Shown here piece after piece: positions 1-64,000 of a DNA stretch of 64,000 nt. This DNA comes from Paracoccus aeridis (lineage in GTDB: Bacteria; Pseudomonadota; Alphaproteobacteria; Rhodobacterales; Rhodobacteraceae): NCBI RefSeq assembly GCF_004923205.2, contig NZ_SELD02000008.1, positions 1-64,000 on the forward strand, given 5' to 3'. Position 1 is the first letter of the stretch. Every line of letters begins with the position of its first letter. Below the pieces are notes generated by a model. It did no database searches. It had not been told where the DNA came from and saw nothing but the letters and a program-made list of their open reading frames with translations. Made by a program: the position numbers and the translations under genes.

Positions 1-63
1 GAAATCAGGCGCCGTCCCGGGTCAGTTCCAAGTGGAAATCAACATCCTGCACTCTCGAGGTCG

Positions 64-765
64 ATGATGTTTAAAACCGCTGACGGCGGCCTGATGAGGC
101 CTGCCGATTACCTGCCCACGGCCCGGCGCGTCCGTCTGAAGTCTTCCCGGACCTGCACCGGGAGCCTTGTGCTCGGCGCCGATTTCGGTCAGCGCCTGGA
201 GTTCGAAAGCAAGCTCGAGCGCGATGCGATCTTGACTTTCTACGCGCGCCCTGATGTCGAGCGTGTTCTCAGCCAATACCCTCGTGTAGCCTACATCGGC
301 GCCGATGGCAAGCCCCACCAATACACCTTCGACCTCCAGGTCACGCTGACCAGCGGCGAGGTCGTCGCCGTGGAAGTCAAGCCCGAGATCTACGTCGAAA
401 AGAGGGACATTCGGGCCCTGCTGGCCCGGATCGCCGCCCAGATGCCGCGATCCGTTGCCGACCGCGTCAGCCTGGTGACGGAGCGCAACCTCGACGCGGT
501 CACGGTCGCCAACGCCGAACTGATCCATACCTCCCGTTTCCATGATCCCCTCGCTGACGAACAGGTGAGCGCGGTGCTCGCCCGCGCCACGGGCACGGTC
601 ATCGTCGCTGAGATCGCCCGCCGCAGCGGCCTCGGCCCCCGCACCGTCAGCGCGGTTGCCCGGCTTATCCGGGCCGGCGAGGTGCGGCTGGAACGCCACG
701 AGCACATCGGCATGGGGGCCCGCGTTTGCGCAACTGAGATCAGCCAGGAAAGGAAAGCAGCATGA
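64..765 (+). CDS. tnsA: TnsA-like transposon endonuclease
   Basis: In Tn7 the TnsA protein cuts the 5' strands at the transposon ends, so that transposition is cut-and-paste. This 233-residue product has the expected restriction-endonuclease-like pattern: an acidic cluster in FESKLERDAI (E48/E52), an aspartate in YTFD (D90), and the EVK triad at residues 104-106. The C-terminal third (about 170-220) looks like a small helix-turn-helix module, as in the TnsC-binding domain of Tn7 TnsA. The start is the first of two adjacent ATGs, with GAGG just upstream. Its stop overlaps the transposase start by ATGA. The family is clear; the exact catalytic glutamate is inferred. Confidence 0.88.
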   Translation: MMFKTADGGLMRPADYLPTARRVRLKSSRTCTGSLVLGADFGQRLEFESKLERDAILTFYARPDVERVLSQYPRVAYIGADGKPHQYTFDLQVTLTSGEVVAVEVKPEIYVEKRDIRALLARIAAQMPRSVADRVSLVTERNLDAVTVANAELIHTSRFHDPLADEQVSAVLARATGTVIVAEIARRSGLGPRTVSAVARLIRAGEVRLERHEHIGMGARVCATEISQERKAA

Positions 766-2876
766 CCAACGTCGTCACCAAGTATCGCTTCAGCGACCAG
801 GACCTGCTCCGCGTCTCGAACGTGCCCTATCGCCCGCTGGGCAAGAGCGCGAACGGCTACCTGATGGTGCGGCACGATCTGCCGGGCGGCCTCACCGAGG
901 AGATGTCCCACGAGCAGATCGCCGAATACGCCCGGCGGGGCCACCTGCAGTTCGAACAGGGGTTCTTCTCCCCGCCCGGTGTCGCCAACCGGGCGCGCGC
1001 GCCTGAGCAGATGGTCTGTGGCCTTCCGGCCAGAGACAAGAAGGAGATCAAGCGTCGGGAATGCTACGTCCTCGCCTTCAAGCGGCTCGAGGCGGAGTGC
1101 GCAATCCGGCGAACGGAGCGCTCCATCAAAGACGCGGAATTTGCGATCCACGGCCTTGCGAACTCGATCTACCTCGAGGGCGAGAACCCGGGCCGCCGGC
1201 GCGCGGGCAAGGAGTTCAAGGGGATTTTGATGCCTTGCGCGCGGACGCTCAAGACCTGGGTCAGGAACTATGAGCGGGAGGGCCTGGCGGGTCTTCGCGA
1301 CAGGTGGGAGAAGTGTGGCAAGAAAGGTCCCGACTTCAATTCCGTCGAGCAGGGCCTCCTGCATGAGGTTGTCCGCGGCTACGCGACGCCTCAGCGGCCT
1401 AACATGAAGATGATCCACCAGGCCCTTCAGGCCCGGTTCATGCAGGAAAACGAGGAGCGTCGCGTCAACGGCCTACCTCCGCTGAGGACGCCGTCCCGGA
1501 GCACGGTCGAACGGGCGATCCGGAAGCTTGATCCCCTGCTCGTCTACGCCGGCCGTTACGGCGAAGACGCCGCACTCCGGCACGCGCGCACCGTGGGGCG
1601 CGGGAAGACCACCATGCGGCCGTTGCAGATCGTCGAGATGGACGAGTGTGAGATGGATCTCTTGACGATCCTGGCCCTCTCCGGCGGGGACCGGATCGCC
1701 ACCGAGGACGAGCTGAAAGCCATGGGACTCGACGGCGCCAAGAAGCGCATCTGGGTCACCGCCGCCATCGATCGGGCCACGCGCTGCATCCTGGCGATGC
1801 GGATCAGCTTGGCCCCGAGCCATCGCTCGGCGTTGGACGGGCTGCGGATGATCATGGAGGACAAGCGTGAATGGGCGGACAAGGTCGGCGCTCTGCGGCC
1901 CTGGTCGATGTGCGGACGCCCGGAGGAGATCGTCTCCGACAACGGTGCGGGCTTCGTCAGCAGCGAGTTTCGGACCGCGGCCGAGGACCTGGGTATTCGG
2001 GTGACCCGGACGGTGGCGAAGGTTCCGCAGATGCGGGGCGTGATCGAGAGTCTCTTCGCGACCATCGCGCAGGACCTCGTCGCCCGCCTGACCGGACGGA
2101 CCTTCGGATCCATCGTCGAACGGGGTGACCACCCCAGCGAGAAGAACGCGGCGCTCACCCTTGATGACCTGGCGTTCGCGCTCGTCCGCTGGGCCGTTGA
2201 CATCTATCACCGCCGTCCTCACTCCGGCCTCGCCGGCGAGACGCCGGCCGAGGCCTGGGAGCGGCTTACGGACGAGCACCACGTCCTGCCGCCGCCCGGC
2301 GCGCGCGAGATGCGGATCGCCTTCGGGGTGCAGCTGGAGCGCACTCTGGCCAAGGACGGTGTCCGCGTCATGCACGTGCGCTATCACGATCTGGCGCTCG
2401 CGCAGAAATATGTCCGCAACATGGGCACGAAAGTCACCGTCCGCGTCGATCCGCACAACCTCGGCGCGGTGGAGATCCTGGACAACGGGGTGTGGCGCGA
2501 GCTGCCCGCAGTTGACCAGCGGTTCGAAGGCATGAGCGCAGCGGACTGGGCCCGGGCGGTCGAGACCCGCAACCGGCGCCGTCGTGAGACCGAACAGGAG
2601 GTTTTCGAGGCGACCTGGGCCACCTACGAGGCCATCCGTGAACGCAATCGTGAGGCCCGCTCCCTGCGCGGGCTGGTGGAGGACGAGTGGAACCAGGATC
2701 GGTTCGATCGCACGCAGGAGCGTCTGACCGCCTTCTTCGCCACTCGGGACCGCGAGTTTGATCCGGAAGCTCCCGACCCGCTGGCGGCGGGGATCCCGAC
2801 CGGGACGGGGCAGCCGCCTGCCCGGCGGTCCAGGCGCGGCGAAAGCGGCATCGGCCGCGTGCGGAAGGAGGACTAA
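762..2876 (+). CDS. tnsB: TnsB/TniA-like DDE transposase
   Basis: This 704-residue protein is the strand-transfer transposase of the element. It has N-terminal helix-turn-helix regions (about 100-260) for end binding. An integrase-core RNase H fold follows, with a DDE triad read as D294 (in EMDECEMD), D393 (in VSDNGAGF) and E429 (in RGVIES). The D-to-E spacing of 35 is typical of the retroviral-integrase/Mu/Tn7 family. A beta-barrel-like segment and a charged tail (about 600-704) follow, the latter probably contacting the AAA+ partner. It overlaps tnsA by ATGA, and its stop is one base before the tnsC ATG. Length matches TnsB (702 aa in Tn7). Confidence 0.93.
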   Translation: MTNVVTKYRFSDQDLLRVSNVPYRPLGKSANGYLMVRHDLPGGLTEEMSHEQIAEYARRGHLQFEQGFFSPPGVANRARAPEQMVCGLPARDKKEIKRRECYVLAFKRLEAECAIRRTERSIKDAEFAIHGLANSIYLEGENPGRRRAGKEFKGILMPCARTLKTWVRNYEREGLAGLRDRWEKCGKKGPDFNSVEQGLLHEVVRGYATPQRPNMKMIHQALQARFMQENEERRVNGLPPLRTPSRSTVERAIRKLDPLLVYAGRYGEDAALRHARTVGRGKTTMRPLQIVEMDECEMDLLTILALSGGDRIATEDELKAMGLDGAKKRIWVTAAIDRATRCILAMRISLAPSHRSALDGLRMIMEDKREWADKVGALRPWSMCGRPEEIVSDNGAGFVSSEFRTAAEDLGIRVTRTVAKVPQMRGVIESLFATIAQDLVARLTGRTFGSIVERGDHPSEKNAALTLDDLAFALVRWAVDIYHRRPHSGLAGETPAEAWERLTDEHHVLPPPGAREMRIAFGVQLERTLAKDGVRVMHVRYHDLALAQKYVRNMGTKVTVRVDPHNLGAVEILDNGVWRELPAVDQRFEGMSAADWARAVETRNRRRRETEQEVFEATWATYEAIRERNREARSLRGLVEDEWNQDRFDRTQERLTAFFATRDREFDPEAPDPLAAGIPTGTGQPPARRSRRGESGIGRVRKED

Positions 2877-2877
2877 G

Positions 2878-3810
2878 ATGTCAGACCTGCGCAACAGTTA
2901 TCTTCGGACCAGCCGCGACGACGAGATGGCGAGGAGGATCAAGCGCCTTCTCGCCCGAGACCCGGAGGGCAACGTCCGGCCTGCGACCATGGGCCCTAAC
3001 GGCGAGACGCGGGGTTTGGTTGTGACCGGCCCCGCCGGCGAAGGGAAGACGACGCTGCTTCAGCGGTCGCTCTCCAATCACGAAGGGCTGCAGTCCAACG
3101 GCGACGACCTCCCGGTGCTGCACGTCGACGTTCCGAGCCCGGCAACGATGAAGAGCCTGGCGATCGAGATCGTGCGCGAGTCCGGCTACCCCGTCGTCTC
3201 CGAGCGCAAGGAGGGCTGGTTCCTGTGGGATCTGGCCCGCCGCCGCCTCCAGCTTCGCGGTGTGCGCGTCCTGTGGTTGGATGAGGCGCATGACCTCTTC
3301 AGGTCGGGAAACCAGGCCAACGTGCTCGCCGTGACCAACACCGTCAAGACGCTCATGAAGAAGGAGACCGGTGTCTCGATCGTGCTTTCCGGGCTCGAGA
3401 TCCTCGAAGCGCTCGTCCGGAAGGACGACCAGCTCGCGCGGCGGATGTCTTTCCACCGCCTTTGCCCTCTCGACCCGGATGTCGACGTGGAGGCGGTGGA
3501 GGACGTTCTGAGGTCCAAGGCCGAGGACGCCGGCCTCGCGCTGAACCTTTCGGGAGATCTCGCCGGCCGTCTGCTCGCGTCGTGCGACGGCCGGTTCGGG
3601 ATCATGGTGGAGACCGTCACGGAGGCGTGTGAACTGGCCCAGGACGAAGGCTTGACGACGCTGGATGTATCTGTGTTCGCCGACGCTCTGGCAGATCGGC
3701 TCGACGTGCTTCCGCCGGCCAACCATTTCCTTGCCCACGACTGGCGCGTGCTGCGCTCCCGGTTCGCCGATCAAGAGGCGACGGGGCCCGAGAGCCGGGG
3801 TCGGAAATGA
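2878..3810 (+). CDS. tnsC: TnsC/TniB-like AAA+ transposition regulator
   Basis: ATP-dependent DNA-binding regulator that links the target selector to the transposase. The Walker A motif is GPAGEGKTT (51-59) and Walker B is VLWLDEAHD (131-139). LSGLEILE at about residues 178-185 may hold sensor I. The open frame extends upstream, but the ATG at 2878 fits best because it lies one base after the tnsB stop and gives 310 residues, the size of short TniB/TnsC proteins; Tn7 TnsC is much longer (555 aa). The stop overlaps the tniQ start by ATGA. Confidence 0.9.
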   Translation: MSDLRNSYLRTSRDDEMARRIKRLLARDPEGNVRPATMGPNGETRGLVVTGPAGEGKTTLLQRSLSNHEGLQSNGDDLPVLHVDVPSPATMKSLAIEIVRESGYPVVSERKEGWFLWDLARRRLQLRGVRVLWLDEAHDLFRSGNQANVLAVTNTVKTLMKKETGVSIVLSGLEILEALVRKDDQLARRMSFHRLCPLDPDVDVEAVEDVLRSKAEDAGLALNLSGDLAGRLLASCDGRFGIMVETVTEACELAQDEGLTTLDVSVFADALADRLDVLPPANHFLAHDWRVLRSRFADQEATGPESRGRK

Positions 3811-5285
3811 TGCGCCTTCAACCTCATGTCGCGATGGATTCCTCCGAGACCCTGTTCTCGTGGCTGGGCCGGCTCGCCGCCATCCACGCCGGTCTCGACC
3901 TGGTTCCGTTCCTCAACGATCTGCAGATCAAGTCGCGGGAAATCGAGATCGGCGCCGACGGCACGCACGCCCGCCTCGCCGACCTGACCGGCGTGTCGAC
4001 CGCGCAGATGGCGCGGCAGCATTACTTCAGTGTCGACAGTCGCCGGCTGCGGTTCCGGGCCGAGACCTTCGCGTCGGAATTTGCTCCCAAGGTTCACCGG
4101 ATGGTTTGCCCTCTCTGCCTCGAGGAGGACGGAGGGTCGGACCCGGTTCGCGGACCGCGCGGCTGGCGGTGCCGCCTTCTCTGGACGGTGCGCTATTGCG
4201 CCGCCTGCCCCAAACATGGCGTGGGCCTGGTCTCGCCGGTGAACAAGGAGATGGGCTACGTGCCCGCCCATGACACGGCGCGCGCGATCGGTGCCCGGCT
4301 TCCGGAGCTGATCGCCAAAACCGCTCCGCGCCCCGTCACGTCCCTTCAGCTCTGGGTGGCCCGTCGTATGATGGAGCAGCGCGGCGACGGCTGGCTGGAC
4401 GGTCAGGACATCGACCAGGCAGCGAAAGCGACCGAGATGCTGGGCGTGGTGCTGGCGCACGGACCGATGCCGAACATGAACCTGATGTCGGCGCAGGACT
4501 GGGACCAAGCTTGGGAGGCGGGGTTCGAGGTGACGTCCCGCGGGGCCGAGGCGATCATGGGGGCACTGGAAGGCCTCACCATCCGGGGACGGGCATCCAC
4601 ACTTTCCTTCAAGGGTCCGCAAGCGAACCTCGGTCGGCTTTACCAGTGGCTGGCCTTCAACGAGGCGTCGGGCTGGCGAGCAGGCCCGATCCGGGATCTC
4701 GTCCGGGAGCACATCATCGACAATTACAACGTCGGCGCAGGTGACGTTGTGCTGGGTGAGGCTGTTCTGCGCCGCCGCACCCACACTGCGATCAGCCTCC
4801 ATCGAGCTACAGGGATTAACTCCCGAACCGCTGCGAACCTGATGGAGGACGTCGGACGTCCTGGCGGGGTGATGGACGCCGCAGATGCGGAGAAGCTGGC
4901 TGCCGATTACGAGGCCAGCATTCCGCTGTTCCACGTTCCGAAATATCTCAACTGCAGCCGCGTTCATGCCCAGCTGTTGGCTGAGGCGAGGATCATCAGA
5001 CCAATGGGCAAACCCGGGAAGTGCCGGCTTCATTCCCGTTACCTTCCCACGGAATTGGATTCGTTCCTCGATCAACTGATTGCGCGAACCGTAGACATAG
5101 AGATCACTGGTGACTTCGCGGATTTTGCCAAATGCGCCATGAAGGTCTGGGTGCCCAGCCCACGGATCGTTCAGGCTGTGCTGGATGGCACGCTTTCCAA
5201 GGTCGCCCTTGCGCCGGGAGTGCCAGGTTACTTGGGCATTCGGGTGTCAGTTTCGGAGGTCAAGGAAAAACTTCGTTCCGATTGA
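3807..5285 (+). CDS. tniQ: TniQ/TnsD-family target-selection protein
   Basis: The N-terminus (about 1-140) carries the TniQ signature: ETLFSWLGRLA at residues 14-24 and a zinc-binding set, CPLC (101-104) with CAAC (131-134) and H137. TniQ/TnsD proteins choose the insertion site and recruit the AAA+ regulator. The 492-residue length is near Tn7 TnsD (508 aa), which binds a specific chromosomal site through its C-terminal half, and longer than the roughly 400-residue TniQ of Tn5053 or of CRISPR-associated transposons. A site-specific TnsD-like role is therefore plausible but unproven. It is the last gene of the module and a terminator follows 30 bases later. Confidence 0.85.
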   Translation: MMRLQPHVAMDSSETLFSWLGRLAAIHAGLDLVPFLNDLQIKSREIEIGADGTHARLADLTGVSTAQMARQHYFSVDSRRLRFRAETFASEFAPKVHRMVCPLCLEEDGGSDPVRGPRGWRCRLLWTVRYCAACPKHGVGLVSPVNKEMGYVPAHDTARAIGARLPELIAKTAPRPVTSLQLWVARRMMEQRGDGWLDGQDIDQAAKATEMLGVVLAHGPMPNMNLMSAQDWDQAWEAGFEVTSRGAEAIMGALEGLTIRGRASTLSFKGPQANLGRLYQWLAFNEASGWRAGPIRDLVREHIIDNYNVGAGDVVLGEAVLRRRTHTAISLHRATGINSRTAANLMEDVGRPGGVMDAADAEKLAADYEASIPLFHVPKYLNCSRVHAQLLAEARIIRPMGKPGKCRLHSRYLPTELDSFLDQLIARTVDIEITGDFADFAKCAMKVWVPSPRIVQAVLDGTLSKVALAPGVPGYLGIRVSVSEVKEKLRSD

Positions 5286-5315
5286 CCTCCGGTGTGAATC
5301 GGCAGGATAGTGAGA

Positions 5316-5346
5316 GGGCCCGCGAAAGCGGGCCCTTCTTTGTTGC
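5316..5346 (+). terminator. Rho-independent terminator after tniQ
   Basis: An 8-bp perfect stem GGGCCCGC/GCGGGCCC with a GAAA tetraloop (5324-5327) is followed by the T-rich run TTCTTTGTT. It closes the tnsABC-tniQ operon inside the transposon. Confidence 0.85.
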
Positions 5347-5441
5347 GGTGTGTGGATCATCAAGGAAAGACTCTCTGAAGATCGGGGCAAAGAAGGTGAA
5401 GATGCGGCAGGATTATCGTTTAAAATCAGTTGAAAACAACA
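5347..5441. repeat. Candidate right end of the transposon (transposase-binding region)
   Basis: The region between the terminator and about 5450 is noticeably AT-rich, with several A/T runs between 5411 and 5447. DNA from 5450 on is very GC-rich. Read inward on the minus strand, the last bases begin TGTTG, as Tn7-like ends begin TGT. CGGCAGGAT occurs at 5300-5308 and 5405-5413, and its core appears inverted near the window start (44-50). These could be transposase-binding repeats, but the similarity is short and may be chance. Confidence 0.4.
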
Positions 5442-5597
5442 AATCTATGTGACGTTAGCCATCGGCCGCCCGTCCGTCCTTGTCCGCCGCGCCCCGTTCC
5501 GGCGCGACGCGCGCAACGTCGTCGTGGCCAAGGTGTGCCGGGCGGTGAGGACGATCGCGGTTGCTGCCTGATGCCGGTGTCGGATGATGGCCGGCCC

Positions 5598-5612
5598 TTA
5601 ACCCCGCGTTAG
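5598..5612. promoter_or_regulatory. CtrA-like box upstream of the lytic transglycosylase gene
   Basis: TTAA, seven bases, TTAG: seven of eight informative positions match the CtrA consensus TTAA-N7-TTAA. It sits 25 bases before the ATG of the transglycosylase gene, in otherwise GC-rich DNA. In Rhodobacterales CtrA activates flagellar genes. The rest of the interval 5447-5636 shows no gene. Confidence 0.5.
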
Positions 5613-5636
5613 GCAGGACCGCGTAGGCAGGGCGGC

Positions 5637-6872
5637 ATGGCGCGTCCTGTCCTTTCCCTCTTTCTGATGCTGCTGGCGCTGATCGCGCCGGTCGTGTCGC
5701 GGGCGGCTTCGGCGGCTGGCGACGGCCGCGCCGAAGCCTACGCCTCCGTGTGTGAACAGGCGGCACTGCAGGCCGCGGCCGAAAGCGGCGTGCCGCCCGA
5801 CATCCTCACCGCGCTGACGCTTACCGAAACCGGCCGCAAGCTGAACGGCCGCCTGCGTCCCTGGGCGTGGAGCGTCAATGCCGAAGGCGCGGGCAACTGG
5901 CACGACGATCCCCGGTCCCTGCTGGCCTTCGCCGAAGAGCGGGTGCGGCAGGGTCGCACGAACATGGATCTTGGCTGCTTCCAGATCAACTACCGGTGGC
6001 ACGGGGACCAGTTCGAGTCCCTGTCCGACATGCTCGACCCGCTGTCGAATGCCCGCTATGCGGCCCGCTTCGTGCGCGAGCTCTACGGGGAAAGCGGCGA
6101 CTGGCGCGCGGCCGCCGGCGCGTTCCATTCCAAGACGCCGCAATACGCGACGAAGTACCTCGCCCGCTTCGACCAGCTGCGCGCGATGCTGAACCAGCGC
6201 GGCCTGCCAGCGGCCGAGCCGGGCGGCGTCCGGACAGCGGGACTTGGGGCGGGGGGCCCCGCCGCGGCGGGGCCGGGGGCGGAGACGGCTGAGCCGCGAC
6301 GGCGTGGCGTGCGGCGGTTCTGGCGGTCGGACCTGCCGCGCGGCATCCCAGTCCGCGCGGGCACGTCGACCGCCCTGCCTGCGGGCCTGGAAACGGGAAT
6401 GGAGATGTACGCCGGGTCAGACGGCCGCCGCCTGGCCGCGATTGATCCGGACATCGCGGCGCTCGACCGGTTCGTGGCACGGGCGAACGGCGCCTCAATC
6501 GACGACCTGCGCGGGCCGCCGGGCGCCGACTTCGGGAGCGACTTGGGGGCCGACTTCGGGGCCGATGACCTCCCCGGCGGCTGGTCGGGGCAGACGCCGG
6601 CCGCGTTGCCGGACGACCTGACAACGGTGGAGGTCGCCGCCCTGCCCGACCAGCCGCACGAGGTCATGATGCTGCTCGGCGCCGCGCCCGGGACCGGCGC
6701 GCAGGGCGGCGGGTCGCTTGCGGCGCTGGCGGATGGCAGGGTTTCCCTGCTGGGGCAGCCGCGCGCGCCGATCCTCGCCGGCGGGGCGCAACCGCTGCCG
6801 GGGCTGCCCCAGGCTCTTTTCGGGCCGCCTGCGTCGAATTCGTCGCTATGGCAGATGGCGGCGATCGAATGA
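5637..6872 (+). CDS. Secreted lytic transglycosylase (SLT domain)
   Basis: The 411-residue product starts with a clear signal peptide (about 1-26, ending SRAASAAG). An SLT/lysozyme-like domain at about 35-190 follows, with the catalytic glutamate in LTLTETG (E64) and the conserved DLGCFQINYRWHG and Y-A-A-R-F blocks. Such enzymes cut the glycan strand of peptidoglycan, for example to let the flagellar rod pass. The C-terminal half (200-411) is low-complexity, rich in Gly, Ala and Pro, with a GADFGSDLGADFGAD repeat and no recognised domain. The CtrA-like box upstream suggests a flagellar role, which is inference. Confidence 0.8.
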   Translation: MARPVLSLFLMLLALIAPVVSRAASAAGDGRAEAYASVCEQAALQAAAESGVPPDILTALTLTETGRKLNGRLRPWAWSVNAEGAGNWHDDPRSLLAFAEERVRQGRTNMDLGCFQINYRWHGDQFESLSDMLDPLSNARYAARFVRELYGESGDWRAAAGAFHSKTPQYATKYLARFDQLRAMLNQRGLPAAEPGGVRTAGLGAGGPAAAGPGAETAEPRRRGVRRFWRSDLPRGIPVRAGTSTALPAGLETGMEMYAGSDGRRLAAIDPDIAALDRFVARANGASIDDLRGPPGADFGSDLGADFGADDLPGGWSGQTPAALPDDLTTVEVAALPDQPHEVMMLLGAAPGTGAQGGGSLAALADGRVSLLGQPRAPILAGGAQPLPGLPQALFGPPASNSSLWQMAAIE

Positions 6873-7007
6873 GGCACAGACCCCGACAAGGCCGCAGGCC
6901 GGGTTGCCCGACAGGCTACCTTGCGGAACTGGCGGCATCGGCGCTAGTCGGGGACAGGGCGCGGATCGCCGACCCGCCGCGCCGCCCGTCCGGCCCAGGA
7001 ACGATCC

Positions 7008-7994
7008 ATGTCCCCGCCCAAGTTCGCGCCCGACTTCGCGCCCGGCTTCTCGCCCCGGTCCGATGTGGCCGTGATCATCGCCTGCGATGCCCGGTACCTG
7101 CCCTACGCCGCCGTGCCTGCGCTGCAGCTCGCGGCGCAGCCCGCGCGCGGCTTCGACGTGCTGATCGGATCGCCGCAGCGCGTCGAGTTGCCGCAATCGC
7201 TTGCCTCGGCCGGGATCGCGTCGTTCGGAGCGGTCGACCCGGACCTCGCGGGATCGCTGCCGGGGGACGCGCGACGGTCGCTCGCCACCTACATGGACGT
7301 GTTCGCGGCCCGCGCGATGGCGGGGGTCTATCGCCGCATCCTCGTCCTCGACGCGGACGTGGTGATCGATGGCGGCGATCCGGCGCGCCTGATGTCGGCC
7401 GACATGCGGGGGCGGGCAATCGCGGCCGTCCGCGACAACCGGCAGTGGCGCAATCCCGGCAAGCTCGCGCCCGAGTTCAGGACGATGGGCTGGAAGGCCG
7501 CGCCCTATTTCAACGCCGGCGTGGTGATGGCCGATCCTGCGGCCTGGGTCGCGCAGGACCTGCCCGCGCGCTCGGCGGCCTTCGCCCGCGACCATCTCGC
7601 GCGGCTCGGGCGCGACCAGGCGCTGCTGAACGGCGTCCTGCGCGGCGACTGGGCCGAGATGAGTCCGCTCTGGAACTGGCAGTTCACCTGGGCGTCATCG
7701 CATCTTCTGGGCATGGCGGACCCGTTCGTGGTCCACTTCATCGGCCCCCTGAAGCCCTGGCTTGCCGAGGCGGCCGGCACCGTCCCGACGCGCTACCGCA
7801 GCCTTTACGACCGGCTTCCCGGCGACATCCGTCCGGCCGACCTGCCTGCGGGCCTGGGTCGCCGGCACTGGCCGACGCCGCGGGCGCTGCGCCGCACGCT
7901 CTGGCGGCAGTGGCGCGCCGCGGGGCCGATGCTGGCCTACCTGGACCGCTTCGCCGACCCCTGCGACCTGCTCGATCCGTCCCGCGCCGCCTGA
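7008..7994 (+). CDS. Glycosyltransferase family 8 protein
   Basis: Retaining glycosyltransferase of the GT8 fold (328 aa). Residues 18-27 open with VAVIIACDARY and the metal-binding DXD motif is in ILVLDADVVI (D115-D117). Downstream are the family blocks YFNAGVVM, DQALLN and the His-Gly/Pro region HFIGPLKPW. GT8 enzymes transfer glucose or galactose, often to lipopolysaccharide core; the acceptor here is unknown. The gene is monocistronic on the plus strand and its last 58 bases overlap the 3' end of the opposite-strand ChaC gene. Confidence 0.85.
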   Translation: MSPPKFAPDFAPGFSPRSDVAVIIACDARYLPYAAVPALQLAAQPARGFDVLIGSPQRVELPQSLASAGIASFGAVDPDLAGSLPGDARRSLATYMDVFAARAMAGVYRRILVLDADVVIDGGDPARLMSADMRGRAIAAVRDNRQWRNPGKLAPEFRTMGWKAAPYFNAGVVMADPAAWVAQDLPARSAAFARDHLARLGRDQALLNGVLRGDWAEMSPLWNWQFTWASSHLLGMADPFVVHFIGPLKPWLAEAAGTVPTRYRSLYDRLPGDIRPADLPAGLGRRHWPTPRALRRTLWRQWRAAGPMLAYLDRFADPCDLLDPSRAA

Positions 7995-8557
7995 TCGGCC
8001 GCCGCACCGCAGTCGGGTGGCTGGCCGATCAGGACGCGGACCTGCGCGGCGAGATCCGAAAGCGCCGCGTCGGGCAGGCCGAGGTGATCCAGGTGCGCCA
8101 CCGTGTTGAACAGGTAATCGGCGTTCGGCCCCCGCTTTCCACGGGCCGCCGCGATGATCCGCGCCTGCTCGATGCCGCTCAGGCCGCCGGCGTACTGCCA
8201 GTGGTCCTGCCGCATGACGTAGGTCAGCGCCTGCACGTGGCGGCCGTCGACCAGCGCGACAGGCACCTCGACCTCGCGATAGGCTTCGGTGACCAGTTCG
8301 CGCCTGCGGATCTCGGCCACGGCGCCGGGCCACTGGTCCGGGTCGAACCGCAGCGCGACCCCGCTGCACGAGCCCTCGGCGCAGGGATCAAGGCCCAGCA
8401 CCAGCCCCGGCGCCTCGACCGTGCCGCGATACTGGACCGAGCGCAGGCAGAAGCTGCGCGCGTAGCCCTCGACCCGCCCGACCACGGTTTCGGCGACGGG
8501 CACCTGCGGGTCCCACATCAGCGAGCCATAGGCGAAGATCCAGTATTCGGGCGGCAT
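7937..8557 (-). CDS. ChaC-like gamma-glutamylcyclotransferase
   Basis: Cytosolic enzyme expected to release 5-oxoproline from glutathione or gamma-glutamyl peptides. The N-terminus WIFAYGSLMWDP holds the YGSL substrate-binding loop of the ChaC family. The later blocks RSFCLRSVQYRGT and YADYL-like ANADYLFNTVAHL are also typical. A GTG at 8572 would add five residues, but AAAGGA lies between it and the ATG at 8557 with correct spacing, so 8557 is chosen (206 aa). The tail is charged and overlaps the GT8 gene tail-to-tail. Confidence 0.83.
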   Translation of the reverse strand: MPPEYWIFAYGSLMWDPQVPVAETVVGRVEGYARSFCLRSVQYRGTVEAPGLVLGLDPCAEGSCSGVALRFDPDQWPGAVAEIRRRELVTEAYREVEVPVALVDGRHVQALTYVMRQDHWQYAGGLSGIEQARIIAAARGKRGPNADYLFNTVAHLDHLGLPDAALSDLAAQVRVLIGQPPDCGAAADQAARDGSSRSQGSAKRSR

Positions 8558-8648
8558 GGCTTGTCCTTTCACCGGGGGTCAGGTTAGGCGAAGCGGCCCG
8601 GCGATGCCAAGGCAGACGAACGGCCGCGGGTGCGGCGAGGGGGACGGC

Positions 8649-9731
8649 ATGCGGATCTTTCTGGTATTGCTCGCGGCGGTCGCGGCGATGGTGGCGGGGG
8701 CCTGGCTCGGCGGCGAGACCCTGCTCGCGCGCCGGGCGGCGGCCTGGATCGCCCAGGATCCTGCCCTCGAAGCGGCCACCGTGGCCCCGCTGCGCGAGCC
8801 TGACCGGATCGGCCTCGGCCTGACCGGCGCGACGGTCGAGACCGCCGGGGGCCGGGCGGTCTTCCCGACGCTTGCGCTCTGGGCCGCGCCGACCAGGCCC
8901 AACCGCTTCCACGCGACGCTGCCGCCGCAGATGACGCTGCCCGTCGCGGGTCGCCCGCAGGAGGTCACGGCAGACGGCGCGGGCCTGTCCACCACGGTGT
9001 CACCGCTACATTCCATGTCGGTGACCGAGGCCGCGCTGACCAGCGGGCCGATCACGGTCGCGGGCGCGCCGGCGCTTCAGGGCATCAGCCTGACGGCCGC
9101 GATGGTGAAGCTCGGCAACCGTGCGCCGCGCGGCGCCCGGACGGCTTACCTGATCACCGCCGACGTGACCGGGCTCATGCCGGCTGCCTTCACGGCGGCG
9201 TCCGGAAATGCGGGCGCCGCGACCCTGTCTGGGCCGCTGGGGACGAAGGGGACGGCGCGGGTCTATCTCGACCGGCCGTGGACGGCGGGTGCGGGCGCGC
9301 CCCGGCCGCAGCTTCAGGGGCTGCAGACCGACGGGCTGGAGTTCACCCTGGGCGAGGCGTCGGCAAGGCTGCTGGGACGGGTCGAACGCGATGCGGCGGG
9401 CTTCGCCTCGGGCACCGCATACATCTATACCGCCGATGCCCGCGCGTTCCTTGATGCGGCGGCGGCGAGCGGCGCCATGCCTGCGGGGCTGGTGCCGCTG
9501 GCGGCGACGATGCTGACGAACCTGGCGGGCCAGCCGGCAGGCCAGTCGCCGGGCCAGTCCGCGGGTCAGCCGGAAGCTGGACCGCAGGCGTCCGCAGCGG
9601 CGGAGGCCGGTTCGCAACCTGCCGCCCCGCCCGCGCCCGAGCCGGGCGAGATTCGGCTGCCGCTGGTGTTCGAGAACGGCAAGGCCACCGTCGGCGGGAT
9701 GCCGGTCGGGCCGGCCCCGCGTCTGGACTGA
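8649..9731 (+). CDS. DUF2125 family protein (secreted or membrane-anchored)
   Basis: Product of 360 residues with an N-terminal hydrophobic segment (MRIFLVLLAAVAAMVAGAWL), then a beta-rich region resembling DUF2125 proteins of Alphaproteobacteria. Their function is not established. Residues about 290-330 are low-complexity (GQPAGQSPGQSAGQ, then Ala/Pro-rich), encoded by diverged 12-base repeats at 9524-9575. The start was chosen at the ATG directly before the hydrophobic segment; the frame is open further upstream. It converges with the tyrC gene. Confidence 0.6.
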   Translation: MRIFLVLLAAVAAMVAGAWLGGETLLARRAAAWIAQDPALEAATVAPLREPDRIGLGLTGATVETAGGRAVFPTLALWAAPTRPNRFHATLPPQMTLPVAGRPQEVTADGAGLSTTVSPLHSMSVTEAALTSGPITVAGAPALQGISLTAAMVKLGNRAPRGARTAYLITADVTGLMPAAFTAASGNAGAATLSGPLGTKGTARVYLDRPWTAGAGAPRPQLQGLQTDGLEFTLGEASARLLGRVERDAAGFASGTAYIYTADARAFLDAAAASGAMPAGLVPLAATMLTNLAGQPAGQSPGQSAGQPEAGPQASAAAEAGSQPAAPPAPEPGEIRLPLVFENGKATVGGMPVGPAPRLD

Positions 9732-9751
9732 ACCGCCCAGGGGGCGGCCCC

Positions 9752-10690
9752 TCAGCCCTGCGGCTTGCCGGCCGCCAGCAGCGCGCGGCCGAAATCGGGC
9801 GCGGCGGTGTCCTGGCCCGCGTCGATGATGCCGCGGCGGATCGCGCGGGTGCGGCCGAAATAGTCGTGCAGCAGCGGCCCGTCGCCCATCCGGATCGCGC
9901 GCTGCAGCATGAACAGCTCTTCCGTGAAGCGGCCGAGGATGTCCAGCGTCGCCTCGCGGTTGTGCAGGAACACGTCGCGCCACATCGTCGGGTCGGACGC
10001 CGCGATCCGGGTGAAGTCGCGGAACCCGGCGGCGGAATAGTTGATGACCTCGCTTTCGGTCACGCGGCTCAGGTGGTCGGCGACGCCCACCATCGTGTAG
10101 GCGATCAGGTGCGGCGCGTGGCTGGTGACCGCCAGCACGAGGTCGTGGTGAACCGCGTCCATCATGTCGGCCTTCGCGCCCATCCCGCGGATCAGCGCGC
10201 GCAGCCGCGACTGTGCCGCCTCGTCCGTGCCGGGCAGCGGCGTGAGAAGCCACCAGCGGTCGCGGAACAGCGTGGCGAAGCCGGATTCGGGCCCTGAATG
10301 TTCGGTCCCGGCCAGCGGGTGGCCGGGGATGAAGTGGACGCCCGCGGGAACATGGGGCGCGACCGCATCGATGACCGACTGCTTGACCGATCCCACGTCT
10401 GTCAGCACCGCGCCGGGCACGAGATGCGGCGCGATCTCGCGCGCGACCTCGGCCATCGCGCCCACCGGCACGCACAGCACGACGAGATCGGCGCCTTCGA
10501 CGGCCTCGGCCGCGGTGTCGAAGACCCGGTCGACAAGCCCGATGCGGCGGGCGGTGTCGCGCGTCGCCTCGCTGCGCGCGTGGCCCGTGACCTCGTCCGC
10601 AAGGTCGCCCTGGCGGATCGCGTGGGCCATTGACCCCGCGATCAGGCCTAGCCCGATCAGCGCCACGCGGCGGAACGGCCGGTCGGTCAT
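9752..10690 (-). CDS. tyrC: Prephenate/arogenate dehydrogenase
   Basis: NAD(P)-dependent oxidative decarboxylation of prephenate or arogenate in tyrosine synthesis. The Rossmann motif GLGLIAGS lies at residues 12-19 and the family blocks [16 protein letters not shown] and [18 protein letters not shown] carry the substrate-binding histidines. Length (312 aa) is normal. The start at 10690 forms an ATGA overlap with the stop of the upstream aminotransferase gene, so the two are translationally coupled; upstream in-frame codons lie inside that gene and were rejected. tyrA would be an equivalent symbol. Confidence 0.88.
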
Positions 10691-11802
10691 GCGGTCCGCT
10701 CCGCCGGGCCGGATGCCGCCCGGTCGGCCATGAAGCGGCCGACGATGTGGGCCACCCGGCGGCATGACGCCTCGTCGCCGACGGTGATGCGCAGGCATTC
10801 CGGCAGGCCGTAGCCCGCGACGCGGCGGACGACGATGCCTTCGGCCCGCAGCGCCTCGTCGCAGGCGGCGGCGGTCGGCTCGTCCTCGAAGCGGGCGAGG
10901 ATGAAGTTCGCGGATGACGGATCGGACGGCACCCCGCGGTCGGCCAGCGCGTCGGCAAGCCAGGCCCGCATCCGCGCGTTCTCGGCCCGCGAGCGGTCCA
11001 CGTGCTCGCGGTCCATGACCGCCGCCAGCGCCCCGTCGAGCGCGGGGCCGGACAGGTTGAAGGGGCCGCGGATGCGGTTCAACACGTCGATGACCCCGCG
11101 CGGGCCGTAGCCCCAGCCGACGCGCAAGCCGCCTAGGCCGTAGATCTTGGAGAAGGTGCGCAGCATGACGACGTTCGGCAGGTCGGTCGCCAGCGCCGCG
11201 CCGCCGTCATAGTCGGCGCCCGCGTATTCGGCATAGGCCGCGTCGATGGCGACGATCGCCTGCGGCACCGCGCGGGCCAGCCGTTCCAGGTCGGACAGCG
11301 GCACCATCGTCCCGGTCGGGTTGTTGGGGTTGGCCACGAACACCAGCCGCGTCGCGGGCGTCGCACCCTCGATCAGCGCGTCGATGTCGGTCGTGCGCTC
11401 GCGTTCCCGGACGCGCACCGGCGTCGCACCCGCGGCCATCGCGCTGATCGGGTACATGAGAAACCCGTGTTCCGTGAACAGGACCTCGGTCCCCGGTCCG
11501 GCATAGGCCTGGCAGAGAAAGTGGATGATCTCGTCCGATCCCACCCCGCAGATGATGCGGTCGGGGTCCAGCCGGTGAACCTCGCCGATCGCGCGGCGCA
11601 GGGTCGCGTGGTCGGTCGGCGGGTAGCGGTGCATGACGTGGGCGGCGCGGATCACCGCGTCGCGCGCCTTGGGCGACGGCCCGAACGGGTTCTCGTTCGA
11701 GCTCAGCTTCAGCACCTCGCTGCGCCCTGCGACCTGCGCCGCGCCGGGTTCGTACAGCGCGATGTCCATGATGCCGGGCTGTGGCTGGATCGTCTGGCTC
11801 AT
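10687..11802 (-). CDS. hisC: Histidinol-phosphate/aromatic aminotransferase
   Basis: Fold-type I PLP aminotransferase of 371 residues. Visible motifs are [12 protein letters not shown] near the N-terminus, [12 protein letters not shown], the Schiff-base lysine in [12 protein letters not shown], and the arginine in CLRITVGD. The ATG at 11802 has GAGGGAGA upstream; a GTG two codons earlier is less likely. Coupling to tyrC suggests that it works on aromatic acids (prephenate or phenylpyruvate) as well as, or instead of, histidinol phosphate. That is inference from the operon. Confidence 0.85.
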
Positions 11803-11901
11803 CGGCACTCTCCCTCGCGTCGGCGTTTCTTAGGCTTGCGGCGGACGCTTGGAAAGGGCCGCGGGCCGGGGCCGGGCGGCGCATGGCCCGCACGCCACAG
11901 G

Positions 11902-11936
11902 AAAGCCCCGGGCGCGGGGATGCCGCCGCCCGGGGC
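11902..11936 (-). terminator. Terminator of the sugar-uptake operon
   Basis: A 9-bp perfect stem (GCCCCGGGC at 11905-11913 with its complement at 11928-11936) lies just after the substrate-binding protein gene on the minus strand and is followed by TTT. The T run is short, so strength is uncertain. Confidence 0.55.
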
Positions 11937-11952
11937 CCCGGTGCAAGCCCGA

Positions 11953-12927
11953 TCAGAACGGGCTGTCGGGGAAGTAGTAGCGCTCGGCGTTCTCGGGCGT
12001 GATCAGCTGGCTGCCGATGATGTAGCGGCCCGCCATCGGCGCGTCCGACACGAAGTGCAGCGCCGTCATCTCGATCGCGGACGAGATCAGCGCCGGCGGG
12101 TAGGTCACGTTCACCGGCAGCTGCGGGTCCTTGTCCATGATCCGCTTGACGATGTCCTTCATGCCGGCGCCGCCGACGACGACCATTTCGTCCTCGCGGC
12201 CCGCCTGCGCGATCGCTTCCAGGACGCCCACGGCCATGTCGTCGTCGGCCGCCCAGACGGCGTCGATTTCCGGGTACTTGGCGAGGTAGTCCTGCATCAC
12301 GTTGAAGGCGTCGTCGCGGTTCCAGTTGCCGTGCTGCATGTCGAGGATCTCCTTGTCGGAGCCTTCGAGCGCGGCCTGGAACGCCTCCACCCGCTCGTTG
12401 TCGAGCGTGGTCGGGATGCCGCGCAGGACGACGATCTTGCCGCCGGCCTTCAGGTTGTCGCGGAAGTATTCGCCCGCGACGCGGCCGAAGGCGGTGTTGT
12501 CGCCCGCGACGTACAGGTCCTCGATCCCCTCTTCCGCGAGGCCGCGGTCCACGACGGTCACGAACTTGCCCGCGGCCTTCACCTGCTTGACCGGGTCGGT
12601 CAGCGGCTCGGATTCGAAGGGCAGCACGACCAGCCCGTCGATGTCGCGTGTGGCCAGCATGTCCTCGATGTCCGAGACCTGCTTGGCGGCGTCGCCCGCG
12701 GTCGCCAGCACGAAGCTGACGTTCGGGTAGGTCTCGCCCAGCCGGTCGATGGTCTGCTGGGCGTGCCAGTTCAGCCCGCCCATGAAGCCGTGGGTCGCGG
12801 ACGGGATCGACACCCCGATCACGACCGGCTCGGCGGCCCCGGCGGCGTCCTGCGCGAAGGCGGTCCCCGCCGCCATCGACAGCGCGGCCGCGGCCACGGT
12901 GAGTTTCAGCAAGTTGCGACGGATCAT
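11953..12927 (-). CDS. Sugar ABC transporter periplasmic binding protein
   Basis: A 324-residue protein with a Sec signal peptide (MIRRNLLKLTVAAAALSMAAGTAFA) and a type 1 periplasmic-binding (ribose-binding-like) fold. It contains PVVIGVSIPSATHGF, DGLVVLPFES, AVWAADDDMAVGVLEA and a C-terminal PENAERYYF. It captures a sugar for the permease/ATPase pair upstream. The substrate cannot be read from sequence. It is the last gene of the operon, 41 bases after the permease stop, and carries its own good ribosome-binding site (AGGGAGG). Confidence 0.88.
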   Translation of the reverse strand: MIRRNLLKLTVAAAALSMAAGTAFAQDAAGAAEPVVIGVSIPSATHGFMGGLNWHAQQTIDRLGETYPNVSFVLATAGDAAKQVSDIEDMLATRDIDGLVVLPFESEPLTDPVKQVKAAGKFVTVVDRGLAEEGIEDLYVAGDNTAFGRVAGEYFRDNLKAGGKIVVLRGIPTTLDNERVEAFQAALEGSDKEILDMQHGNWNRDDAFNVMQDYLAKYPEIDAVWAADDDMAVGVLEAIAQAGREDEMVVVGGAGMKDIVKRIMDKDPQLPVNVTYPPALISSAIEMTALHFVSDAPMAGRYIIGSQLITPENAERYYFPDSPF

Positions 12928-12968
12928 TGGTTCCTCCCTAGATTATCCGTTCGGGTCAGGTTGCGTCC

Positions 12969-13940
12969 TTAGGCATCGGCGGGGCGCTTCTCGCGCTGCA
13001 GGACCACGGCAAGCACGATGATGATCCCCTGGATCGCGCCGTTCAGGTACGGGCTGACCAGGTCCGCGAGGTTCAGGATGTTGTCGATCAGGCTGAGGAT
13101 CAGGACGCCGACCACGGTGCCCCAGACCCGGCCCCGGCCCCCTTTCAGCGCGGTGCCGCCGATGATGACGGCGGCGATCGCCTCGAGTTCCCAAAGGACG
13201 CCGGTCGAGCCCGAGGCGGAACCGAGGCGCGGGACGTAGAGGATGGTCGCAAGCCCGACCAGCGCGCCCAGCAGGACGTAGGTCTGCAGGCGCACCCGCT
13301 CGACGTCCACCGCAGAGTAGCGGGCGACGCGGTCGTTCGACCCGATCGCCTCGACATGGCGCCCGAAGCGGGTGTGGCGCATCAGCCATTCGCCGAGGAT
13401 CGCCACGACCGCGAAGATGATGATCGGCCAGGTGATCCAGCCGATCCCCGAGAAATAGACCGGCCGGTAGAGCCCGCGCAGCCCGGAATCGAGGCTCAGC
13501 GTGCCGCCGTCGGCCAGCCACGTCACGAGGCTGCGGAAGATCCCCATCGTGCCCAGCGTGACGATGAACGCCTCGATCCGCGCCTTGGTCACCAGCGCGC
13601 CGTTGACCCACCCGGCCAGCACCCCGCCCAGCAGCGCGGCGGCCATGCCGATCAGGATCGTGGACCAGTTTTCCCCCGTGATCGGCGCGAGCCAGTTCAT
13701 CACCATGATCATCGCGCCGGCAAGGAACGCTGCCATCGATCCCACCGACAGGTCGAGGCCCCCCTGCGTGATCACGAAGGTCATGCCCACAGCGATCAGC
13801 CCGATGAAGGCCGACCGCGCCAGCACGTTCGACAGGTTCGCGGGCGCGAGAAAGGCGGGATTCAGCAGCGCGCCCAGGATGAACAGGCCGACCAGCGCGA
13901 CCAGCGGGCCCAGCAGGTGAAAGTCGATGCGTCGCGTCAT
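12969..13940 (-). CDS. Sugar ABC transporter permease (RbsC family)
   Basis: Inner-membrane permease of 323 residues with about eight to ten hydrophobic segments. The family signature lies around residues 46-80 (GMTFVITQGGLDLSVGSMAA), and GTALKGGRGRVWGTVVGV near the C-terminus is the ATPase-contact loop typical of carbohydrate uptake 2 (RbsC-like) transporters. Its start overlaps the ATPase stop by ATGA, so the two subunits are coupled. Confidence 0.92.
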   Translation of the reverse strand: MTRRIDFHLLGPLVALVGLFILGALLNPAFLAPANLSNVLARSAFIGLIAVGMTFVITQGGLDLSVGSMAAFLAGAMIMVMNWLAPITGENWSTILIGMAAALLGGVLAGWVNGALVTKARIEAFIVTLGTMGIFRSLVTWLADGGTLSLDSGLRGLYRPVYFSGIGWITWPIIIFAVVAILGEWLMRHTRFGRHVEAIGSNDRVARYSAVDVERVRLQTYVLLGALVGLATILYVPRLGSASGSTGVLWELEAIAAVIIGGTALKGGRGRVWGTVVGVLILSLIDNILNLADLVSPYLNGAIQGIIIVLAVVLQREKRPADA

Positions 13941-15481
13941 GCGGGTTCCTTCTGCGTATCACCTTGCTGCGTGTCACCCTGCGCGGCGCCGCCCGCGGCG
14001 CCCGCGACACCCATGGCAAGGCGGACGATGTTTTCCTCGGTGATCTGCGGCCCCGCGACCTCGCCCGCGATGCGACCCTGGCGCATGACCAGCACGCGGT
14101 CGGCTAGGCCCATCACCTCGGGGAGTTCGGAGGAAATCACGACGACGCCGCGTCCGCCCGCGGCAAGCGCGCGGACGAAGCGGTAGATCTGCTGCTTGGT
14201 GCCGACGTCGATCCCGCGCGTGGGTTCGTCGATGATGACGATCCTGGGCTCGGTCAGCATGGTCTTGGCCAGCAGCAGCTTCTGCTGGTTCCCGCCCGAC
14301 AGCGCACCGGCCGGCATGTCGGGCGACGCGGCGCGGATGTCGAACTCGCGTGTTGCGTCCGCCATGGCGGCGGCTTCGCGCGCGCCGTCGATGCGGAAGC
14401 CGAAGCTGCCCAGCGCCGAGAGCGTCAGGTTCTGCGTCAGCGGCTTGTCCAGCAGCAGCCCCGCTTCCTTCCGGTCCTCGGTCAGGTAGGCAATGCCCGC
14501 CTGCGCCGCGTCGGCGGGGGTGCGGATCTGCACGGGCGCCCTGCGAACGGAGATCCGGCCCTCGCTGCGGCGCAGGCCCGCGATCGCCTCGGCAAGCTCG
14601 GTCCGGCCAGACCCAACCAGGCCCGCGATCCCCAGCACCTCGCCGTGCCGCAATGTCACGGTCGCGTCATGCACCGGCACCGTGCCGGGGACGTTCAGGT
14701 GCTCCACCCGCAGCAACTCGTCGCCGAAGCCCGCGGCCTTGGCCGGGAAGATGTCGGCGAGCTCGCGCCCCACCATCGCCGTGGCCATCCCGTCCTCGGT
14801 CATGTCGCCCCGGACGGCGCGGGCCACGACCGAACCGTCGCGCAGCACGGTGATGCGGTCGGCGAGCCGCGCGACCTCGTCCAGCCGGTGCGAACAGAAC
14901 AGCAGCGCCACACCTTCCGCGCGCAGCCGGTCCACCTGCGCGTAGAGCGATTCGACCTCGCGGTGGGTCAGCGCGGCCGAGGGCTCGTCCATGATGAAGA
15001 CGCGGGCTTGGCGGGACAGGGCCTTGGCGATCTCGACCATCTGCCGGTCGGGGACCGACAGGTCGCGGATCAGCGCCGTCGGGCGGATCGGGGTGTCGAG
15101 CCGCGCCAGCAACGCCGCCGCCGCTTCCGCCATCGCCCTGTGATCGAGACGCGGGCCGCGCGTGATCTCGCGCCCCAGAAAGATGTTCGCGGCCACCGAC
15201 AGGTCGGGAACGAGGTTGAATTCCTGGTGGATCACCACGATCCCGGCCGCTTCCGCCGCCGGGCCGCTGAGATGGGTCGCGGGCTTGCCGTCCAGCAGCA
15301 CCTGCCCCGTGGTGGGCTGCAGGAAGCCGCCGAGGATCTTCATGATCGTCGACTTGCCGGCGCCGTTCTCGCCGATCAGCGCGTGGACCTCGCCCGCCTG
15401 CAGGGGCAGGTCGACGCCGTGCAGCACCTCGATGTCGCCGAAGCGACGGGTGACGCCGGAAAGCGCGAGGACCGGGGTCAT
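13937..15481 (-). CDS. Sugar ABC transporter ATP-binding protein (two ABC domains)
   Basis: The 514-residue product has duplicated ABC cassettes like RbsA/XylG. The first has Walker A GENGAGKST (residues about 38-46) and Walker B VFIMDEPSA. The second keeps LSGGNQQKLLLAK and VIIDEPTRGIDVG but has the degenerate P-loop GLVGSGRTEL usual in this family. The start at 15481 forms ATGA with the upstream oxidoreductase stop; the frame is open further upstream inside that gene. The C-terminus ends in a short Gln-rich repeat (QGDTQQGDTQ). Confidence 0.92.
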   Translation of the reverse strand: MTPVLALSGVTRRFGDIEVLHGVDLPLQAGEVHALIGENGAGKSTIMKILGGFLQPTTGQVLLDGKPATHLSGPAAEAAGIVVIHQEFNLVPDLSVAANIFLGREITRGPRLDHRAMAEAAAALLARLDTPIRPTALIRDLSVPDRQMVEIAKALSRQARVFIMDEPSAALTHREVESLYAQVDRLRAEGVALLFCSHRLDEVARLADRITVLRDGSVVARAVRGDMTEDGMATAMVGRELADIFPAKAAGFGDELLRVEHLNVPGTVPVHDATVTLRHGEVLGIAGLVGSGRTELAEAIAGLRRSEGRISVRRAPVQIRTPADAAQAGIAYLTEDRKEAGLLLDKPLTQNLTLSALGSFGFRIDGAREAAAMADATREFDIRAASPDMPAGALSGGNQQKLLLAKTMLTEPRIVIIDEPTRGIDVGTKQQIYRFVRALAAGGRGVVVISSELPEVMGLADRVLVMRQGRIAGEVAGPQITEENIVRLAMGVAGAAGGAAQGDTQQGDTQKEPA

Positions 15482-16578
15482 GGCCTCACCTCGACCCACG
15501 CGCCGTCGCGGGCGCCGGAGGCTTGCGCGGCGGCGATGAACGCCATGCCCGACAGCCCGTCGGACAGGCCGGGGATGCGGTCCTCGTTCCGGCAATCGCC
15601 TCCGATCACGTCGGCGATGTCGGCGTAGAGATTGGCGAAGGCTTCCAGGTAGCCTTCCGGGTGGCCCGTGGGCGTGCGCGACGATGCCGAGCGGTCGCGC
15701 GCGCGGGTCAGCAGTTGCGCAGGCCCGCCCTTGGGCGTGAAGACCAGCCGCTCGGCATCGTCGAGCCGCCATGCCAGCGCGGCCCTGGTGCCGAACACGC
15801 GCAGCGACAGCCCGCCTTCCTGCCCGACGGCGATTTGGCTGCACCACAGCCCGCCCTTCGCGCCCGACGCGTAGCGCAGCGCGATCCGGGCGTCGTCGTC
15901 CACCCGCCGCCCCGGCACCATGCTGGACAGATCGGCCGACAGCCGGTCCGGCACCTGCCCGGTCACGAAGGCCGCAAGCTGCCAGGCGTGGGTGCCGATG
16001 TCCCCGATCGCGCCCGCGCCGGCCTGCCCCGGGTCGGTGCGCCAGTCGGCCTGCTTGCTGCTGGTGTCGTCGGCCAGCCAGCCCTGCAGGAACTCCGCCT
16101 GCACCAGCCGCAGGTCGCCGATCCCGCCTTCGGCCACGATCGCGCGCGCCTCGCGCACCATGGGGTGGGCGCAGTAGTTGTGGGTCAGGAACAGCCGCGC
16201 CGTGCTGCGGGCCGCCGCGTCCGCGATGGCGCGGGCCTGGTCCGGCGTCGCGGCCAGCGGCTTGTCGCAGATGACGTGGATGCCTGCGTCGAGGAAGGCG
16301 GTCGCGACCGGCGCGTGCAGGTGGTTCGGCGTCACCACCGACACCGCGCGGATACCGTCCTGGCGCGCCGCCTCGGCCCGCGCCATCTCGCGGAAATCGG
16401 AATAGCTGCGGTCGAGCCCCACGGCGCGGGCCGATGCCTGCGCGCGGTCGGGATCCGACGACAGCGCCCCCGCGACCAGCCGGAACCGCCCGTCCATTCG
16501 CGCCGCGATGCGATGGATCGCGCCGATGAACGCGCCCTCGCCGCCGCCGACCATGCCAAGGGGGATCGCGCCCTTCAT
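15478..16578 (-). CDS. Gfo/Idh/MocA family oxidoreductase
   Basis: NAD(P)-dependent sugar or polyol dehydrogenase family, 366 residues. The N-terminal Rossmann fold shows GMVGGGEGAFIG. The EKP-type motif reads CDKPLAAT, with the lysine that is usually catalytic, and the C-terminal domain has GDIGTHAWQ. It is coupled by ATGA overlaps to the isomerase upstream and the transporter ATPase downstream, so it very likely oxidises the imported sugar. Substrate unknown. Confidence 0.87.
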   Translation of the reverse strand: MKGAIPLGMVGGGEGAFIGAIHRIAARMDGRFRLVAGALSSDPDRAQASARAVGLDRSYSDFREMARAEAARQDGIRAVSVVTPNHLHAPVATAFLDAGIHVICDKPLAATPDQARAIADAAARSTARLFLTHNYCAHPMVREARAIVAEGGIGDLRLVQAEFLQGWLADDTSSKQADWRTDPGQAGAGAIGDIGTHAWQLAAFVTGQVPDRLSADLSSMVPGRRVDDDARIALRYASGAKGGLWCSQIAVGQEGGLSLRVFGTRAALAWRLDDAERLVFTPKGGPAQLLTRARDRSASSRTPTGHPEGYLEAFANLYADIADVIGGDCRNEDRIPGLSDGLSGMAFIAAAQASGARDGAWVEVRP

Positions 16579-17630
16579 GCCAGCCCCAGCGCGGCGGCGA
16601 CCGCCGCCTTGTCCACCGGCTGCGCGGCGAAGTCGTCGAAGGCGTGCGGGGTGGTGCGGATGATGTGGCGGCGCACGAACGCCGCGCCCTCGCGCGCCCC
16701 GTCCTCGGGGTGCTTCAACGCGCATTCCCATTCAACCACCGCCCAGCCGGGGAAGCCGTGCCCCGTCAGCCGCGAGAACACCTGCCCGAAATCCACCTGC
16801 CCGTCGCCCGGGCTGCGGAACCGCCCCGCGCGGCCGGCCCACGGCTGGAACCCGCCATAGACGCCCTGCCGCCCCGTCGGCCGGAACTCGGCGTCCTTGA
16901 CGTGGAACATGCGAATGCGGTCGTGGTAGATGTCGATGTGGTCGAGATAGTCGAGCTGCTGCAGCACGAAGTGCGACGGATCATACAGCAGGTTCGCCCG
17001 GGCATGGTTGCCCACGCGGTCAAGGAACATCTCGAACGTGACGCCGTCGTGCAGATCCTCGCCCGGGTGAAGCTCGTAGCAAATGTCGACGCCCTGTTCG
17101 TCCGCGAGGTCCAGCAAGGGGCGCCAGCGGGCGGCCAGCGTGTCAAACGCGGTCTCCACCAGCCCCGGCGCCCGCTGCGGCCAGGGGTAGAGATAGGGCC
17201 ACGCGAGCGCCCCGGAAAAGCTGGCCATCGCGTCGAGGCCCAGAAGGCGGCTTGCGTGGATGGTCTTTGCGACCTGATCCACGGCCCATTCCTGCCGCGC
17301 CGTCGCGTTGCCGCGCAGGGCGCCGGGGGCAAAGGCGTTGAACGCCGCATCGTAGGCGGGATGCACGGCGACCAGCTGTCCTTGCAGGTGGCTCGACAGC
17401 TCCGTCACGGCGATGCCGTTCGCGCTGGCGATGCCCAGGAACTCGTCGCGCCAGTCCTGCGAGGACACCGCCAGATCCAGATCGAACAGCCGCGTGTCGC
17501 CGCTGGGCACCTGCACGCCTTCGTAGCCCAGCGAGGCCGCCCAGGCCGTGATCCCGTGCCAGTCGTCGAACGGCGCGACGTCCGACGCGAACTGCGCCAG
17601 AAACAGCGCCGGTCCCTTCATGGTGCGCAT
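16575..17630 (-). CDS. Sugar phosphate isomerase/epimerase (TIM barrel)
   Basis: Xylose-isomerase-like TIM barrel (AP endonuclease 2 family), 351 residues. Metal-ligand blocks are visible: CYELHPGEDLHD, LLYDPSHFVLQ, MFHVKDAEF and AVVEWECA, giving the E-D/H-H-E pattern of this fold. It is the first gene of the uptake operon. The ATG at 17630 follows AGGGGG; a GTG two codons earlier and an ATG three codons later are alternatives. Likely acts with the neighbouring Gfo/Idh oxidoreductase in a sugar or inositol-type catabolic route. Confidence 0.83.
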   Translation of the reverse strand: MRTMKGPALFLAQFASDVAPFDDWHGITAWAASLGYEGVQVPSGDTRLFDLDLAVSSQDWRDEFLGIASANGIAVTELSSHLQGQLVAVHPAYDAAFNAFAPGALRGNATARQEWAVDQVAKTIHASRLLGLDAMASFSGALAWPYLYPWPQRAPGLVETAFDTLAARWRPLLDLADEQGVDICYELHPGEDLHDGVTFEMFLDRVGNHARANLLYDPSHFVLQQLDYLDHIDIYHDRIRMFHVKDAEFRPTGRQGVYGGFQPWAGRAGRFRSPGDGQVDFGQVFSRLTGHGFPGWAVVEWECALKHPEDGAREGAAFVRRHIIRTTPHAFDDFAAQPVDKAAVAAALGLA

Positions 17631-17757
17631 GTCCACCCCCTGCCCTCGGCATCACCAATGCACGTCATGAAATCGGTTGCAATGATAATCAACGTACAAT
17701 GCAATCAATTTCGCTGCCGGGTTGCACGACGGGGCGTCACGGCACTAGCCTGTTGCC
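17631..17757. promoter_or_regulatory. Divergent promoter region with LacI-type operator
   Basis: AT-rich interval between the uptake operon (minus) and the LacI regulator (plus). TGAAATCGGTTGCA at 17668-17681 resembles the imperfect palindrome with central CG bound by LacI-family repressors (5 of 7 half-site positions pair). TGCAAT occurs directly repeated at 17678-17683 and about 17700. The regulator probably controls both itself and the operon here. Confidence 0.55.
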
Positions 17758-18768
17758 ATGACCGACGACGCACCCCCGACCGCCACCCGGCTGACCGACG
17801 TCGCCCGCCGCGCGGGCGTGTCCACGGCCACCGTCAGCCGCGCCCTGTCGCGCCCCGAGATGGTGTCGCCCGCCGCCCGCGACGCGGTGCAGCGCGCGGT
17901 CGCGGCGACGGGCTACCGGATGAACCACGCCGCGCGGAACCTGCGCAAGCAGCGGACCGGCGCCATCGTCGCGCTGGTGCCCAACCTCGGCAACCCGTTC
18001 TTCGCCAAGATCCTGTCCGGGATGGGGCAGGAACTGAGCGCCGCGGGCTACGACCTGCTCGTCGGCGACACGATGGAGGCGGGTGGCCGGCACCGTGCGC
18101 TGGACCGGTTCCTCGATCCCTCGCGCGCGGACGGGATCATCCTGCTGGACGGGCAGGTCACGCTGGACGACCTGCGCGCCCTTCCCGACGCGCCGCCGGT
18201 GGTGATGGCCTGCGAGTGGATCGAGGGCGCGGCCCTGCCCCGCGTCGTGCTGGACAACGCGGCCGGGGCCGGGATGGCCGCGCGGCACCTGTTGGACCTC
18301 GGGCACCGGCGGATCGGCTGGATCGGCGGTCCCGAGGGGAACGTGCTGCACCTGTCGCGGCTGGCGGGGCTGCGCCGCGCGCTGCCGGACCTGGCCGAGG
18401 GCTACGTGGGCGATTTCTCGCTGCAGGCCGGCGCGCGCGCGGGGGCGGAGTGGCTGGCCCGCGATCCCGCCGCGCGAGCGACCGGGATCGCGGCCTTCAG
18501 CGACGAGATGGCCGCGGGCTTCATGGCCGAGCTGCAGCGCGCGGGCGTGTCGATCCCGGCCGAGGTGTCGGTGGTGGGTTTCGACGGGATCGACTGGGTC
18601 GCGCACCTGCCGACGCCGCTCACGACCGTGCGCCAGCCCAAGCAGGACCTGGGCCGCACCGCCGCCCGCACCCTGCTGGCGCGGATCCGGGGCGAGACGA
18701 TCCCGGTCGAGACCGTGCTGCAACCCGAACTGCTCGTCCGCGCCTCGACCGGCCCAGAGCCGGGTTGA
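17758..18768 (+). CDS. LacI family transcriptional regulator
   Basis: 336 residues. The N-terminal LacI helix-turn-helix is RLTDVARRAGVSTATVSRAL (11-30), with the hinge helix near residues 55-65 (NHAARNLRKQ). A periplasmic-binding-like effector domain follows (VVGFDGIDWVAHL, TTVRQP). It is divergently transcribed from the sugar transport/catabolism operon, so it is presumably its repressor, with the sugar or a metabolite as inducer. The stop codon falls in the first unit of a 10-bp tandem repeat. Confidence 0.9.
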   Translation: MTDDAPPTATRLTDVARRAGVSTATVSRALSRPEMVSPAARDAVQRAVAATGYRMNHAARNLRKQRTGAIVALVPNLGNPFFAKILSGMGQELSAAGYDLLVGDTMEAGGRHRALDRFLDPSRADGIILLDGQVTLDDLRALPDAPPVVMACEWIEGAALPRVVLDNAAGAGMAARHLLDLGHRRIGWIGGPEGNVLHLSRLAGLRRALPDLAEGYVGDFSLQAGARAGAEWLARDPAARATGIAAFSDEMAAGFMAELQRAGVSIPAEVSVVGFDGIDWVAHLPTPLTTVRQPKQDLGRTAARTLLARIRGETIPVETVLQPELLVRASTGPEPG

Positions 18769-18790
18769 GCCGGGTTGAGCCGGGTTGAGC
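18761..18790. repeat. 10-bp tandem repeat (three copies)
   Basis: CGGGTTGAGC is repeated three times in perfect register from 18761, spanning the lacI-type gene stop and the short gap to the convergent DUF2155 gene. Copy-number change here would not alter the upstream protein, because the first copy holds the stop. Confidence 0.8.
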
Positions 18791-18794
18791 CGGA

Positions 18795-19493
18795 TCAGTC
18801 CGCCGGCGGCTCGCCGTCCGGCCCGGGCCCGACGCCGGTGTCGGCATCCGGATCGGCGCCCGTGTCGGCATCCGGATCGTCGCCCGGCTCGAGATCCGTA
18901 TCGCCGCCGCCGTCCGCAGCGAATTCTTCCGGCGCGGGGCCACCCTCGCCCGCGTCCTCGGGCTGCGGTTCGGTGTCGGGCTCATAGACCAGCTCGGGCT
19001 GTGCCGGGTTGGTGCCGTCGTTGCAGGTCACGACCCAGATATCGTAGCGCGCATCGTCCAGCGCCGACAGCGCGGGCGACGACGCGATCATCCACCCCGA
19101 AAAGGGCGTGGTCCCGGTTTTGCGGTTGGTGATCGTCATCTGCGCGAAGGCGTCGGAATCGGGGTCGTCCGCGGGTTCCCGGCACTCGCCCAGCCGCACG
19201 GTCAGGCGGCCGAAATCGACGCTGTCGCCCACCGCCAGCGGCAGGTCGGTCGTGACGCCCGAAATCTTGTCGAGGCCCCGCAGCAGGGCGCCATCCGCGC
19301 GCACGACCCGCGGACCCGCATCCTGCGCCGCGGCTGCCCGGCGGGCGGCGGGCCGGTCGGACGGGGCCTGGGCGAAGGCAGCCTGGGCGAACACGGTCCC
19401 ACCGGACGCCGGGATCATCGCCCCGATCGCCGTCAGTGCCACGGCACCCGCCGCCACGCGCGCGCCTGCCCGCATCATCCCCGCCATCCGCAT
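18795..19493 (-). CDS. DUF2155 family secreted protein
   Basis: 232 residues with a signal peptide (cleavage near VFAQA, about residue 37). The conserved DUF2155 core runs from about residue 60 to 170, including VRADGALLRGLDKISG and FSGWMIASSPALSALDD. Tryptophan and cysteine positions (WVVTCND) fit the family. The function of DUF2155 is unknown, but it commonly sits beside the NDUFA12-type gene in Rhodobacteraceae, as here. The C-terminal 60 residues are an acidic Pro/Gly/Asp tail with DADTG repeats. Confidence 0.75.
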   Translation of the reverse strand: MRMAGMMRAGARVAAGAVALTAIGAMIPASGGTVFAQAAFAQAPSDRPAARRAAAAQDAGPRVVRADGALLRGLDKISGVTTDLPLAVGDSVDFGRLTVRLGECREPADDPDSDAFAQMTITNRKTGTTPFSGWMIASSPALSALDDARYDIWVVTCNDGTNPAQPELVYEPDTEPQPEDAGEGGPAPEEFAADGGGDTDLEPGDDPDADTGADPDADTGVGPGPDGEPPAD

Positions 19494-19502
19494 GGCGGCC
19501 GG

Positions 19503-19886
19503 TTACTCGGGCCGCCAGGCGTCGTAGTCGCGCCGCTCGATCGGGTCGGCGCGCAGCAGCGAGCCCGCGGGAACGTAGGCGGCGGGGGTGCCGGTCAGGT
19601 TCGGGCGATGCGGCGCTTCCCACGGCTTGCGGACCAGCGGCGCGCGGGTTGGCGGCTCGTCATAGGTGTGGTGCAGCCAACCGTGCCATTCGGGGCTGAC
19701 CCGGCTCGCCTCGGATTCACCGTTGTAGATGACCCAGCGCCGCTTGCCGCCGGCCGTCTGGTAATAGACGTTGCCCTGTTCGTCCTCGCCGACCTTCGCG
19801 CCGTTGAGCGCGGTCCAGACCTGCGTGTTGAGCGTCTGCCCGTTCCACCAGGTCAGCAGGCGATGGATGATCGACTTCGACGACAT
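19503..19886 (-). CDS. NDUFA12-type complex I accessory subunit
   Basis: 127 residues matching the 17.2-kDa subunit of NADH:ubiquinone oxidoreductase kept in Alphaproteobacteria and mitochondria. The visible family blocks are [38 protein letters not shown] and [13 protein letters not shown]. It lies on the matrix/cytoplasmic arm and helps stabilise complex I. The start at 19886 has AAGGAT upstream. It sits 9 bases before the DUF2155 gene and probably forms an operon with it. Confidence 0.92.
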
Positions 19887-20035
19887 GGGAGATGATCCTT
19901 GCGGCAACCTTGCCGGGCGGTATCGCGCAATCCGGGGACGAGGTCCAGCGCCTTGCGGGGACCGTGCGCGCCCCCTTGCGCGGATGAGCGCGGTGCGCCA
20001 TCGCTGGCGCGGGGCAAGGGGGAGGAGCTTCGGAC

Positions 20036-21208
20036 ATGGTCGACGTGCTGATCGCGGGGGGCGCGGTGATGGGCGCATCGGTGGCGTTCTGGCTGAAGCG
20101 GCTGGACCCCGCGCTCGACATCGAGGTGGTCGAGCCGGACCCGACCTACGCCACCAGCTCGACCGCGCTTGCCGCCTCGGGGATCCGGATGCAGTTCTCG
20201 GACCCTGTAAACGTCGAGATCAGCCGCTTCGGCGTCGACTTCATCCGCGACTTCGCCCGCCACACCGGCCCCGCCGGCGAGGTGCCTGACCTCGGCTTCA
20301 AGGAGAACGGCTACCTGTTCCTCGCCTCGACCGACACCGGGGCGGCGACGATGGAAAGCCTTGCCGCCATGCAGCGCGGGCTCGGCGCGGGAACGCGGGT
20401 GCTGGGCCGGGGCGAGCTGGCCGAGAAGTTCCCCTGGATGCAGCTCGACGACATCGTGGCGGGGTCGCTGGGGTCGCGGGACGAGGGGTTCTTCGACAAC
20501 ATGGGCCTGCTCTACGGCTTCCGGAACGCGGCCCGCGCCGCGGGCGTCAGGTTCGTGCGCGACCGCGTGGTGGCGCTGGAACGGGACGGCGACCGCGTTG
20601 CGGCGGCGGTCCTGGAACAGGGCGGGCCCCGGACGGCGCAGGCTTACGTCAACTGCATCGGCCCGCGCGCGGCGACGCTGATGAGGACCGCGGGCCTCGA
20701 CCTTCCGGTCGAGCCGCGGAAGCGCACCGTTTTCGTCGTGGACGCGCCGCAGGCCCGCCACCCGGACGCACCGCTGGTGATCGACCCTTCGGGCATCTGG
20801 TTCCGGCCCGAACATGGCCAATGGCTCGCCGCGACGGTCCCTGCAACGGACGGCCCCTGCGACGAGAACGACTTCGACCCCGAGCACGCGCTCTTCGAGG
20901 ACGAGGTCTGGCCCGCGCTCTACAACCGCGCCGAGGGCTTCGGCGAGGCGAAGGTGGTGCGGATGTGGGCCGGGCACTATGCCTTCAACACGCTCGACCA
21001 GAACGCGATCCTCGGGCGCAACCCGCAGGTGCCGAACCTCTATCACGCGAACGGCTTCTCCGGGCACGGGCTGCAGCAGGCCCCGGCGGTCGGGCGCGGC
21101 ATCGCCGAGCAGATCGTGCACGGCGACTGGGTGACGCTGGACCTGTCGCCCCTGTCGCTGCAGCGTGTCCTGGACGGCCGCCCGATGACCGAGGCGGCCG
21201 TGGTCTGA
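20036..21208 (+). CDS. FAD-dependent oxidoreductase (DAO superfamily, FOXRED1-like)
   Basis: 390 residues. The N-terminal dinucleotide-binding region is [19 protein letters not shown] (residues 2-20), where GAVMGAS replaces the common GxGxxG spacing. Downstream are [18 protein letters not shown], a typical DAO active-site strand, and a C-terminal [17 protein letters not shown] flavin-contact block. The family includes sarcosine and D-amino-acid oxidases and mitochondrial FOXRED1, a complex I assembly factor. Divergence from the NDUFA12-type gene makes the FOXRED1 comparison attractive, but the enzymatic substrate is unknown. Confidence 0.8.
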
Positions 21209-21273
21209 CCCTCGACCGCTTTCCTGCGCCGCCCGACCGTGGCATGAAGCGGCCACCCTGCGAGAGACGTCAC

Positions 21274-21861
21274 ATGCCCTTCACCATCGCCATCGACGGA
21301 CCCGCCGCGTCGGGAAAGGGGACCATCGCGCGCGCGCTGGCCGCGCATTACGGCTTTGCCCATCTCGATACGGGGCTGCTGTACCGCGCGGTCGGCGCGC
21401 GCGGCGGCGATCCCGTCGCGGCCGCGCGGGCGCTGGAGCCTGCGGACCTCGCCCGCCCCGGCCTCCGCACCGCCGAGGCGGGGATCGCGGCCAGCATCGT
21501 CGCGGCGATCCCCGAGGTGCGGGCGGCGCTCGTCGACTTCCAGCGCCGCTTCGCCGCGCAGGAGCCGGGGGCGATCCTCGACGGGCGCGACATCGGCACC
21601 GCGATCTGCCCGCACGCCGAGGTGAAACTCTACGTCATCGCCGACGACCGCACCCGCGCGCAGCGCCGCGCGGCCGAACTGGACGCCGACGAGGACGAGA
21701 CCCTCGCCCAGCTGCGCGACCGCGATGCCCGCGACAGCACCCGCGCGACGACACCGCTGCGCCCCGCACCCGACGCGGTGTTCCTCGACACTACCACGCT
21801 CACCATCGACGAGGCGATCGCCCGCGCGGTGGCCGAGGTCGAGGCCAGGATGGACGACTGA
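21274..21861 (+). CDS. cmk: Cytidylate kinase
   Basis: Phosphorylates CMP/dCMP with ATP in pyrimidine salvage. The P-loop is GPAASGKGT (residues 9-17), followed by the family blocks [25 protein letters not shown] and the lid RDARDSTR. At 195 residues it is about 20-30 shorter than Escherichia coli Cmk (227 aa), the shortening falling in the NMP-binding insert (about 45-70). The ATG at 21274 is the only start that begins at the conserved FTIAIDGPA strand. It precedes rpsA, as in many proteobacteria. Confidence 0.92.
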
Positions 21862-22162
21862 GGCCGGATCGGCCGGGCGGTCGGGACCCGTGGTCGTCCG
21901 GTTCGGCCGCGACCCGGCTTCGAGCGCCCGCCCCCCTCGCCCGGCTTGCGCCGGCGGACGTGGCGCGGTATAGGCGCGCCAGTCTTCCAGGCGACGTGCT
22001 TTCAGGCGACATGGCCACAACAGGCCGCTGCAGATCGGGTCGGGCGCACAGCCGCGACCCTTTGTCGTTGCCCGGCCACCGCCGCCTGCGGGACATCACA
22101 ATCAGACCGGCGGAGCCAACCGCCCGGCCCGTAAAGTGCAACGCAAAGGATATCACCGCCAC
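21862..22162 (+). other. cmk-rpsA intergenic region (rpsA leader)
   Basis: About 300 bases without a supportable gene. The first half is very GC-rich with short inverted repeats; the second is more mixed and ends with AAAGGA 12 bases before the rpsA ATG. Ribosomal protein S1 represses its own mRNA through a structured leader in gamma-proteobacteria. A similar role is possible here, but no conserved structure could be assigned by eye. Confidence 0.3.
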
Positions 22163-23842
22163 ATGGCGAAAAACGCATCCATGGAGGAGTTCGAGGCCCT
22201 CCTGAACGACAGCCTCGAGATCGACACGCCCAGCGAAGGCTCGGTCGTGCGCGGCAAGGTCATCGCCATCGAGGCGGGCCAAGCCATCATCGACGTCGGC
22301 TACAAGATGGAAGGCCGCGTCGATCTGAAGGAATTCGCAGGGCCTGGCGAGGAAGCCAGCCTGCAGGTCGGCGACGAAGTCGAAGTGTTCCTCGACCGGG
22401 TCGAGAACGCGCGCGGCGAAGCCTCGATCAGCCGCGAGAAGGCCCGCCGCGAAGAGGCGTGGGACCGCCTGGAGCAGGCCTACGCCAAGGAAGAGCGCGT
22501 CGACGGCGCCATCTTCGGCCGCGTCAAGGGCGGCTTCACCGTGGACCTGGGCGGCGCTGTCGCGTTCCTGCCGGGTTCGCAGGTCGACGTGCGCCCCGTG
22601 CGCGATGCCGGCCCGCTGATGGGCCTGAAGCAGCCGTTCCAGATCCTCAAGATGGACCGCCGCCGCGGCAACATCGTCGTGTCGCGCCGCGCCATTCTTG
22701 AAGAGAGCCGCGCCGAGCAGCGCGCCGAGGTCATCGCCAACCTGCACGAAGGTCAGGTCGTCGACGGCGTGGTCAAGAACATCACCGAATACGGCGCGTT
22801 CGTCGACCTCGGCGGCGTGGACGGCCTGCTGCACGTCACCGACATGGCGTGGCGCCGCGTGAACCACCCGTCCGAGATCCTGGCGATCGGCGAAACCGTC
22901 AAGGTGCAGGTCGTCAAGATCAACAAGGAAACCCACCGCATCAGCCTGGGCATGAAGCAGCTCCAGTCCGATCCGTGGGACACCGTGGCCGACAAGTTCC
23001 CGATCGGGTCGGTCCACAAGGGCCGCGTCACCAACATCACCGACTACGGCGCCTTCGTGGAGCTGGAAGCCGGGATCGAGGGCCTGGTCCACGTCTCGGA
23101 AATGTCCTGGACCAAGAAGAACGTCCACCCCGGCAAGATCGTCTCGACCTCGCAGGAAGTCGACGTCATGGTGCTGGAGATCGACGAGCAGAAGCGCCGC
23201 GTGAGCCTGGGCCTGAAGCAGACCCAGCGTAACCCGTGGGAAGTGTTCGCCGAGACCCACCCCGCCGGCACCCAGATCGAGGGCGAGGTCAAGAACATCA
23301 CCGAGTTCGGTCTGTTCGTGGGCCTGGAAGGCGACATCGACGGCATGGTCCACCTGTCGGACCTGTCGTGGGACCAGCGCGGCGAGGACGCGATCCAGAA
23401 CTTCCGCAAGGGCGACGTCGTCCGCGCGGCGGTCCAGGAAGTCGACGTCGAGAAGGAGCGGATCTCGCTCTCGATCAAGGCGCTGGAAAACGACACCATG
23501 TCGGAAGCCGTTGACGGCGTGAAGCGTGGCTCGGTCGTGTCGGTCGTCGTGACCGCCGTCGAGGACGGCGGGATCGAGGTGGAATACAACGGCGTGAAGT
23601 CGTTCATCCGCCGCTCGGACCTCGCCCGCGACCGCCAGGACCAGCGCCCCGAGCGCTTCCAGGTCGGCGACACCATCGACGCCCGCGTGACCAACATCGA
23701 CACCAAGACCCGCCGCCTGGGCCTGTCGATCAAGGCCCGCGAGATCGCCGAGGAAAAGGAGGCGATCGACCAGTACGGCTCGTCCGATTCGGGCGCTTCG
23801 CTGGGCGACATCCTGGGCGCCGCGCTGAAGAACCGCGGCTGA
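22163..23842 (+). CDS. rpsA: 30S ribosomal protein S1
   Basis: 559 residues, normal for alphaproteobacterial S1. Successive S1 RNA-binding repeats are clear from about residue 30 to 530. Several contain the repeat signature, e.g. VKNITEYGAFVDLGGVDGLLHVTDM, VTNITDYGAFVELEAGIEGLVHVSEM and VKNITEFGLFVGLEGDIDGMVHLSDL. S1 melts mRNA structure at the ribosome. The start ATG before AKNASMEEFEALL is chosen over an in-frame ATG nine codons upstream, because the protein conservation starts here. A terminator-like hairpin follows. Confidence 0.97.
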   Translation: MAKNASMEEFEALLNDSLEIDTPSEGSVVRGKVIAIEAGQAIIDVGYKMEGRVDLKEFAGPGEEASLQVGDEVEVFLDRVENARGEASISREKARREEAWDRLEQAYAKEERVDGAIFGRVKGGFTVDLGGAVAFLPGSQVDVRPVRDAGPLMGLKQPFQILKMDRRRGNIVVSRRAILEESRAEQRAEVIANLHEGQVVDGVVKNITEYGAFVDLGGVDGLLHVTDMAWRRVNHPSEILAIGETVKVQVVKINKETHRISLGMKQLQSDPWDTVADKFPIGSVHKGRVTNITDYGAFVELEAGIEGLVHVSEMSWTKKNVHPGKIVSTSQEVDVMVLEIDEQKRRVSLGLKQTQRNPWEVFAETHPAGTQIEGEVKNITEFGLFVGLEGDIDGMVHLSDLSWDQRGEDAIQNFRKGDVVRAAVQEVDVEKERISLSIKALENDTMSEAVDGVKRGSVVSVVVTAVEDGGIEVEYNGVKSFIRRSDLARDRQDQRPERFQVGDTIDARVTNIDTKTRRLGLSIKAREIAEEKEAIDQYGSSDSGASLGDILGAALKNRG

Positions 23843-23870
23843 TCCCGGCCCTACATGGCGAAACACGGTG

Positions 23871-23897
23871 CGCCGCCCCTCGGGGCGGCGTTGCCAT
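23871..23897 (+). terminator. Terminator after rpsA
   Basis: Perfect 8-bp stem CGCCGCCC/GGGCGGCG with CTCG loop, followed by TTGCCATTT. It is placed 28 bases after the rpsA stop. Confidence 0.65.
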
Positions 23898-24029
23898 TTC
23901 CGCGCGGGACCATGTCCAAGGTGTCGCAGGCCGGCGGAAAACTGCGTGCAACCATTTGGCTTTATTCGCGTTCCTCGTGACAGGCTTGGCTGGCCCGCAT
24001 GGCTCCGGCCCGAGGGTTCTGCCCCCGGA

Positions 24030-24070
24030 CGGGGTCGCCGAGCACGGGGTCGCCGAGCACGGGGCTTGCC
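24030..24070. repeat. 15-bp tandem repeat upstream of ihfB
   Basis: CGGGGTCGCCGAGCA occurs twice in tandem (24030-24044, 24045-24059) with a diverged partial third copy. It ends 19 bases before the ihfB start codon, so it lies in the 5' untranslated region. Confidence 0.7.
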
Positions 24071-24088
24071 GCGCACGCAGGGGTTCAG

Positions 24089-24373
24089 ATGATCCGGTCC
24101 GAATTGATCCAGAAGATTGCCGATGAGAACCCCCACCTGGTCCAGCGTGATGTCGAGAAGATCGTGGCGACCGTGTTCGAGGAAGTGATCGCCGCCATGG
24201 CGCGCGGTGATCGGGTCGAGCTGCGGGGGTTCGGCGCGTTCTCGGTCAAGAAGCGGGACGCAAGGCAAGGCCGCAATCCGCGCACGGGCGACATGGTGCA
24301 GGTAGAACAGAAGCACGTCCCGTTCTTCAAGACCGGCAAGCTGCTGCGGGACCGCCTGAACGCCGGCGAGTGA
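24089..24373 (+). CDS. ihfB: Integration host factor subunit beta
   Basis: 94 residues, the usual length of IHF-beta. Visible motifs are [17 protein letters not shown] at the start, [14 protein letters not shown], and the DNA-intercalating arm [21 protein letters not shown] with the key proline. It forms a heterodimer with IHF-alpha and bends DNA in replication, recombination and transcription. Located between rpsA and lapA as in many proteobacteria. Confidence 0.95.
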
Positions 24374-24568
24374 CACCGGCGCCGCCGTCGTGCCCGGACG
24401 ATTGCTCGTGGTCGGCACCGGACAACGCGGCGCGGCAATGACCGGGTCGCCAGCCCGCCTTTGCGGGCGGCGGTTGCGGGCGGCGGCGCGATGCGCCAGA
24501 TTGCGGCCAACGCGCACGCCGCCGCGACAGCGCCGCGCAATCCCGACTTCGGCCCGAGGAGCCTGCCC

Positions 24569-25012
24569 ATGCGAACCCTTCGCCTTCTGTTCGTGATCTT
24601 GCTGGGGCTCGTGCTGATCTGCGTGGCGCTTGCGAACCGCGCGCCCGTCACCGTAAGCCTGATGCCCCAGAACGTGGCCGACTTCATCGGTGGGCGCTGG
24701 TCGCTTTCGATGCCGCTGTTCCTTCTGATCTTCCTGACGCTGGTGATCGGGCTGGTCCTGGGCATCGTCGCCGAATGGATGCGGGAATCGCATTACCGGA
24801 ACATTGCCGCGCAGCGGCGGCGCGAAGTGGCCGCGCGGACGCGCGGGGGGCCCGTCACCGTGGCCGCGACCGGCGTGGCCGTCCCGCAGGACGACGTGCT
24901 GGCGATCCTCGACGCGTCCCGGCCGCAGCCCGCCGGCGCCGCGACCTCCGGCCCGCTCGTTCCCGCCCGCATCCCCGCGACCACGCCCGGCGCCGTCGCC
25001 GCCCGCCCGTGA
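24569..25012 (+). CDS. lapA: LapA family (DUF1049) inner-membrane protein
   Basis: 147 residues with two transmembrane segments: about 5-23 and about 46-68 ([19 protein letters not shown]). The conserved [10 protein letters not shown] lies between them, as in LapA/YciS, which partners LapB in controlling LPS synthesis in E. coli. A basic cytoplasmic helix follows ([11 protein letters not shown]). The last 50 residues are Ala/Pro-rich. The ATG at 24569 has GAGGAG seven bases upstream. No lapB follows; trpF does. Confidence 0.78.
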
Positions 25013-25031
25013 TCCGCTGGATGACCGGGCC

Positions 25032-25685
25032 GTGACCGCCGCCGTCAAGATCTGCGGCCTGAGCCGGGCCGAGGATGTCCGCGCCGCCGCGCAGGCCGGC
25101 GCGCGGTACGCGGGCTTCGTTTTCTTCCCCCGCTCGCCCCGCAACGTGTCGCCCGAACAGGCGGCGGCGCTGGCGATTGCCGCGCCCGAGGGGCTCGCGC
25201 GGGTCGGGCTGTTCGTTGACCCGGACGACGCCGACCTCGACCGCGTGCTGGCGACCGTACCGCTCGACATCGTGCAGCTGCACGGGGCCGAGACGCCCGC
25301 CCGCGTGGCCGCGATCCGCGCCCTGACGGGGCTGCCGGTGATGAAGGCCGTGGGGGTTGCCGAGGCCGCCGACCTGCCCGCGCTGACCGACTACGGTGTC
25401 GTGGCCGACATCCTGCTGATCGACGCCAAGGCACCGAAGGACGCGGCGCTGCCGGGCGGAAACGGGCTGTCATTCGACTGGCGGCTTCTGGCGGGGCGAC
25501 GGATGCTGCGGCCCTGGATGCTGGCGGGCGGCCTGACCCCCGCCAACGTGGCCGAGGCGATCGCCCTGACCGGCGCGGCCGCGGTCGACGTCAGTTCCGG
25601 CGTGGAAAGCGCACCCGGCGTGAAGGACGCAGGGCTGATCCGCGGCTTCGTCGCCGCCGCGACCCAAGGCGATCGCGCCCGGTGA
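25032..25685 (+). CDS. trpF: Phosphoribosylanthranilate isomerase
   Basis: TIM-barrel enzyme of tryptophan synthesis, 217 residues. The N-terminal VKICGL has the catalytic cysteine; QLHG, DAKAPKD (with the catalytic aspartate) and [27 protein letters not shown] are the phosphate-binding blocks. The start is a GTG at 25032, five residues before VKICGL; no ATG is suitably placed. The stop overlaps the GTG of the acetyltransferase gene. Confidence 0.94.
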
Positions 25686-26122
25686 TCTGGCGCGAGGCCA
25701 CCCGCCTCGACGTCCCGGCCATCGTGGCGCTGCTCGCCGCCGACTCGCTTGGCCAGTCGCGCGAGATCGCGGACCCGTCCGCCTATCTCGCCGCCTTCGA
25801 CGCGATGGCGGCCGAGGGCGCGAACCACCAGATCGTGGCCGAGGACGGCGGCCGCGTCGTCGCCTGCTACCAGATCACCTTCATTTCCGGCCTGTCGCTG
25901 CAGGGCACCCGCCGCGCGCTGGTCGAGGCCGTCCGGGTTTCCCCGGGGCTGCGCGGGCAGGGCATCGGCGCGCAGATGTTCGCCGATGCCGAGGCGCGCG
26001 CCCGCGCCGCGGGTTGCAGGATCATGCAGCTGACCACCAACGCCGCCCGCACCGACGCGCACCGCTTCTACGACCGGCTCGGGTTTACCGCGTCCCATGT
26101 CGGGTTTAAGAAAACGCTCTGA
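25682..26122 (+). CDS. GNAT family N-acetyltransferase
   Basis: 146 residues with the GNAT acetyl-CoA-binding motif A at about 84-100 ([15 protein letters not shown]) and motif [11 protein letters not shown] near the C-terminus. The GTG start overlaps the trpF stop (GTGA), placing it in the trpF-trpB operon. The acceptor substrate is unknown; its presence between trpF and trpB is not explained by tryptophan synthesis. Confidence 0.85.
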
Positions 26123-26144
26123 TCCCGGCCGACAGGAGCGTGCG

Positions 26145-27368
26145 ATGGACGATCTGCTGAACAGCTACATGAGCGGCCCCGACGAGCAGGGCCGTTTCGG
26201 CATCTTCGGCGGCCGCTTCGTCAGCGAGACGCTGATGCCGCTGATCCTGGACCTGCAGGCCGAATACGACCGCGCCAAGGCCGACCCCGCCTTCGCCGCC
26301 GAGATGGAGGACCTGCAGGTCAACTACGTCGGCCGCCCCTCGCCGCTCTACAAGGCCGAGCGGCTGACCGAACGGCTTGGCGGCGCGACGGTGTATTTCA
26401 AGCGCGAGGAGCTGAACCACACCGGCAGCCACAAGGTGAACAACGTGCTGGGGCAGATCCTGCTGGCGCGGCGCATGGGCAAGACCCGGATCATCGCGGA
26501 AACCGGCGCGGGCCAGCACGGGGTCGCCACCGCGACCGTCTGCGCGCGGTTCGGGCTGAAATGCGTGGTCTACATGGGCGCGCACGACGTCGAGCGCCAG
26601 CAGCCGAACGTGTTCCGCATGCGCCTGCTCGGGGCCGAGGTCGTCGCGGTGAAGTCCGGCCGCGGCACCCTGAAGGACGCGATGAACGACGCGATGCGCG
26701 ACTGGGTCACGAACGTGCACGACACCTTCTACTGCATCGGCACCGTGGCGGGCCCGCATCCCTACCCCGCAATGGTCCGCGACTTCCAGTCGATCATCGG
26801 ACGCGAGACAAAGACGCAGATCATGTCCGCCGAAGGGCGCCTGCCCGACACGATCATCGCCGCGATCGGCGGCGGGTCGAACGCCATGGGGCTGTTCCAC
26901 CCGTTCCTCGACGACCCGTCGGTCCGGATCATCGGGGTCGAGGCCGGCGGCAAGGGCGTTGACGCCCGGATGGAGCACTGCGCGAGCCTGTCGGGCGGCC
27001 GCCCGGGCGTCCTTCACGGCAACCGCACCTATCTTCTGCAGGACGACGACGGCCAGATCCTCGAAGGCAGCTCGATCAGCGCGGGCCTCGACTATCCCGG
27101 GATCGGTCCGGAACATGCGTGGCTGCACGAGGTGGGCCGCGCCGAATACGTCGCCATCACCGACAACGAGGCGCTCGCGGCCTTCGCGCTCTGCTGCGAG
27201 ACGGAAGGGATCATCCCCGCGCTCGAGCCCAGCCACGCGCTGGCCCACGTGGCGAAGATCGCCCCCGCGCTGCCGCGCGAGCACCTGATCGTGCTAAACC
27301 TGTCGGGCCGGGGCGACAAGGACATCTTCACCGTGGCCCGGCATCTGGGGGTGGAGATCACGGCCTGA
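26145..27368 (+). CDS. trpB: Tryptophan synthase beta chain
   Basis: 407 residues. The PLP lysine is in HTGSHKVNN (around residue 90), and the family blocks [21 protein letters not shown] (phosphate loop) and LSGRGDKD are intact. It joins indole and serine. ATG 26145 with AGGAG six bases upstream is chosen over an in-frame ATG 16 codons earlier that lies inside the acetyltransferase gene. trpA is not in the window immediately downstream. Confidence 0.97.
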
Positions 27369-27380
27369 CGCAGGGGCCGC

Positions 27381-28001
27381 TCAGCGGGTCAGCGTCAGGA
27401 CGTTCAGGACCGATTCGCGGTAGGGAAGCGGAAAGGTGATCCGGGCGGTATCGGGCCCGGTGAGTTCCAGCACGCCCACGTCCGGCAGGGTCTCGCCGGT
27501 CGAGATGTCCACGACCTCGGGAAAATCCGCGTAGGGCATCGGCTGCTCACCTTCCACGAAGGTCGAGCCGAGATAGACCCAGCGCCCGTCCGACATCTGC
27601 AGCGTTCCCCGGGTGCGCTGTGATCCGGTGAGCTTGTCGAAGGTCAGGCGGTCGCCGTCCCTTCCGAGCCGGCAGCGGAACGGCGGGTAGCTCACCGCTG
27701 GCAGCAGCCCGCCGATCTTCGTCATGCTGCAATTCCATTCGCCCTCGAGGTCCGCCGCGTCGGCCGGCACGGCGTCGCCCTTCAGCGCCGCCCGTGCCAG
27801 CGCCACCTGCGCCGCGTCGCCTTCCACCACGAGCTGCCGCAGGGCAATCCCGGTCGCCGCGTCGAGGTTGGCCAGCCGCTCTGCGTCAGCCTCGCGGATG
27901 GGCGGCGCTCCGGGCGCGGGTTGCGGCAGCGCGGCGGTCGGCAGCGTGGCGGTCGGCAGGGCGGCCACCAGCACGGCAGCGACGAGGGCGGTGCGGGTCA
28001 T
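27381..28001 (-). CDS. DUF4893-like secreted protein
   Basis: 206 residues with a signal peptide (about 1-27). The central part, with LEGEWNCSMTKIGG, YPPFRCRLG and GRWVYLGSTFVEGE, resembles DUF4893 proteins of Alphaproteobacteria, whose function is unknown. The ATG at 28001 has AAGGAG eight bases upstream; a TTG two codons before is less likely. It converges on trpB with a 12-base gap, so no separate terminator is obvious. Confidence 0.6.
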   Translation of the reverse strand: MTRTALVAAVLVAALPTATLPTAALPQPAPGAPPIREADAERLANLDAATGIALRQLVVEGDAAQVALARAALKGDAVPADAADLEGEWNCSMTKIGGLLPAVSYPPFRCRLGRDGDRLTFDKLTGSQRTRGTLQMSDGRWVYLGSTFVEGEQPMPYADFPEVVDISTGETLPDVGVLELTGPDTARITFPLPYRESVLNVLTLTR

Positions 28002-28040
28002 CTGCAAGCTCCTTCTGCACGGCCGGACAGCGCGGGAAGA

Positions 28041-28442
28041 TCAGCCCTGACCCGTCCCGTCCCCGTTCCGGGTCGGGGCGTCAACCGCGTGCGCGCGCAG
28101 CAGTTCCAGCGGCACCACCCGGGTCGCGGCGCTGTGCGTCGCCGCGAGGACGACGCGGGGCGCCGCAAATTCCTGCGCCGCCTGCAGGAAGCGGCCGGCG
28201 CACAGGCACCAGCGATCGCCCGGCTTCAACCCGGCGAAGCGGTACTCGGGGCGCGGCGTCGACAGGTCATTGCCGAGATACTTCGAGAAGGCGAGGAACT
28301 CCGCCGTCACCACCACGCAGACGGTATGGTTGCCGCGATCCTCGGGCCCGGTGTCGCAGCAGCCGTTGCGGTAGAACCCGGTCATCGGGTCGGTCGAGCA
28401 GCTTTCCAGCGGCCCCCCAAGGACATTGAGCGACGGTTCCAT
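28041..28442 (-). CDS. DUF2237 family protein
   Basis: 133 residues matching the DUF2237 family: SLNVLGGPLESCSTDPMTGF at the N-terminus, then CCDTGPEDRGNHTVCV and GLKPGDRWCLCAGRFLQA. Cysteines are conserved and could bind a metal, but the function is unknown. The ATG overlaps the pth stop (TGATG), so translation is coupled to peptidyl-tRNA hydrolase. Confidence 0.82.
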   Translation of the reverse strand: MEPSLNVLGGPLESCSTDPMTGFYRNGCCDTGPEDRGNHTVCVVVTAEFLAFSKYLGNDLSTPRPEYRFAGLKPGDRWCLCAGRFLQAAQEFAAPRVVLAATHSAATRVVPLELLRAHAVDAPTRNGDGTGQG

Positions 28443-29164
28443 CACGACTTTCCCCCGAACAGCGACCGCAGCGCGTCCAGCTTGCCGGCAAGGTCGGTCG
28501 TACGTTCCGCGGGTGCGGGCGCGGGCACGGGTGTGGACCTGGGCGGCGGTTTCGGCCCCGGCGCGTCATTCGGCCGCGCGGTGCCGCTGTTCCGCGCCGG
28601 CTGGGTCCGCGCCGCGACGAGGGTGGCGAACCGGACGTCGTCCCGCGCGGCCAGGGCCGGCGCGCCGTCCGAGACGCCCCGGATCACGTCGTCCAGCCAG
28701 TCCGCGTCGGCCTTGGCGAAGTCCGACAGCACGTAGCCCGACACCCGGTCCTTGTGCCCCGGATGACCGATCCCCAGCCGCACGCGGCGATACCCCTCGC
28801 CCACGTGCTGGTGGATCGACCGCAGCCCGTTATGGCCCGCGTGACCCCCGCCCGTCTTGACCCGGACCTTGCCCGGCGCGAGGTCCAGTTCGTCGTGCAG
28901 CACCACGACATCGGCCGGATCGAGCTTCAGGTACCGCATCGCCTCGCCCACCGACTGGCCGCTGGCGTTCATGAAGGTCTGCGGCTTCAGGGCCACGACC
29001 TTCTCGCCCCCGAGCCGCCCTTCCGCGGCCAGCCCCTGGAACCGCGCCCGCCAGGGCGAGAAGCCGTGGTCGGCCGCGATCCGATCAACGGCCATCCAGC
29101 CGATGTTGTGGCGGTTGCCCGCGTATTGCGCGCCCGGGTTGCCCAGTCCGACGATCAGCTGCAC
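28442..29164 (-). CDS. pth: Peptidyl-tRNA hydrolase
   Basis: Frees tRNA from stalled peptidyl-tRNAs. Residues 1-190 are canonical: LIVGLGNPGAQYAGNRHNIG (catalytic His in RHNIG), KPQTFMNASG, HDELDL and GGGHAGHNGLRS. The protein is 240 residues, about 45 longer than E. coli Pth, through a Pro/Arg-rich linker and an amphipathic end. The start is the GTG at 29164 preceded by AAAGGTGG; an in-frame ATG ten codons upstream would extend past the conserved N-terminus. Coupled to the DUF2237 gene. Confidence 0.93.
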   Translation of the reverse strand: MQLIVGLGNPGAQYAGNRHNIGWMAVDRIAADHGFSPWRARFQGLAAEGRLGGEKVVALKPQTFMNASGQSVGEAMRYLKLDPADVVVLHDELDLAPGKVRVKTGGGHAGHNGLRSIHQHVGEGYRRVRLGIGHPGHKDRVSGYVLSDFAKADADWLDDVIRGVSDGAPALAARDDVRFATLVAARTQPARNSGTARPNDAPGPKPPPRSTPVPAPAPAERTTDLAGKLDALRSLFGGKS

Positions 29165-29310
29165 CGGCCCACCTTTCCCTGCAATTCGACCCATACCTTG
29201 CAGGTGGCGTCGCGCGTTACTAAGACTCTGTCAACCTTTCGCCCGTAAAGACGGTGGACGGGCAGGACCGCGGGCGGGTGTGCCCGCGACGGACGATCAC
29301 AGGGGCTGAG

Positions 29311-29940
29311 ATGCACGATCCGCAAGAATTCTACATGAACAACCTTGTCCCGATGGTAGTGGAACAGACCAGCCGGGGCGAACGCGCCTACGACATCTTC
29401 TCGCGCCTGCTCAAGGAACGCATCATCTTCGTGGCGGGGCCCGTCCACGACGGCATGGCCACGCTGATCTCGGCCCAGCTGCTGTTCCTCGAGGCGGAGA
29501 ACCCGTCCAAGGACATCAGCATCTACATCAACAGCCCGGGCGGCGTGGTGACGGCGGGCCTGTCGATCTACGACACCATGCAGTACGTCCGCCCGCGGAT
29601 TTCCACCCTGGTGATCGGGCAGGCCGCCTCGATGGGCGCGCTGCTGCTGATGGGCGGCGAGAAGGGGGCGCGCTATTCGCTTCCGAACAGCCGGATCATG
29701 GTGCACCAGCCCTCGGGCGGGTTCCGCGGCAACACCTCGGACCTGCTGATCCACGCCGAGGAAACGCACAAGCTGAAGCACCGGATGAACGAAATCTACG
29801 TCGAACATACCGGCCGCTCCCTGGAAGAGGTGGAACGCGCGCTCGACCGCGACCGCTTCATGTCGCCCGAGGAGGCGAGGGAGTTCGGGTTGATCGACGA
29901 GATTCTGCAGAACCGCGGCAAGGCGGTCCCCGACAGCTGA
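29311..29940 (+). CDS. clpP: ATP-dependent Clp protease proteolytic subunit
   Basis: 209 residues. The catalytic serine is S107 (GQAASMGA) and the histidine H132 (IMVHQPSGG). The N-terminal [11 protein letters not shown] and the handle region are standard. It forms the two-ring barrel that degrades unfolded substrates passed on by ClpX. The ATG 29311 before HDPQEF is chosen; the frame extends upstream without similarity. Followed 188 bases later by clpX. Confidence 0.97.
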
Positions 29941-30012
29941 GCAGGGACGGAGCGGCGGAGGCTGCCTGCCGCTGCCCCGCCCCTCACAACATTTCCATGA
30001 TCCGTTTTGGGA

Positions 30013-30041
30013 TTGTGACAACATGGCGGCGTCCCTAGATT
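30013..30041 (+). promoter_or_regulatory. Putative sigma-70 type promoter for clpX
   Basis: TTGTGA (30013-30018) and TAGATT (30036-30041) are separated by 17 bases, each matching four of six consensus positions. It lies in the clpP-clpX gap, about 90 bases before the clpX ATG. Confidence 0.4.
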
Positions 30042-30128
30042 GGGACGACGAGCGGAGCCGGCGCTTCTGCCGCCTCCGGCATCTGCCGGCGCTATCAGCC
30101 CGCAGCGACGAAGGACAAGGAACTGACC

Positions 30129-31391
<1,263 letters not shown>

Positions 31392-31417
31392 TCGGCAGCC
31401 AAGTCGAAGTAACGAAC

Positions 31418-31444
31418 CGCCGCCCTCCGGGGCGGCGTTGTTCT
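31418..31444 (+). terminator. Terminator after clpX
   Basis: 8-bp perfect stem CGCCGCCC/GGGCGGCG with a TCCG loop, followed by TTGTTCT. It is the same stem sequence as the rpsA terminator with another loop. Confidence 0.75.
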
Positions 31445-31484
31445 GTCGCCGCCGGAAGATCCACTCGCAGCCGACGCCGTTCCC

Positions 31485-32999
31485 CTACCCGCCGGCGACG
31501 AACGGCAACCGGTACCCCAGCGCCTCGGCCAGGTGCGGCGCGCGCACGTCGGGCGACGCATCGAGATCCGCGATGGTGCGCGCGGTCCGCAGCACCCGAT
31601 GATAGCCCCGCGCGGTCAGGCCCAGCCGCTCGGCGGCGCGGTGGATCAGGTCGCGCCCCTCGGCGTCGGGGCGGGCGATCTCGTCCAGAACGGCGCCGGA
31701 GGCGTCGGCATTGACGCGCATCCGCGGCTGATCCGCGAAGCGGTCGGCCTGCACGGCGCGCGCCGCCCGAACGCGCGCGGCGACCTCGGCCGAGCTTTCC
31801 GCGGACGCAGGCCGTTCGAGGTCGGCGACCGACACCGCCGGCACCTCGATCCTCAGGTCGAAGCGGTCCAACAGCGGACCCGAGATGCGGCCCATGTAGT
31901 CCGACCCGCAGGCCGGCGCCTTGGCGCAGGCGCGCGCCGCATCGGCAAGCTGCCCGCAGCGGCAGGGGTTCGCGGCCGCGACGAGCAGGAAGCGGCAGGG
32001 ATAGCGGACATGGGCGTTGGCGCGGGCGACCACGACCTCTCCCGTCTCGATCGGCTGGCGCAGGGTTTCCAGAACCGGACGCGAGAACTCGGGCAGCTCA
32101 TCGAGGAACAGGACGCCGTTATGGGCCAGGCTGATCTGGCCGGGTTTCGCGCCGCGCCCGCCGCCGACGATCGCGGCCATCGACGCGGTGTGGTGCGGCT
32201 CGCAGAACGGCGCCTCGCGCGAGATGCCGCCATCGGCCAGCACGCCCGCGAGCGAATGGATCATCGAGGTTTCCAGCGCCTCGGCCGGGCTGAGCGGCGG
32301 CATGATGCCGGGCAGGCAGGCGGCGAGCATCGACTTGCCGGTGCCGGGCGGGCCGGTCATCAGCAGGTGGTGGCGGCCGGCGGCGGCGATCTCCAGCGCG
32401 CGGCGGGCGCGTTCCTGCCCGCGCACGTGGGCAAGGTCGCGCAGGCACGGGGCGGCGGCGACCTCGCCCGGTTTCGCGCGGGCCAGCGGCGCGCGCCCCG
32501 TCAGGTGATCCAGCGCCTGCTTCAGCGTCGCGGGCGCCAGCACGGGGACCGAGGCGACCCACGCCGCTTCCGCGCCGCAGGGCGCGGGGCAGATCAGGGT
32601 CCGGTCGTCCTCGGCCGCGGCCATGGCGGCGGGCAGCGCGCCCGCGACCGCGACCAGCCGCCCGTCGAGCGCCAGTTCCCCCAGCGACACGACCCCCGCG
32701 AGTTCGTCCGGCGGCACGATGTCCAGCGCCGCCAGCACCGCAAGCGCGATCGGCAGGTCGAAATGCGACCCCTCCTTCGGCAGGTCGGCCGGCGACAGGT
32801 TCACCGTCACGCGCCGCGACGGCATGGCGATCGACAGCGCGTTGAAGGCGGCGCGGACGCGGTCGCGCGCCTCGCTCACCGCCTTGTCGGGCAGGCCCAC
32901 GATGCCGAAGGACGGCATGCCCGCGCTGACCGAGGCCTGCACCTCGACCAGCCGCGCCTCGACCCCCTCGAACGCCACCGTGAAGGCGATCGCGACCAT
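31485..32999 (-). CDS. comM: YifB/ComM Mg-chelatase-like AAA+ ATPase
   Basis: 504 residues. An N-terminal Lon-protease-like fold ([18 protein letters not shown]) is followed by Walker A GPPGTGKS (216-223), [12 protein letters not shown] and the sensor block [11 protein letters not shown]-terminal domain with [16 protein letters not shown] ends it. ComM is a hexameric helicase that promotes branch migration during natural transformation. In Rhodobacter capsulatus, competence-type genes needed by gene-transfer-agent recipients are under CtrA control. A perfect CtrA-type box lies 42 bases upstream of this start. Confidence 0.92.
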
Positions 33000-33040
33000 T
33001 CCTGCCTCCTGCTGCCCGCGGAATGGCTAACGGCGCGCCG

Positions 33041-33055
33041 TTAACGCGGGGTTAA
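33041..33055. promoter_or_regulatory. Perfect CtrA-type box between comM and coaBC
   Basis: TTAA (33041-33044), seven bases, TTAA (33052-33055): an exact match to TTAA-N7-TTAA. It partly overlaps a 16-bp perfect palindrome, TAACGGCGCGCCGTTA (33028-33043). The site serves the divergent start of comM (minus) and possibly coaBC (plus). Confidence 0.7.
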
Positions 33056-33128
33056 CGGCGGCTTCCTTGTCGATCGGATCGCCCGCGCCTAGGTTCCGGG
33101 CAACGGACGAAGCTGGAGGGGCACGGAC

Positions 33129-34412
33129 ATGCAGGGCAAGCGGATCTTGCTGGTGGTGGGGGGCGGCGTCGCCGCCTTCAAGGCGCCGGAACTCGTGCGC
33201 CTGATCCGCAAGGCGGGCGCGTCGGTCACGCCGGTCCTGACCCGGGGCGGCGCCGAGTTCGTGACCCCGCTGACGCTGTCGGCGCTGGCGGGCGCGCCCT
33301 GCCACACCGATCTGTTCGACCTGACGCGCGAGGCCGAGATGGGGCATATCCAGCTGTCCCGCGCGGCCGATCTCGTGGTGGTCGTGCCGGCAACGGCCGA
33401 CCTGATGGCGAAGATGGCGAACGGGCACGCGGACGACCTCGCTTCGACGCTGCTGATGGCGACCGACAAGCGGGTGCTGATCGCGCCCGCGATGAACGTG
33501 CGGATGTGGGACCACGCCGCGACCCGCCGCAACCGCGCCACGCTGGAGGGCGACGGCATCCTGTTCGTCGGCCCGGACGAGGGCGAGATGGCATGCGGCG
33601 AGTGGGGCGAGGGCCGCATGGCCGAGCCCGACCAGATCCTGGCCGCGATCCGCGCCGCGCTGTCGCCGCTGCCGACGCTACCGGCCGGCATGCCGTCCCT
33701 GCGCCTGCCGCCCGAGACGCTGGTGACGCCCCCTGCCCCGCAGCCGCTGAAGGGCCGCCACGTGATCGTGACCTCGGGCCCCACCTACGAGCCGATCGAT
33801 CCCGTCCGCTACATCGCCAACCGCTCGTCTGGCGCGCAGGGGACCGCCATTGCCACGGCGCTGCGCGACCTCGGCGCGCGTGTGAGCTTCGTCACCGGCC
33901 CCGCGACCGTGCCCCCGCCCGAACGGGTGGACGTGATCCGGGTGGAGACCGCGCGCGAGATGCGCGACGCGGTGGAGGCCGCGCTGCCCGCTGACGCCGC
34001 GGTCATGGCGGCGGCGGTGGCCGACTGGCAGGTGGTGAATGCCTCCGCCCGCAAGATGAAGAAGGACGGGTCGGGCCGGCCGCCCGCGCTGGAGATGGCG
34101 GAGAACCCGGACATCCTCGCCTGGATCGGGTCAGATGCGCGGCGGCCGGCGCTGGTCGTGGGGTTCGCGGCCGAAACGCACGACGTGGTCGCCAACGCCA
34201 CCTCGAAGCGGCAGCGCAAGAACGCCGACTGGATCGTGGCGAACGACGTGAGCGACGGGACCGGGATCATGGGCGGAACCGAGAACGAGATCACGCTGGT
34301 GACGTCGGACGGTGCCGAGCCGTGGCCGCGCCTCGCAAAGGCCGAGGTCGCGCGCAGGCTTGCGGCGCGGATCGCCGAGGCGCTGCAGGACGCGGGGGTG
34401 GCGGCCTCATGA
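33129..34412 (+). CDS. coaBC: Bifunctional PPC synthetase/decarboxylase (CoaBC)
   Basis: Coenzyme A synthesis, 427 residues. The N-terminal flavoprotein decarboxylase domain (about 1-180) has LLVVGGGVAAFKAPEL, the catalytic His in GHIQLSRAAD, and the PAMNVRMW motif. The C-terminal synthetase domain (about 205-420) has TSGPTYEPIDPVRYIANRSSGAQG. It leads the run that continues into the iron-sulfur genes, with an ATGA overlap to the desulfurase gene, although the biochemical link is not obvious. Confidence 0.95.
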   Translation: MQGKRILLVVGGGVAAFKAPELVRLIRKAGASVTPVLTRGGAEFVTPLTLSALAGAPCHTDLFDLTREAEMGHIQLSRAADLVVVVPATADLMAKMANGHADDLASTLLMATDKRVLIAPAMNVRMWDHAATRRNRATLEGDGILFVGPDEGEMACGEWGEGRMAEPDQILAAIRAALSPLPTLPAGMPSLRLPPETLVTPPAPQPLKGRHVIVTSGPTYEPIDPVRYIANRSSGAQGTAIATALRDLGARVSFVTGPATVPPPERVDVIRVETAREMRDAVEAALPADAAVMAAAVADWQVVNASARKMKKDGSGRPPALEMAENPDILAWIGSDARRPALVVGFAAETHDVVANATSKRQRKNADWIVANDVSDGTGIMGGTENEITLVTSDGAEPWPRLAKAEVARRLAARIAEALQDAGVAAS

Positions 34413-35460
34413 GCCGCGTCTATCTCGACTGGAACGCGACGGCCCCGCTGCGGCCCGAGGCGCGGGCGGCCATGGCCGATGCGATGGACCTGATCGGCAA
34501 CCCGTCCAGCGTCCATGCCGAAGGGCGCGCGGCGAAGATGCTGCTGGAACGCGCGCGCGAGGCGGTGGCGCAGGCGGCGGGCGCGCAGGCGGCGGACGTG
34601 ATCTTCACCTCGGGCGCGACGGAAGCCGCGGCGCTGGTCATGGCGGGTCGCGGCCTCGCCTGTTCGGCGATCGAGCATGACGTGGTCCGGGCGTGGTCCG
34701 ACGACAGCCTGCCCGCCGACGCGGGCGGCCGCGTCGCGGTTCCCGACCCGGCGCGCGCGTCGCTGCAGATGGCGAACAGCGAAACGGGCGTGCTTCAGGA
34801 CCTGCCCGAAGGCCTTGCCGTCAGCGATTTGACGCAGGCCTTCGGCAAGGTGCCGCTCGCCTTCGACTGGCTGGGGATCGAGGCGGGGTTCGTCAGCGCC
34901 CACAAGCTGGGCGGCCCCAAGGGCATCGGCGCGCTGATCGTGAAGCGCGGAACCGACATCGAGGCGCGGATCCGCGGCGGCGGGCAGGAACAGGGCCGCC
35001 GCGCCGGGACGGAAAACCTGATCGGGATCGCGGGCTTCGCCGCCGCCGCCGCCGCCGCGCAGGACGACCTGGCGGCGGGATCGGCCGAAAAACAGGCCGA
35101 ACTGCGGGACCGGTTGCAGAACGCTCTGGATATTGATGACGAAAACACTATGTATCCCGGGCGCGCGTCACGCAGGTTGCCGCAGACGCTGTCCATCCTG
35201 ACGCCGGGGTGGAAGGGCGAGACGCAGGTGATGCAGATGGACCTGGCGGGCTTCGCGGTTTCGGCCGGGTCGGCCTGTTCGTCCGGGAAGGTCAGGCCAA
35301 GCGGCGTGCTGCGCGCGATGGGCGTGCCCGAGGCGGATGCCGCATGCGCGCTGCGCGTGTCGTTCGGCCGGGCCACGACCGCCGGGGAATTGGATCGCTT
35401 CGCCGACGCCTGGCTTACCGCCCGGTCGCGCTGGCAGAGCAAGCAGGGAAAGACAGGTTG

Positions 35461-35461
<1 letters not shown>
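34409..35461 (+). CDS. Cysteine desulfurase (NifS/IscS-like)
   Basis: 350 residues, class V aminotransferase. N-terminal [15 protein letters not shown], the PLP lysine in [12 protein letters not shown], and the mobile-loop catalytic cysteine in [16 protein letters not shown]. It supplies sulfur for iron-sulfur clusters by turning cysteine into alanine and a persulfide. It is the first of two desulfurases in this run; the second (sufS) closes it. It is somewhat shorter than IscS (404 aa). Overlaps coaBC by ATGA and sufB by TGATG. Confidence 0.92.
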
Positions 35462-36995
<1,534 letters not shown>

Positions 36996-36999
<4 letters not shown>

Positions 37000-37373
37000 G
37001 CCAGCCCTGGGGCGGCGCAGCGCGCGGGAACGTCGGCAGTGATGCGGGGGCGATGGTCGTCACCACGACGCCGACGGTCGAGGGCCGACCGGTGCGCGCC
37101 TATCACGGCATCGTCACCGGCGAGACGATCCTGGGCGCCAACATCTTCCGCGACGTGTTCGCCGGGATCCGCGACATCGTGGGCGGCCGCTCCGCCGCCT
37201 ACGAGCAATCGCTGGCGCAGGCACGCGAGACCGCGATCGGCGAGATGATGGCCCGGGCGCGTGACCTCGGCGGCAACGCCATCGTGGGCGTGGACCTCGA
37301 TTACGAGGTCATCAACAACATGCTGATGGTGTCGGCGTCCGGCACCGCGGTCACGATCGCCGAGGCGGGGTGA
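36996..37373 (+). CDS. YbjQ family (putative heavy-metal-binding) protein
   Basis: 125 residues matching the YbjQ/UPF0145 family: [43 protein letters not shown] and [17 protein letters not shown]. The family forms a pentameric ring of unknown function. It overlaps the sufB stop by ATGA, so it is co-translated with sufB; a role in cluster assembly is possible but not known. Confidence 0.88.
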
Positions 37374-37380
37374 AGGCATC

Positions 37381-38199
37381 GTGCGGGACGAAGTGGTGAA
37401 GCCCATCAAGGTCTTTCACTGGCGCGGCGAGAACTTCGGCGACGCCCTGTCCCTTGACGTGGTGGCGCATGTCAGCGGCCGGCAGGCGGTCTGGGCCGGT
37501 CCGCTCGAATGCGACCTGTTCGCGGTCGGCTCCGTCATCAGCCTGATCGGCGAACGCTTCAGCGAGGCGCCGGAAAACGGCCACCTCCCGTTCATGTGGG
37601 GCAGCGGGATCCTGTCGCCTCGCCCCTCGCCCTTCATGTCGCGGATCGAGGTCGTGGCGCTGCGCGGGCCGATCACCGCCGCGCTGACCAACCAAGCTCC
37701 TGCACTGCCCTACGGCGATCCGGGGCTTTTCGCCGACGAGCTGCTGGACGAGCGCCCCGAACAGGCCGACCGCATCGGTCTCGTCCCGCATTGGCAGCTG
37801 GTGGACACGCCCGAGATGCGGGACCTTGCCCGCGACCCGCGGATCGACCTGATCGACCCGCGCACCACGGACGCGCTGTCGGTCGTGCGCCGGATCGCGG
37901 CGTGCCGGTTCGTCCTGTCCTCGTCGCTCCACGGCCTCATCGTCGCGGACGCGCTGGGGATCCCGAACCACTGGCTCACGCCCATCGGGGCGCATGCCAC
38001 GCCGACGCTCAAGTTCATCGACTACGCCGCCGCCATCGGCCGCCTTCTGGGCGCGCCGCTGGACCCCGACCAGGTGCCGGGCTATCTGTCCGCGCTCCGG
38101 TCTGAAACGATGCCCGAGACACTGCCCTACGCCGACGGGATCGCTGCCGCCAAGCAGGCGCTACGCGACAGCTTCCCGGCCGAGCTTCGGGCGAACTGA
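37381..38199 (+). CDS. Polysaccharide pyruvyl transferase-like protein
   Basis: 272 residues with the fold signature of polysaccharide pyruvyl transferases: N-terminal VFHWRGENFGDALS and late SSSLHGLIVADALGIP, where the SLHG histidine is characteristic. It begins with GTG at 37381, eight bases after the YbjQ stop, and sits 14 bases before sufC. Such enzymes add ketal-pyruvate to surface sugars, so its place inside the suf operon is unexpected and may be a passenger. Confidence 0.8.
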   Translation: MRDEVVKPIKVFHWRGENFGDALSLDVVAHVSGRQAVWAGPLECDLFAVGSVISLIGERFSEAPENGHLPFMWGSGILSPRPSPFMSRIEVVALRGPITAALTNQAPALPYGDPGLFADELLDERPEQADRIGLVPHWQLVDTPEMRDLARDPRIDLIDPRTTDALSVVRRIAACRFVLSSSLHGLIVADALGIPNHWLTPIGAHATPTLKFIDYAAAIGRLLGAPLDPDQVPGYLSALRSETMPETLPYADGIAAAKQALRDSFPAELRAN

Positions 38200-38213
38200 A
38201 TGGATGTGACGAT

Positions 38214-38968
<755 letters not shown>

Positions 38969-38969
<1 letters not shown>

Positions 38970-40399
38970 TGACCGACACCGCCGCCCGCACGGCCCCGGC
39001 CGAAATACAGGCCCAGGCCCAGACTCAGGCCCAGACCCAGACCCGGGCCGACGCGCCGCAGAAGTCGCGCGGCATCCAGACGCCCGAGGTCGTGGGCGGC
39101 ACCCAGCCCGCCCCCGCGCCGCGCCTCGAGGCGCTGCAGGCGCCGCAGGACGGCTGCACCGCGGCCGCGCGGCGCGACGCGATGCAGCGGCTCGTCGCTG
39201 CGGGCCTGCCGAAGCCCCGCGACGAATACTGGCGCTACACCGATCCGAAGCTGCTGAACGCCGACACCCCGGCCCCCCTCGCCATCGGCGACGAGGAGCC
39301 GCAGATGTTCGGCTCGCTCGACCGGCTGCGGCTGGTGTTCGTGGACGGCGTGTTCGACCCCGCGGCCTCGGACGCGCCGGACGCGGACGGCGTGCGGATC
39401 GAGACGCTGCAGGCCGCCGACGCGCAGCCGGGCCACTGGATCGCGCAAAGCTACGGCGCGCTGGAGGCGGCGGGGCAGAAGCCCGTCGTCCGGCCCTTCG
39501 CCGCGCTGAACACGGCGGTCGCGACGAACGGCCTTGCGATTCACGTCTCGGCCCGGGTCGCGCGCCCGGTCCACATCATCCACCGCCGCCGGGACGAGGC
39601 TGCCGACGTCGTCCTGCACCACGTCATCAGGCTGGACGCGGGCGCCGAACTCACGCTGATCGAGACCGGCATGGCCGGCGCGCGCGAGAACACCGTGATC
39701 GAGGCCGATCTGGCCCCGGGCGCGCGGCTGCACCACATCGCGGCGATCCGCGCGGCCGGCACCCGGATCGGCGCGCGCCACATCTTCGCCTGCGTGGACG
39801 AGGATGCGGCCTTCAAGTCCTTCACCCTGTCGCTCAACGGCACGCTGATGCGGCATGAATCCGTCATCGACATCGCCGGCGACGACAGCGTGGCGCACGT
39901 CGCGGGCGCGGTGCTGGGCGACGGCGCGCAGGGTCCGTTCCACCACGACGACACCGTCTTCGTGACCCACGGGGCCGAGCGCTGCGAAAGCCGGCAGGTC
40001 TTCAAGAAGGTGCTGAAGAACGGCGCCGTCGGCGTGTTCCAGGGCAAGATCCTCGTGAAGCCCGGCGCGCAGAAGACGGACGGCTACCAGATCAGCCAGG
40101 CCCTGCTGCTGGACGACGACAGCCAGTTCCTCGCCAAGCCCGAGCTGGAAATCTACGCCGACGACGTGCGTTGCAGCCACGGCTCGACCACCGGCGCGAT
40201 CGATCCTGTCGCGCTCTACTACCTGCGCTCGCGCGGGGTGCCGAAGGACAGGGCGATCGTGATGCTGGTCCTGTCGTTCCTGGCCGAGGCGCTGGCCGAG
40301 GTCGAGGATGACGACCTGCGAGCCGAGATCGGCGACCGGCTGGAGCTGTGGCTGAACCGTCACGCGACGGCGGACAGCCACCGCGCAGGGTCGGCCTGA
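38969..40399 (+). CDS. sufD: Fe-S cluster assembly protein SufD
   Basis: 476 residues. The core has PRDEYWRYTDP and the SufB/SufD-family C-terminal region CSHGSTTGAIDPVALYYLRSRG. The first 45 residues form an unusual Gln/Ala/Thr-rich stretch (QAQAQTQAQTQT) not part of the scaffold, encoded by a degenerate 6-base repeat at 39009-39047. The ATG at 38969 is preferred to a GTG one codon earlier. Confidence 0.94.
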
Positions 40400-40911
40400 T
40401 GATGGCTGCGCCGGGCCTGATCCCGCGGCTGGCGATGGGGTGGCGCGCGCCTGCGCGCACCGTCCGCGGCCTGCGGGGCATGCGCGACCCGGCGCTGCTG
40501 GCGCTGCTGCTGGGCACGCTGGCGATGTATTTCGTAGCCCAGTGGCCCGCCCATGTGCGCGCGGCGGAGGTCGATCCGTCGATCCCGCTGGGCGCGCGGC
40601 TGGGCGGCGCGCTGATGGCGACGATGTTCCTGATGCCGCTGGTGGTCTATCTTCTGGCCGCGCTGTCGGGCGTCATCGCGCGCGCGTTCGGCTGGACGGG
40701 CACAGGCGCGGACGCGCGGCTCGCGCTGATCTGGACGATGGCGGTGGTCACGCCCCTGATGCTGCTCGCCGGCCTGACGCAGGGGATCGTCGGCCCCGGA
40801 CCGACTGCGGACCTGGCGCAGGGCATCGCCGGGGCGGCCTTCCTGGTCCTGTGGTTCGTCAACCTGCGCGCGCTGGACGACCGCGCGCCCGATCCGCGCG
40901 GCGCGCCATGA
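40399..40911 (+). CDS. YIP1 family membrane protein
   Basis: 170 residues with four hydrophobic segments (about 33-48, 72-95, 110-130, 140-157) and the start GLIPRLAMGWRAPARTVRGL. It resembles the YIP1-domain proteins inserted in suf operons of Rhodobacteraceae. Function unknown. The ATG overlaps the sufD stop (TGATG) and the stop overlaps the next YIP1-like gene (ATGA), so the pair is tightly coupled. Confidence 0.75.
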   Translation: MMAAPGLIPRLAMGWRAPARTVRGLRGMRDPALLALLLGTLAMYFVAQWPAHVRAAEVDPSIPLGARLGGALMATMFLMPLVVYLLAALSGVIARAFGWTGTGADARLALIWTMAVVTPLMLLAGLTQGIVGPGPTADLAQGIAGAAFLVLWFVNLRALDDRAPDPRGAP

Positions 40912-41489
40912 TCGGCCGGATCATCGACCTGATTGGCGTCAGCGTACGCGACCCCGGCGCCGCCATTGCCGCGCTGAAGGGCCTGGGGGTGGGCCGGCGC
41001 GAAAGCTGGCTCACGATCTTCCTTGCCGCATCGGTCGGCGCGATCATGTCGTGCCTCCTGATGCGGACGCTGCCCGGGGCCGAGGCGGGGATGGATCGCC
41101 TCGCCTCGCAGCCGATGGGCATGGCGCTGCTGCAGGTCGGGGCAGCTGCGCTTTTCGCCGCGCTCGTCGACCGCGTGGGCCGCCTGTTCGGCGGCACCGG
41201 CCGCTTCGACGACGCGCTGCTGGTCACCGCGTGGATCGAAGTCGCGATGCTCGTCGTGCAGATCCCGCAGATCCTGATCAGCATCGCCCTTCCCGCGATC
41301 GGCGGCATCCTCAGCCTGCTGTCCTTCGCGCTTTATTTCGTCCTTGCCGTGCAACTGATCCGTGCCGTCCACGGCTTCCGCAATCCGCTGCTGGTGGCGC
41401 TCGGCATCGTCGGCACGGTGTTCGTGGCCGGCTTCGCGCTGAGCCTGCTGGCCGCGTCGCTCGGCATCATGCCGGAGGTGTTCGCATGA
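40908..41489 (+). CDS. YIP1 family membrane protein (second copy)
   Basis: 193 residues with about five hydrophobic segments and the N-terminal pattern IIDLIGVSVRDPGAAIAALKGL common in YIP1-domain proteins. It is related in layout to the preceding gene and may pair with it in the membrane. Overlap of four bases on both sides (ATGA), the downstream partner being sufS. Function unknown. Confidence 0.75.
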   Translation: MIGRIIDLIGVSVRDPGAAIAALKGLGVGRRESWLTIFLAASVGAIMSCLLMRTLPGAEAGMDRLASQPMGMALLQVGAAALFAALVDRVGRLFGGTGRFDDALLVTAWIEVAMLVVQIPQILISIALPAIGGILSLLSFALYFVLAVQLIRAVHGFRNPLLVALGIVGTVFVAGFALSLLAASLGIMPEVFA

Positions 41490-42697
41490 ACTTCGACGCA
41501 AGCCGCGTCCGCGCCGATTTCCCGATCCTGTCGCGGCAGGTGAACGGGCGGCCGCTGGTCTATCTGGACAGCGGCGCCAGCGCGCAGAAGCCGCAGGTCG
41601 TCATCGACGCGATCAGCGCCGCCTATGCCGGCGAATACGCCAATGTCCACCGCGGGCTGCACTTCCTGTCGAACCTCGCGACCGACAACTACGAACGCGT
41701 GCGCGCCACCATCGCCCGGTTCCTGAACGCGCCGCATGAGGACGAGGTGATCTTCACCACCGGCACGACCGAGGCGATCAACCTGGTCAGCTATGCCTGG
41801 GCCGCGCCGCGGCTGCAGGCGGGCGACGAGATCGTGCTGAGCGTGCTGGAACACCACGCCAACATCGTCCCCTGGCACTTCCTGCGCGAACGGCAGGGGG
41901 TGGTCCTGAAATGGGTCGAGCCCGAGCCGGACGGCAGCCTGCCACCCGAAAAGGTGCTGGCCGCGATCGGGCCGCGCACCCGGCTGGTCGCCGTCACCCA
42001 CATGTCGAACGTGACCGGCACCATCGTCGATGTCGCCGCGATCGCGCGCGGGACTGACGTGCCGGTCCTGGTCGACGGCAGCCAGGCGGCGGTCCACATG
42101 CCGGTGGACGTGGCCGGGATCGGCTGCGACTTCTACGCGATCACCGGGCACAAGCTCTATGGCCCGTCCGGGTCCGGCGCGATCTGGATCTCGCGCGAGC
42201 GGCAGGCCGAGATGCGCCCCTTCCTCGGCGGCGGCGACATGATCCGCGACGTCACCCGCGACGCCGTCACCTACGCCGACCCGCCCCTGAAGTTCGAGGC
42301 GGGCACCCCTGGCATCGTCAACCAGATCGGCCTCGGCGTCGCGCTGGACTACCTGATGAGCCTGGGGATGGAGAACATCGCCGCCTACGAGGCGACCTTG
42401 CGCGACTACACCCGCGGCCGCCTGCGCGAGCTGGACTGGATCGACGTCCAGGGGGACGCGCCGCACAAGGGCGCGATCTTCTCGCTGACGATGGAGGGCG
42501 CGCATGCGCACGACATCTCGACCGTGCTCGACAAGCGCGGCATCGCGGTGCGCGCGGGCACGCACTGCGCGATGCCGCTGATGCAGCATTACGGCCTGTC
42601 CGCGACGGCGCGGGCGAGCTTTGCGATGTACAACACCACCCGCGACGCCGACGCGCTCATCGACGGGCTGGTGTTCTGCCGCGAGCTGTTCGGGTAA
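41486..42697 (+). CDS. sufS: Cysteine desulfurase SufS
   Basis: 403 residues, group II desulfurase. Visible blocks are YLDSGASAQKPQVVIDAIS, FTTGTTEAINLV, the PLP lysine in TGHKLYGPSGSGA, and the catalytic cysteine in RAGTHCAMPLM. It supplies sulfur to SufBCD, usually via SufE or SufU, neither of which is in the window. It is the last gene of the run; a hairpin follows at 42724. Confidence 0.97.
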   Translation: MNFDASRVRADFPILSRQVNGRPLVYLDSGASAQKPQVVIDAISAAYAGEYANVHRGLHFLSNLATDNYERVRATIARFLNAPHEDEVIFTTGTTEAINLVSYAWAAPRLQAGDEIVLSVLEHHANIVPWHFLRERQGVVLKWVEPEPDGSLPPEKVLAAIGPRTRLVAVTHMSNVTGTIVDVAAIARGTDVPVLVDGSQAAVHMPVDVAGIGCDFYAITGHKLYGPSGSGAIWISRERQAEMRPFLGGGDMIRDVTRDAVTYADPPLKFEAGTPGIVNQIGLGVALDYLMSLGMENIAAYEATLRDYTRGRLRELDWIDVQGDAPHKGAIFSLTMEGAHAHDISTVLDKRGIAVRAGTHCAMPLMQHYGLSATARASFAMYNTTRDADALIDGLVFCRELFG

Positions 42698-42723
42698 GGC
42701 GCCGCGATCCGGGGCGCTGCCCG

Positions 42724-42745
42724 TGGATGGGCCGACGCCCATCCA
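42724..42745. terminator. Hairpin between sufS and the tRNA-Leu gene
   Basis: Nine-base perfect stem TGGATGGGC/GCCCATCCA around a CGAC loop (42733-42736). It lies between two convergent transcripts, sufS (plus) and tRNA-Leu (minus), and could stop both. A T run is absent on either side. Confidence 0.5.
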
Positions 42746-42792
42746 TCCGGATATTCATCGACAGAAGATGCCGGTTGTTGCGGAAATGCGCG

Positions 42793-43110
42793 TCCTCACG
42801 CCCGGCTTCGAACCGGGAAGCCCGAAGGCGGCGGATTTTCGTCCCACTTCGGCTTCCGCCGCCGCCGCTGTCCGCGGCGTTCGTGGGCTGGACTATCCCT
42901 TCAGCAGGGCCGCCCCGAAAGGCTGCCGGAAGCTGCGGCCCGTCTAGTCTCTACACCTTCCCCGACCCGCAGGCCGTGCCGGGGCTTGGCTCGGGATTGC
43001 CACCGGCGCGACCCGTGAGGTTTCCCCGAATTTGAGCCGTTCTACGCCGCGCGTTTCCGCGCGGGCACTCCGTTGAAGTCCGCTGCGTTTACCAGTTTCG
43101 CCACGTGAGG
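42793..43110 (-). tRNA. tRNA-Leu(UAA), interrupted by a group I intron
   Basis: 5' exon 43110-43076, 3' exon 42839-42793. The acceptor stem is 7 bp (CCTCACG/CGTGAGG) and the D-stem GCG/CGC. The anticodon stem GCGGA/TCCGC closes the seven-base loop CTTAAAA, giving anticodon UAA. A long variable arm with a GCC/GGC stem is typical of leucine tRNA. The T arm is CCCGG-TTCGAAG-CCGGG and the discriminator A73. CCA is not encoded. The spliced tRNA is 82 nt before CCA addition. The intron interrupts the anticodon after U34. Confidence 0.92.
42840..43075 (-). ncRNA. Group I self-splicing intron (subgroup IC3-like) in tRNA-Leu(UAA)
   Basis: 236 nt inserted between anticodon positions 34 and 35, where cyanobacterial tRNA-Leu(UAA) introns sit. 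The 5' exon ends in U and the intron ends in G (42840). P1 pairs exon ACUU with intron GAGU, giving the U-G pair at the 5' splice site. P4 is UCGGG (43029-43025) with CCCGA (42995-42991). P7 is GACUA (42949-42945) with UAGUC (42895-42891). The catalytic-core blocks GGCAAUCC-GAGCCAAGCC and GAAGGUG-AGAGACUAGACGGG resemble the Anabaena tRNA-Leu intron. It is too short for a homing endonuclease gene. Confidence 0.93.
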
Positions 43111-43212
43111 CGACGCGGGATCCCTTGTGCCGGAACCCGGGCGCGCGGGCAAGGTGCTGGCGGCCCTTCGCGAGTCTGGCGGGTCGTTTGCGCGCGGGAT
43201 AGATTGCCGGCC

Positions 43213-44340
43213 ATGAACACGCGACTGCGATCCGCCGCCCCGTTCTGGATGTCGCTGGGGCTGGTGCCCCTGGCCATCCTGGCCGCCATGCGCGGCGGCT
43301 GGTGGTTTGTGCTGATGCCGGTCTACGCGTGGTACCTGGTGACGGCGCTCGACGCGCTTCTGGGCCTGAACGGCGACAACCCGGACCCCGAAACGCCGAC
43401 GGCGCAGCTGTTCTGGCACCGCGCGATCACGGTGATCTGGTTCCCGGTGCAGGCGGCGGTGATCTTTGGCGCGATCTGGTATGTGGCGCACACCGGCCAT
43501 CTCGGCGGATGGGAAAAGATCGGGCTGTTCTTCGGAATCGGGGTCATGTCAGGCACGATCGGGATGGTCTACGCCCACGAGCTGCTGCACCAGAAGCCGG
43601 GGCACGAACGCTGGCTGGGCGACCTCCTGCTGGCCTCGACGCTGTATTCGCATTTCCGGACCGAGCATCTGCTGGTGCACCACTCCTGGGTCGCGACGCC
43701 CGCCGATGCGGTGTCGGCGCGCTACAACGAGGGGTTCTTCCGCTACTTCCTGCGCGTCCTCTGGACCTGCCCGCGATCGGCGTGGCGGGCAGAGACGCGG
43801 CTTCTCGCCCGCGCCGGGCGCAAGGTGCACGACCGGCGCAACCCCTTCTGGCGCTACGCCGCGCTGCAGCTGGGGATGCTGGCGCTCGCGGGAGCCCTGG
43901 GCGGGTGGCAGGGTGTCCTGCTGTTCGCCTGGCAGGCCTTCGTCGCGATCTGGCAGCTCGAACTCACGAACTACGTCGAACATTACGGGCTCACGCGCCG
44001 GCATCTCGGCGCGGGGCGGTACGAGCATGTCCTGCCGCGGCACAGCTGGAACGCCAGCCACACCGCGTCGAACTGGCTGCTCATCAATCTCCAGCGCCAT
44101 TCGGACCACCACTACAAGCCCGACCGGCGCTTCCCGCTTCTTCAGACCTACGAGGCGGACGAGGCGCCGCAACTGCCCTTCGGCTATCCGGCGATGACCT
44201 TCGTCGCGATGGTGCCGCCCTGGTGGCGGCGGCGGATGAACCCGCGCGTGCGCGCCTGGCGGCGGCAGTTCTATCCCGACATCGAGGACTGGCGCCCCTA
44301 CACCACCGGCGCCAACCCCCGGCCGCGCGGGGCCTTGTAG
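43213..44340 (+). CDS. alkB: AlkB-type alkane 1-monooxygenase (fatty-acid-desaturase superfamily)
   Basis: 375 residues with several membrane segments in the first 140. The histidine clusters expected for a non-heme diiron membrane hydroxylase are present: HELLHQ, HLLVHHSW, NYVEHYG and LQRHSDHHYKP. AlkB hydroxylates the terminal carbon of alkanes with rubredoxin as electron donor; no rubredoxin gene is adjacent. The ATG before NTRLRSAAPFW is chosen from the frame that stays open upstream. It is divergent from tRNA-Leu. Confidence 0.9.
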   Translation: MNTRLRSAAPFWMSLGLVPLAILAAMRGGWWFVLMPVYAWYLVTALDALLGLNGDNPDPETPTAQLFWHRAITVIWFPVQAAVIFGAIWYVAHTGHLGGWEKIGLFFGIGVMSGTIGMVYAHELLHQKPGHERWLGDLLLASTLYSHFRTEHLLVHHSWVATPADAVSARYNEGFFRYFLRVLWTCPRSAWRAETRLLARAGRKVHDRRNPFWRYAALQLGMLALAGALGGWQGVLLFAWQAFVAIWQLELTNYVEHYGLTRRHLGAGRYEHVLPRHSWNASHTASNWLLINLQRHSDHHYKPDRRFPLLQTYEADEAPQLPFGYPAMTFVAMVPPWWRRRMNPRVRAWRRQFYPDIEDWRPYTTGANPRPRGAL

Positions 44341-44446
44341 CGGCGTCGCCTGCGAGAGGGCCTGCCTTCGTGACCTGGCATGGCATCAGCGACCACGCGA
44401 TGCATCGCGGCCACCTGCCCGCGTGAGCCGCGCCGCCGCTGACATG

Positions 44447-44481
44447 AAAAAGCCCCGCCGTGCGTCACCGCGCGGCGGGGC
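44447..44481 (-). terminator. Rho-independent terminator after ccrM
   Basis: On the minus strand, stem GCCCCGCCG...CGGCGGGGC closes with TTTTT (AAAAA at 44447-44451 on plus). It is the strong terminator of the ccrM transcript, in the region between the convergent alkB and ccrM genes. Confidence 0.85.
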
Positions 44482-44539
44482 GAGTTTGTCCCCCGGACCC
44501 CGTGACGGAACCACGGGCAGGGGGACACCGGCGAGCCGG

Positions 44540-45779
<1,240 letters not shown>

Positions 45780-45781
<2 letters not shown>

Positions 45782-46472
45782 AAGCACTTGCCTTTTCGTC
45801 TTTACACAAGATGTTGTGCACCGGCGCAAAGTCGCGCCTATGGAACGGGGTTGCGCCCAGTTCCCGCAGCGCCTTCTTGTGCGCGGGCGTGGGATAGCCC
45901 GCGTTGATGTCCCAGCCATAGCCGGGGTGCTGTTGCGCCAAATCCACCATCACCCGGTCGCGCGTCACCTTGGCAATGATCGAGGCGGCCGCGATCGACG
46001 CCGACTGCGCGTCGCCGCCGATGATGGCGCGGCCGGCGACCGACAGCCCACTCGGGATACGGTTGCCGTCGATCAGGGCGACGCAGGGGCGGGCCCTCAG
46101 CGCCTCGACCGCGCGGCACATGGCCAGGTGCGCGGCGTGGTAGATGTTGATCGCGTCGATCTCCTCCACCGTGGCGTGGGCCACGGCCCAGTCGGCGCAG
46201 GCCATGATCCGGAGCGCGAGGCGTTCGCGGTCGGCGGCGTTCAGCTTTTTCGAGTCGTTGAGACCGCGGGGGATGCCACGAGCGGGCAGGATCACCGCCG
46301 CCGCCGTCACGGGTCCGGCAAGGGGGCCGCGCCCCGCCTCGTCCACGCCGCAGACGAGGATCGCGCCGTCGGCCACGGCCTCGCGTTCGTGGCGCATGCC
46401 GCAGGGCGCGCCCGGCCGCGCGCGGGGGCGCGGGCGCGGGTCGTGCAACTGTGGTCCGAAAAGATCCTTCAT
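45780..46472 (-). CDS. rnhB: Ribonuclease HII
   Basis: 230 residues. The catalytic [12 protein letters not shown] (DE..) near residue 44, then GLNDSKKLN and the conserved aspartates in ALIDGN and AKVTRDRVM, fit RNase HII, which removes ribonucleotides from DNA. The N-terminal Pro/Arg-rich stretch ([20 protein letters not shown]) is an extension. ATG 46472 is chosen because the similarity begins shortly after; the frame stays open upstream. It lies upstream of ccrM on the same strand. Confidence 0.93.
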
Positions 46473-46508
46473 GCGCCCTGTCCCTTTTCCCGGGACAATA
46501 GCGCAGGC

Positions 46509-46537
46509 GGCGCCGGCGGTGAAACCCCGCCGGCGCC
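46509..46537 (-). terminator. Hairpin downstream of the DJ-1/PfpI gene
   Basis: An 11-base perfect stem, GGCGCCGGCGG and its complement, encloses a seven-base loop (46520-46526). It lies just after the DJ-1/PfpI stop on the minus strand and before rnhB. There is no T run, so it may only weaken read-through. Confidence 0.4.
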
Positions 46538-46543
46538 GGTTCG

Positions 46544-47083
46544 TCAGCGCGAGAGCGCGGTCGTGATCGCGTCCACGAAGTCCGGGATGTCGGCGGGCTT
46601 GCGGCTGGTGATGTAGTTGCCGTCCACGACGACGCTTTCGTCCTGCACGTCGGCGCCGGCGTTCTTCATGTCGGTGCGGATGCTTTCGTAGCTCGTCATG
46701 CGCTTGCCGTTGACCAGCCCCGCCTCGATCAGAAGCCACGGCGCGTGGCAGATCGCGGCGACGGTCTTGTTCGCGGCGGCGAAGTTGCGGACGAGATCGA
46801 CGGCGGACTTCTCGACCCGCAGCAGGTCCGGGTTGATCTGCCCGCCGGGCAGCACCAGCGCATCCCATTCATCGACCTTCACGTCGTCGATGGCGAGGCC
46901 CGCCTTCACCGTCTTGCCCCAGTCGGTCTTGTCCCAGCCTCGGATCTTGCCGGTCTTGAGCGAGGCGATCTCGACCGTCGCGCCGGCCTTTTCCAGCTGC
47001 TTCATCGGCTCGGTCAGCTCGGATTCCTCGAACCCGTCGGTGGCCATGATGAGCACGCGCTTGCCGGTGATGTCCTGTGCCAT
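46544..47083 (-). CDS. DJ-1/PfpI family protein
   Basis: 179 residues. The conserved N-terminal [26 protein letters not shown] and the nucleophile elbow [13 protein letters not shown] (Cys) are those of the DJ-1/PfpI group, near the Pfp1/YhbO type with deglycase or protease claims. The catalytic His usually follows Cys directly; here it does (CHAP). ATG 47083 gives the normal family length. Cytosolic stress role is likely. Confidence 0.9.
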
Positions 47084-47157
47084 GCGGCATTCCTTTCCGT
47101 TTCGTCCCATCGGCAACGTCGGGCCCGGGCGGGCCGTTCCGCCTCATGTTTGATGGA

Positions 47158-48918
47158 TCAGAACGGGAAGGTCGCGGGCGGCAGCGTCTCGGCCACGGCC
47201 CGCATCATCGCAAGCTGCCCGCCGCGGTCCGACAGCATCCGCACGGCGGCGCGTGCGGCGGCCGTCATGTCCCGGCAGGCGGCGGGATTGGTGCGGGCCC
47301 AGTCCAGCCGCTCGGGCAGGTCGGGGCAGCCGGGTTCAAGCGGGATGTAGTGTTCCCAAGGGCGGAACAGGGCGGAGTAGTAGACCTCCCACCCCGCCTC
47401 TTCCTTCAGGACGACGGAGTTCGAGTTCGCGGCCCAGATGAAGTTGGTGCCCACGTCGAAGCCCGACAGGCAAAGCTGGTAGCGATAGGCCAGCATCTGC
47501 GCGCGCGACAGCCGCGGACGTGCAAGGCGGGCCAGCGGGTCGCGGTCGGCGTAGGGCTGCAGAACCATCGCGGGGACAAGGCCCAGGTCCATGTCGGGCC
47601 GGTCCGCGTACCGCGCCAGGATCGCCGCGCGGGGGATGGTCGCGGCGGCATCGCCCGCCGCCTGCCACGCGGCGGGGTCGCCCGGCGTGCGCGCGGCGCG
47701 GCCGAACAGGGTGTGCGCGGCGGGACCGATGGTCCCGTCCGGCTGGCGGCTGTTCCCCGACAGGCTGCCGCGCCACACCACGGCATCCTGCTTGTCCGCG
47801 AAGTCGCGGTCGTCGGGGCTTTCCGGCAGTGCGAAGCTGGTGTTGCCAATCGCATGAAGGCCGGGCAGCGGCCACAGGACGACGTTCTGCGCCCCGTCGC
47901 GGCGGTTGTAGGCCAGCACCGGCTCGGCCAGCGGCTCGCCCTCGTCCGACCCGATCCGGCGGCCGTCCTGCATGTCGATGTGGAAGGGCTTGCCGAAGGC
48001 CACCGCGCGCAGGTCGTTCGCCACCCCCTCGATCCGTTCGATCTTGTGGGGACCGGGCCGCGCGACCAGCCGGCGCGGCTCGGCGGTGGTGAGCGCCAAC
48101 GGCCAACGCGACCCGTCGCGCCGCCATGCTCCCTGCCTGCCGTTGAACCAGGCATAGACCCCGGACACCGCCTGCGTCACGCCGCCCGGCCCCGGCTCGA
48201 TCCGGCCGACGCAATGCGCGACCAGCCGGTCGATCGTGGCCGCGTCGATCAGCCCGCGAGCGCGGTTCACCGGCGCGCGGTCATCGTCGATGAGCGCGAG
48301 CGCGCGGGCGGGATCGGCAGGCTCGACCCGCATCGGCAGGCCCGCCGCCTTCAGTCCCGGCACATGGGGCGCCAGCGCGCGGCGCAACCCCTCTTCGTCC
48401 AGCCGGTCGATCGCCAGCTCAACGTAGCGCCCGGTCGCGCCGAAGCGCGCGCGCACGGCGTTCAGGTGTTCGTTCCAGTCGGCCGTCCAGAGTTGCGGCA
48501 GGTCCGCCACCGCGCAGCCCCGGTGCAGGGCCGTCATCGGCGCCGACCGGCCGAGATCGGTCGCGGTCAGTCGCTCGGCCAGCCAAGGCTCGATCTCGCG
48601 CGTCGTCATCACGATCAGCGCGCCGGGAAAGTGCCGGTCGATCCAGTCGAGTTCGCGGAACGCCTCGACCGGCGGCCGTTCGGGACCGGCATGGCTGTGG
48701 AGTTCAGCGATCAGGGACAGGCCGCGCCACGCCTCGACAGGGGGGCGGTTCGCGGCGGCGAGATACGCGATCTCGCGCGCGGCATGGCCCCGGTCCCAGC
48801 ACAGCACGGGCAGCCCGTTGCGACGGAACAGACGCGCGAGCGCCTGCCCGCCGCAACTGTCGAAGCCCACGTGGATCACCTGCCGCGACGGCGCGGCGGG
48901 CCGGGCAGCTTCCGTCAT
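47158..48918 (-). CDS. Sulfotransferase-like/GT90 (CAP10-type) fusion protein
   Basis: 586 residues with two apparent modules. Residues about 15-190 look like a P-loop sulfotransferase-type domain (VIHVGFDSCGGQALARLFRRNG, then PGALIVMTTREIEPWL). Residues about 260-586 fit GT90/CAP10: YQLCLSGFDVG, SNSVVLKEEA, WEVYYSALFRPWEHYIPL and the late W...NP-x-A block. GT90 enzymes add sugars to polysaccharide or LPS. The start overlaps the MFS transporter stop (TGATG). The pairing of a sulfotransferase fold with GT90 is inferred by eye and deserves checking. Confidence 0.65.
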   Translation of the reverse strand: MTEAARPAAPSRQVIHVGFDSCGGQALARLFRRNGLPVLCWDRGHAAREIAYLAAANRPPVEAWRGLSLIAELHSHAGPERPPVEAFRELDWIDRHFPGALIVMTTREIEPWLAERLTATDLGRSAPMTALHRGCAVADLPQLWTADWNEHLNAVRARFGATGRYVELAIDRLDEEGLRRALAPHVPGLKAAGLPMRVEPADPARALALIDDDRAPVNRARGLIDAATIDRLVAHCVGRIEPGPGGVTQAVSGVYAWFNGRQGAWRRDGSRWPLALTTAEPRRLVARPGPHKIERIEGVANDLRAVAFGKPFHIDMQDGRRIGSDEGEPLAEPVLAYNRRDGAQNVVLWPLPGLHAIGNTSFALPESPDDRDFADKQDAVVWRGSLSGNSRQPDGTIGPAAHTLFGRAARTPGDPAAWQAAGDAAATIPRAAILARYADRPDMDLGLVPAMVLQPYADRDPLARLARPRLSRAQMLAYRYQLCLSGFDVGTNFIWAANSNSVVLKEEAGWEVYYSALFRPWEHYIPLEPGCPDLPERLDWARTNPAACRDMTAAARAAVRMLSDRGGQLAMMRAVAETLPPATFPF

Positions 48919-50255
48919 CAGGCCTTCAGCGATGCTTCGCGCGGCAGCAGGATCGTGGTCAGACCCAGCACCGGCAGGAACGAGCAGACGAGGTACACGA
49001 ACTCGATCCCGCGCGCGTCGGCCACCTGCCCGAGGAATGCCGCCGCGACCCCGCCCATGCCGAAGGCGAAGCCGAAGAACAGCCCGGCGATCATGCCGGT
49101 GCGGCCCGGCACCAGCTCCTGCGCGTAGACGACGATCGCCGGGAAGGCCGAGGCGAGGATCAGCCCGATCAGCACCGAGAGGATCGCGGTCGGGACCAGC
49201 CCGACATGCGGCAGCAGCAGCGTCAGCGGCAGGACGCCCAGGATCGACACCCAGATTACCGTGAGCGGGCCGACCCGGTCGCCGATGATCCCGCCCAGCA
49301 TGACACCCGCCGCCATGCCGCCGAGGAACAGAAACAGCATGACCTGGCTCATCTGGGTGCTGATGCCGAACTTCTCGATCAGGAAGAAGGTGTAGTAGCT
49401 CGACAGGCTCGCGGTGTAGAAGTTCTTGGTCATCACCAGGAGCGCCAGCACCGCGATCGCGCCCACGACCCGGCCGCGCGGCAGGGTCGGCGCGGGGGCG
49501 TGAAGCACCTTGGCGGCGCGGCGGCGCCCTTCGGCCCAGGTGCCCACGCGCCAGAGCGTCGCGGCCCCGGCCAGGGCGAACAGCGCGACCCAGCCGATCA
49601 CCGGGCGGCCCAGCGGCACGACCAGGAACGCCGCCAGAAGCGGCCCGAGCGCCTGCCCGAAGTTCCCGCCGAGCTGGAACAGCGACTGCGCCGTCCCGAA
49701 GCGCCCGCCCGACGCGATCCGCGCCACCCGCGAGCTTTCGGGGTGGAACACCGACGACCCGATCCCGATCAGCATCGCGCCGACCAGCAGCCAGCTGTAG
49801 CCGGGCGCGCGCGACAGCAGCGCGACCCCGGCGAACGTAGCGAGCATGCCCACCGCGAGCGACCTCGGCATCGGCCGCTTGTCGGTCACCATGCCGATGA
49901 GCGGCTGCAGGATCGACGCGGTCACCTGGAACGCGAAGGTCATCAGCCCGATCTGCGCGTAGGTCAGCGCGAACTCGTCCTGCAGCAGGGGGTAGATCGC
50001 CGACAGCAGCGACTGCATGACGTCGTTGATCATGTGGCACAGGCTGAGCGTGGCGAGGACGGACCATGCCGTGACGGATGCGGCCGAGGCAAGGGGCGCG
50101 GCCGAGGCAAGGGGCGCGGCGGATGCGGTCGTTCTGGCGGCGGACTGGCTCACGGTGCGACTTCCCGGGACGGCGATGAGGGTATCTGCCGGAAAGGGCG
50201 CCTGCGGCCGCCGATTGTCAACGTCCCGCAGGCGCTTCGCTGGTCGATCCGGCAT
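48918..50255 (-). CDS. MFS transporter, fosmidomycin-resistance (Fsr)-like
   Basis: 445 residues with about twelve membrane helices. Blocks LCHMINDVMQSLLSAIYPLLQ and LIGIGSSVFHPESSRVARI match the Fsr group of major facilitator exporters. Fosmidomycin export itself is not implied. The N-terminal 60 residues (with ASAAPLASAAPLASAAS) do not resemble the family and contain an 18-bp tandem repeat; an internal GTG start at about residue 35 is possible. The stop overlaps the GT90 gene. Confidence 0.8.
   Translation of the reverse strand: MPDRPAKRLRDVDNRRPQAPFPADTLIAVPGSRTVSQSAARTTASAAPLASAAPLASAASVTAWSVLATLSLCHMINDVMQSLLSAIYPLLQDEFALTYAQIGLMTFAFQVTASILQPLIGMVTDKRPMPRSLAVGMLATFAGVALLSRAPGYSWLLVGAMLIGIGSSVFHPESSRVARIASGGRFGTAQSLFQLGGNFGQALGPLLAAFLVVPLGRPVIGWVALFALAGAATLWRVGTWAEGRRRAAKVLHAPAPTLPRGRVVGAIAVLALLVMTKNFYTASLSSYYTFFLIEKFGISTQMSQVMLFLFLGGMAAGVMLGGIIGDRVGPLTVIWVSILGVLPLTLLLPHVGLVPTAILSVLIGLILASAFPAIVVYAQELVPGRTGMIAGLFFGFAFGMGGVAAAFLGQVADARGIEFVYLVCSFLPVLGLTTILLPREASLKA
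50083..50118. repeat. 18-bp perfect tandem repeat in the MFS gene
   Basis: Two identical 18-base units, GCCGAGGCAAGGGGCGCG, follow each other at 50083-50100 and 50101-50118. They encode the repeated Ala/Ser/Pro stretch near the N-terminus of the transporter, in a region not needed for the fold. Confidence 0.8.
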
Positions 50256-50268
50256 TGCGCCGGGCGCA

Positions 50269-51087
50269 TCACTCGGGCGCTGCGTCGCCCCGGGCGCCGG
50301 CGCGAAGGGCTGCGTAGTCGGGCGGCCGCTTGCCGAGGAAGGCGGCCATCCCCTCGCGAGCCTCGGGGCTGCCGATGGCGCGCGCCATCAGGGGGGTCTC
50401 GGCGGCAAGCTGGCGCTCCATCAACTGCTCGCGGGCGCTGGTCAGCAGCGACTTGATCGCCTGCTGGCCGCCGCCGGGCCCGGCGGCGAGCCGGTCTGCC
50501 AGCACGTCCGCAGCGGCCAGGGCCTGCCCCGGTTCGGCCAGCGCGTTGATCGCGCCCAGGTGGTGCAGCCGCTCGGCCCCGATCGGCTGGCCCAGCAGCA
50601 GCAGTTCGGCGGCCAGCGCGGGCGGCAGCGCGGCCGAAACGCTGGCCGACAGGCCGCCGTCGGGGACGAGGCCCGCGTTGACGTAGGCCGCCGTGAACTT
50701 CGCATCGCGCGCCGCCACGATCAGGTCGCAGGCGAAGGCGATCGAGAAGCCCGCCCCTGCCGCGCCGCCGTCGACGGCGGCGATCACCGGGCAGGGGCAG
50801 CGCATGATGTCGCGGATGAGGTTCGCGAGGTTGTCGATGCCCTCGCGGCGGCGGTCCTCGCTGAGGCCGGCGGCCTTCATCAGCTTGTTAAGGTCTCCGC
50901 CCGCGCAGAAGAACCCGCCTTCGCCCACCAGTATCACGGCCGCGATCCGCGGCTCTGCCGCAGCCTGCGCGAAGGCCCGGCGCATCCCGGCGGTCCATTC
51001 CGGCGACATGGCGTTGCGGCGCGCGGCGTTGCGGTTGACGACGACCAGCCGGTCGCCCTTGTCGATGATCTCACATCCAGCGGTCAT
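50269..51087 (-). CDS. Enoyl-CoA hydratase/isomerase family protein
   Basis: 272 residues of the crotonase fold. The oxyanion-hole motif ILVGEGGFFCAGGDLNKL (with GGD) and VIAAVDGGAAGAGFSIAFACDLIVAA are clear. The family hydrates 2-enoyl-CoAs or catalyses related steps; which substrate is used is unknown. The start ATG 51087 has GGAAGGGG upstream. It is divergent from the L,D-transpeptidase gene and 13 bases before the MFS start. Confidence 0.88.
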   Translation of the reverse strand: MTAGCEIIDKGDRLVVVNRNAARRNAMSPEWTAGMRRAFAQAAAEPRIAAVILVGEGGFFCAGGDLNKLMKAAGLSEDRRREGIDNLANLIRDIMRCPCPVIAAVDGGAAGAGFSIAFACDLIVAARDAKFTAAYVNAGLVPDGGLSASVSAALPPALAAELLLLGQPIGAERLHHLGAINALAEPGQALAAADVLADRLAAGPGGGQQAIKSLLTSAREQLMERQLAAETPLMARAIGSPEAREGMAAFLGKRPPDYAALRAGARGDAAPE

Positions 51088-51315
51088 GCGCGCCCCTTCC
51101 CTGTTCGCGTCGCGTGCGGCCGTGCCGCCCTGCGCCCCGGGGCCGCACTTCACGGCATCCGCCCCGCCGCCGCAAGGGGGCGCGCCCGGCCACGTTGCGG
51201 CGCGCGCCCTCGATTCAAGCATTCTTGACCGCCTCCGCCCCGCGGCGGCCTTGCCCGCGCCCCCGTTCCCGCCGACAAGCAAAAGGAGCCAACAAGAACC
51301 CCGTCCGGAGGTCAC

Positions 51316-52908
51316 ATGCCCCTGCCCCGCCCCACCATCCTCCGATCCTCCCTCGCTGCCTGCCTGCTGCTGACAACCGCGCTTCCCGCTGCCGCGCAGA
51401 CGGCGCGGGTGGCGATGACCTCGCAGGACATCGAGATGGCGGAATACACTGGCGGCGACCTGCCCGCCGGGCAGTCGGCGCTGACGGCGCGGGTGCAGAT
51501 CCTGCTGGACAGGTCGGGGGTGTCGCCGGGCGTCGTGGACGGCTTCAAGGGGGGCATGAGCCAAAGCGCGATCCTCGCGTTCGAGCGCGGGCACGGCCTG
51601 CCGCAGGACGGGATCATGGACGCGGAGATCTGGAACCTTCTCCACGCCTATGCCGCCGCGCCCGTGACGATGGACTACACCATCGTCGACGCGGACGCCG
51701 AGGGGCTGGTGGACAGCATCCCCGCTGATTACGCCGAAAAGGCCGCCATGACCTCGCAGGGCTATACCTCGGTGGTCGAGAAGCTGGGCGAGCGGTTCCA
51801 CATGGACGACAAGTTCCTCGCGCAGCTGAACCCCGGCGCGGCGTTCGTGCCCGGCGAAACGATCCGCGTCACGGTCCCCGCCAAGCCGATCAAGGCCAAG
51901 GTCGCACGGATCATCGTGGACAAGCAGACGAGCCGGGTCGCGGCCTATGACGCGAACGGGCGCATGGTCGCGGACTATCCCGCGACCGTCGGGTCGGGCG
52001 AGACGCCGTCTCCGCACGGCGTCCACAAGGTCACGGCGGTCGCGCTGGACCCGACCTACACCTACGATCCGTCCAAGAACTTCAAGCAGGGCGACAACGA
52101 CAAGGTGCTGGTCGTGCCGCCCGGTCCCAACGCGCCGGTCGGCAACGTGTGGATCGACCTCAGCGAGCCGACCTACGGGTTGCACGGCACGCCGACGCCG
52201 TCGCGACTGTTCGTGCAGCAGTCGCATGGCTGCGTGCGCCTGACCAACTGGGATGCGCGCGAGCTTGCGCACATGGTCCAGCCCGGCAGCACCGAGGTCG
52301 AGTTCCTGGCGCCCGGCGTCACCATCGCGGACGCGGCGGGCGCGAACGCGACGATGGCCGGCAGCCGCCCACCGGTCCCGTCGGTGGCGCGCACGGCGGG
52401 CGACCTTGCGCTGCCCGGCGCGGGCGCGCTGGACGCGGCCGTGGCGCAGGCGATCGGCGCCGCCGCCGCGCCGGTGACGCTGGTGGAATCGCAGCGCCCC
52501 GGCGTCAATCCGCTGCGGGGCGCGGCGACGGCCAGCACGCCGCTGCCCGACATGGCCGCCGCCGAAACGGCTCCGCTGCCCGCCGACATGCCGCAGCAGG
52601 CGGCCGGGACCGAGCCGATGCCCCTGCCCGGCAACGTCGCGTCCGGCCAGGCGGTCCCGTTCGAGCTGCCGCCGGTCGGTGCGCCGCAGGCGGGTGTGCA
52701 GGTGCCGCAGGCGGGTGTGCAGGTGCCGCAGGCAAGTGCGCCGGCTCCGGCGGCGCCCCAGCCCGCGACGCAGGTTCCGCAGATGGCGCCGGGTCAGCTC
52801 GTGATCGATCCTTTCGCCACCCCCGTCGCCGTTCCGCAAGCGCCGCAGGCCGTGCCGCCCGCCGACGCCGGTGGCCTGACCCTGCCGCCGTCCATGTCGG
52901 ATCGCTGA
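51316..52908 (+). CDS. L,D-transpeptidase (YkuD domain) with peptidoglycan-binding region
   Basis: 530 residues. A signal peptide (about 1-28) is followed by a peptidoglycan-binding-like region (SALTARVQILLDRSGVSPGVVDG) and the YkuD domain with catalytic SHGCVRLTNWDA (Cys306). These enzymes make 3-3 cross-links or attach proteins to peptidoglycan. The C-terminal 180 residues are Pro/Ala/Gln-rich low-complexity, encoding a 7-residue repeat (AGVQVPQ). It is followed immediately by the extensin-like gene. Confidence 0.92.
   Translation: MPLPRPTILRSSLAACLLLTTALPAAAQTARVAMTSQDIEMAEYTGGDLPAGQSALTARVQILLDRSGVSPGVVDGFKGGMSQSAILAFERGHGLPQDGIMDAEIWNLLHAYAAAPVTMDYTIVDADAEGLVDSIPADYAEKAAMTSQGYTSVVEKLGERFHMDDKFLAQLNPGAAFVPGETIRVTVPAKPIKAKVARIIVDKQTSRVAAYDANGRMVADYPATVGSGETPSPHGVHKVTAVALDPTYTYDPSKNFKQGDNDKVLVVPPGPNAPVGNVWIDLSEPTYGLHGTPTPSRLFVQQSHGCVRLTNWDARELAHMVQPGSTEVEFLAPGVTIADAAGANATMAGSRPPVPSVARTAGDLALPGAGALDAAVAQAIGAAAAPVTLVESQRPGVNPLRGAATASTPLPDMAAAETAPLPADMPQQAAGTEPMPLPGNVASGQAVPFELPPVGAPQAGVQVPQAGVQVPQASAPAPAAPQPATQVPQMAPGQLVIDPFATPVAVPQAPQAVPPADAGGLTLPPSMSDR
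52684..52725. repeat. 21-bp tandem repeat in the L,D-transpeptidase gene
   Basis: Two identical 21-base units (52684-52704 and 52705-52725), with a partial third, encode the repeated AGVQVPQ of the low-complexity C-terminal tail. The unit is in frame, so copy number could vary without disrupting the protein. Confidence 0.8.
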
Positions 52909-53841
52909 GTGACCCCCGCGCGCCTTCTGGCGGTCGGGGCGCTGTGCGCGCTGCCGCTTTCGGCGGGCTTGTCCCAGGCGCAGGCTCCGCCGCCCGAGCG
53001 GCCGGAAAGCGCGGCACTGGCTGGCGTTGGGCCGGCGGAGGGGGGACCAGCGGAAGTGGGGCCGGAAGACCGTCCGGCCGAGCGGCCCGACGCGCCCGCG
53101 CCCCAGCCGCAGCCGCAAGGCAGCCTCATCCCGCCCGAAGCCGATCCGCCGGAATCTCCTCCGCCCGCGACCGATCAGCCCGCCACGCACGGCCGGCTGA
53201 TCCCGCCCGAGGAGATGCCCCCGATCGAGCCGCTGGCCCCCGCCGGCCCGCCCGCCCCCGAACTGCTGCGCGAAAGCGACTTTGACCTTGCCGCCTGCAA
53301 GCTGGAACTGACGGTGCTTGGCGCCACCTACGAGGACGCGGACCCGATCACCGACCCGCAGGACCGCGACTGCGGCATCGCGCGGCCGCTGAGGGTCACG
53401 CAAATCCTGCCAGGGGTGGAACTGGAAGGCGGCGCCGACATGCGGTGCGATACCGCCCGCGCCCTCGCCCACTGGACCCGCGACTTCGTGCTGCCGGCCA
53501 CCTCGCGCCTGCCCAACGCGCCGCGGCTTGCGGGCATGACGCTGGGCACGACGTATTTCTGCCGCCCGGTCGTGGGCGGGGCCAGCACGTCGCGCCTGTC
53601 GGAACACGCGCTCGGCAACGCGATCGACATTGCATCGTTCCGGTTCGACGACGGGACCGAGATCGTCGTCGCGCCGCGCGAGGACAGCGGCGACCTGCTC
53701 GAATCTTTCCAGGCGGCGGTCCGCAGCAGCGCCTGCATGGATTTCACGACGGTGCTGGGCCCGGGATCGAACGACGCGCATTCCGACCACCTGCACCTCG
53801 ACATCAAGGCGCGCGGCAGCGGCTATCGCCTGTGCCAGTGA
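52909..53841 (+). CDS. Extensin-like C-terminal domain protein (secreted)
   Basis: 310 residues. A signal peptide (about 1-25), a Pro-rich linker (to about 110) and a C-terminal extensin-like domain with RPVVGGASTSRLSEHALGNAIDIASF and SDHLHLDIKARG. The HxxxxxxD and HLH patterns are those of D-alanyl-D-alanine carboxypeptidase-like metallopeptidases. It starts with GTG directly after the L,D-transpeptidase stop, so both cell-wall proteins are probably co-translated. Confidence 0.86.
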   Translation: MTPARLLAVGALCALPLSAGLSQAQAPPPERPESAALAGVGPAEGGPAEVGPEDRPAERPDAPAPQPQPQGSLIPPEADPPESPPPATDQPATHGRLIPPEEMPPIEPLAPAGPPAPELLRESDFDLAACKLELTVLGATYEDADPITDPQDRDCGIARPLRVTQILPGVELEGGADMRCDTARALAHWTRDFVLPATSRLPNAPRLAGMTLGTTYFCRPVVGGASTSRLSEHALGNAIDIASFRFDDGTEIVVAPREDSGDLLESFQAAVRSSACMDFTTVLGPGSNDAHSDHLHLDIKARGSGYRLCQ

Positions 53842-53866
53842 TCGATCGCAAGGTTGGCCGGAACGG

Positions 53867-54595
53867 TCAGCGGGGCCGCCGCTCGACCTCGATATAGGTC
53901 GGATCGAACCGGGCGAGTTGAGTCAGCCCGTGCCACGACAGGATCTCGACCTCGGCCGCCTGCCAGCGGACCAGCTTGCGGTCCCGCAGGTCGCGGACCG
54001 CGCGGTTGATGTGGATCGGCGAATACCCGAGGATGTCGGCCAGCTCGCGCTGCAGAAGCGGCAGCGTCATGGTGTAGTCGCGGGCGACGCCCACCATCTC
54101 CATTCGGAGGTACATTTCGCACAGCAGGTGCGCGAGATGCGCGCTCGACCGCAGGACCGAGCTGGCGAACAGCCACTGGCGATGGATTGCCGCGTCGATG
54201 GCCGTGGTCATCCAGAACAGGCGTGTCAGGTGCGGGAAGCTTTCGGTCATCCGCACGAGATCGGCATGCTCGACGAACTCGACCTCTACCTGGCCGAAGG
54301 CCACGACCGAGTGGTTCAGCTTCTTCAGGACGAAGGCGTGCAGGTCGACGAAGTCACCGGGCACGTGCAGCGCCGTGATGGCGCGCGCATCGGCCTTGCC
54401 GACGATCCTGTTAACGCGTCCGGTCAAGCCGCGGACCATCAGGCAACTGCGCGTATGCGCGCCGACAGACACGACCTCCTCGCCCGAATCGTAGGTTCGC
54501 ACGGTGGTCGGAATCTCGCGCAGAAGCTCCAGGTCGCGTGCGGACAATTCGTCGCGCAGCTGCAGGAAGCGTGTGAAGTAGTCGCTGATGGCCAT
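53867..54595 (-). CDS. Crp/Fnr family transcriptional regulator
   Basis: 242 residues. The cyclic-nucleotide-like sensor domain occupies about 10-130 (GDFVDLHAFVLKKL), and a C-terminal helix-turn-helix is at about 170-220 (LPLLQRELADILGYSPIHINRAVRDL). No cysteine cluster for an iron-sulfur centre is seen at the N-terminus, so it is not a canonical FNR. The ligand is unknown. The ATG 54595 begins the recognisable N-terminus. Confidence 0.87.
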   Translation of the reverse strand: MAISDYFTRFLQLRDELSARDLELLREIPTTVRTYDSGEEVVSVGAHTRSCLMVRGLTGRVNRIVGKADARAITALHVPGDFVDLHAFVLKKLNHSVVAFGQVEVEFVEHADLVRMTESFPHLTRLFWMTTAIDAAIHRQWLFASSVLRSSAHLAHLLCEMYLRMEMVGVARDYTMTLPLLQRELADILGYSPIHINRAVRDLRDRKLVRWQAAEVEILSWHGLTQLARFDPTYIEVERRPR

Positions 54596-54676
54596 GTCTG
54601 TCCGGGGGCAAGCTGCGCGGAAAAGCGCGGTCAAGATGTCGCAGGCACGCGCCCGGCACAAGCCTGTGCACCGCGC

Positions 54677-54704
54677 AAAAGGGCAGCCCCTGAAGGGGCT
54701 GCCC
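54677..54704 (-). terminator. Rho-independent terminator after the YsnF/DUF2382 gene
   Basis: A perfect 10-bp stem, GGGCAGCCCC/GGGGCTGCCC with a four-base loop, lies on the minus strand just after the stop of the 54731 gene. TTTT follows (AAAA at 54677-54680 on plus). Confidence 0.85.
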
Positions 54705-54730
54705 GATTGGTCCCGAACTGGACGCCCGGC

Positions 54731-55624
54731 TTAGCGGAAGGTGTCGTCGCGGTCCGTGATGCCGCGATCGACGGTGCGGTCTGCCGTCCGTTCGTCCTCG
54801 ATCTCCACTTCCGTCTTGCGGACGGTGTCGCGGACGGTTTCGGTGTGGCTTTCCACGTTCTTGCTCAGGTCGACTTCCTCGACCACGCGGGCGTCCTTGT
54901 GGACGACCGGGGTCTCGCGGTACTCGCGGGCCTCGATCGTACGCTCCTGGAACGCCGAGGCGTCGGCGGGGCGGTCGACGGGACGACGCTCGACCTGCAC
55001 CGTCTCGCTGCGGAGCTGGACTTCTTCCTCGACCGGGATCTCGCGGACGTAGGAGCGGACGCGGACGCGGCCGGCATCGGTTTCACGCTTGGCGACGTTC
55101 AGCCGCTCTTCGACGATGTCGATCTTCTCGTTGCCGGTCAGGTCGCGATCGACGCCACGGTCGGCGTAGTCGGCCCCGGTCGCGGCACCCGCAGCGGCGC
55201 CCGTCGCCGCACCCGTCGCGCCGGTGTAGCCGGTCCAGCCCTGGCTGCGCCATTCGCTTTCGCGGGCGTCAAGGTCGACAGCGCCTTCATCGTCGAGGAT
55301 GTCGAGCGCGCGGTCGTACATGTTTTCGGGCACGTTCGACACGGTGACTAGGTAGCCGCCGCGGTTCAGGCCCTCGGCATAGGCGTAGCGGTCTTCCTCG
55401 GGGAAGAAGAAGTCGCCGATCGATTCGAAGAAGCCGCGGTCACGATCCGAGACGCTGGGCGCCGTCTCGACCGAGTAACCGCCGTTCTCCTCGCCGGTCA
55501 GGACGACGTCCGCGATCCCGGCTTCCTTCAGCCGCGTCACGGCGCGGTCGGCGTCGTCGCGGGTGTCGAACATGGCAGAGAGGCTGCGCGCCGAGCCGGC
55601 TTGATAGTTCTGTTCCATGGCCAT
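54731..55624 (-). CDS. DUF2382 (YsnF/AvaK) stress-response protein
   Basis: 297 residues. The N-terminal half (about 15-140) resembles the general-stress DUF1269-like fold (ARSLSAMFDTRDDADRAVTRL). The C-terminal part is the charged DUF2382 domain, with VRSYVREIPVEEEVQLRSETVQVERR and repeated E/R/V strands. A Gly/Ala linker (GATGAATGAAAGAATG) separates them. DUF2382 proteins are tied to stress and desiccation; the mechanism is unknown. The ATG 55624 (MAMEQ) follows TAGGAT. Confidence 0.82.
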   Translation of the reverse strand: MAMEQNYQAGSARSLSAMFDTRDDADRAVTRLKEAGIADVVLTGEENGGYSVETAPSVSDRDRGFFESIGDFFFPEEDRYAYAEGLNRGGYLVTVSNVPENMYDRALDILDDEGAVDLDARESEWRSQGWTGYTGATGAATGAAAGAATGADYADRGVDRDLTGNEKIDIVEERLNVAKRETDAGRVRVRSYVREIPVEEEVQLRSETVQVERRPVDRPADASAFQERTIEAREYRETPVVHKDARVVEEVDLSKNVESHTETVRDTVRKTEVEIEDERTADRTVDRGITDRDDTFR

Positions 55625-55707
55625 CGTGAAAATCCTATCGCTCAAGGTGAAGTTGATGGAGAGGTTGCTGACGAGTGCAGTCTACCGGGTTCCGGAAACC
55701 GGGGGTC

Positions 55708-56235
55708 CTAAGCAGGAAAACCAGGGTTCGTGCCAGCCGCGCCGTCCCGGTCAGGCAGCACGCGCCCTTCGGCGTCGACGCGTTCGACGACGACCCGCTG
55801 GCGGCGCAGGCTGACCGGCAGTTCGGTCGGTTCTTCCGTGACCTTGCGCCGGACATGGATCTCCTCGGTGACGAAGAGGCGGGTCACGACGACCGCGCGT
55901 TCCTCGACGACGGGGATGATGGTCACGTCGCCTTCCGTCCGGGGTTCGGGGGCGGTGTCGACCTCGCGATCCACCGGGTGGCGGGTCACCTCGACCATTT
56001 CGCCCCGCACGGTCGCGGAAACGACGTCGTCGATGGAATCCGTCACCGTCCGCACCCGGACGAGGCCAAGCTCCTCGCGAACGATCTCGACGCTCGCGAA
56101 CTCCTCGGCCAGCTCCAGCGTCTGGCGGGAGCCTTCCAGATCGGCGCGGTCGTGGATCCTTGCCGGGCTGTCCAGCCCCGTAGGAGTGGCCGTGTCCGCT
56201 ACGCCTTGACGTGGATCGCGGGTAAGATCGGACAT
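55708..56235 (-). CDS. DUF2382 domain protein (second, shorter)
   Basis: 175 residues consisting almost only of the charged DUF2382-type domain: LELAEEFASVEIVREELGLV, VRTVTDSIDDVV, EVTRHPVDREV and VTEEPTELPVSLRRQRVVVERV. It sits directly upstream of the larger DUF2382 gene on the same strand, and the two may form a stress pair. The ATG 56235 has AAAGGGGTGG upstream. Function unknown. Confidence 0.78.
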   Translation of the reverse strand: MSDLTRDPRQGVADTATPTGLDSPARIHDRADLEGSRQTLELAEEFASVEIVREELGLVRVRTVTDSIDDVVSATVRGEMVEVTRHPVDREVDTAPEPRTEGDVTIIPVVEERAVVVTRLFVTEEIHVRRKVTEEPTELPVSLRRQRVVVERVDAEGRVLPDRDGAAGTNPGFPA

Positions 56236-56364
56236 GGCCACCCCTTTGGGTAAAACTGTGATCGTCAACGTACCGGGCGCTGGTCCCGGTGTGCGCTTCC
56301 CAACCCCTTGAGCGGGTGAAAGTTCCGCCCGTCCGAAGGGTCGCGCGTGACTGCCCCCAGCGCA

Positions 56365-57693
56365 TCAGCTTCGGGTCGCGGGCGGGGGACGCCGGCCGCC
56401 CTCCAGCGCCTGCGCGAGAAGGCGGAAGCTGTCGTCGGTGCCCGCCGCCGTCCGCGCGACGAAGGCATCGAGGGCGGGATAGAGCCGAACCGCCTCGTCC
56501 AAGGCCGCGTCGGTTCCCTGCGCGTAAAGACCCGCGCGGATCATCAGCTCGGATTCCGCATAGGCTCCCAGCGCCGCGCGGGCGCGGCCGATCAGCGCGT
56601 TCTCGGCCGGGGTGGCGGCGTGCGGCAGCGATCGCGACACCGACCGCAGCACGTCCACCGCGGGAAACCTGCCGCGTTCGGCGATCTTGCGGTCCAGGAC
56701 GACGTGCCCGTCCAGGACGCCGCGCAGGATGTCGGCGACCGGCTCCTCCATGTCCGACCCCGCGACCAGCACGCTGAAGATCGCGGTGATGTCGCCCGAC
56801 CTCTCCGGTCCCGGTCCCGACCGCTCGGCCAGGGCCATGATCATCTGCGAGGTCGAGGGCGGGAAACCGCGATAGCTCGGCGCCTCGCCCGCGGCGAGCG
56901 CGATTTCCCGGTGCGCCTCGGCAAAGCGGGTGATCGAATCGGCCAGGAACAGGACGTGGCGGCCCTGGTCGCGGAAATGCTCGGCCACCGCCATCGCCGC
57001 CCAGGCGCAGCGGCGGCGGATCAGCGGCGGCTGGTCCGAGGTCGCGGCGACCACGACCGCGCGCGCCATCCCCTGGGGGCCGAGCGTGGTTTCCACGAAC
57101 TCGCGCAGCTCGCGGCCGCGCTCGCCGACCATGGCGATGACGACCACGTCCGCCTCCACCCCGCGCGCGAGGGCCGACAGGAGCGTCGACTTGCCCACGC
57201 CCGACCCGGCGAACAGCCCGATCCTCTGCCCCCGGACAAGCGGCAGCAGCGTGTCGAAGACGGCGAGGCCGGTCGACAGGCGACGGCCCAGCCGGTTGCG
57301 CCGGGCGGCAGGGGGTGGCGGGGTCTGGAACGCCCGCTCGACCCGGCCCGGCGGCAGCGGGCGGCCATCGAGGGGCCGCCCGAACGGATCGACGATGCGC
57401 CCGACCCACGCATCTGACGGCGCGATCGCGGGCGCGAACAGAAGCTCCGCCGCGGCGCCCACCGACAACCCGTCCGCCGCGCCCTCGGGCAGCACCTCGG
57501 CGTGATCGGATCCCAGCCCCACGATTTCGCCGCCCAGGGCCCCGTCCCCCATGCTCACCCGGTCGCCGATCGAGGCGTGGCGGCCGAGCCCGGTCACGAC
57601 CACGATGCCCGCCCGGATCGCGCTGACCTGCCCGAAGACGCGCGCCACACGCAGGCGGCGGATGCGGGCGGCGACGGCTTCGGCTGCGTCCAT
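56365..57693 (-). CDS. fliI: Flagellum-specific ATP synthase FliI
   Basis: 442 residues, homologous to F1-ATPase beta and the type III secretion ATPases. Walker A is GLFAGSGVGKSTLL (P-loop), Walker B is HVLFLADSITRFAEA, and the flagellar-type ERGRELREFVE is present. It energises export of rod, hook and filament proteins. It is divergent from flgB across a region with a CtrA-like box. Confidence 0.96.
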   Translation of the reverse strand: MDAAEAVAARIRRLRVARVFGQVSAIRAGIVVVTGLGRHASIGDRVSMGDGALGGEIVGLGSDHAEVLPEGAADGLSVGAAAELLFAPAIAPSDAWVGRIVDPFGRPLDGRPLPPGRVERAFQTPPPPAARRNRLGRRLSTGLAVFDTLLPLVRGQRIGLFAGSGVGKSTLLSALARGVEADVVVIAMVGERGRELREFVETTLGPQGMARAVVVAATSDQPPLIRRRCAWAAMAVAEHFRDQGRHVLFLADSITRFAEAHREIALAAGEAPSYRGFPPSTSQMIMALAERSGPGPERSGDITAIFSVLVAGSDMEEPVADILRGVLDGHVVLDRKIAERGRFPAVDVLRSVSRSLPHAATPAENALIGRARAALGAYAESELMIRAGLYAQGTDAALDEAVRLYPALDAFVARTAAGTDDSFRLLAQALEGGRRPPPATRS

Positions 57694-57751
57694 GATCTGT
57701 CCTCTGGTTCGTGAATCCTGCGTCTCTCAACCGTTTGTAAACCATCCGCGG

Positions 57752-57766
57752 TTAAGACCCGGTTTA
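57752..57766. promoter_or_regulatory. CtrA-like box between fliI and flgB
   Basis: TTAA (57752-57755), seven bases, TTTA (57763-57766): seven of eight positions match TTAA-N7-TTAA. It lies 20 bases before the flgB start in the 93-base divergent region, so it may serve both fliI and the flgB operon. CtrA activates flagellar genes in Rhodobacterales. Confidence 0.6.
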
Positions 57767-57786
57767 TCGGACAAGAGGAGAAGCCC

Positions 57787-58170
57787 TTGCTGGACAGAAT
57801 CGGGATCATGCGGATGGCGGGCCAGATGAGCGCCCATGCCGCCGCGCGCCAGGCGTCCGTCGCCCGCAACGTGGCGAACGCCGACACGCCCGGATACCGG
57901 GCGAAGGACCTTCGCGACTTCACCGAAAGCTACACCGCGCCCGGCGCGGCGATGCGCGCCACCCGGCCCCTGCACCTTGCGTCGGGTTCGGACGTCGGCG
58001 CGGGCCGCGCGCTGGTCGACGCGGGCGGCGAGCCCTCGCCCAACGGCAACACCGTCTCGATCGAGGACGAGCTCGTCCGCCAGGCCGACGCCAAACGCCA
58101 GTTCGACCTCTCGCTCTCCGTCTACCAGTCCGGGCTGTCGCTGTTGCGCACCAGCCTCGGCCGGCGCTGA
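57787..58170 (+). CDS. flgB: Flagellar basal-body rod protein FlgB
   Basis: 127 residues. The rod signature ARQASVARNVANADTPGYRA is at about residues 17-36, with the terminal LSVYQSGLSLLRTSLG helix. It is the proximal rod protein. The start is an unusual TTG at 57787, preceded by GAGGAG six bases away; no ATG lies nearer the conserved start. It leads the flagellar operon. Confidence 0.92.
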   Translation: MLDRIGIMRMAGQMSAHAAARQASVARNVANADTPGYRAKDLRDFTESYTAPGAAMRATRPLHLASGSDVGAGRALVDAGGEPSPNGNTVSIEDELVRQADAKRQFDLSLSVYQSGLSLLRTSLGRR

Positions 58171-58178
58171 GGCAGGTC

Positions 58179-58568
58179 ATGGCCGAACTGACCGCCACCG
58201 CCATCGCCGCGTCTGGGATGAAGGCGCAGTCCGTGCGCCTGCGCCACATCTCGGAAAACATCGCCAACGCCGACACGCCCGGCTACCGCCGCAAGCTGGT
58301 CGAGTTCGAGCCCCAGCGCGCCCACGGCCGCGACACCGGCGCCGTGGCCGCCGGCCGCAGCCAGCACGACCGCGCCGCCCTGCCCGAGATCTACGATCCG
58401 GGCAACCCGATGGCGGGCGAGGACGGCTACTACCTCGGCTCGAACGTGGACCTCGTGGTCGAGATCGCCGATTCGCGCGAGGCGAGCCGCAGCTACGAGG
58501 CCAACCTCAAGGTGTTCGAGCAGTCGCGCCAGATGTCGTCCGCCCTTCTTGACCTGATCCGCCGCTGA
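58179..58568 (+). CDS. flgC: Flagellar basal-body rod protein FlgC
   Basis: 129 residues. ISENIANADTPGYRRKLVEFEP (rod protein signature) and the C-terminal YEANLKVFEQSRQMSSALLDLIRR, the typical FlgC ending. Proximal rod component. It follows flgB by eight bases and precedes fliE. Confidence 0.95.
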   Translation: MAELTATAIAASGMKAQSVRLRHISENIANADTPGYRRKLVEFEPQRAHGRDTGAVAAGRSQHDRAALPEIYDPGNPMAGEDGYYLGSNVDLVVEIADSREASRSYEANLKVFEQSRQMSSALLDLIRR

Positions 58569-58579
58569 GGAGCGTTGCC

Positions 58580-58864
58580 ATGATCCAGAACGCCGTTTCC
58601 GCCTACACCGCCGCCCGCCCCGCCGTGGCACCCTCCGCGACGCCCGGCACCGGCCTGGGCCAGGCCTTGTCGGGGGCCGCCGCCGACTTCACCCAGGTCA
58701 TGGCGCAGACCGACATCGCCGCGGAGGGCGCGATGACGGGGGCCACGGACACCCACCAGCTGGTCCAGTCCATCGCCGAGGCGCAGCTGGCGCTCGAGAC
58801 GGCGGTGGCCATCCGCGACAAGGTGGTCGAGGCCTACCAGGACATCCTGCGGATGCCGGTCTGA
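58580..58864 (+). CDS. fliE: Flagellar hook-basal body complex protein FliE
   Basis: 94 residues, the usual FliE length. The N-terminus is poorly conserved, but the C-terminal LALETAVAIRDKVVEAYQDILRMPV is diagnostic. FliE links the MS ring to the rod. Short gaps on both sides. Confidence 0.92.
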   Translation: MIQNAVSAYTAARPAVAPSATPGTGLGQALSGAAADFTQVMAQTDIAAEGAMTGATDTHQLVQSIAEAQLALETAVAIRDKVVEAYQDILRMPV

Positions 58865-58869
58865 CGATC

Positions 58870-59136
58870 ATGGACGAAACGCAGATCTTCGACATGATGC
58901 GGCAGGCGCTGTGGATTTCGGTGCAGATGTCGGCCCCGCTGCTGACGGTGGCGCTGGTCGCGGGGGTGGTGATCGGCCTGTTCCAGGCGCTGACCTCGGT
59001 GCAGGAGATGACGCTGACCTTCGTGCCCAAGGTCGGCCTGATGCTCGCCGTCTTCTGGGTCACGATGAGCTTCATGACGACGCTGCTGTCGGGGTTCTTC
59101 ACCGACCAGATCCTGCCGCTGGTCGGGGGCGGCTGA
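58870..59136 (+). CDS. fliQ: Flagellar export apparatus protein FliQ
   Basis: 88 residues with two membrane segments (about 16-38 and 50-75). VALVAGVVIGLFQALTSVQEMTLTFVPKVG is the family signature. FliQ is a small component of the export gate with FliP and FliR, which are not in this window. Confidence 0.95.
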   Translation: MDETQIFDMMRQALWISVQMSAPLLTVALVAGVVIGLFQALTSVQEMTLTFVPKVGLMLAVFWVTMSFMTTLLSGFFTDQILPLVGGG

Positions 59137-59137
59137 G

Positions 59138-59851
59138 ATGGACAACGCGATCTACGCCACGCTGACCCGGCAGTCCGGCCTCATGCGCGAACTGCGCGCG
59201 GTCGCCAACAACGTCGCCAACGCCGACACCACCGGCTTCCGGCGCGAGGGGGTGGTGTTTTCCGAGCACATGACCCCGCTCGACCGGCAGGGCGCGACGC
59301 TGTCGATGGCGAACGCGCGCGGCCGCGACGTGGACCTGCGCCCCGGCTCGCTGGCCGGGACCGGCGGAACCTGGGACCTCGGGCTCGAGGGCGAGGGCTT
59401 CTTCATGGTGGCGACGCCGCAGGGAAACCGGCTGACCCGCGCCGGGGCCTTCATGCCCTCGGCCGACGGGCAGGTCGTGAACGGCGACGGCCATCCCCTG
59501 CTCGACGACGGCCAGGCGCCGATCGCGATCCCGCCCGGCGCGCGCGCCGTCTCGGTCGCGCCCGACGGCACGGTCGCGGCGGACGGCGAGCCGGTGGGCC
59601 GGGTCGGCATCTTCGCCCCCGGCGCCGCCCGGGACATGCGCCACTACGGCGGCACGCTGTTCGGCGCGGACGGCGCCCGGCCCCTGCCCGAAGCGAAGCT
59701 GCGCCAGGGCTTCCTTGAAGGATCGAACGTCGATCCGATGCTGGAAATCGCCCGCATGGTCGAGGTCCAGCGCGCCTACGAACTCGGCCAGTCCTTCCTC
59801 GACGCCGAGGACCAGCGCATCCGCGCCGCCATCTCCTCGCTGACGCGATGA
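59138..59851 (+). CDS. flgF: Flagellar basal-body rod protein FlgF
   Basis: 237 residues. N-terminal LRAVANNVANADTTGFRREGVVFSEH, central GLEGEGFFMV, RAGAFMPSADGQVVNGDG, and C-terminal MVEVQRAYELGQSFLDAEDQRI are typical rod/hook family blocks. It is the distal rod protein next to FlgG. Its ATG follows the fliQ stop directly. Confidence 0.95.
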   Translation: MDNAIYATLTRQSGLMRELRAVANNVANADTTGFRREGVVFSEHMTPLDRQGATLSMANARGRDVDLRPGSLAGTGGTWDLGLEGEGFFMVATPQGNRLTRAGAFMPSADGQVVNGDGHPLLDDGQAPIAIPPGARAVSVAPDGTVAADGEPVGRVGIFAPGAARDMRHYGGTLFGADGARPLPEAKLRQGFLEGSNVDPMLEIARMVEVQRAYELGQSFLDAEDQRIRAAISSLTR

Positions 59852-59887
59852 CCCCGAACGCCCCCGATCAACCCGAAAGGTGACAGG

Positions 59888-60673
59888 ATGAAGGCCCTTC
59901 ACATCGCCGCCACCGGCATGAGCGCGCAACAGACGCGGGTCGAGGTGATCTCGAACAACCTCGCCAACATGTCGACCACCGGCTACAACGCCCGCCGCGC
60001 GGAATTCGCGGACCTCGCCTACCAGCAGGCCACCCGCCCCGGCACGATCACGGGCGCCGAGGGGACGATGGTCCCGGCCGGCGTCCAGCTCGGCTTGGGC
60101 GTGCGCCCGACCTCGGTCACGATCACGCTCGCGCAGGGCTCGCTCGCGCAGACCGGGGGCGATCTCGACATCGCGATGGACGGGCCGGGCTACCTGGAGG
60201 TGACGCTGCCCTCGGGCGGGTCGGCCTACACCCGCGACGGCGCGCTGAAACGCTCGGCCGACGGGCAGATCGTGACCTCGGACGGCTTCCCGCTCGCCCC
60301 CGGCATCACCATCCCGGCCGAGGCGCGCAGCATCTCGATCAGCGCCACGGGCGAGGTCAACGCCTTCTTCGACGGCCGGGTCGAGCCGGAGAACCTCGGC
60401 CAGATCACCCTCGCCGGCTTCGTCAACGAGAAGGGGCTGGAGGCGACGGGGTCGAACCTCTTCGTCGAAACGACCGCCTCGGGCGCCCCCACGATCGGGC
60501 TGCCGGGCGAACAGGGCCTCGGCACGCTGCGGCAGGGCTACCTGGAGGACAGCGCGGTGGACCCGGTGCGCGAGATCTCCGAGCTCATCAAGGCGCAGCG
60601 CGGCTACGAGCTGAACGCCAAGGTCATCACCGCCGCCGACCAGATGATGGGCGCAACGGTGCAGGTGCGCTGA
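59888..60673 (+). CDS. flgG: Flagellar basal-body distal rod protein FlgG
   Basis: 261 residues, the standard FlgG length. LHIAATGMSAQQTRVEVISNNLANMSTTGYNARRAEF, TGGDLDIAMDGPGYLEV, EVNAFFDGR and the C-terminal AQRGYELNAKVITAADQMMG match. Its stop base overlaps the flgA start codon region. Confidence 0.97.
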   Translation: MKALHIAATGMSAQQTRVEVISNNLANMSTTGYNARRAEFADLAYQQATRPGTITGAEGTMVPAGVQLGLGVRPTSVTITLAQGSLAQTGGDLDIAMDGPGYLEVTLPSGGSAYTRDGALKRSADGQIVTSDGFPLAPGITIPAEARSISISATGEVNAFFDGRVEPENLGQITLAGFVNEKGLEATGSNLFVETTASGAPTIGLPGEQGLGTLRQGYLEDSAVDPVREISELIKAQRGYELNAKVITAADQMMGATVQVR

Positions 60674-61089
60674 TGCTGCGTCTTGCGATCCTGCTGTCCC
60701 TCGCGCCTCTCGCCGTCCAGGCGGGCGGCACCATCGCCGGCCGGAACCTTCCCGCGGGCACGGTCCTGTCGGCCGCCGACATCGCGCTGGACCCTGCCGC
60801 GACCGGGATCGACCCGGCGCTCGCCGTGGGCCAGCAGACCCGCGTCGCCGTCTATGCCGGCCGACCCATCGGCGCGGGGCAGCTCGCGCCCCCGACCCTC
60901 GTCTCCCGCAACCAGGTCGTCACCCTGCGCTACGAGCGCGCGGGCCTGTCGATCGAGACCGAGGGCCGCGCCCTCGGCGCCGGGGGCGAGGGCGAGGTGA
61001 TCCGGGTCATGAACCTGTCCTCGCGCGCCACGCTCAACGCGCGCGTCAACGCGGACGGAACCCTGTCCGTCGCCGAACGCCCGAACTGA
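60673..61089 (+). CDS. flgA: Flagella basal body P-ring formation protein FlgA
   Basis: 138 residues with a signal peptide (about 1-18). The SAF-like domain shows AGRNLPAGTVLSAADIALDPA and VYAGRPIGAGQLAPPTLV, where FlgA binds in the periplasm to chaperone P-ring assembly. It is shorter than enterobacterial FlgA (219 aa), lacking the extra N-terminal part, as usual in this group. Confidence 0.9.
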   Translation: MLRLAILLSLAPLAVQAGGTIAGRNLPAGTVLSAADIALDPAATGIDPALAVGQQTRVAVYAGRPIGAGQLAPPTLVSRNQVVTLRYERAGLSIETEGRALGAGGEGEVIRVMNLSSRATLNARVNADGTLSVAERPN

Positions 61090-61100
61090 AGGAAACTGCC

Positions 61101-61856
61101 ATGCCCTGTCCCCGTACCCGCGCCGCCGCCCGGCTGCCGGTCCTGATCCTCTGCGCCGCGGCGGCCCTGTCGGGCTGCGCCCGCGTCGCCAATGTCGGCC
61201 AGCCGCCGCGCATGTCCGAGCCGCGCGCGACCGAGGAATTCCAGGCGATGACCGAACCGCAGATCATCTTCCCCGACCAGCCGGTCCGGCCCGACGCCTC
61301 GGCCTCGCTCTGGACCAACCAGCCCATGTCGCTGGTGGGCGACCGCCGCGCCTCGACCCGGGGCGACATCCTGACCGTGGTGATCGAGATCGACGACCGC
61401 GCCGAGATGTCGAACTCGAGCGGCCGCCAGCGCGCGGCGGGCGAGAAGGTCTCCATCCCCTCGCTCGCCGGCCTGCCGCAGCGGATCGACGAGATCCTGC
61501 CCGAAGGCGCCAGCATGGAGGAGCTGGCCGAGGCGAAGTCGTCGTCGTCCTACAAGGGCAGCGGCTCGATCTCGCGCCGTGACAAGCTGACGCTGCGGGT
61601 CGCCGCGACCATCGTGGACACGCTGCCGAACGGCATCCTGCGCATCCAGGGCACGCAGGAGGTGCGGGTGAACTACGAGATGCGTGAACTGACCGTGAGC
61701 GGCTTCGTCCGCCCCTCGGACGTCGACCGCCGGAACGAGATCGCCTACGACCGGATCGCGGGCGCGCGCATCTCCTATGGCGGGCGCGGCCAGATCAGCG
61801 ACGTCCAGCAGCCGCGCTACGGCCAGCAGCTGGCCGACATCGCGCTGCCCTACTGA
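61101..61856 (+). CDS. flgH: Flagellar L-ring lipoprotein FlgH
   Basis: 251 residues. The lipobox ends LSGC (Cys about 26), marking an outer-membrane lipoprotein. SLWTNQPMSLVGDRRASTRGDILTVVIEIDD and the late VNYEMRELTVSGFVRPSDV blocks are typical of FlgH. It forms the L-ring around the rod. Confidence 0.96.
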   Translation: MPCPRTRAAARLPVLILCAAAALSGCARVANVGQPPRMSEPRATEEFQAMTEPQIIFPDQPVRPDASASLWTNQPMSLVGDRRASTRGDILTVVIEIDDRAEMSNSSGRQRAAGEKVSIPSLAGLPQRIDEILPEGASMEELAEAKSSSSYKGSGSISRRDKLTLRVAATIVDTLPNGILRIQGTQEVRVNYEMRELTVSGFVRPSDVDRRNEIAYDRIAGARISYGGRGQISDVQQPRYGQQLADIALPY

Positions 61857-61866
61857 GGGCGCGGCG

Positions 61867-62556
61867 ATGATCCGCAAGGTGATGGGCCTGGCGCTTCCCG
61901 TGGTCGCCTTCCTCGTCGGCGCGGGCGCCGGCGACTTCCTGAAGGGTGACGATGACGCCGGCGCCTCGGCCGGCGCGCATGCCACGGCCGAAGGGCCGGG
62001 GGGGCATGGACCGGGAGCGGCAGAAGCTGGCGGTGGCGGAAAGGACGAGGCGGCGGCCAACGCGCATGGGACCGCCGCGGAAACCCCTGAGGACGGCGGG
62101 GCCGAACCCGCCGGGGCAGAGGGTGGCCACGGCGGCAAGGCATCGGGGCACGGCGCGTCGGATGGCGGCGGGTCGCATGACGGGGCGTCGCACGGCGGCG
62201 GGTCGCATGGGGGCGGGTCGGCTGCGACCGGCGACACGACCTGGTTCCAGTTCCCGCAGCAGTTCTTCGTGCCGGTGATGAGGAACGGCCGCCTCGAGTC
62301 GACGATGGTGCTGAGCCTGTCGCTCGAGATTCCCGCGGCTGCCGCCGAGACGGCCTATGCTCACGAGATCAAGCTCCGCGACGCGATGCTGCGGCAGCTG
62401 CTGATCCACGCCAACACCGGCGGCTTCGACGGCAACTTCACCGCCGAGCCGCAGCTGCGGACGCTGCGGGCCGACCTCGTGAAGACGGCGCAGGCGACGA
62501 TCCCCGAGGTCGGGGCCGTGCTGATCGGCGACATCGCGCGGCAGGACGCGCGCTAG
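61867..62556 (+). CDS. fliL: FliL-like flagellar basal body-associated protein
   Basis: 229 residues. An N-terminal membrane segment (about 6-24) is followed by a long Gly/His/Ala/Ser-rich linker (about 30-118, with GGGSH repeats), then a periplasmic domain (WFQFPQQFFVPVMRNGRLESTMVLSLSLEIPA). The domain resembles FliL, which modulates the stator. The linker is much longer than in enterobacterial FliL (154 aa). Position after flgH supports the call. Confidence 0.78.
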   Translation: MIRKVMGLALPVVAFLVGAGAGDFLKGDDDAGASAGAHATAEGPGGHGPGAAEAGGGGKDEAAANAHGTAAETPEDGGAEPAGAEGGHGGKASGHGASDGGGSHDGASHGGGSHGGGSAATGDTTWFQFPQQFFVPVMRNGRLESTMVLSLSLEIPAAAAETAYAHEIKLRDAMLRQLLIHANTGGFDGNFTAEPQLRTLRADLVKTAQATIPEVGAVLIGDIARQDAR

Positions 62557-62638
62557 GCGGCGGGTCGGCAGCCCGGCACGGCGGGGATGACGCGATCCGC
62601 CGCTGGCATGTTGCCCGGCCATTGGGTAGCGGGGCGTC

Positions 62639-63760
62639 ATGGACAGAGGTTCGACCGATCCCGCCCAAGACCGCCGCTGCGCCCCGCACCGGCCGGCGGC
62701 GTCGACCGCCGTCACCGCGGCCGGCCTCGGCCGGGGCGAGGACGGGCCGGCAGCTGCGACGGTCGCCATCCTGCTCGCCTCGTTCAACGGGGCGCGCTAC
62801 CTGCCGCGGCAGCTCGACAGCATCGCGGCGCAGGACTGGCCGGCGTGGCGGCTCGTCGTGTCGGACGACGGCTCGACCGACGCGACCCGCGACGTGGTGC
62901 GGGACTTCGCGAAGGCTCATCCGGGGCGCTGCATCGAACTGATCGAGGGACCGAGGCGGGGGGCCACGCAGAACTTCCTGTCGCTCATCGCGCAGGTGCG
63001 CCCGGGCGAATGGCTGGCGTTCTGCGACCAGGACGACGCATGGCTGCCGCATCGCCTGTCGCGGGGGATGCAGGTGATCGGAGGGTGTCCGGCCGGTGCA
63101 GGCGAGAACGAGGACGGGCCCGGCGCGGGGGACGGGGGGGAACGCGTCAATGCCGGTCCCGCCGCGACCTCGTCGCGGACGATCATCTGCGACGACGACC
63201 TTCGCCCCCTGACGCCTGCGCCGCTGTTCCGGCGGCCCCCGTCGTTTCGCAACGCCCTGGTGCAGGCCTGCATGCCGGGCAACACCTTTCTCGCCAACCC
63301 GGCGGCCGCGGCGCTGCTGCAGCAGGGCGCGGCGGCGGCCGCCCGGGCCGGCGTCGTCTCGCATGACTGGTGGGCCTACCAGCTTCTCGCCGGCGCCGGG
63401 GCGCGGCTCATCCGCGACCCCGAGCCGACGGTGCTCTACCGCCAGCACCGCGGCAACGTCATGGGGCGCAACGACACCCTGCGGGCGCGGCTCAGGCGCG
63501 TGGCGATGCTGGGGGCGGGCGATTTCGGCGGCTGGGTGCGCGACAACGTGACCGCCCTGCAGGGGGCGCGGCACCTGCTGACGGACGCCAACCTTGCGGC
63601 ACTCGACGGGTTCGAGGCGGCGCTGCGCGCGCCGGGCCCCATCGCGGCGACGCGGCTGGCGCGGTTGGGAATGTACCGACAGACCAAGGCGGGAACGGCG
63701 GCGCTGCTGGCGGCAGCCGCGGCGGGGCGGCTGCGACCGATCGGTCCGCGTCAGGTGTAA
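62639..63760 (+). CDS. Glycosyltransferase family 2 protein
   Basis: 373 residues. The GT-A fold is read from VAILLASFNGARYLPRQLDSI, SDDGSTDATRD and the metal site in FCDQDDAWLP. Residues 1-40 are a nonconserved Ala/Arg-rich start. The family transfers sugars to rhamnan, LPS or protein glycans; the acceptor is unknown. It lies 82 bases after fliL. Proximity to flagellar genes could hint at flagellin glycosylation but proves nothing. Confidence 0.85.
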   Translation: MDRGSTDPAQDRRCAPHRPAASTAVTAAGLGRGEDGPAAATVAILLASFNGARYLPRQLDSIAAQDWPAWRLVVSDDGSTDATRDVVRDFAKAHPGRCIELIEGPRRGATQNFLSLIAQVRPGEWLAFCDQDDAWLPHRLSRGMQVIGGCPAGAGENEDGPGAGDGGERVNAGPAATSSRTIICDDDLRPLTPAPLFRRPPSFRNALVQACMPGNTFLANPAAAALLQQGAAAAARAGVVSHDWWAYQLLAGAGARLIRDPEPTVLYRQHRGNVMGRNDTLRARLRRVAMLGAGDFGGWVRDNVTALQGARHLLTDANLAALDGFEAALRAPGPIAATRLARLGMYRQTKAGTAALLAAAAAGRLRPIGPRQV

Positions 63761-63887
63761 AGCCACCGCGCCACATGATTCCGGCCGACGCGGCAAAGCC
63801 GGAACGGGCGAAGGGGAGAGGTCTGTTTCAAACCGTCTTCCTGCTGCCTTCCCGCTGCCGTCGCAGGCTGGCCGCTCCGCGCGGAGC

Positions 63888-63909
63888 GGGGCCGGGAAAA
63901 CCCGGCCCC
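63888..63909. terminator. Convergent terminator between GT2 gene and secA
   Basis: A perfect 9-bp stem GGGGCCGGG/CCCGGCCCC with an AAAA loop. It lies between two convergent genes and could stop both. Another palindrome (63872-63889) overlaps its left side. The T run is short on both strands. Confidence 0.55.
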
Positions 63910-63915
63910 TTCCCC

Positions 63916-64000
63916 TCAGGCCAGACGGCCGTGGCAGTTCTTGAACCGCTCGCCCGAGCCGCACGGGCACGGGTCGTTGCGGGACGGGTTGCCCCAGGTC
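63916..64000 (-). CDS. secA: Protein translocase subunit SecA, C-terminal end (partial)
   Basis: Only the last 27 codons plus the stop are inside the window. They read NPSRNDPCPCGSGERFKNCHG near the end, the SEC-C zinc-binding motif of SecA, with cysteines and a histidine. Other proteins can carry SEC-C, but an ending directly after the motif fits SecA best. The rest lies beyond 64000. Confidence 0.8.
   Translation of the reverse strand, partial: TWGNPSRNDPCPCGSGERFKNCHGRLA

Follow-up and report, generated by a model that had tools for sequence, protein, structure and literature searches.

An interrupted tRNA-Leu(UAA) gene beside sufS

The window analyzed here is a 64,000-nt stretch of the genome of Paracoccus aeridis (contig NZ_SELD02000008.1, positions 1 to 64,000). 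On its minus strand, at 43110-42793, the sequence reads as a complete tRNA-Leu(UAA) gene split by an intron. The 5' exon (43076-43110, 35 nt) ends in U34, its first 7 nt being complementary to the 3' acceptor strand. It is followed by a group I intron of 236 nt (42840-43075), the last base of which is the conserved G, and by a 3' exon (42793-42839, 47 nt) that begins at A35 and comprises the variable arm, the T arm, the acceptor strand and A73; CCA is not encoded. Both neighbors lie on the plus strand and are identified by resemblance, with inferred starts: a sufS-like cysteine desulfurase at the end of a suf cluster (41486-42697) and, on the other side, an alkane-monooxygenase-like membrane protein (43213-44340). 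We consider it highly probable that this is a tRNA-Leu(UAA) gene of a divergent type, whose group I intron after U34 would remove itself by two-step splicing, with the CCA end added later.

Bacterial tRNA group I introns can escape annotation, and plain ARAGORN reported no tRNA in the window. The authors of tRNAscan-SE 2.0 remark that the program was not designed for detecting group I introns (PMC8450103). The intron mode of ARAGORN returned one tRNA in the window, with a 236-nt intron and a boundary off by one base, and read it as Phe. Because of such shifted boundaries its anticodons are wrong at many loci (Phe, Stop, Ser and Gln), and a candidate splice search was used instead. In this search, flanks near covariance-model or pattern hits were joined, within set ranges, at pairs of a T before the insert and a G at its end, and the products were scored with ARAGORN. 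Among these T...G candidates the best for the window is tRNA-Leu(taa) with a score of 118.8, the runner-up scoring 114.3; the intron-final G is likewise the one giving the best tRNA found within that restricted set. According to ARAGORN the spliced product forms a cloverleaf with a UAA anticodon; it has a 7-bp acceptor stem, A73 and, as read from the sequence, a long variable arm. The original prediction of a 236-nt insert after U34, flanked by exon halves that make up a complete leucine tRNA, is thereby reproduced with the same boundaries.

Failure of a covariance model to score the insert as group I had been named as a counter-indication. RF00028, scanned over 42700-43200, aligns along its full length (model positions 1-253 of 253) with 33.1 bits and an E-value of 9.2e-7 (1.5e-6 in a search of the whole genome). 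The model thus scores the insert, but below the gathering score of 50, which was not reached in the window scan; that cut-off is a database threshold rather than a property of ribozymes, and is passed by one of 101 genomes of the genus. The intron is a putative member of group IC3, judging by its resemblance to Azoarcus-type and Agrobacterium-type tRNA introns.

Structure and covariation of the intron

The minimum-energy fold of the single intron is no more stable than those of shuffled sequences (z of -1.0; 13 of 100 shuffles equally good), and the case for a structure therefore rests on comparison. RNAalifold, applied to 10 introns, recovered the outer helices but placed two hairpins where P7 belongs, and its model was not adopted as it stood. 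The structure that we tested has 58 pairs, namely 53 of the 70 alifold pairs plus 5 P7 pairs added by hand; the pairs dropped were 8 from the two hairpins replacing P7 and 9 others. It was examined in an alignment of the window intron with 60 related tRNA-Leu introns, drawn from 66 non-redundant introns by leaving out L114, L136, L226, L244, L275 and L288.

Over these 61 introns, 95.7% of 3405 cells are paired, as against 83.2% in column shuffles, and both-side changes occur at 37 pairs as against 24.6, although column shuffles lose the relatedness of the sequences. Controls with slid partners are only 29.5-44.4% paired, a comparison biased toward a structure drawn from the same sequences. Helices P3, P4, P6, P7 and P8 are each 97.1-100% paired, with both-side changes in every one.

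At the 5' end of the intron, P1 (43068-43078) joins C-U-U of the 5' exon (43078-43076) to the guide G-A-G (43070-43068); the U.G pair at the splice site, between the exon-final U and a guide G, is present in all 61 aligned introns. The P2 hairpin (43044-43066) has 94.1% of its cells paired and both-side changes at 6 of 8 pairs. P3 (42936-43039; 43039-43034 with 42941-42936) is 100% paired, with both-side changes at 4 of 6 pairs. Within 42991-43029 lie P4 (43029-43024 with 42996-42991; 99.7% of cells paired) and P5 (43020-43019 with 43001-43000; 100%). P6 (42960-42984; 42984-42981 with 42963-42960) is 97.1% paired and changes on both sides at all 4 pairs. The pseudoknotted P7, the G-binding helix (42891-42949), pairs GACUA (42949-42945) with UAGUC (42895-42891) in 99.3% of cells, and its last pair occurs as A-U, G-C, C-G and U-A across the introns. 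P8 (42902-42935; 42935-42932 with 42905-42902) is 100% paired, with both-side changes at 3 of 4 pairs; the inner stem within this arm is poorly conserved across the introns (43.9%). P9, with two hairpins, spans 42843-42887.

The window type departs from its relatives in P10, the pairing of the bases before the guide with A35-A37 of the 3' exon. Among 133 tRNA-Leu rows, which are not independent and for which no chance level was computed, three P10 pairs are possible in 16, two in 100, one in 11 and none in 6. The six without P10 are five window-type rows (four species, with P. marinus present twice) and L062. P10 is a usual but not a defining feature of group I introns, and the window type, with none of the three possible pairs, seems to carry out the second splicing step without it.

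The features above suggest the following route. In the precursor, the guide sequence of the intron would pair with the last exon bases (P1), and GTP held in P7 would attack behind U34. The freed 3' end of U34 would then attack behind the last G of the intron, joining U34 to A35-A36 and so creating the UAA anticodon. Since the gene encodes no CCA, a CCA-adding enzyme would be required to complete the tRNA.

Copy number, decoding and use of the gene

The P. aeridis genome (3.32 Mb in 70 contigs, 99.97% complete) matches the interrupted gene once. RF00005 identifies 39 tRNAs in it, with the leucine anticodons CAA, UAG, CAG and GAG. An intact second tRNA-Leu(UAA), suggested earlier as a counter-indication, was sought, and no other UAA tRNA is among those found. 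Also absent from the 39 are tRNA-Tyr, tRNA-Ile(GAU) and tRNA-Ala(UGC), perhaps because of assembly gaps. As the missing tRNA-Tyr is a needed one, the assembly or the search must lose some genes, and a gap in the assembly could hide an intact tRNA-Leu(UAA). The codon UUA, which tRNA-Leu(UAA) alone should read, is used 2 times among 18463 codons in 55 script-chosen ORFs of this genome, so that demand for the tRNA is low.

The window type of gene is present in four species: that of the window, P. marinus (L166) and two others (G028 and G061). In P. marinus the exons are the same as in the window, the intron is about 94% identical and the flanks are similar. Among the four species, 80-82 of the 82 exon positions agree; the introns agree at 93-95% of their aligned positions, with 2-30 positions falling in gaps, and identity immediately beyond the gene is only 44-83%. 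That exons are kept while flanks diverge points to selection on the exons, which is sensible only if the intron is removed. Boundaries, core structure and conservation can be read in the sequences themselves; from them we infer that very probably the intron is removed, possibly with help from proteins, and the product serves as a tRNA.

The alternative that the gene is a decaying relic, left unspliced, with decoding done by an intact tRNA-Leu(UAA) that escaped detection, seems very improbable to us. It would accommodate the missing CCA and P10, an RF00028 score near the bottom of the range for the genus (a lower best score is seen in just two other matched genomes, 32.2 and 30.3), and an assembly of 70 contigs in which tRNA-Tyr is missing. 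A relic, however, would hardly keep its exons to within 0-2 differences in 82 bases over four species while flanking identity falls far lower. Nor was an intact copy found, with the patterns used, in any of the 20 genomes of the genus that have an intron match, although neither form was found in 50 of the 101 genomes searched.

Distribution of related introns

DNA similarity identified matches in 12 of 61 related genomes, of which 7, among 37 of the window's genus, were at tRNA-Leu; RF00028 finds the same 7 among those 37. Extended to 101 genomes of the genus, RF00028 detects a group I intron match in at least 20, and three pattern searches for an intact tRNA-Leu(UAA) gave 28, 31 and 31 of the same 101. 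The half of these genomes with neither form most likely reflects the strictness of the patterns. One of the genus genomes (G118) has two group I matches, one in tRNA-Leu(UAA) and the other apparently in tRNA-Thr(UGU) (L179, L194).

In wider samples, RF00028 matches at least 31 of 385 genomes drawn from the class, 12 of 39 genomes of the cyanobacterial phylum and at least 33 of 185 from the class to which Paraburkholderia tropica belongs; counts over more than 40 genomes are lower bounds, and the match of P. tropica itself was lost under the stricter filters. A pattern for the P1-P3 region of tRNA-Leu introns occurs in at least 119 stretches of named records, 75 of which passed the core filter. 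At least 70 tRNA-Leu(UAA) introns were resolved in named records, with hosts ranging from Alphaproteobacteria to Acidobacteriota. These include Rhodovulum, Bradyrhizobium, Sphingomonas, Zymomonas, Xanthobacter, Paraburkholderia and Tahibacter as well as Acidobacteriota MAGs and one Saprospiraceae MAG.

Bacterial tRNA group I introns are thus widespread but patchy. The original prediction was right to place one after U34 of tRNA-Leu(UAA) in an alphaproteobacterium; its list of known bacterial hosts was too short, lacking dozens of alphaproteobacterial records together with Paraburkholderia, Tahibacter and Acidobacteriota. Given how widespread the introns are, finding one in this genome is not surprising in itself.

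Other tRNAs with introns were encountered in the same searches (rows L050/L251, L235, L237, L246, L249, L252, L256, L260 and L195). They are Lys(UUU), Lys(CUU), Thr(GGU) and Thr(UGU), with inserts after U34, U35 or U36, and an Asn(GUU) with a group I intron that was identified by ARAGORN intron mode alone.

Descent of the intron

For phylogenetic analysis we set aside 38 of 198 hits, for which the candidate search yielded no tRNA, and substituted L051 for row L282. With nine further rows obtained by ARAGORN intron mode and three loci from plasmid, phage and viral records, the set came to 171 rows. The full tree was built from the 162 distinct introns among these (202 columns), and a trimmed tree from 149 introns after removal of 13 rows.

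The window intron groups with those of Paracoccaceae, in a supported set of five made up of the four window-type species and Rhodobaculum claviforme; no other intron from beyond the four comes as near as that of Rhodobaculum. Introns of proteobacterial tRNA-Leu are interspersed with Lys, Arg and Thr(GGU) introns and with cyanobacterial fMet introns, and many of the branches are weak. A single clade of the tRNA-Leu introns of the genus is rejected (p-AU 2.3e-5), which indicates more than one gain. The nine cyanobacterial tRNA-Leu introns form their own clade in the trimmed tree (100/95); in the full tree a long-branched row classed as alphaproteobacterial, L226, falls inside the cyanobacterial tRNA-Leu group. 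The genome concerned, G226, has a cyanobacterial-type tRNA-Leu intron, which may reflect contamination or transfer.

The shared insertion site had raised the question of common descent with, or transfer from, the cyanobacterial tRNA-Leu intron. Transfer from cyanobacterial trnL is not supported by the best trees, and the window lies outside the cyanobacterial clade in both. Constraining cyanobacterial Leu introns and the window type to group together gave a p-AU of 0.074 in the full and 0.38 in the trimmed tree, neither of which firmly rejects such a grouping. The deep order of the trees is weak: the cyanobacterial branch stands apart, and a single ancient origin is not rejected.

Under that last reading, every tRNA-Leu(UAA) intron after U34, whether from cyanobacteria or from proteobacteria, would go back to one ancient insertion. 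The identical insertion position fits it, as does the failure to reject a single clade, whether of all tRNA-Leu introns (p-AU 0.19 in the full and 0.056 in the trimmed tree) or of all non-cyanobacterial ones (0.23). We nevertheless think it unlikely. In the best trees, Arg(CCU) and other introns branch between the cyanobacterial and proteobacterial groups. The separate cyanobacterial clade of the trimmed tree, the mingling of proteobacterial introns with those of Lys, Arg, Thr and fMet, and the patchy presence even inside the genus also speak against it.

Relatives on phages and plasmids

Plasmid pCTX-M3 (L358, 56827-67079, at about 5000-5300) carries a tRNA-Leu(UAA) with an intron beside aac(3)-IId and IS26, and a second plasmid record (L359, at about 4000-4255) has its match in the same aac(3)-IId/IS26 setting by annotation. 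The pCTX-M3 gene, an uninterrupted-looking tRNA-Leu(UAA) of alphaproteobacterial type with a group I intron, may mark the source of this neighborhood. In all, 1282 of 72,556 plasmid records have a match to the intron query, of which these two were examined; some others, such as that of Mycetohabitans, represent a different match. A plasmid of Paracoccus liaowanqingii (L427:1915-2079) has a tRNA-Met and an uninterrupted tRNA-Leu(UAA) adjoining a VapBC toxin-antitoxin pair, and a further VapC gene lies some 1.2 kb from there. Cleavage of tRNAs is common among VapC toxins, and the plasmid tRNAs might be spares.

Among viruses, Gordonia phage Daredevil (L360:2978-3289) has an unannotated tRNA-Lys(UUU) with a 238-nt group I intron near an integrase gene. 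Of 33 pattern hits in viral contigs 5 pass the core filter, and three of these are almost identical in the portion displayed; two others (L298 and L319) have a tRNA-like look and do not pass it. One viral contig (IMGVR_UViG_3300010368_000011, L311:2788-3733) carries a tRNA-Leu(UAA) with an 861-nt intron, which encodes a 195-residue protein resembling LAGLIDADG_2 homing endonucleases (E 2.3e-26).

Origin of the tRNA gene

The exons of the window gene resemble neither the tRNA-Leu(UAA) of the genus nor the other leucine tRNAs of their own genome. They are 0.64-0.71 identical to intact tRNA-Leu(UAA) genes of the genus, 0.73 to an intron-bearing one and 0.61-0.72 to the other tRNA-Leu of the same genome. 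That the gene is a mutated copy of one of the latter was considered; the nearest of them, Leu(CAA), reaches just 0.716. Nearer to the window exons are a tRNA-Leu(CAA) of Caulobacter phage phiCbK (0.797), an intron-bearing tRNA-Leu of Paraburkholderia (0.78) and a tRNA-Leu(UAA) of a Paracoccus plasmid (0.762). Two other tRNA-Leu of phiCbK (0.617 and 0.659) are less near, as are those of the viral contig (0.73), a Cupriavidus plasmid (0.73) and Rhodobaculum (0.683). By a looser measure, identity reaches 0.76-0.80 for intron-bearing tRNA-Leu of other bacteria, chromosomal or unplaced, and about 0.74 for those of the genus. A search with the spliced exons, confined to phages and plasmids, gave matches in 141 phage and 18 plasmid records. 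The idea that the window exons might be of a phage or plasmid type is weakened.

The missing CCA also sets the gene apart within its genome, although an encoded CCA is a usual rather than a defining feature of tRNA genes. CCA ends 42 of 43 ARAGORN calls at 40 tRNA loci of the genome, three genes in overlapping loci being counted twice, and the exception is a '???' call. Among 130 tRNA-Leu rows, CCA is present in 109, read as absent in 18 and unplaced in 3. The 18 include four of window type, 8 cyanobacterial rows and L114, and at least three (L136, L242 and L269) are misreadings by the script; since other tRNA-Leu rows lack it too, absence of CCA is not unique to the window type.

The location is likewise unusual. 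In the best 30 of the 45 genomes with a sufS match, the 1500 bases that follow the gene (771 in one genome) hold a tRNA-Leu in 3, all of window type; in the others the locus has tRNA-Arg(CCG) (11) or no tRNA (16). Divergent exons, the missing CCA and this sufS locus together suggest acquisition of the whole gene. A divergent type of tRNA gene, seen so far in four Paracoccus species, would on balance have entered the clade whole, intron included.

Alternatively, reverse splicing or an endonuclease may have brought the intron alone into a tRNA-Leu(UAA) gene that was already resident, the odd exons then reflecting divergence. We regard this as rather unlikely, although introns of the family occur after U34 in several types of tRNA-Leu gene and in a tRNA-Lys(UUU), and the LAGLIDADG_2 gene of the viral contig sits within just such a tRNA-Leu(UAA) intron. 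Furthermore, the low exon identity of Rhodobaculum, which has the nearest intron outside the four species, implies that the two introns need not have traveled with one tRNA gene. Against homing into a resident gene stand the low identity of the window exons to both the intact and the intron-bearing tRNA-Leu(UAA) of the genus, the lack of CCA in a genome where the other 39 tRNAs found have it, and a locus without tRNA-Leu in other genomes of the genus. Homing and carriage of a whole tRNA gene are both possible, and the latter fits the window somewhat better.

We put forward, tentatively and as less likely than not, a fuller form of whole-gene acquisition: the ancestor of a small Paracoccus clade may have taken up a foreign tRNA-Leu(UAA) bearing its own intron, and the newcomer may have displaced the native gene. 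If so, a tRNA needed for decoding would be the product of an acquired gene that splices itself without P10 and receives its CCA after transcription. Intron-bearing tRNA genes would then be spread between distant bacteria by phages and plasmids, in some of which the intron harbors a LAGLIDADG gene.

Comparison with known tRNA introns

The intron adds a member to a kind already known; what deserves further attention is the unusual tRNA gene that holds it. Related introns lie in several tRNAs and on phages and plasmids, and with this wide distribution homing of the intron alone can now be tested against its riding in mobile tRNA genes. The window offers a good case for such a test: its tRNA gene differs from those of related genomes, and no other UUA decoder was detected in the genome.

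Nearest by host are the alphaproteobacterial tRNA-Arg(CCU) introns of Agrobacterium and Bartonella bacilliformis, which share the host class and a position in the anticodon loop; Paquin reportedly treated tRNA-Arg(CCU) introns in 1999. One of them (L051) aligns with the window through the core. These introns are inserted after U36 and have another guide sequence, whereas that of the window follows U34 of tRNA-Leu. The B. bacilliformis tRNA-Arg(CCU) group I intron is named BbgpI (PMC7717549). The tRNA-Ile(CAU) introns of Azoarcus and other beta- and gammaproteobacteria have the same core architecture as the window, and crystal structures of the Azoarcus pre-tRNA-Ile intron are named in another paper (PMC3984707). 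Introns of CAU tRNAs, however, lie after U36 in 11 of 12 rows, those 11 on another branch of the tree, and before C34 in the twelfth.

Further counterparts are other tRNA-Leu(UAA) introns. Vepritskiy is said to have described one in 2002 from a deep-subsurface gammaproteobacterium; it resembles the window in being in the same tRNA of a proteobacterium. Plastid tRNA-Leu(UAA) introns share both tRNA and position after U34. The cyanobacterial introns also have the 3' exon AAAAUC and the U.G pair at the splice site in common with the window. They differ from it in occupying a separate branch of the tree, in keeping at least one P10 pair where the window type has none, and in the P7 region, where 5 of 9 cyanobacterial rows have the word GGTGCAGAGACTCGACGG and 22 of 25 rows of the window's genus have GGTGTAGAGACTAGACGG.
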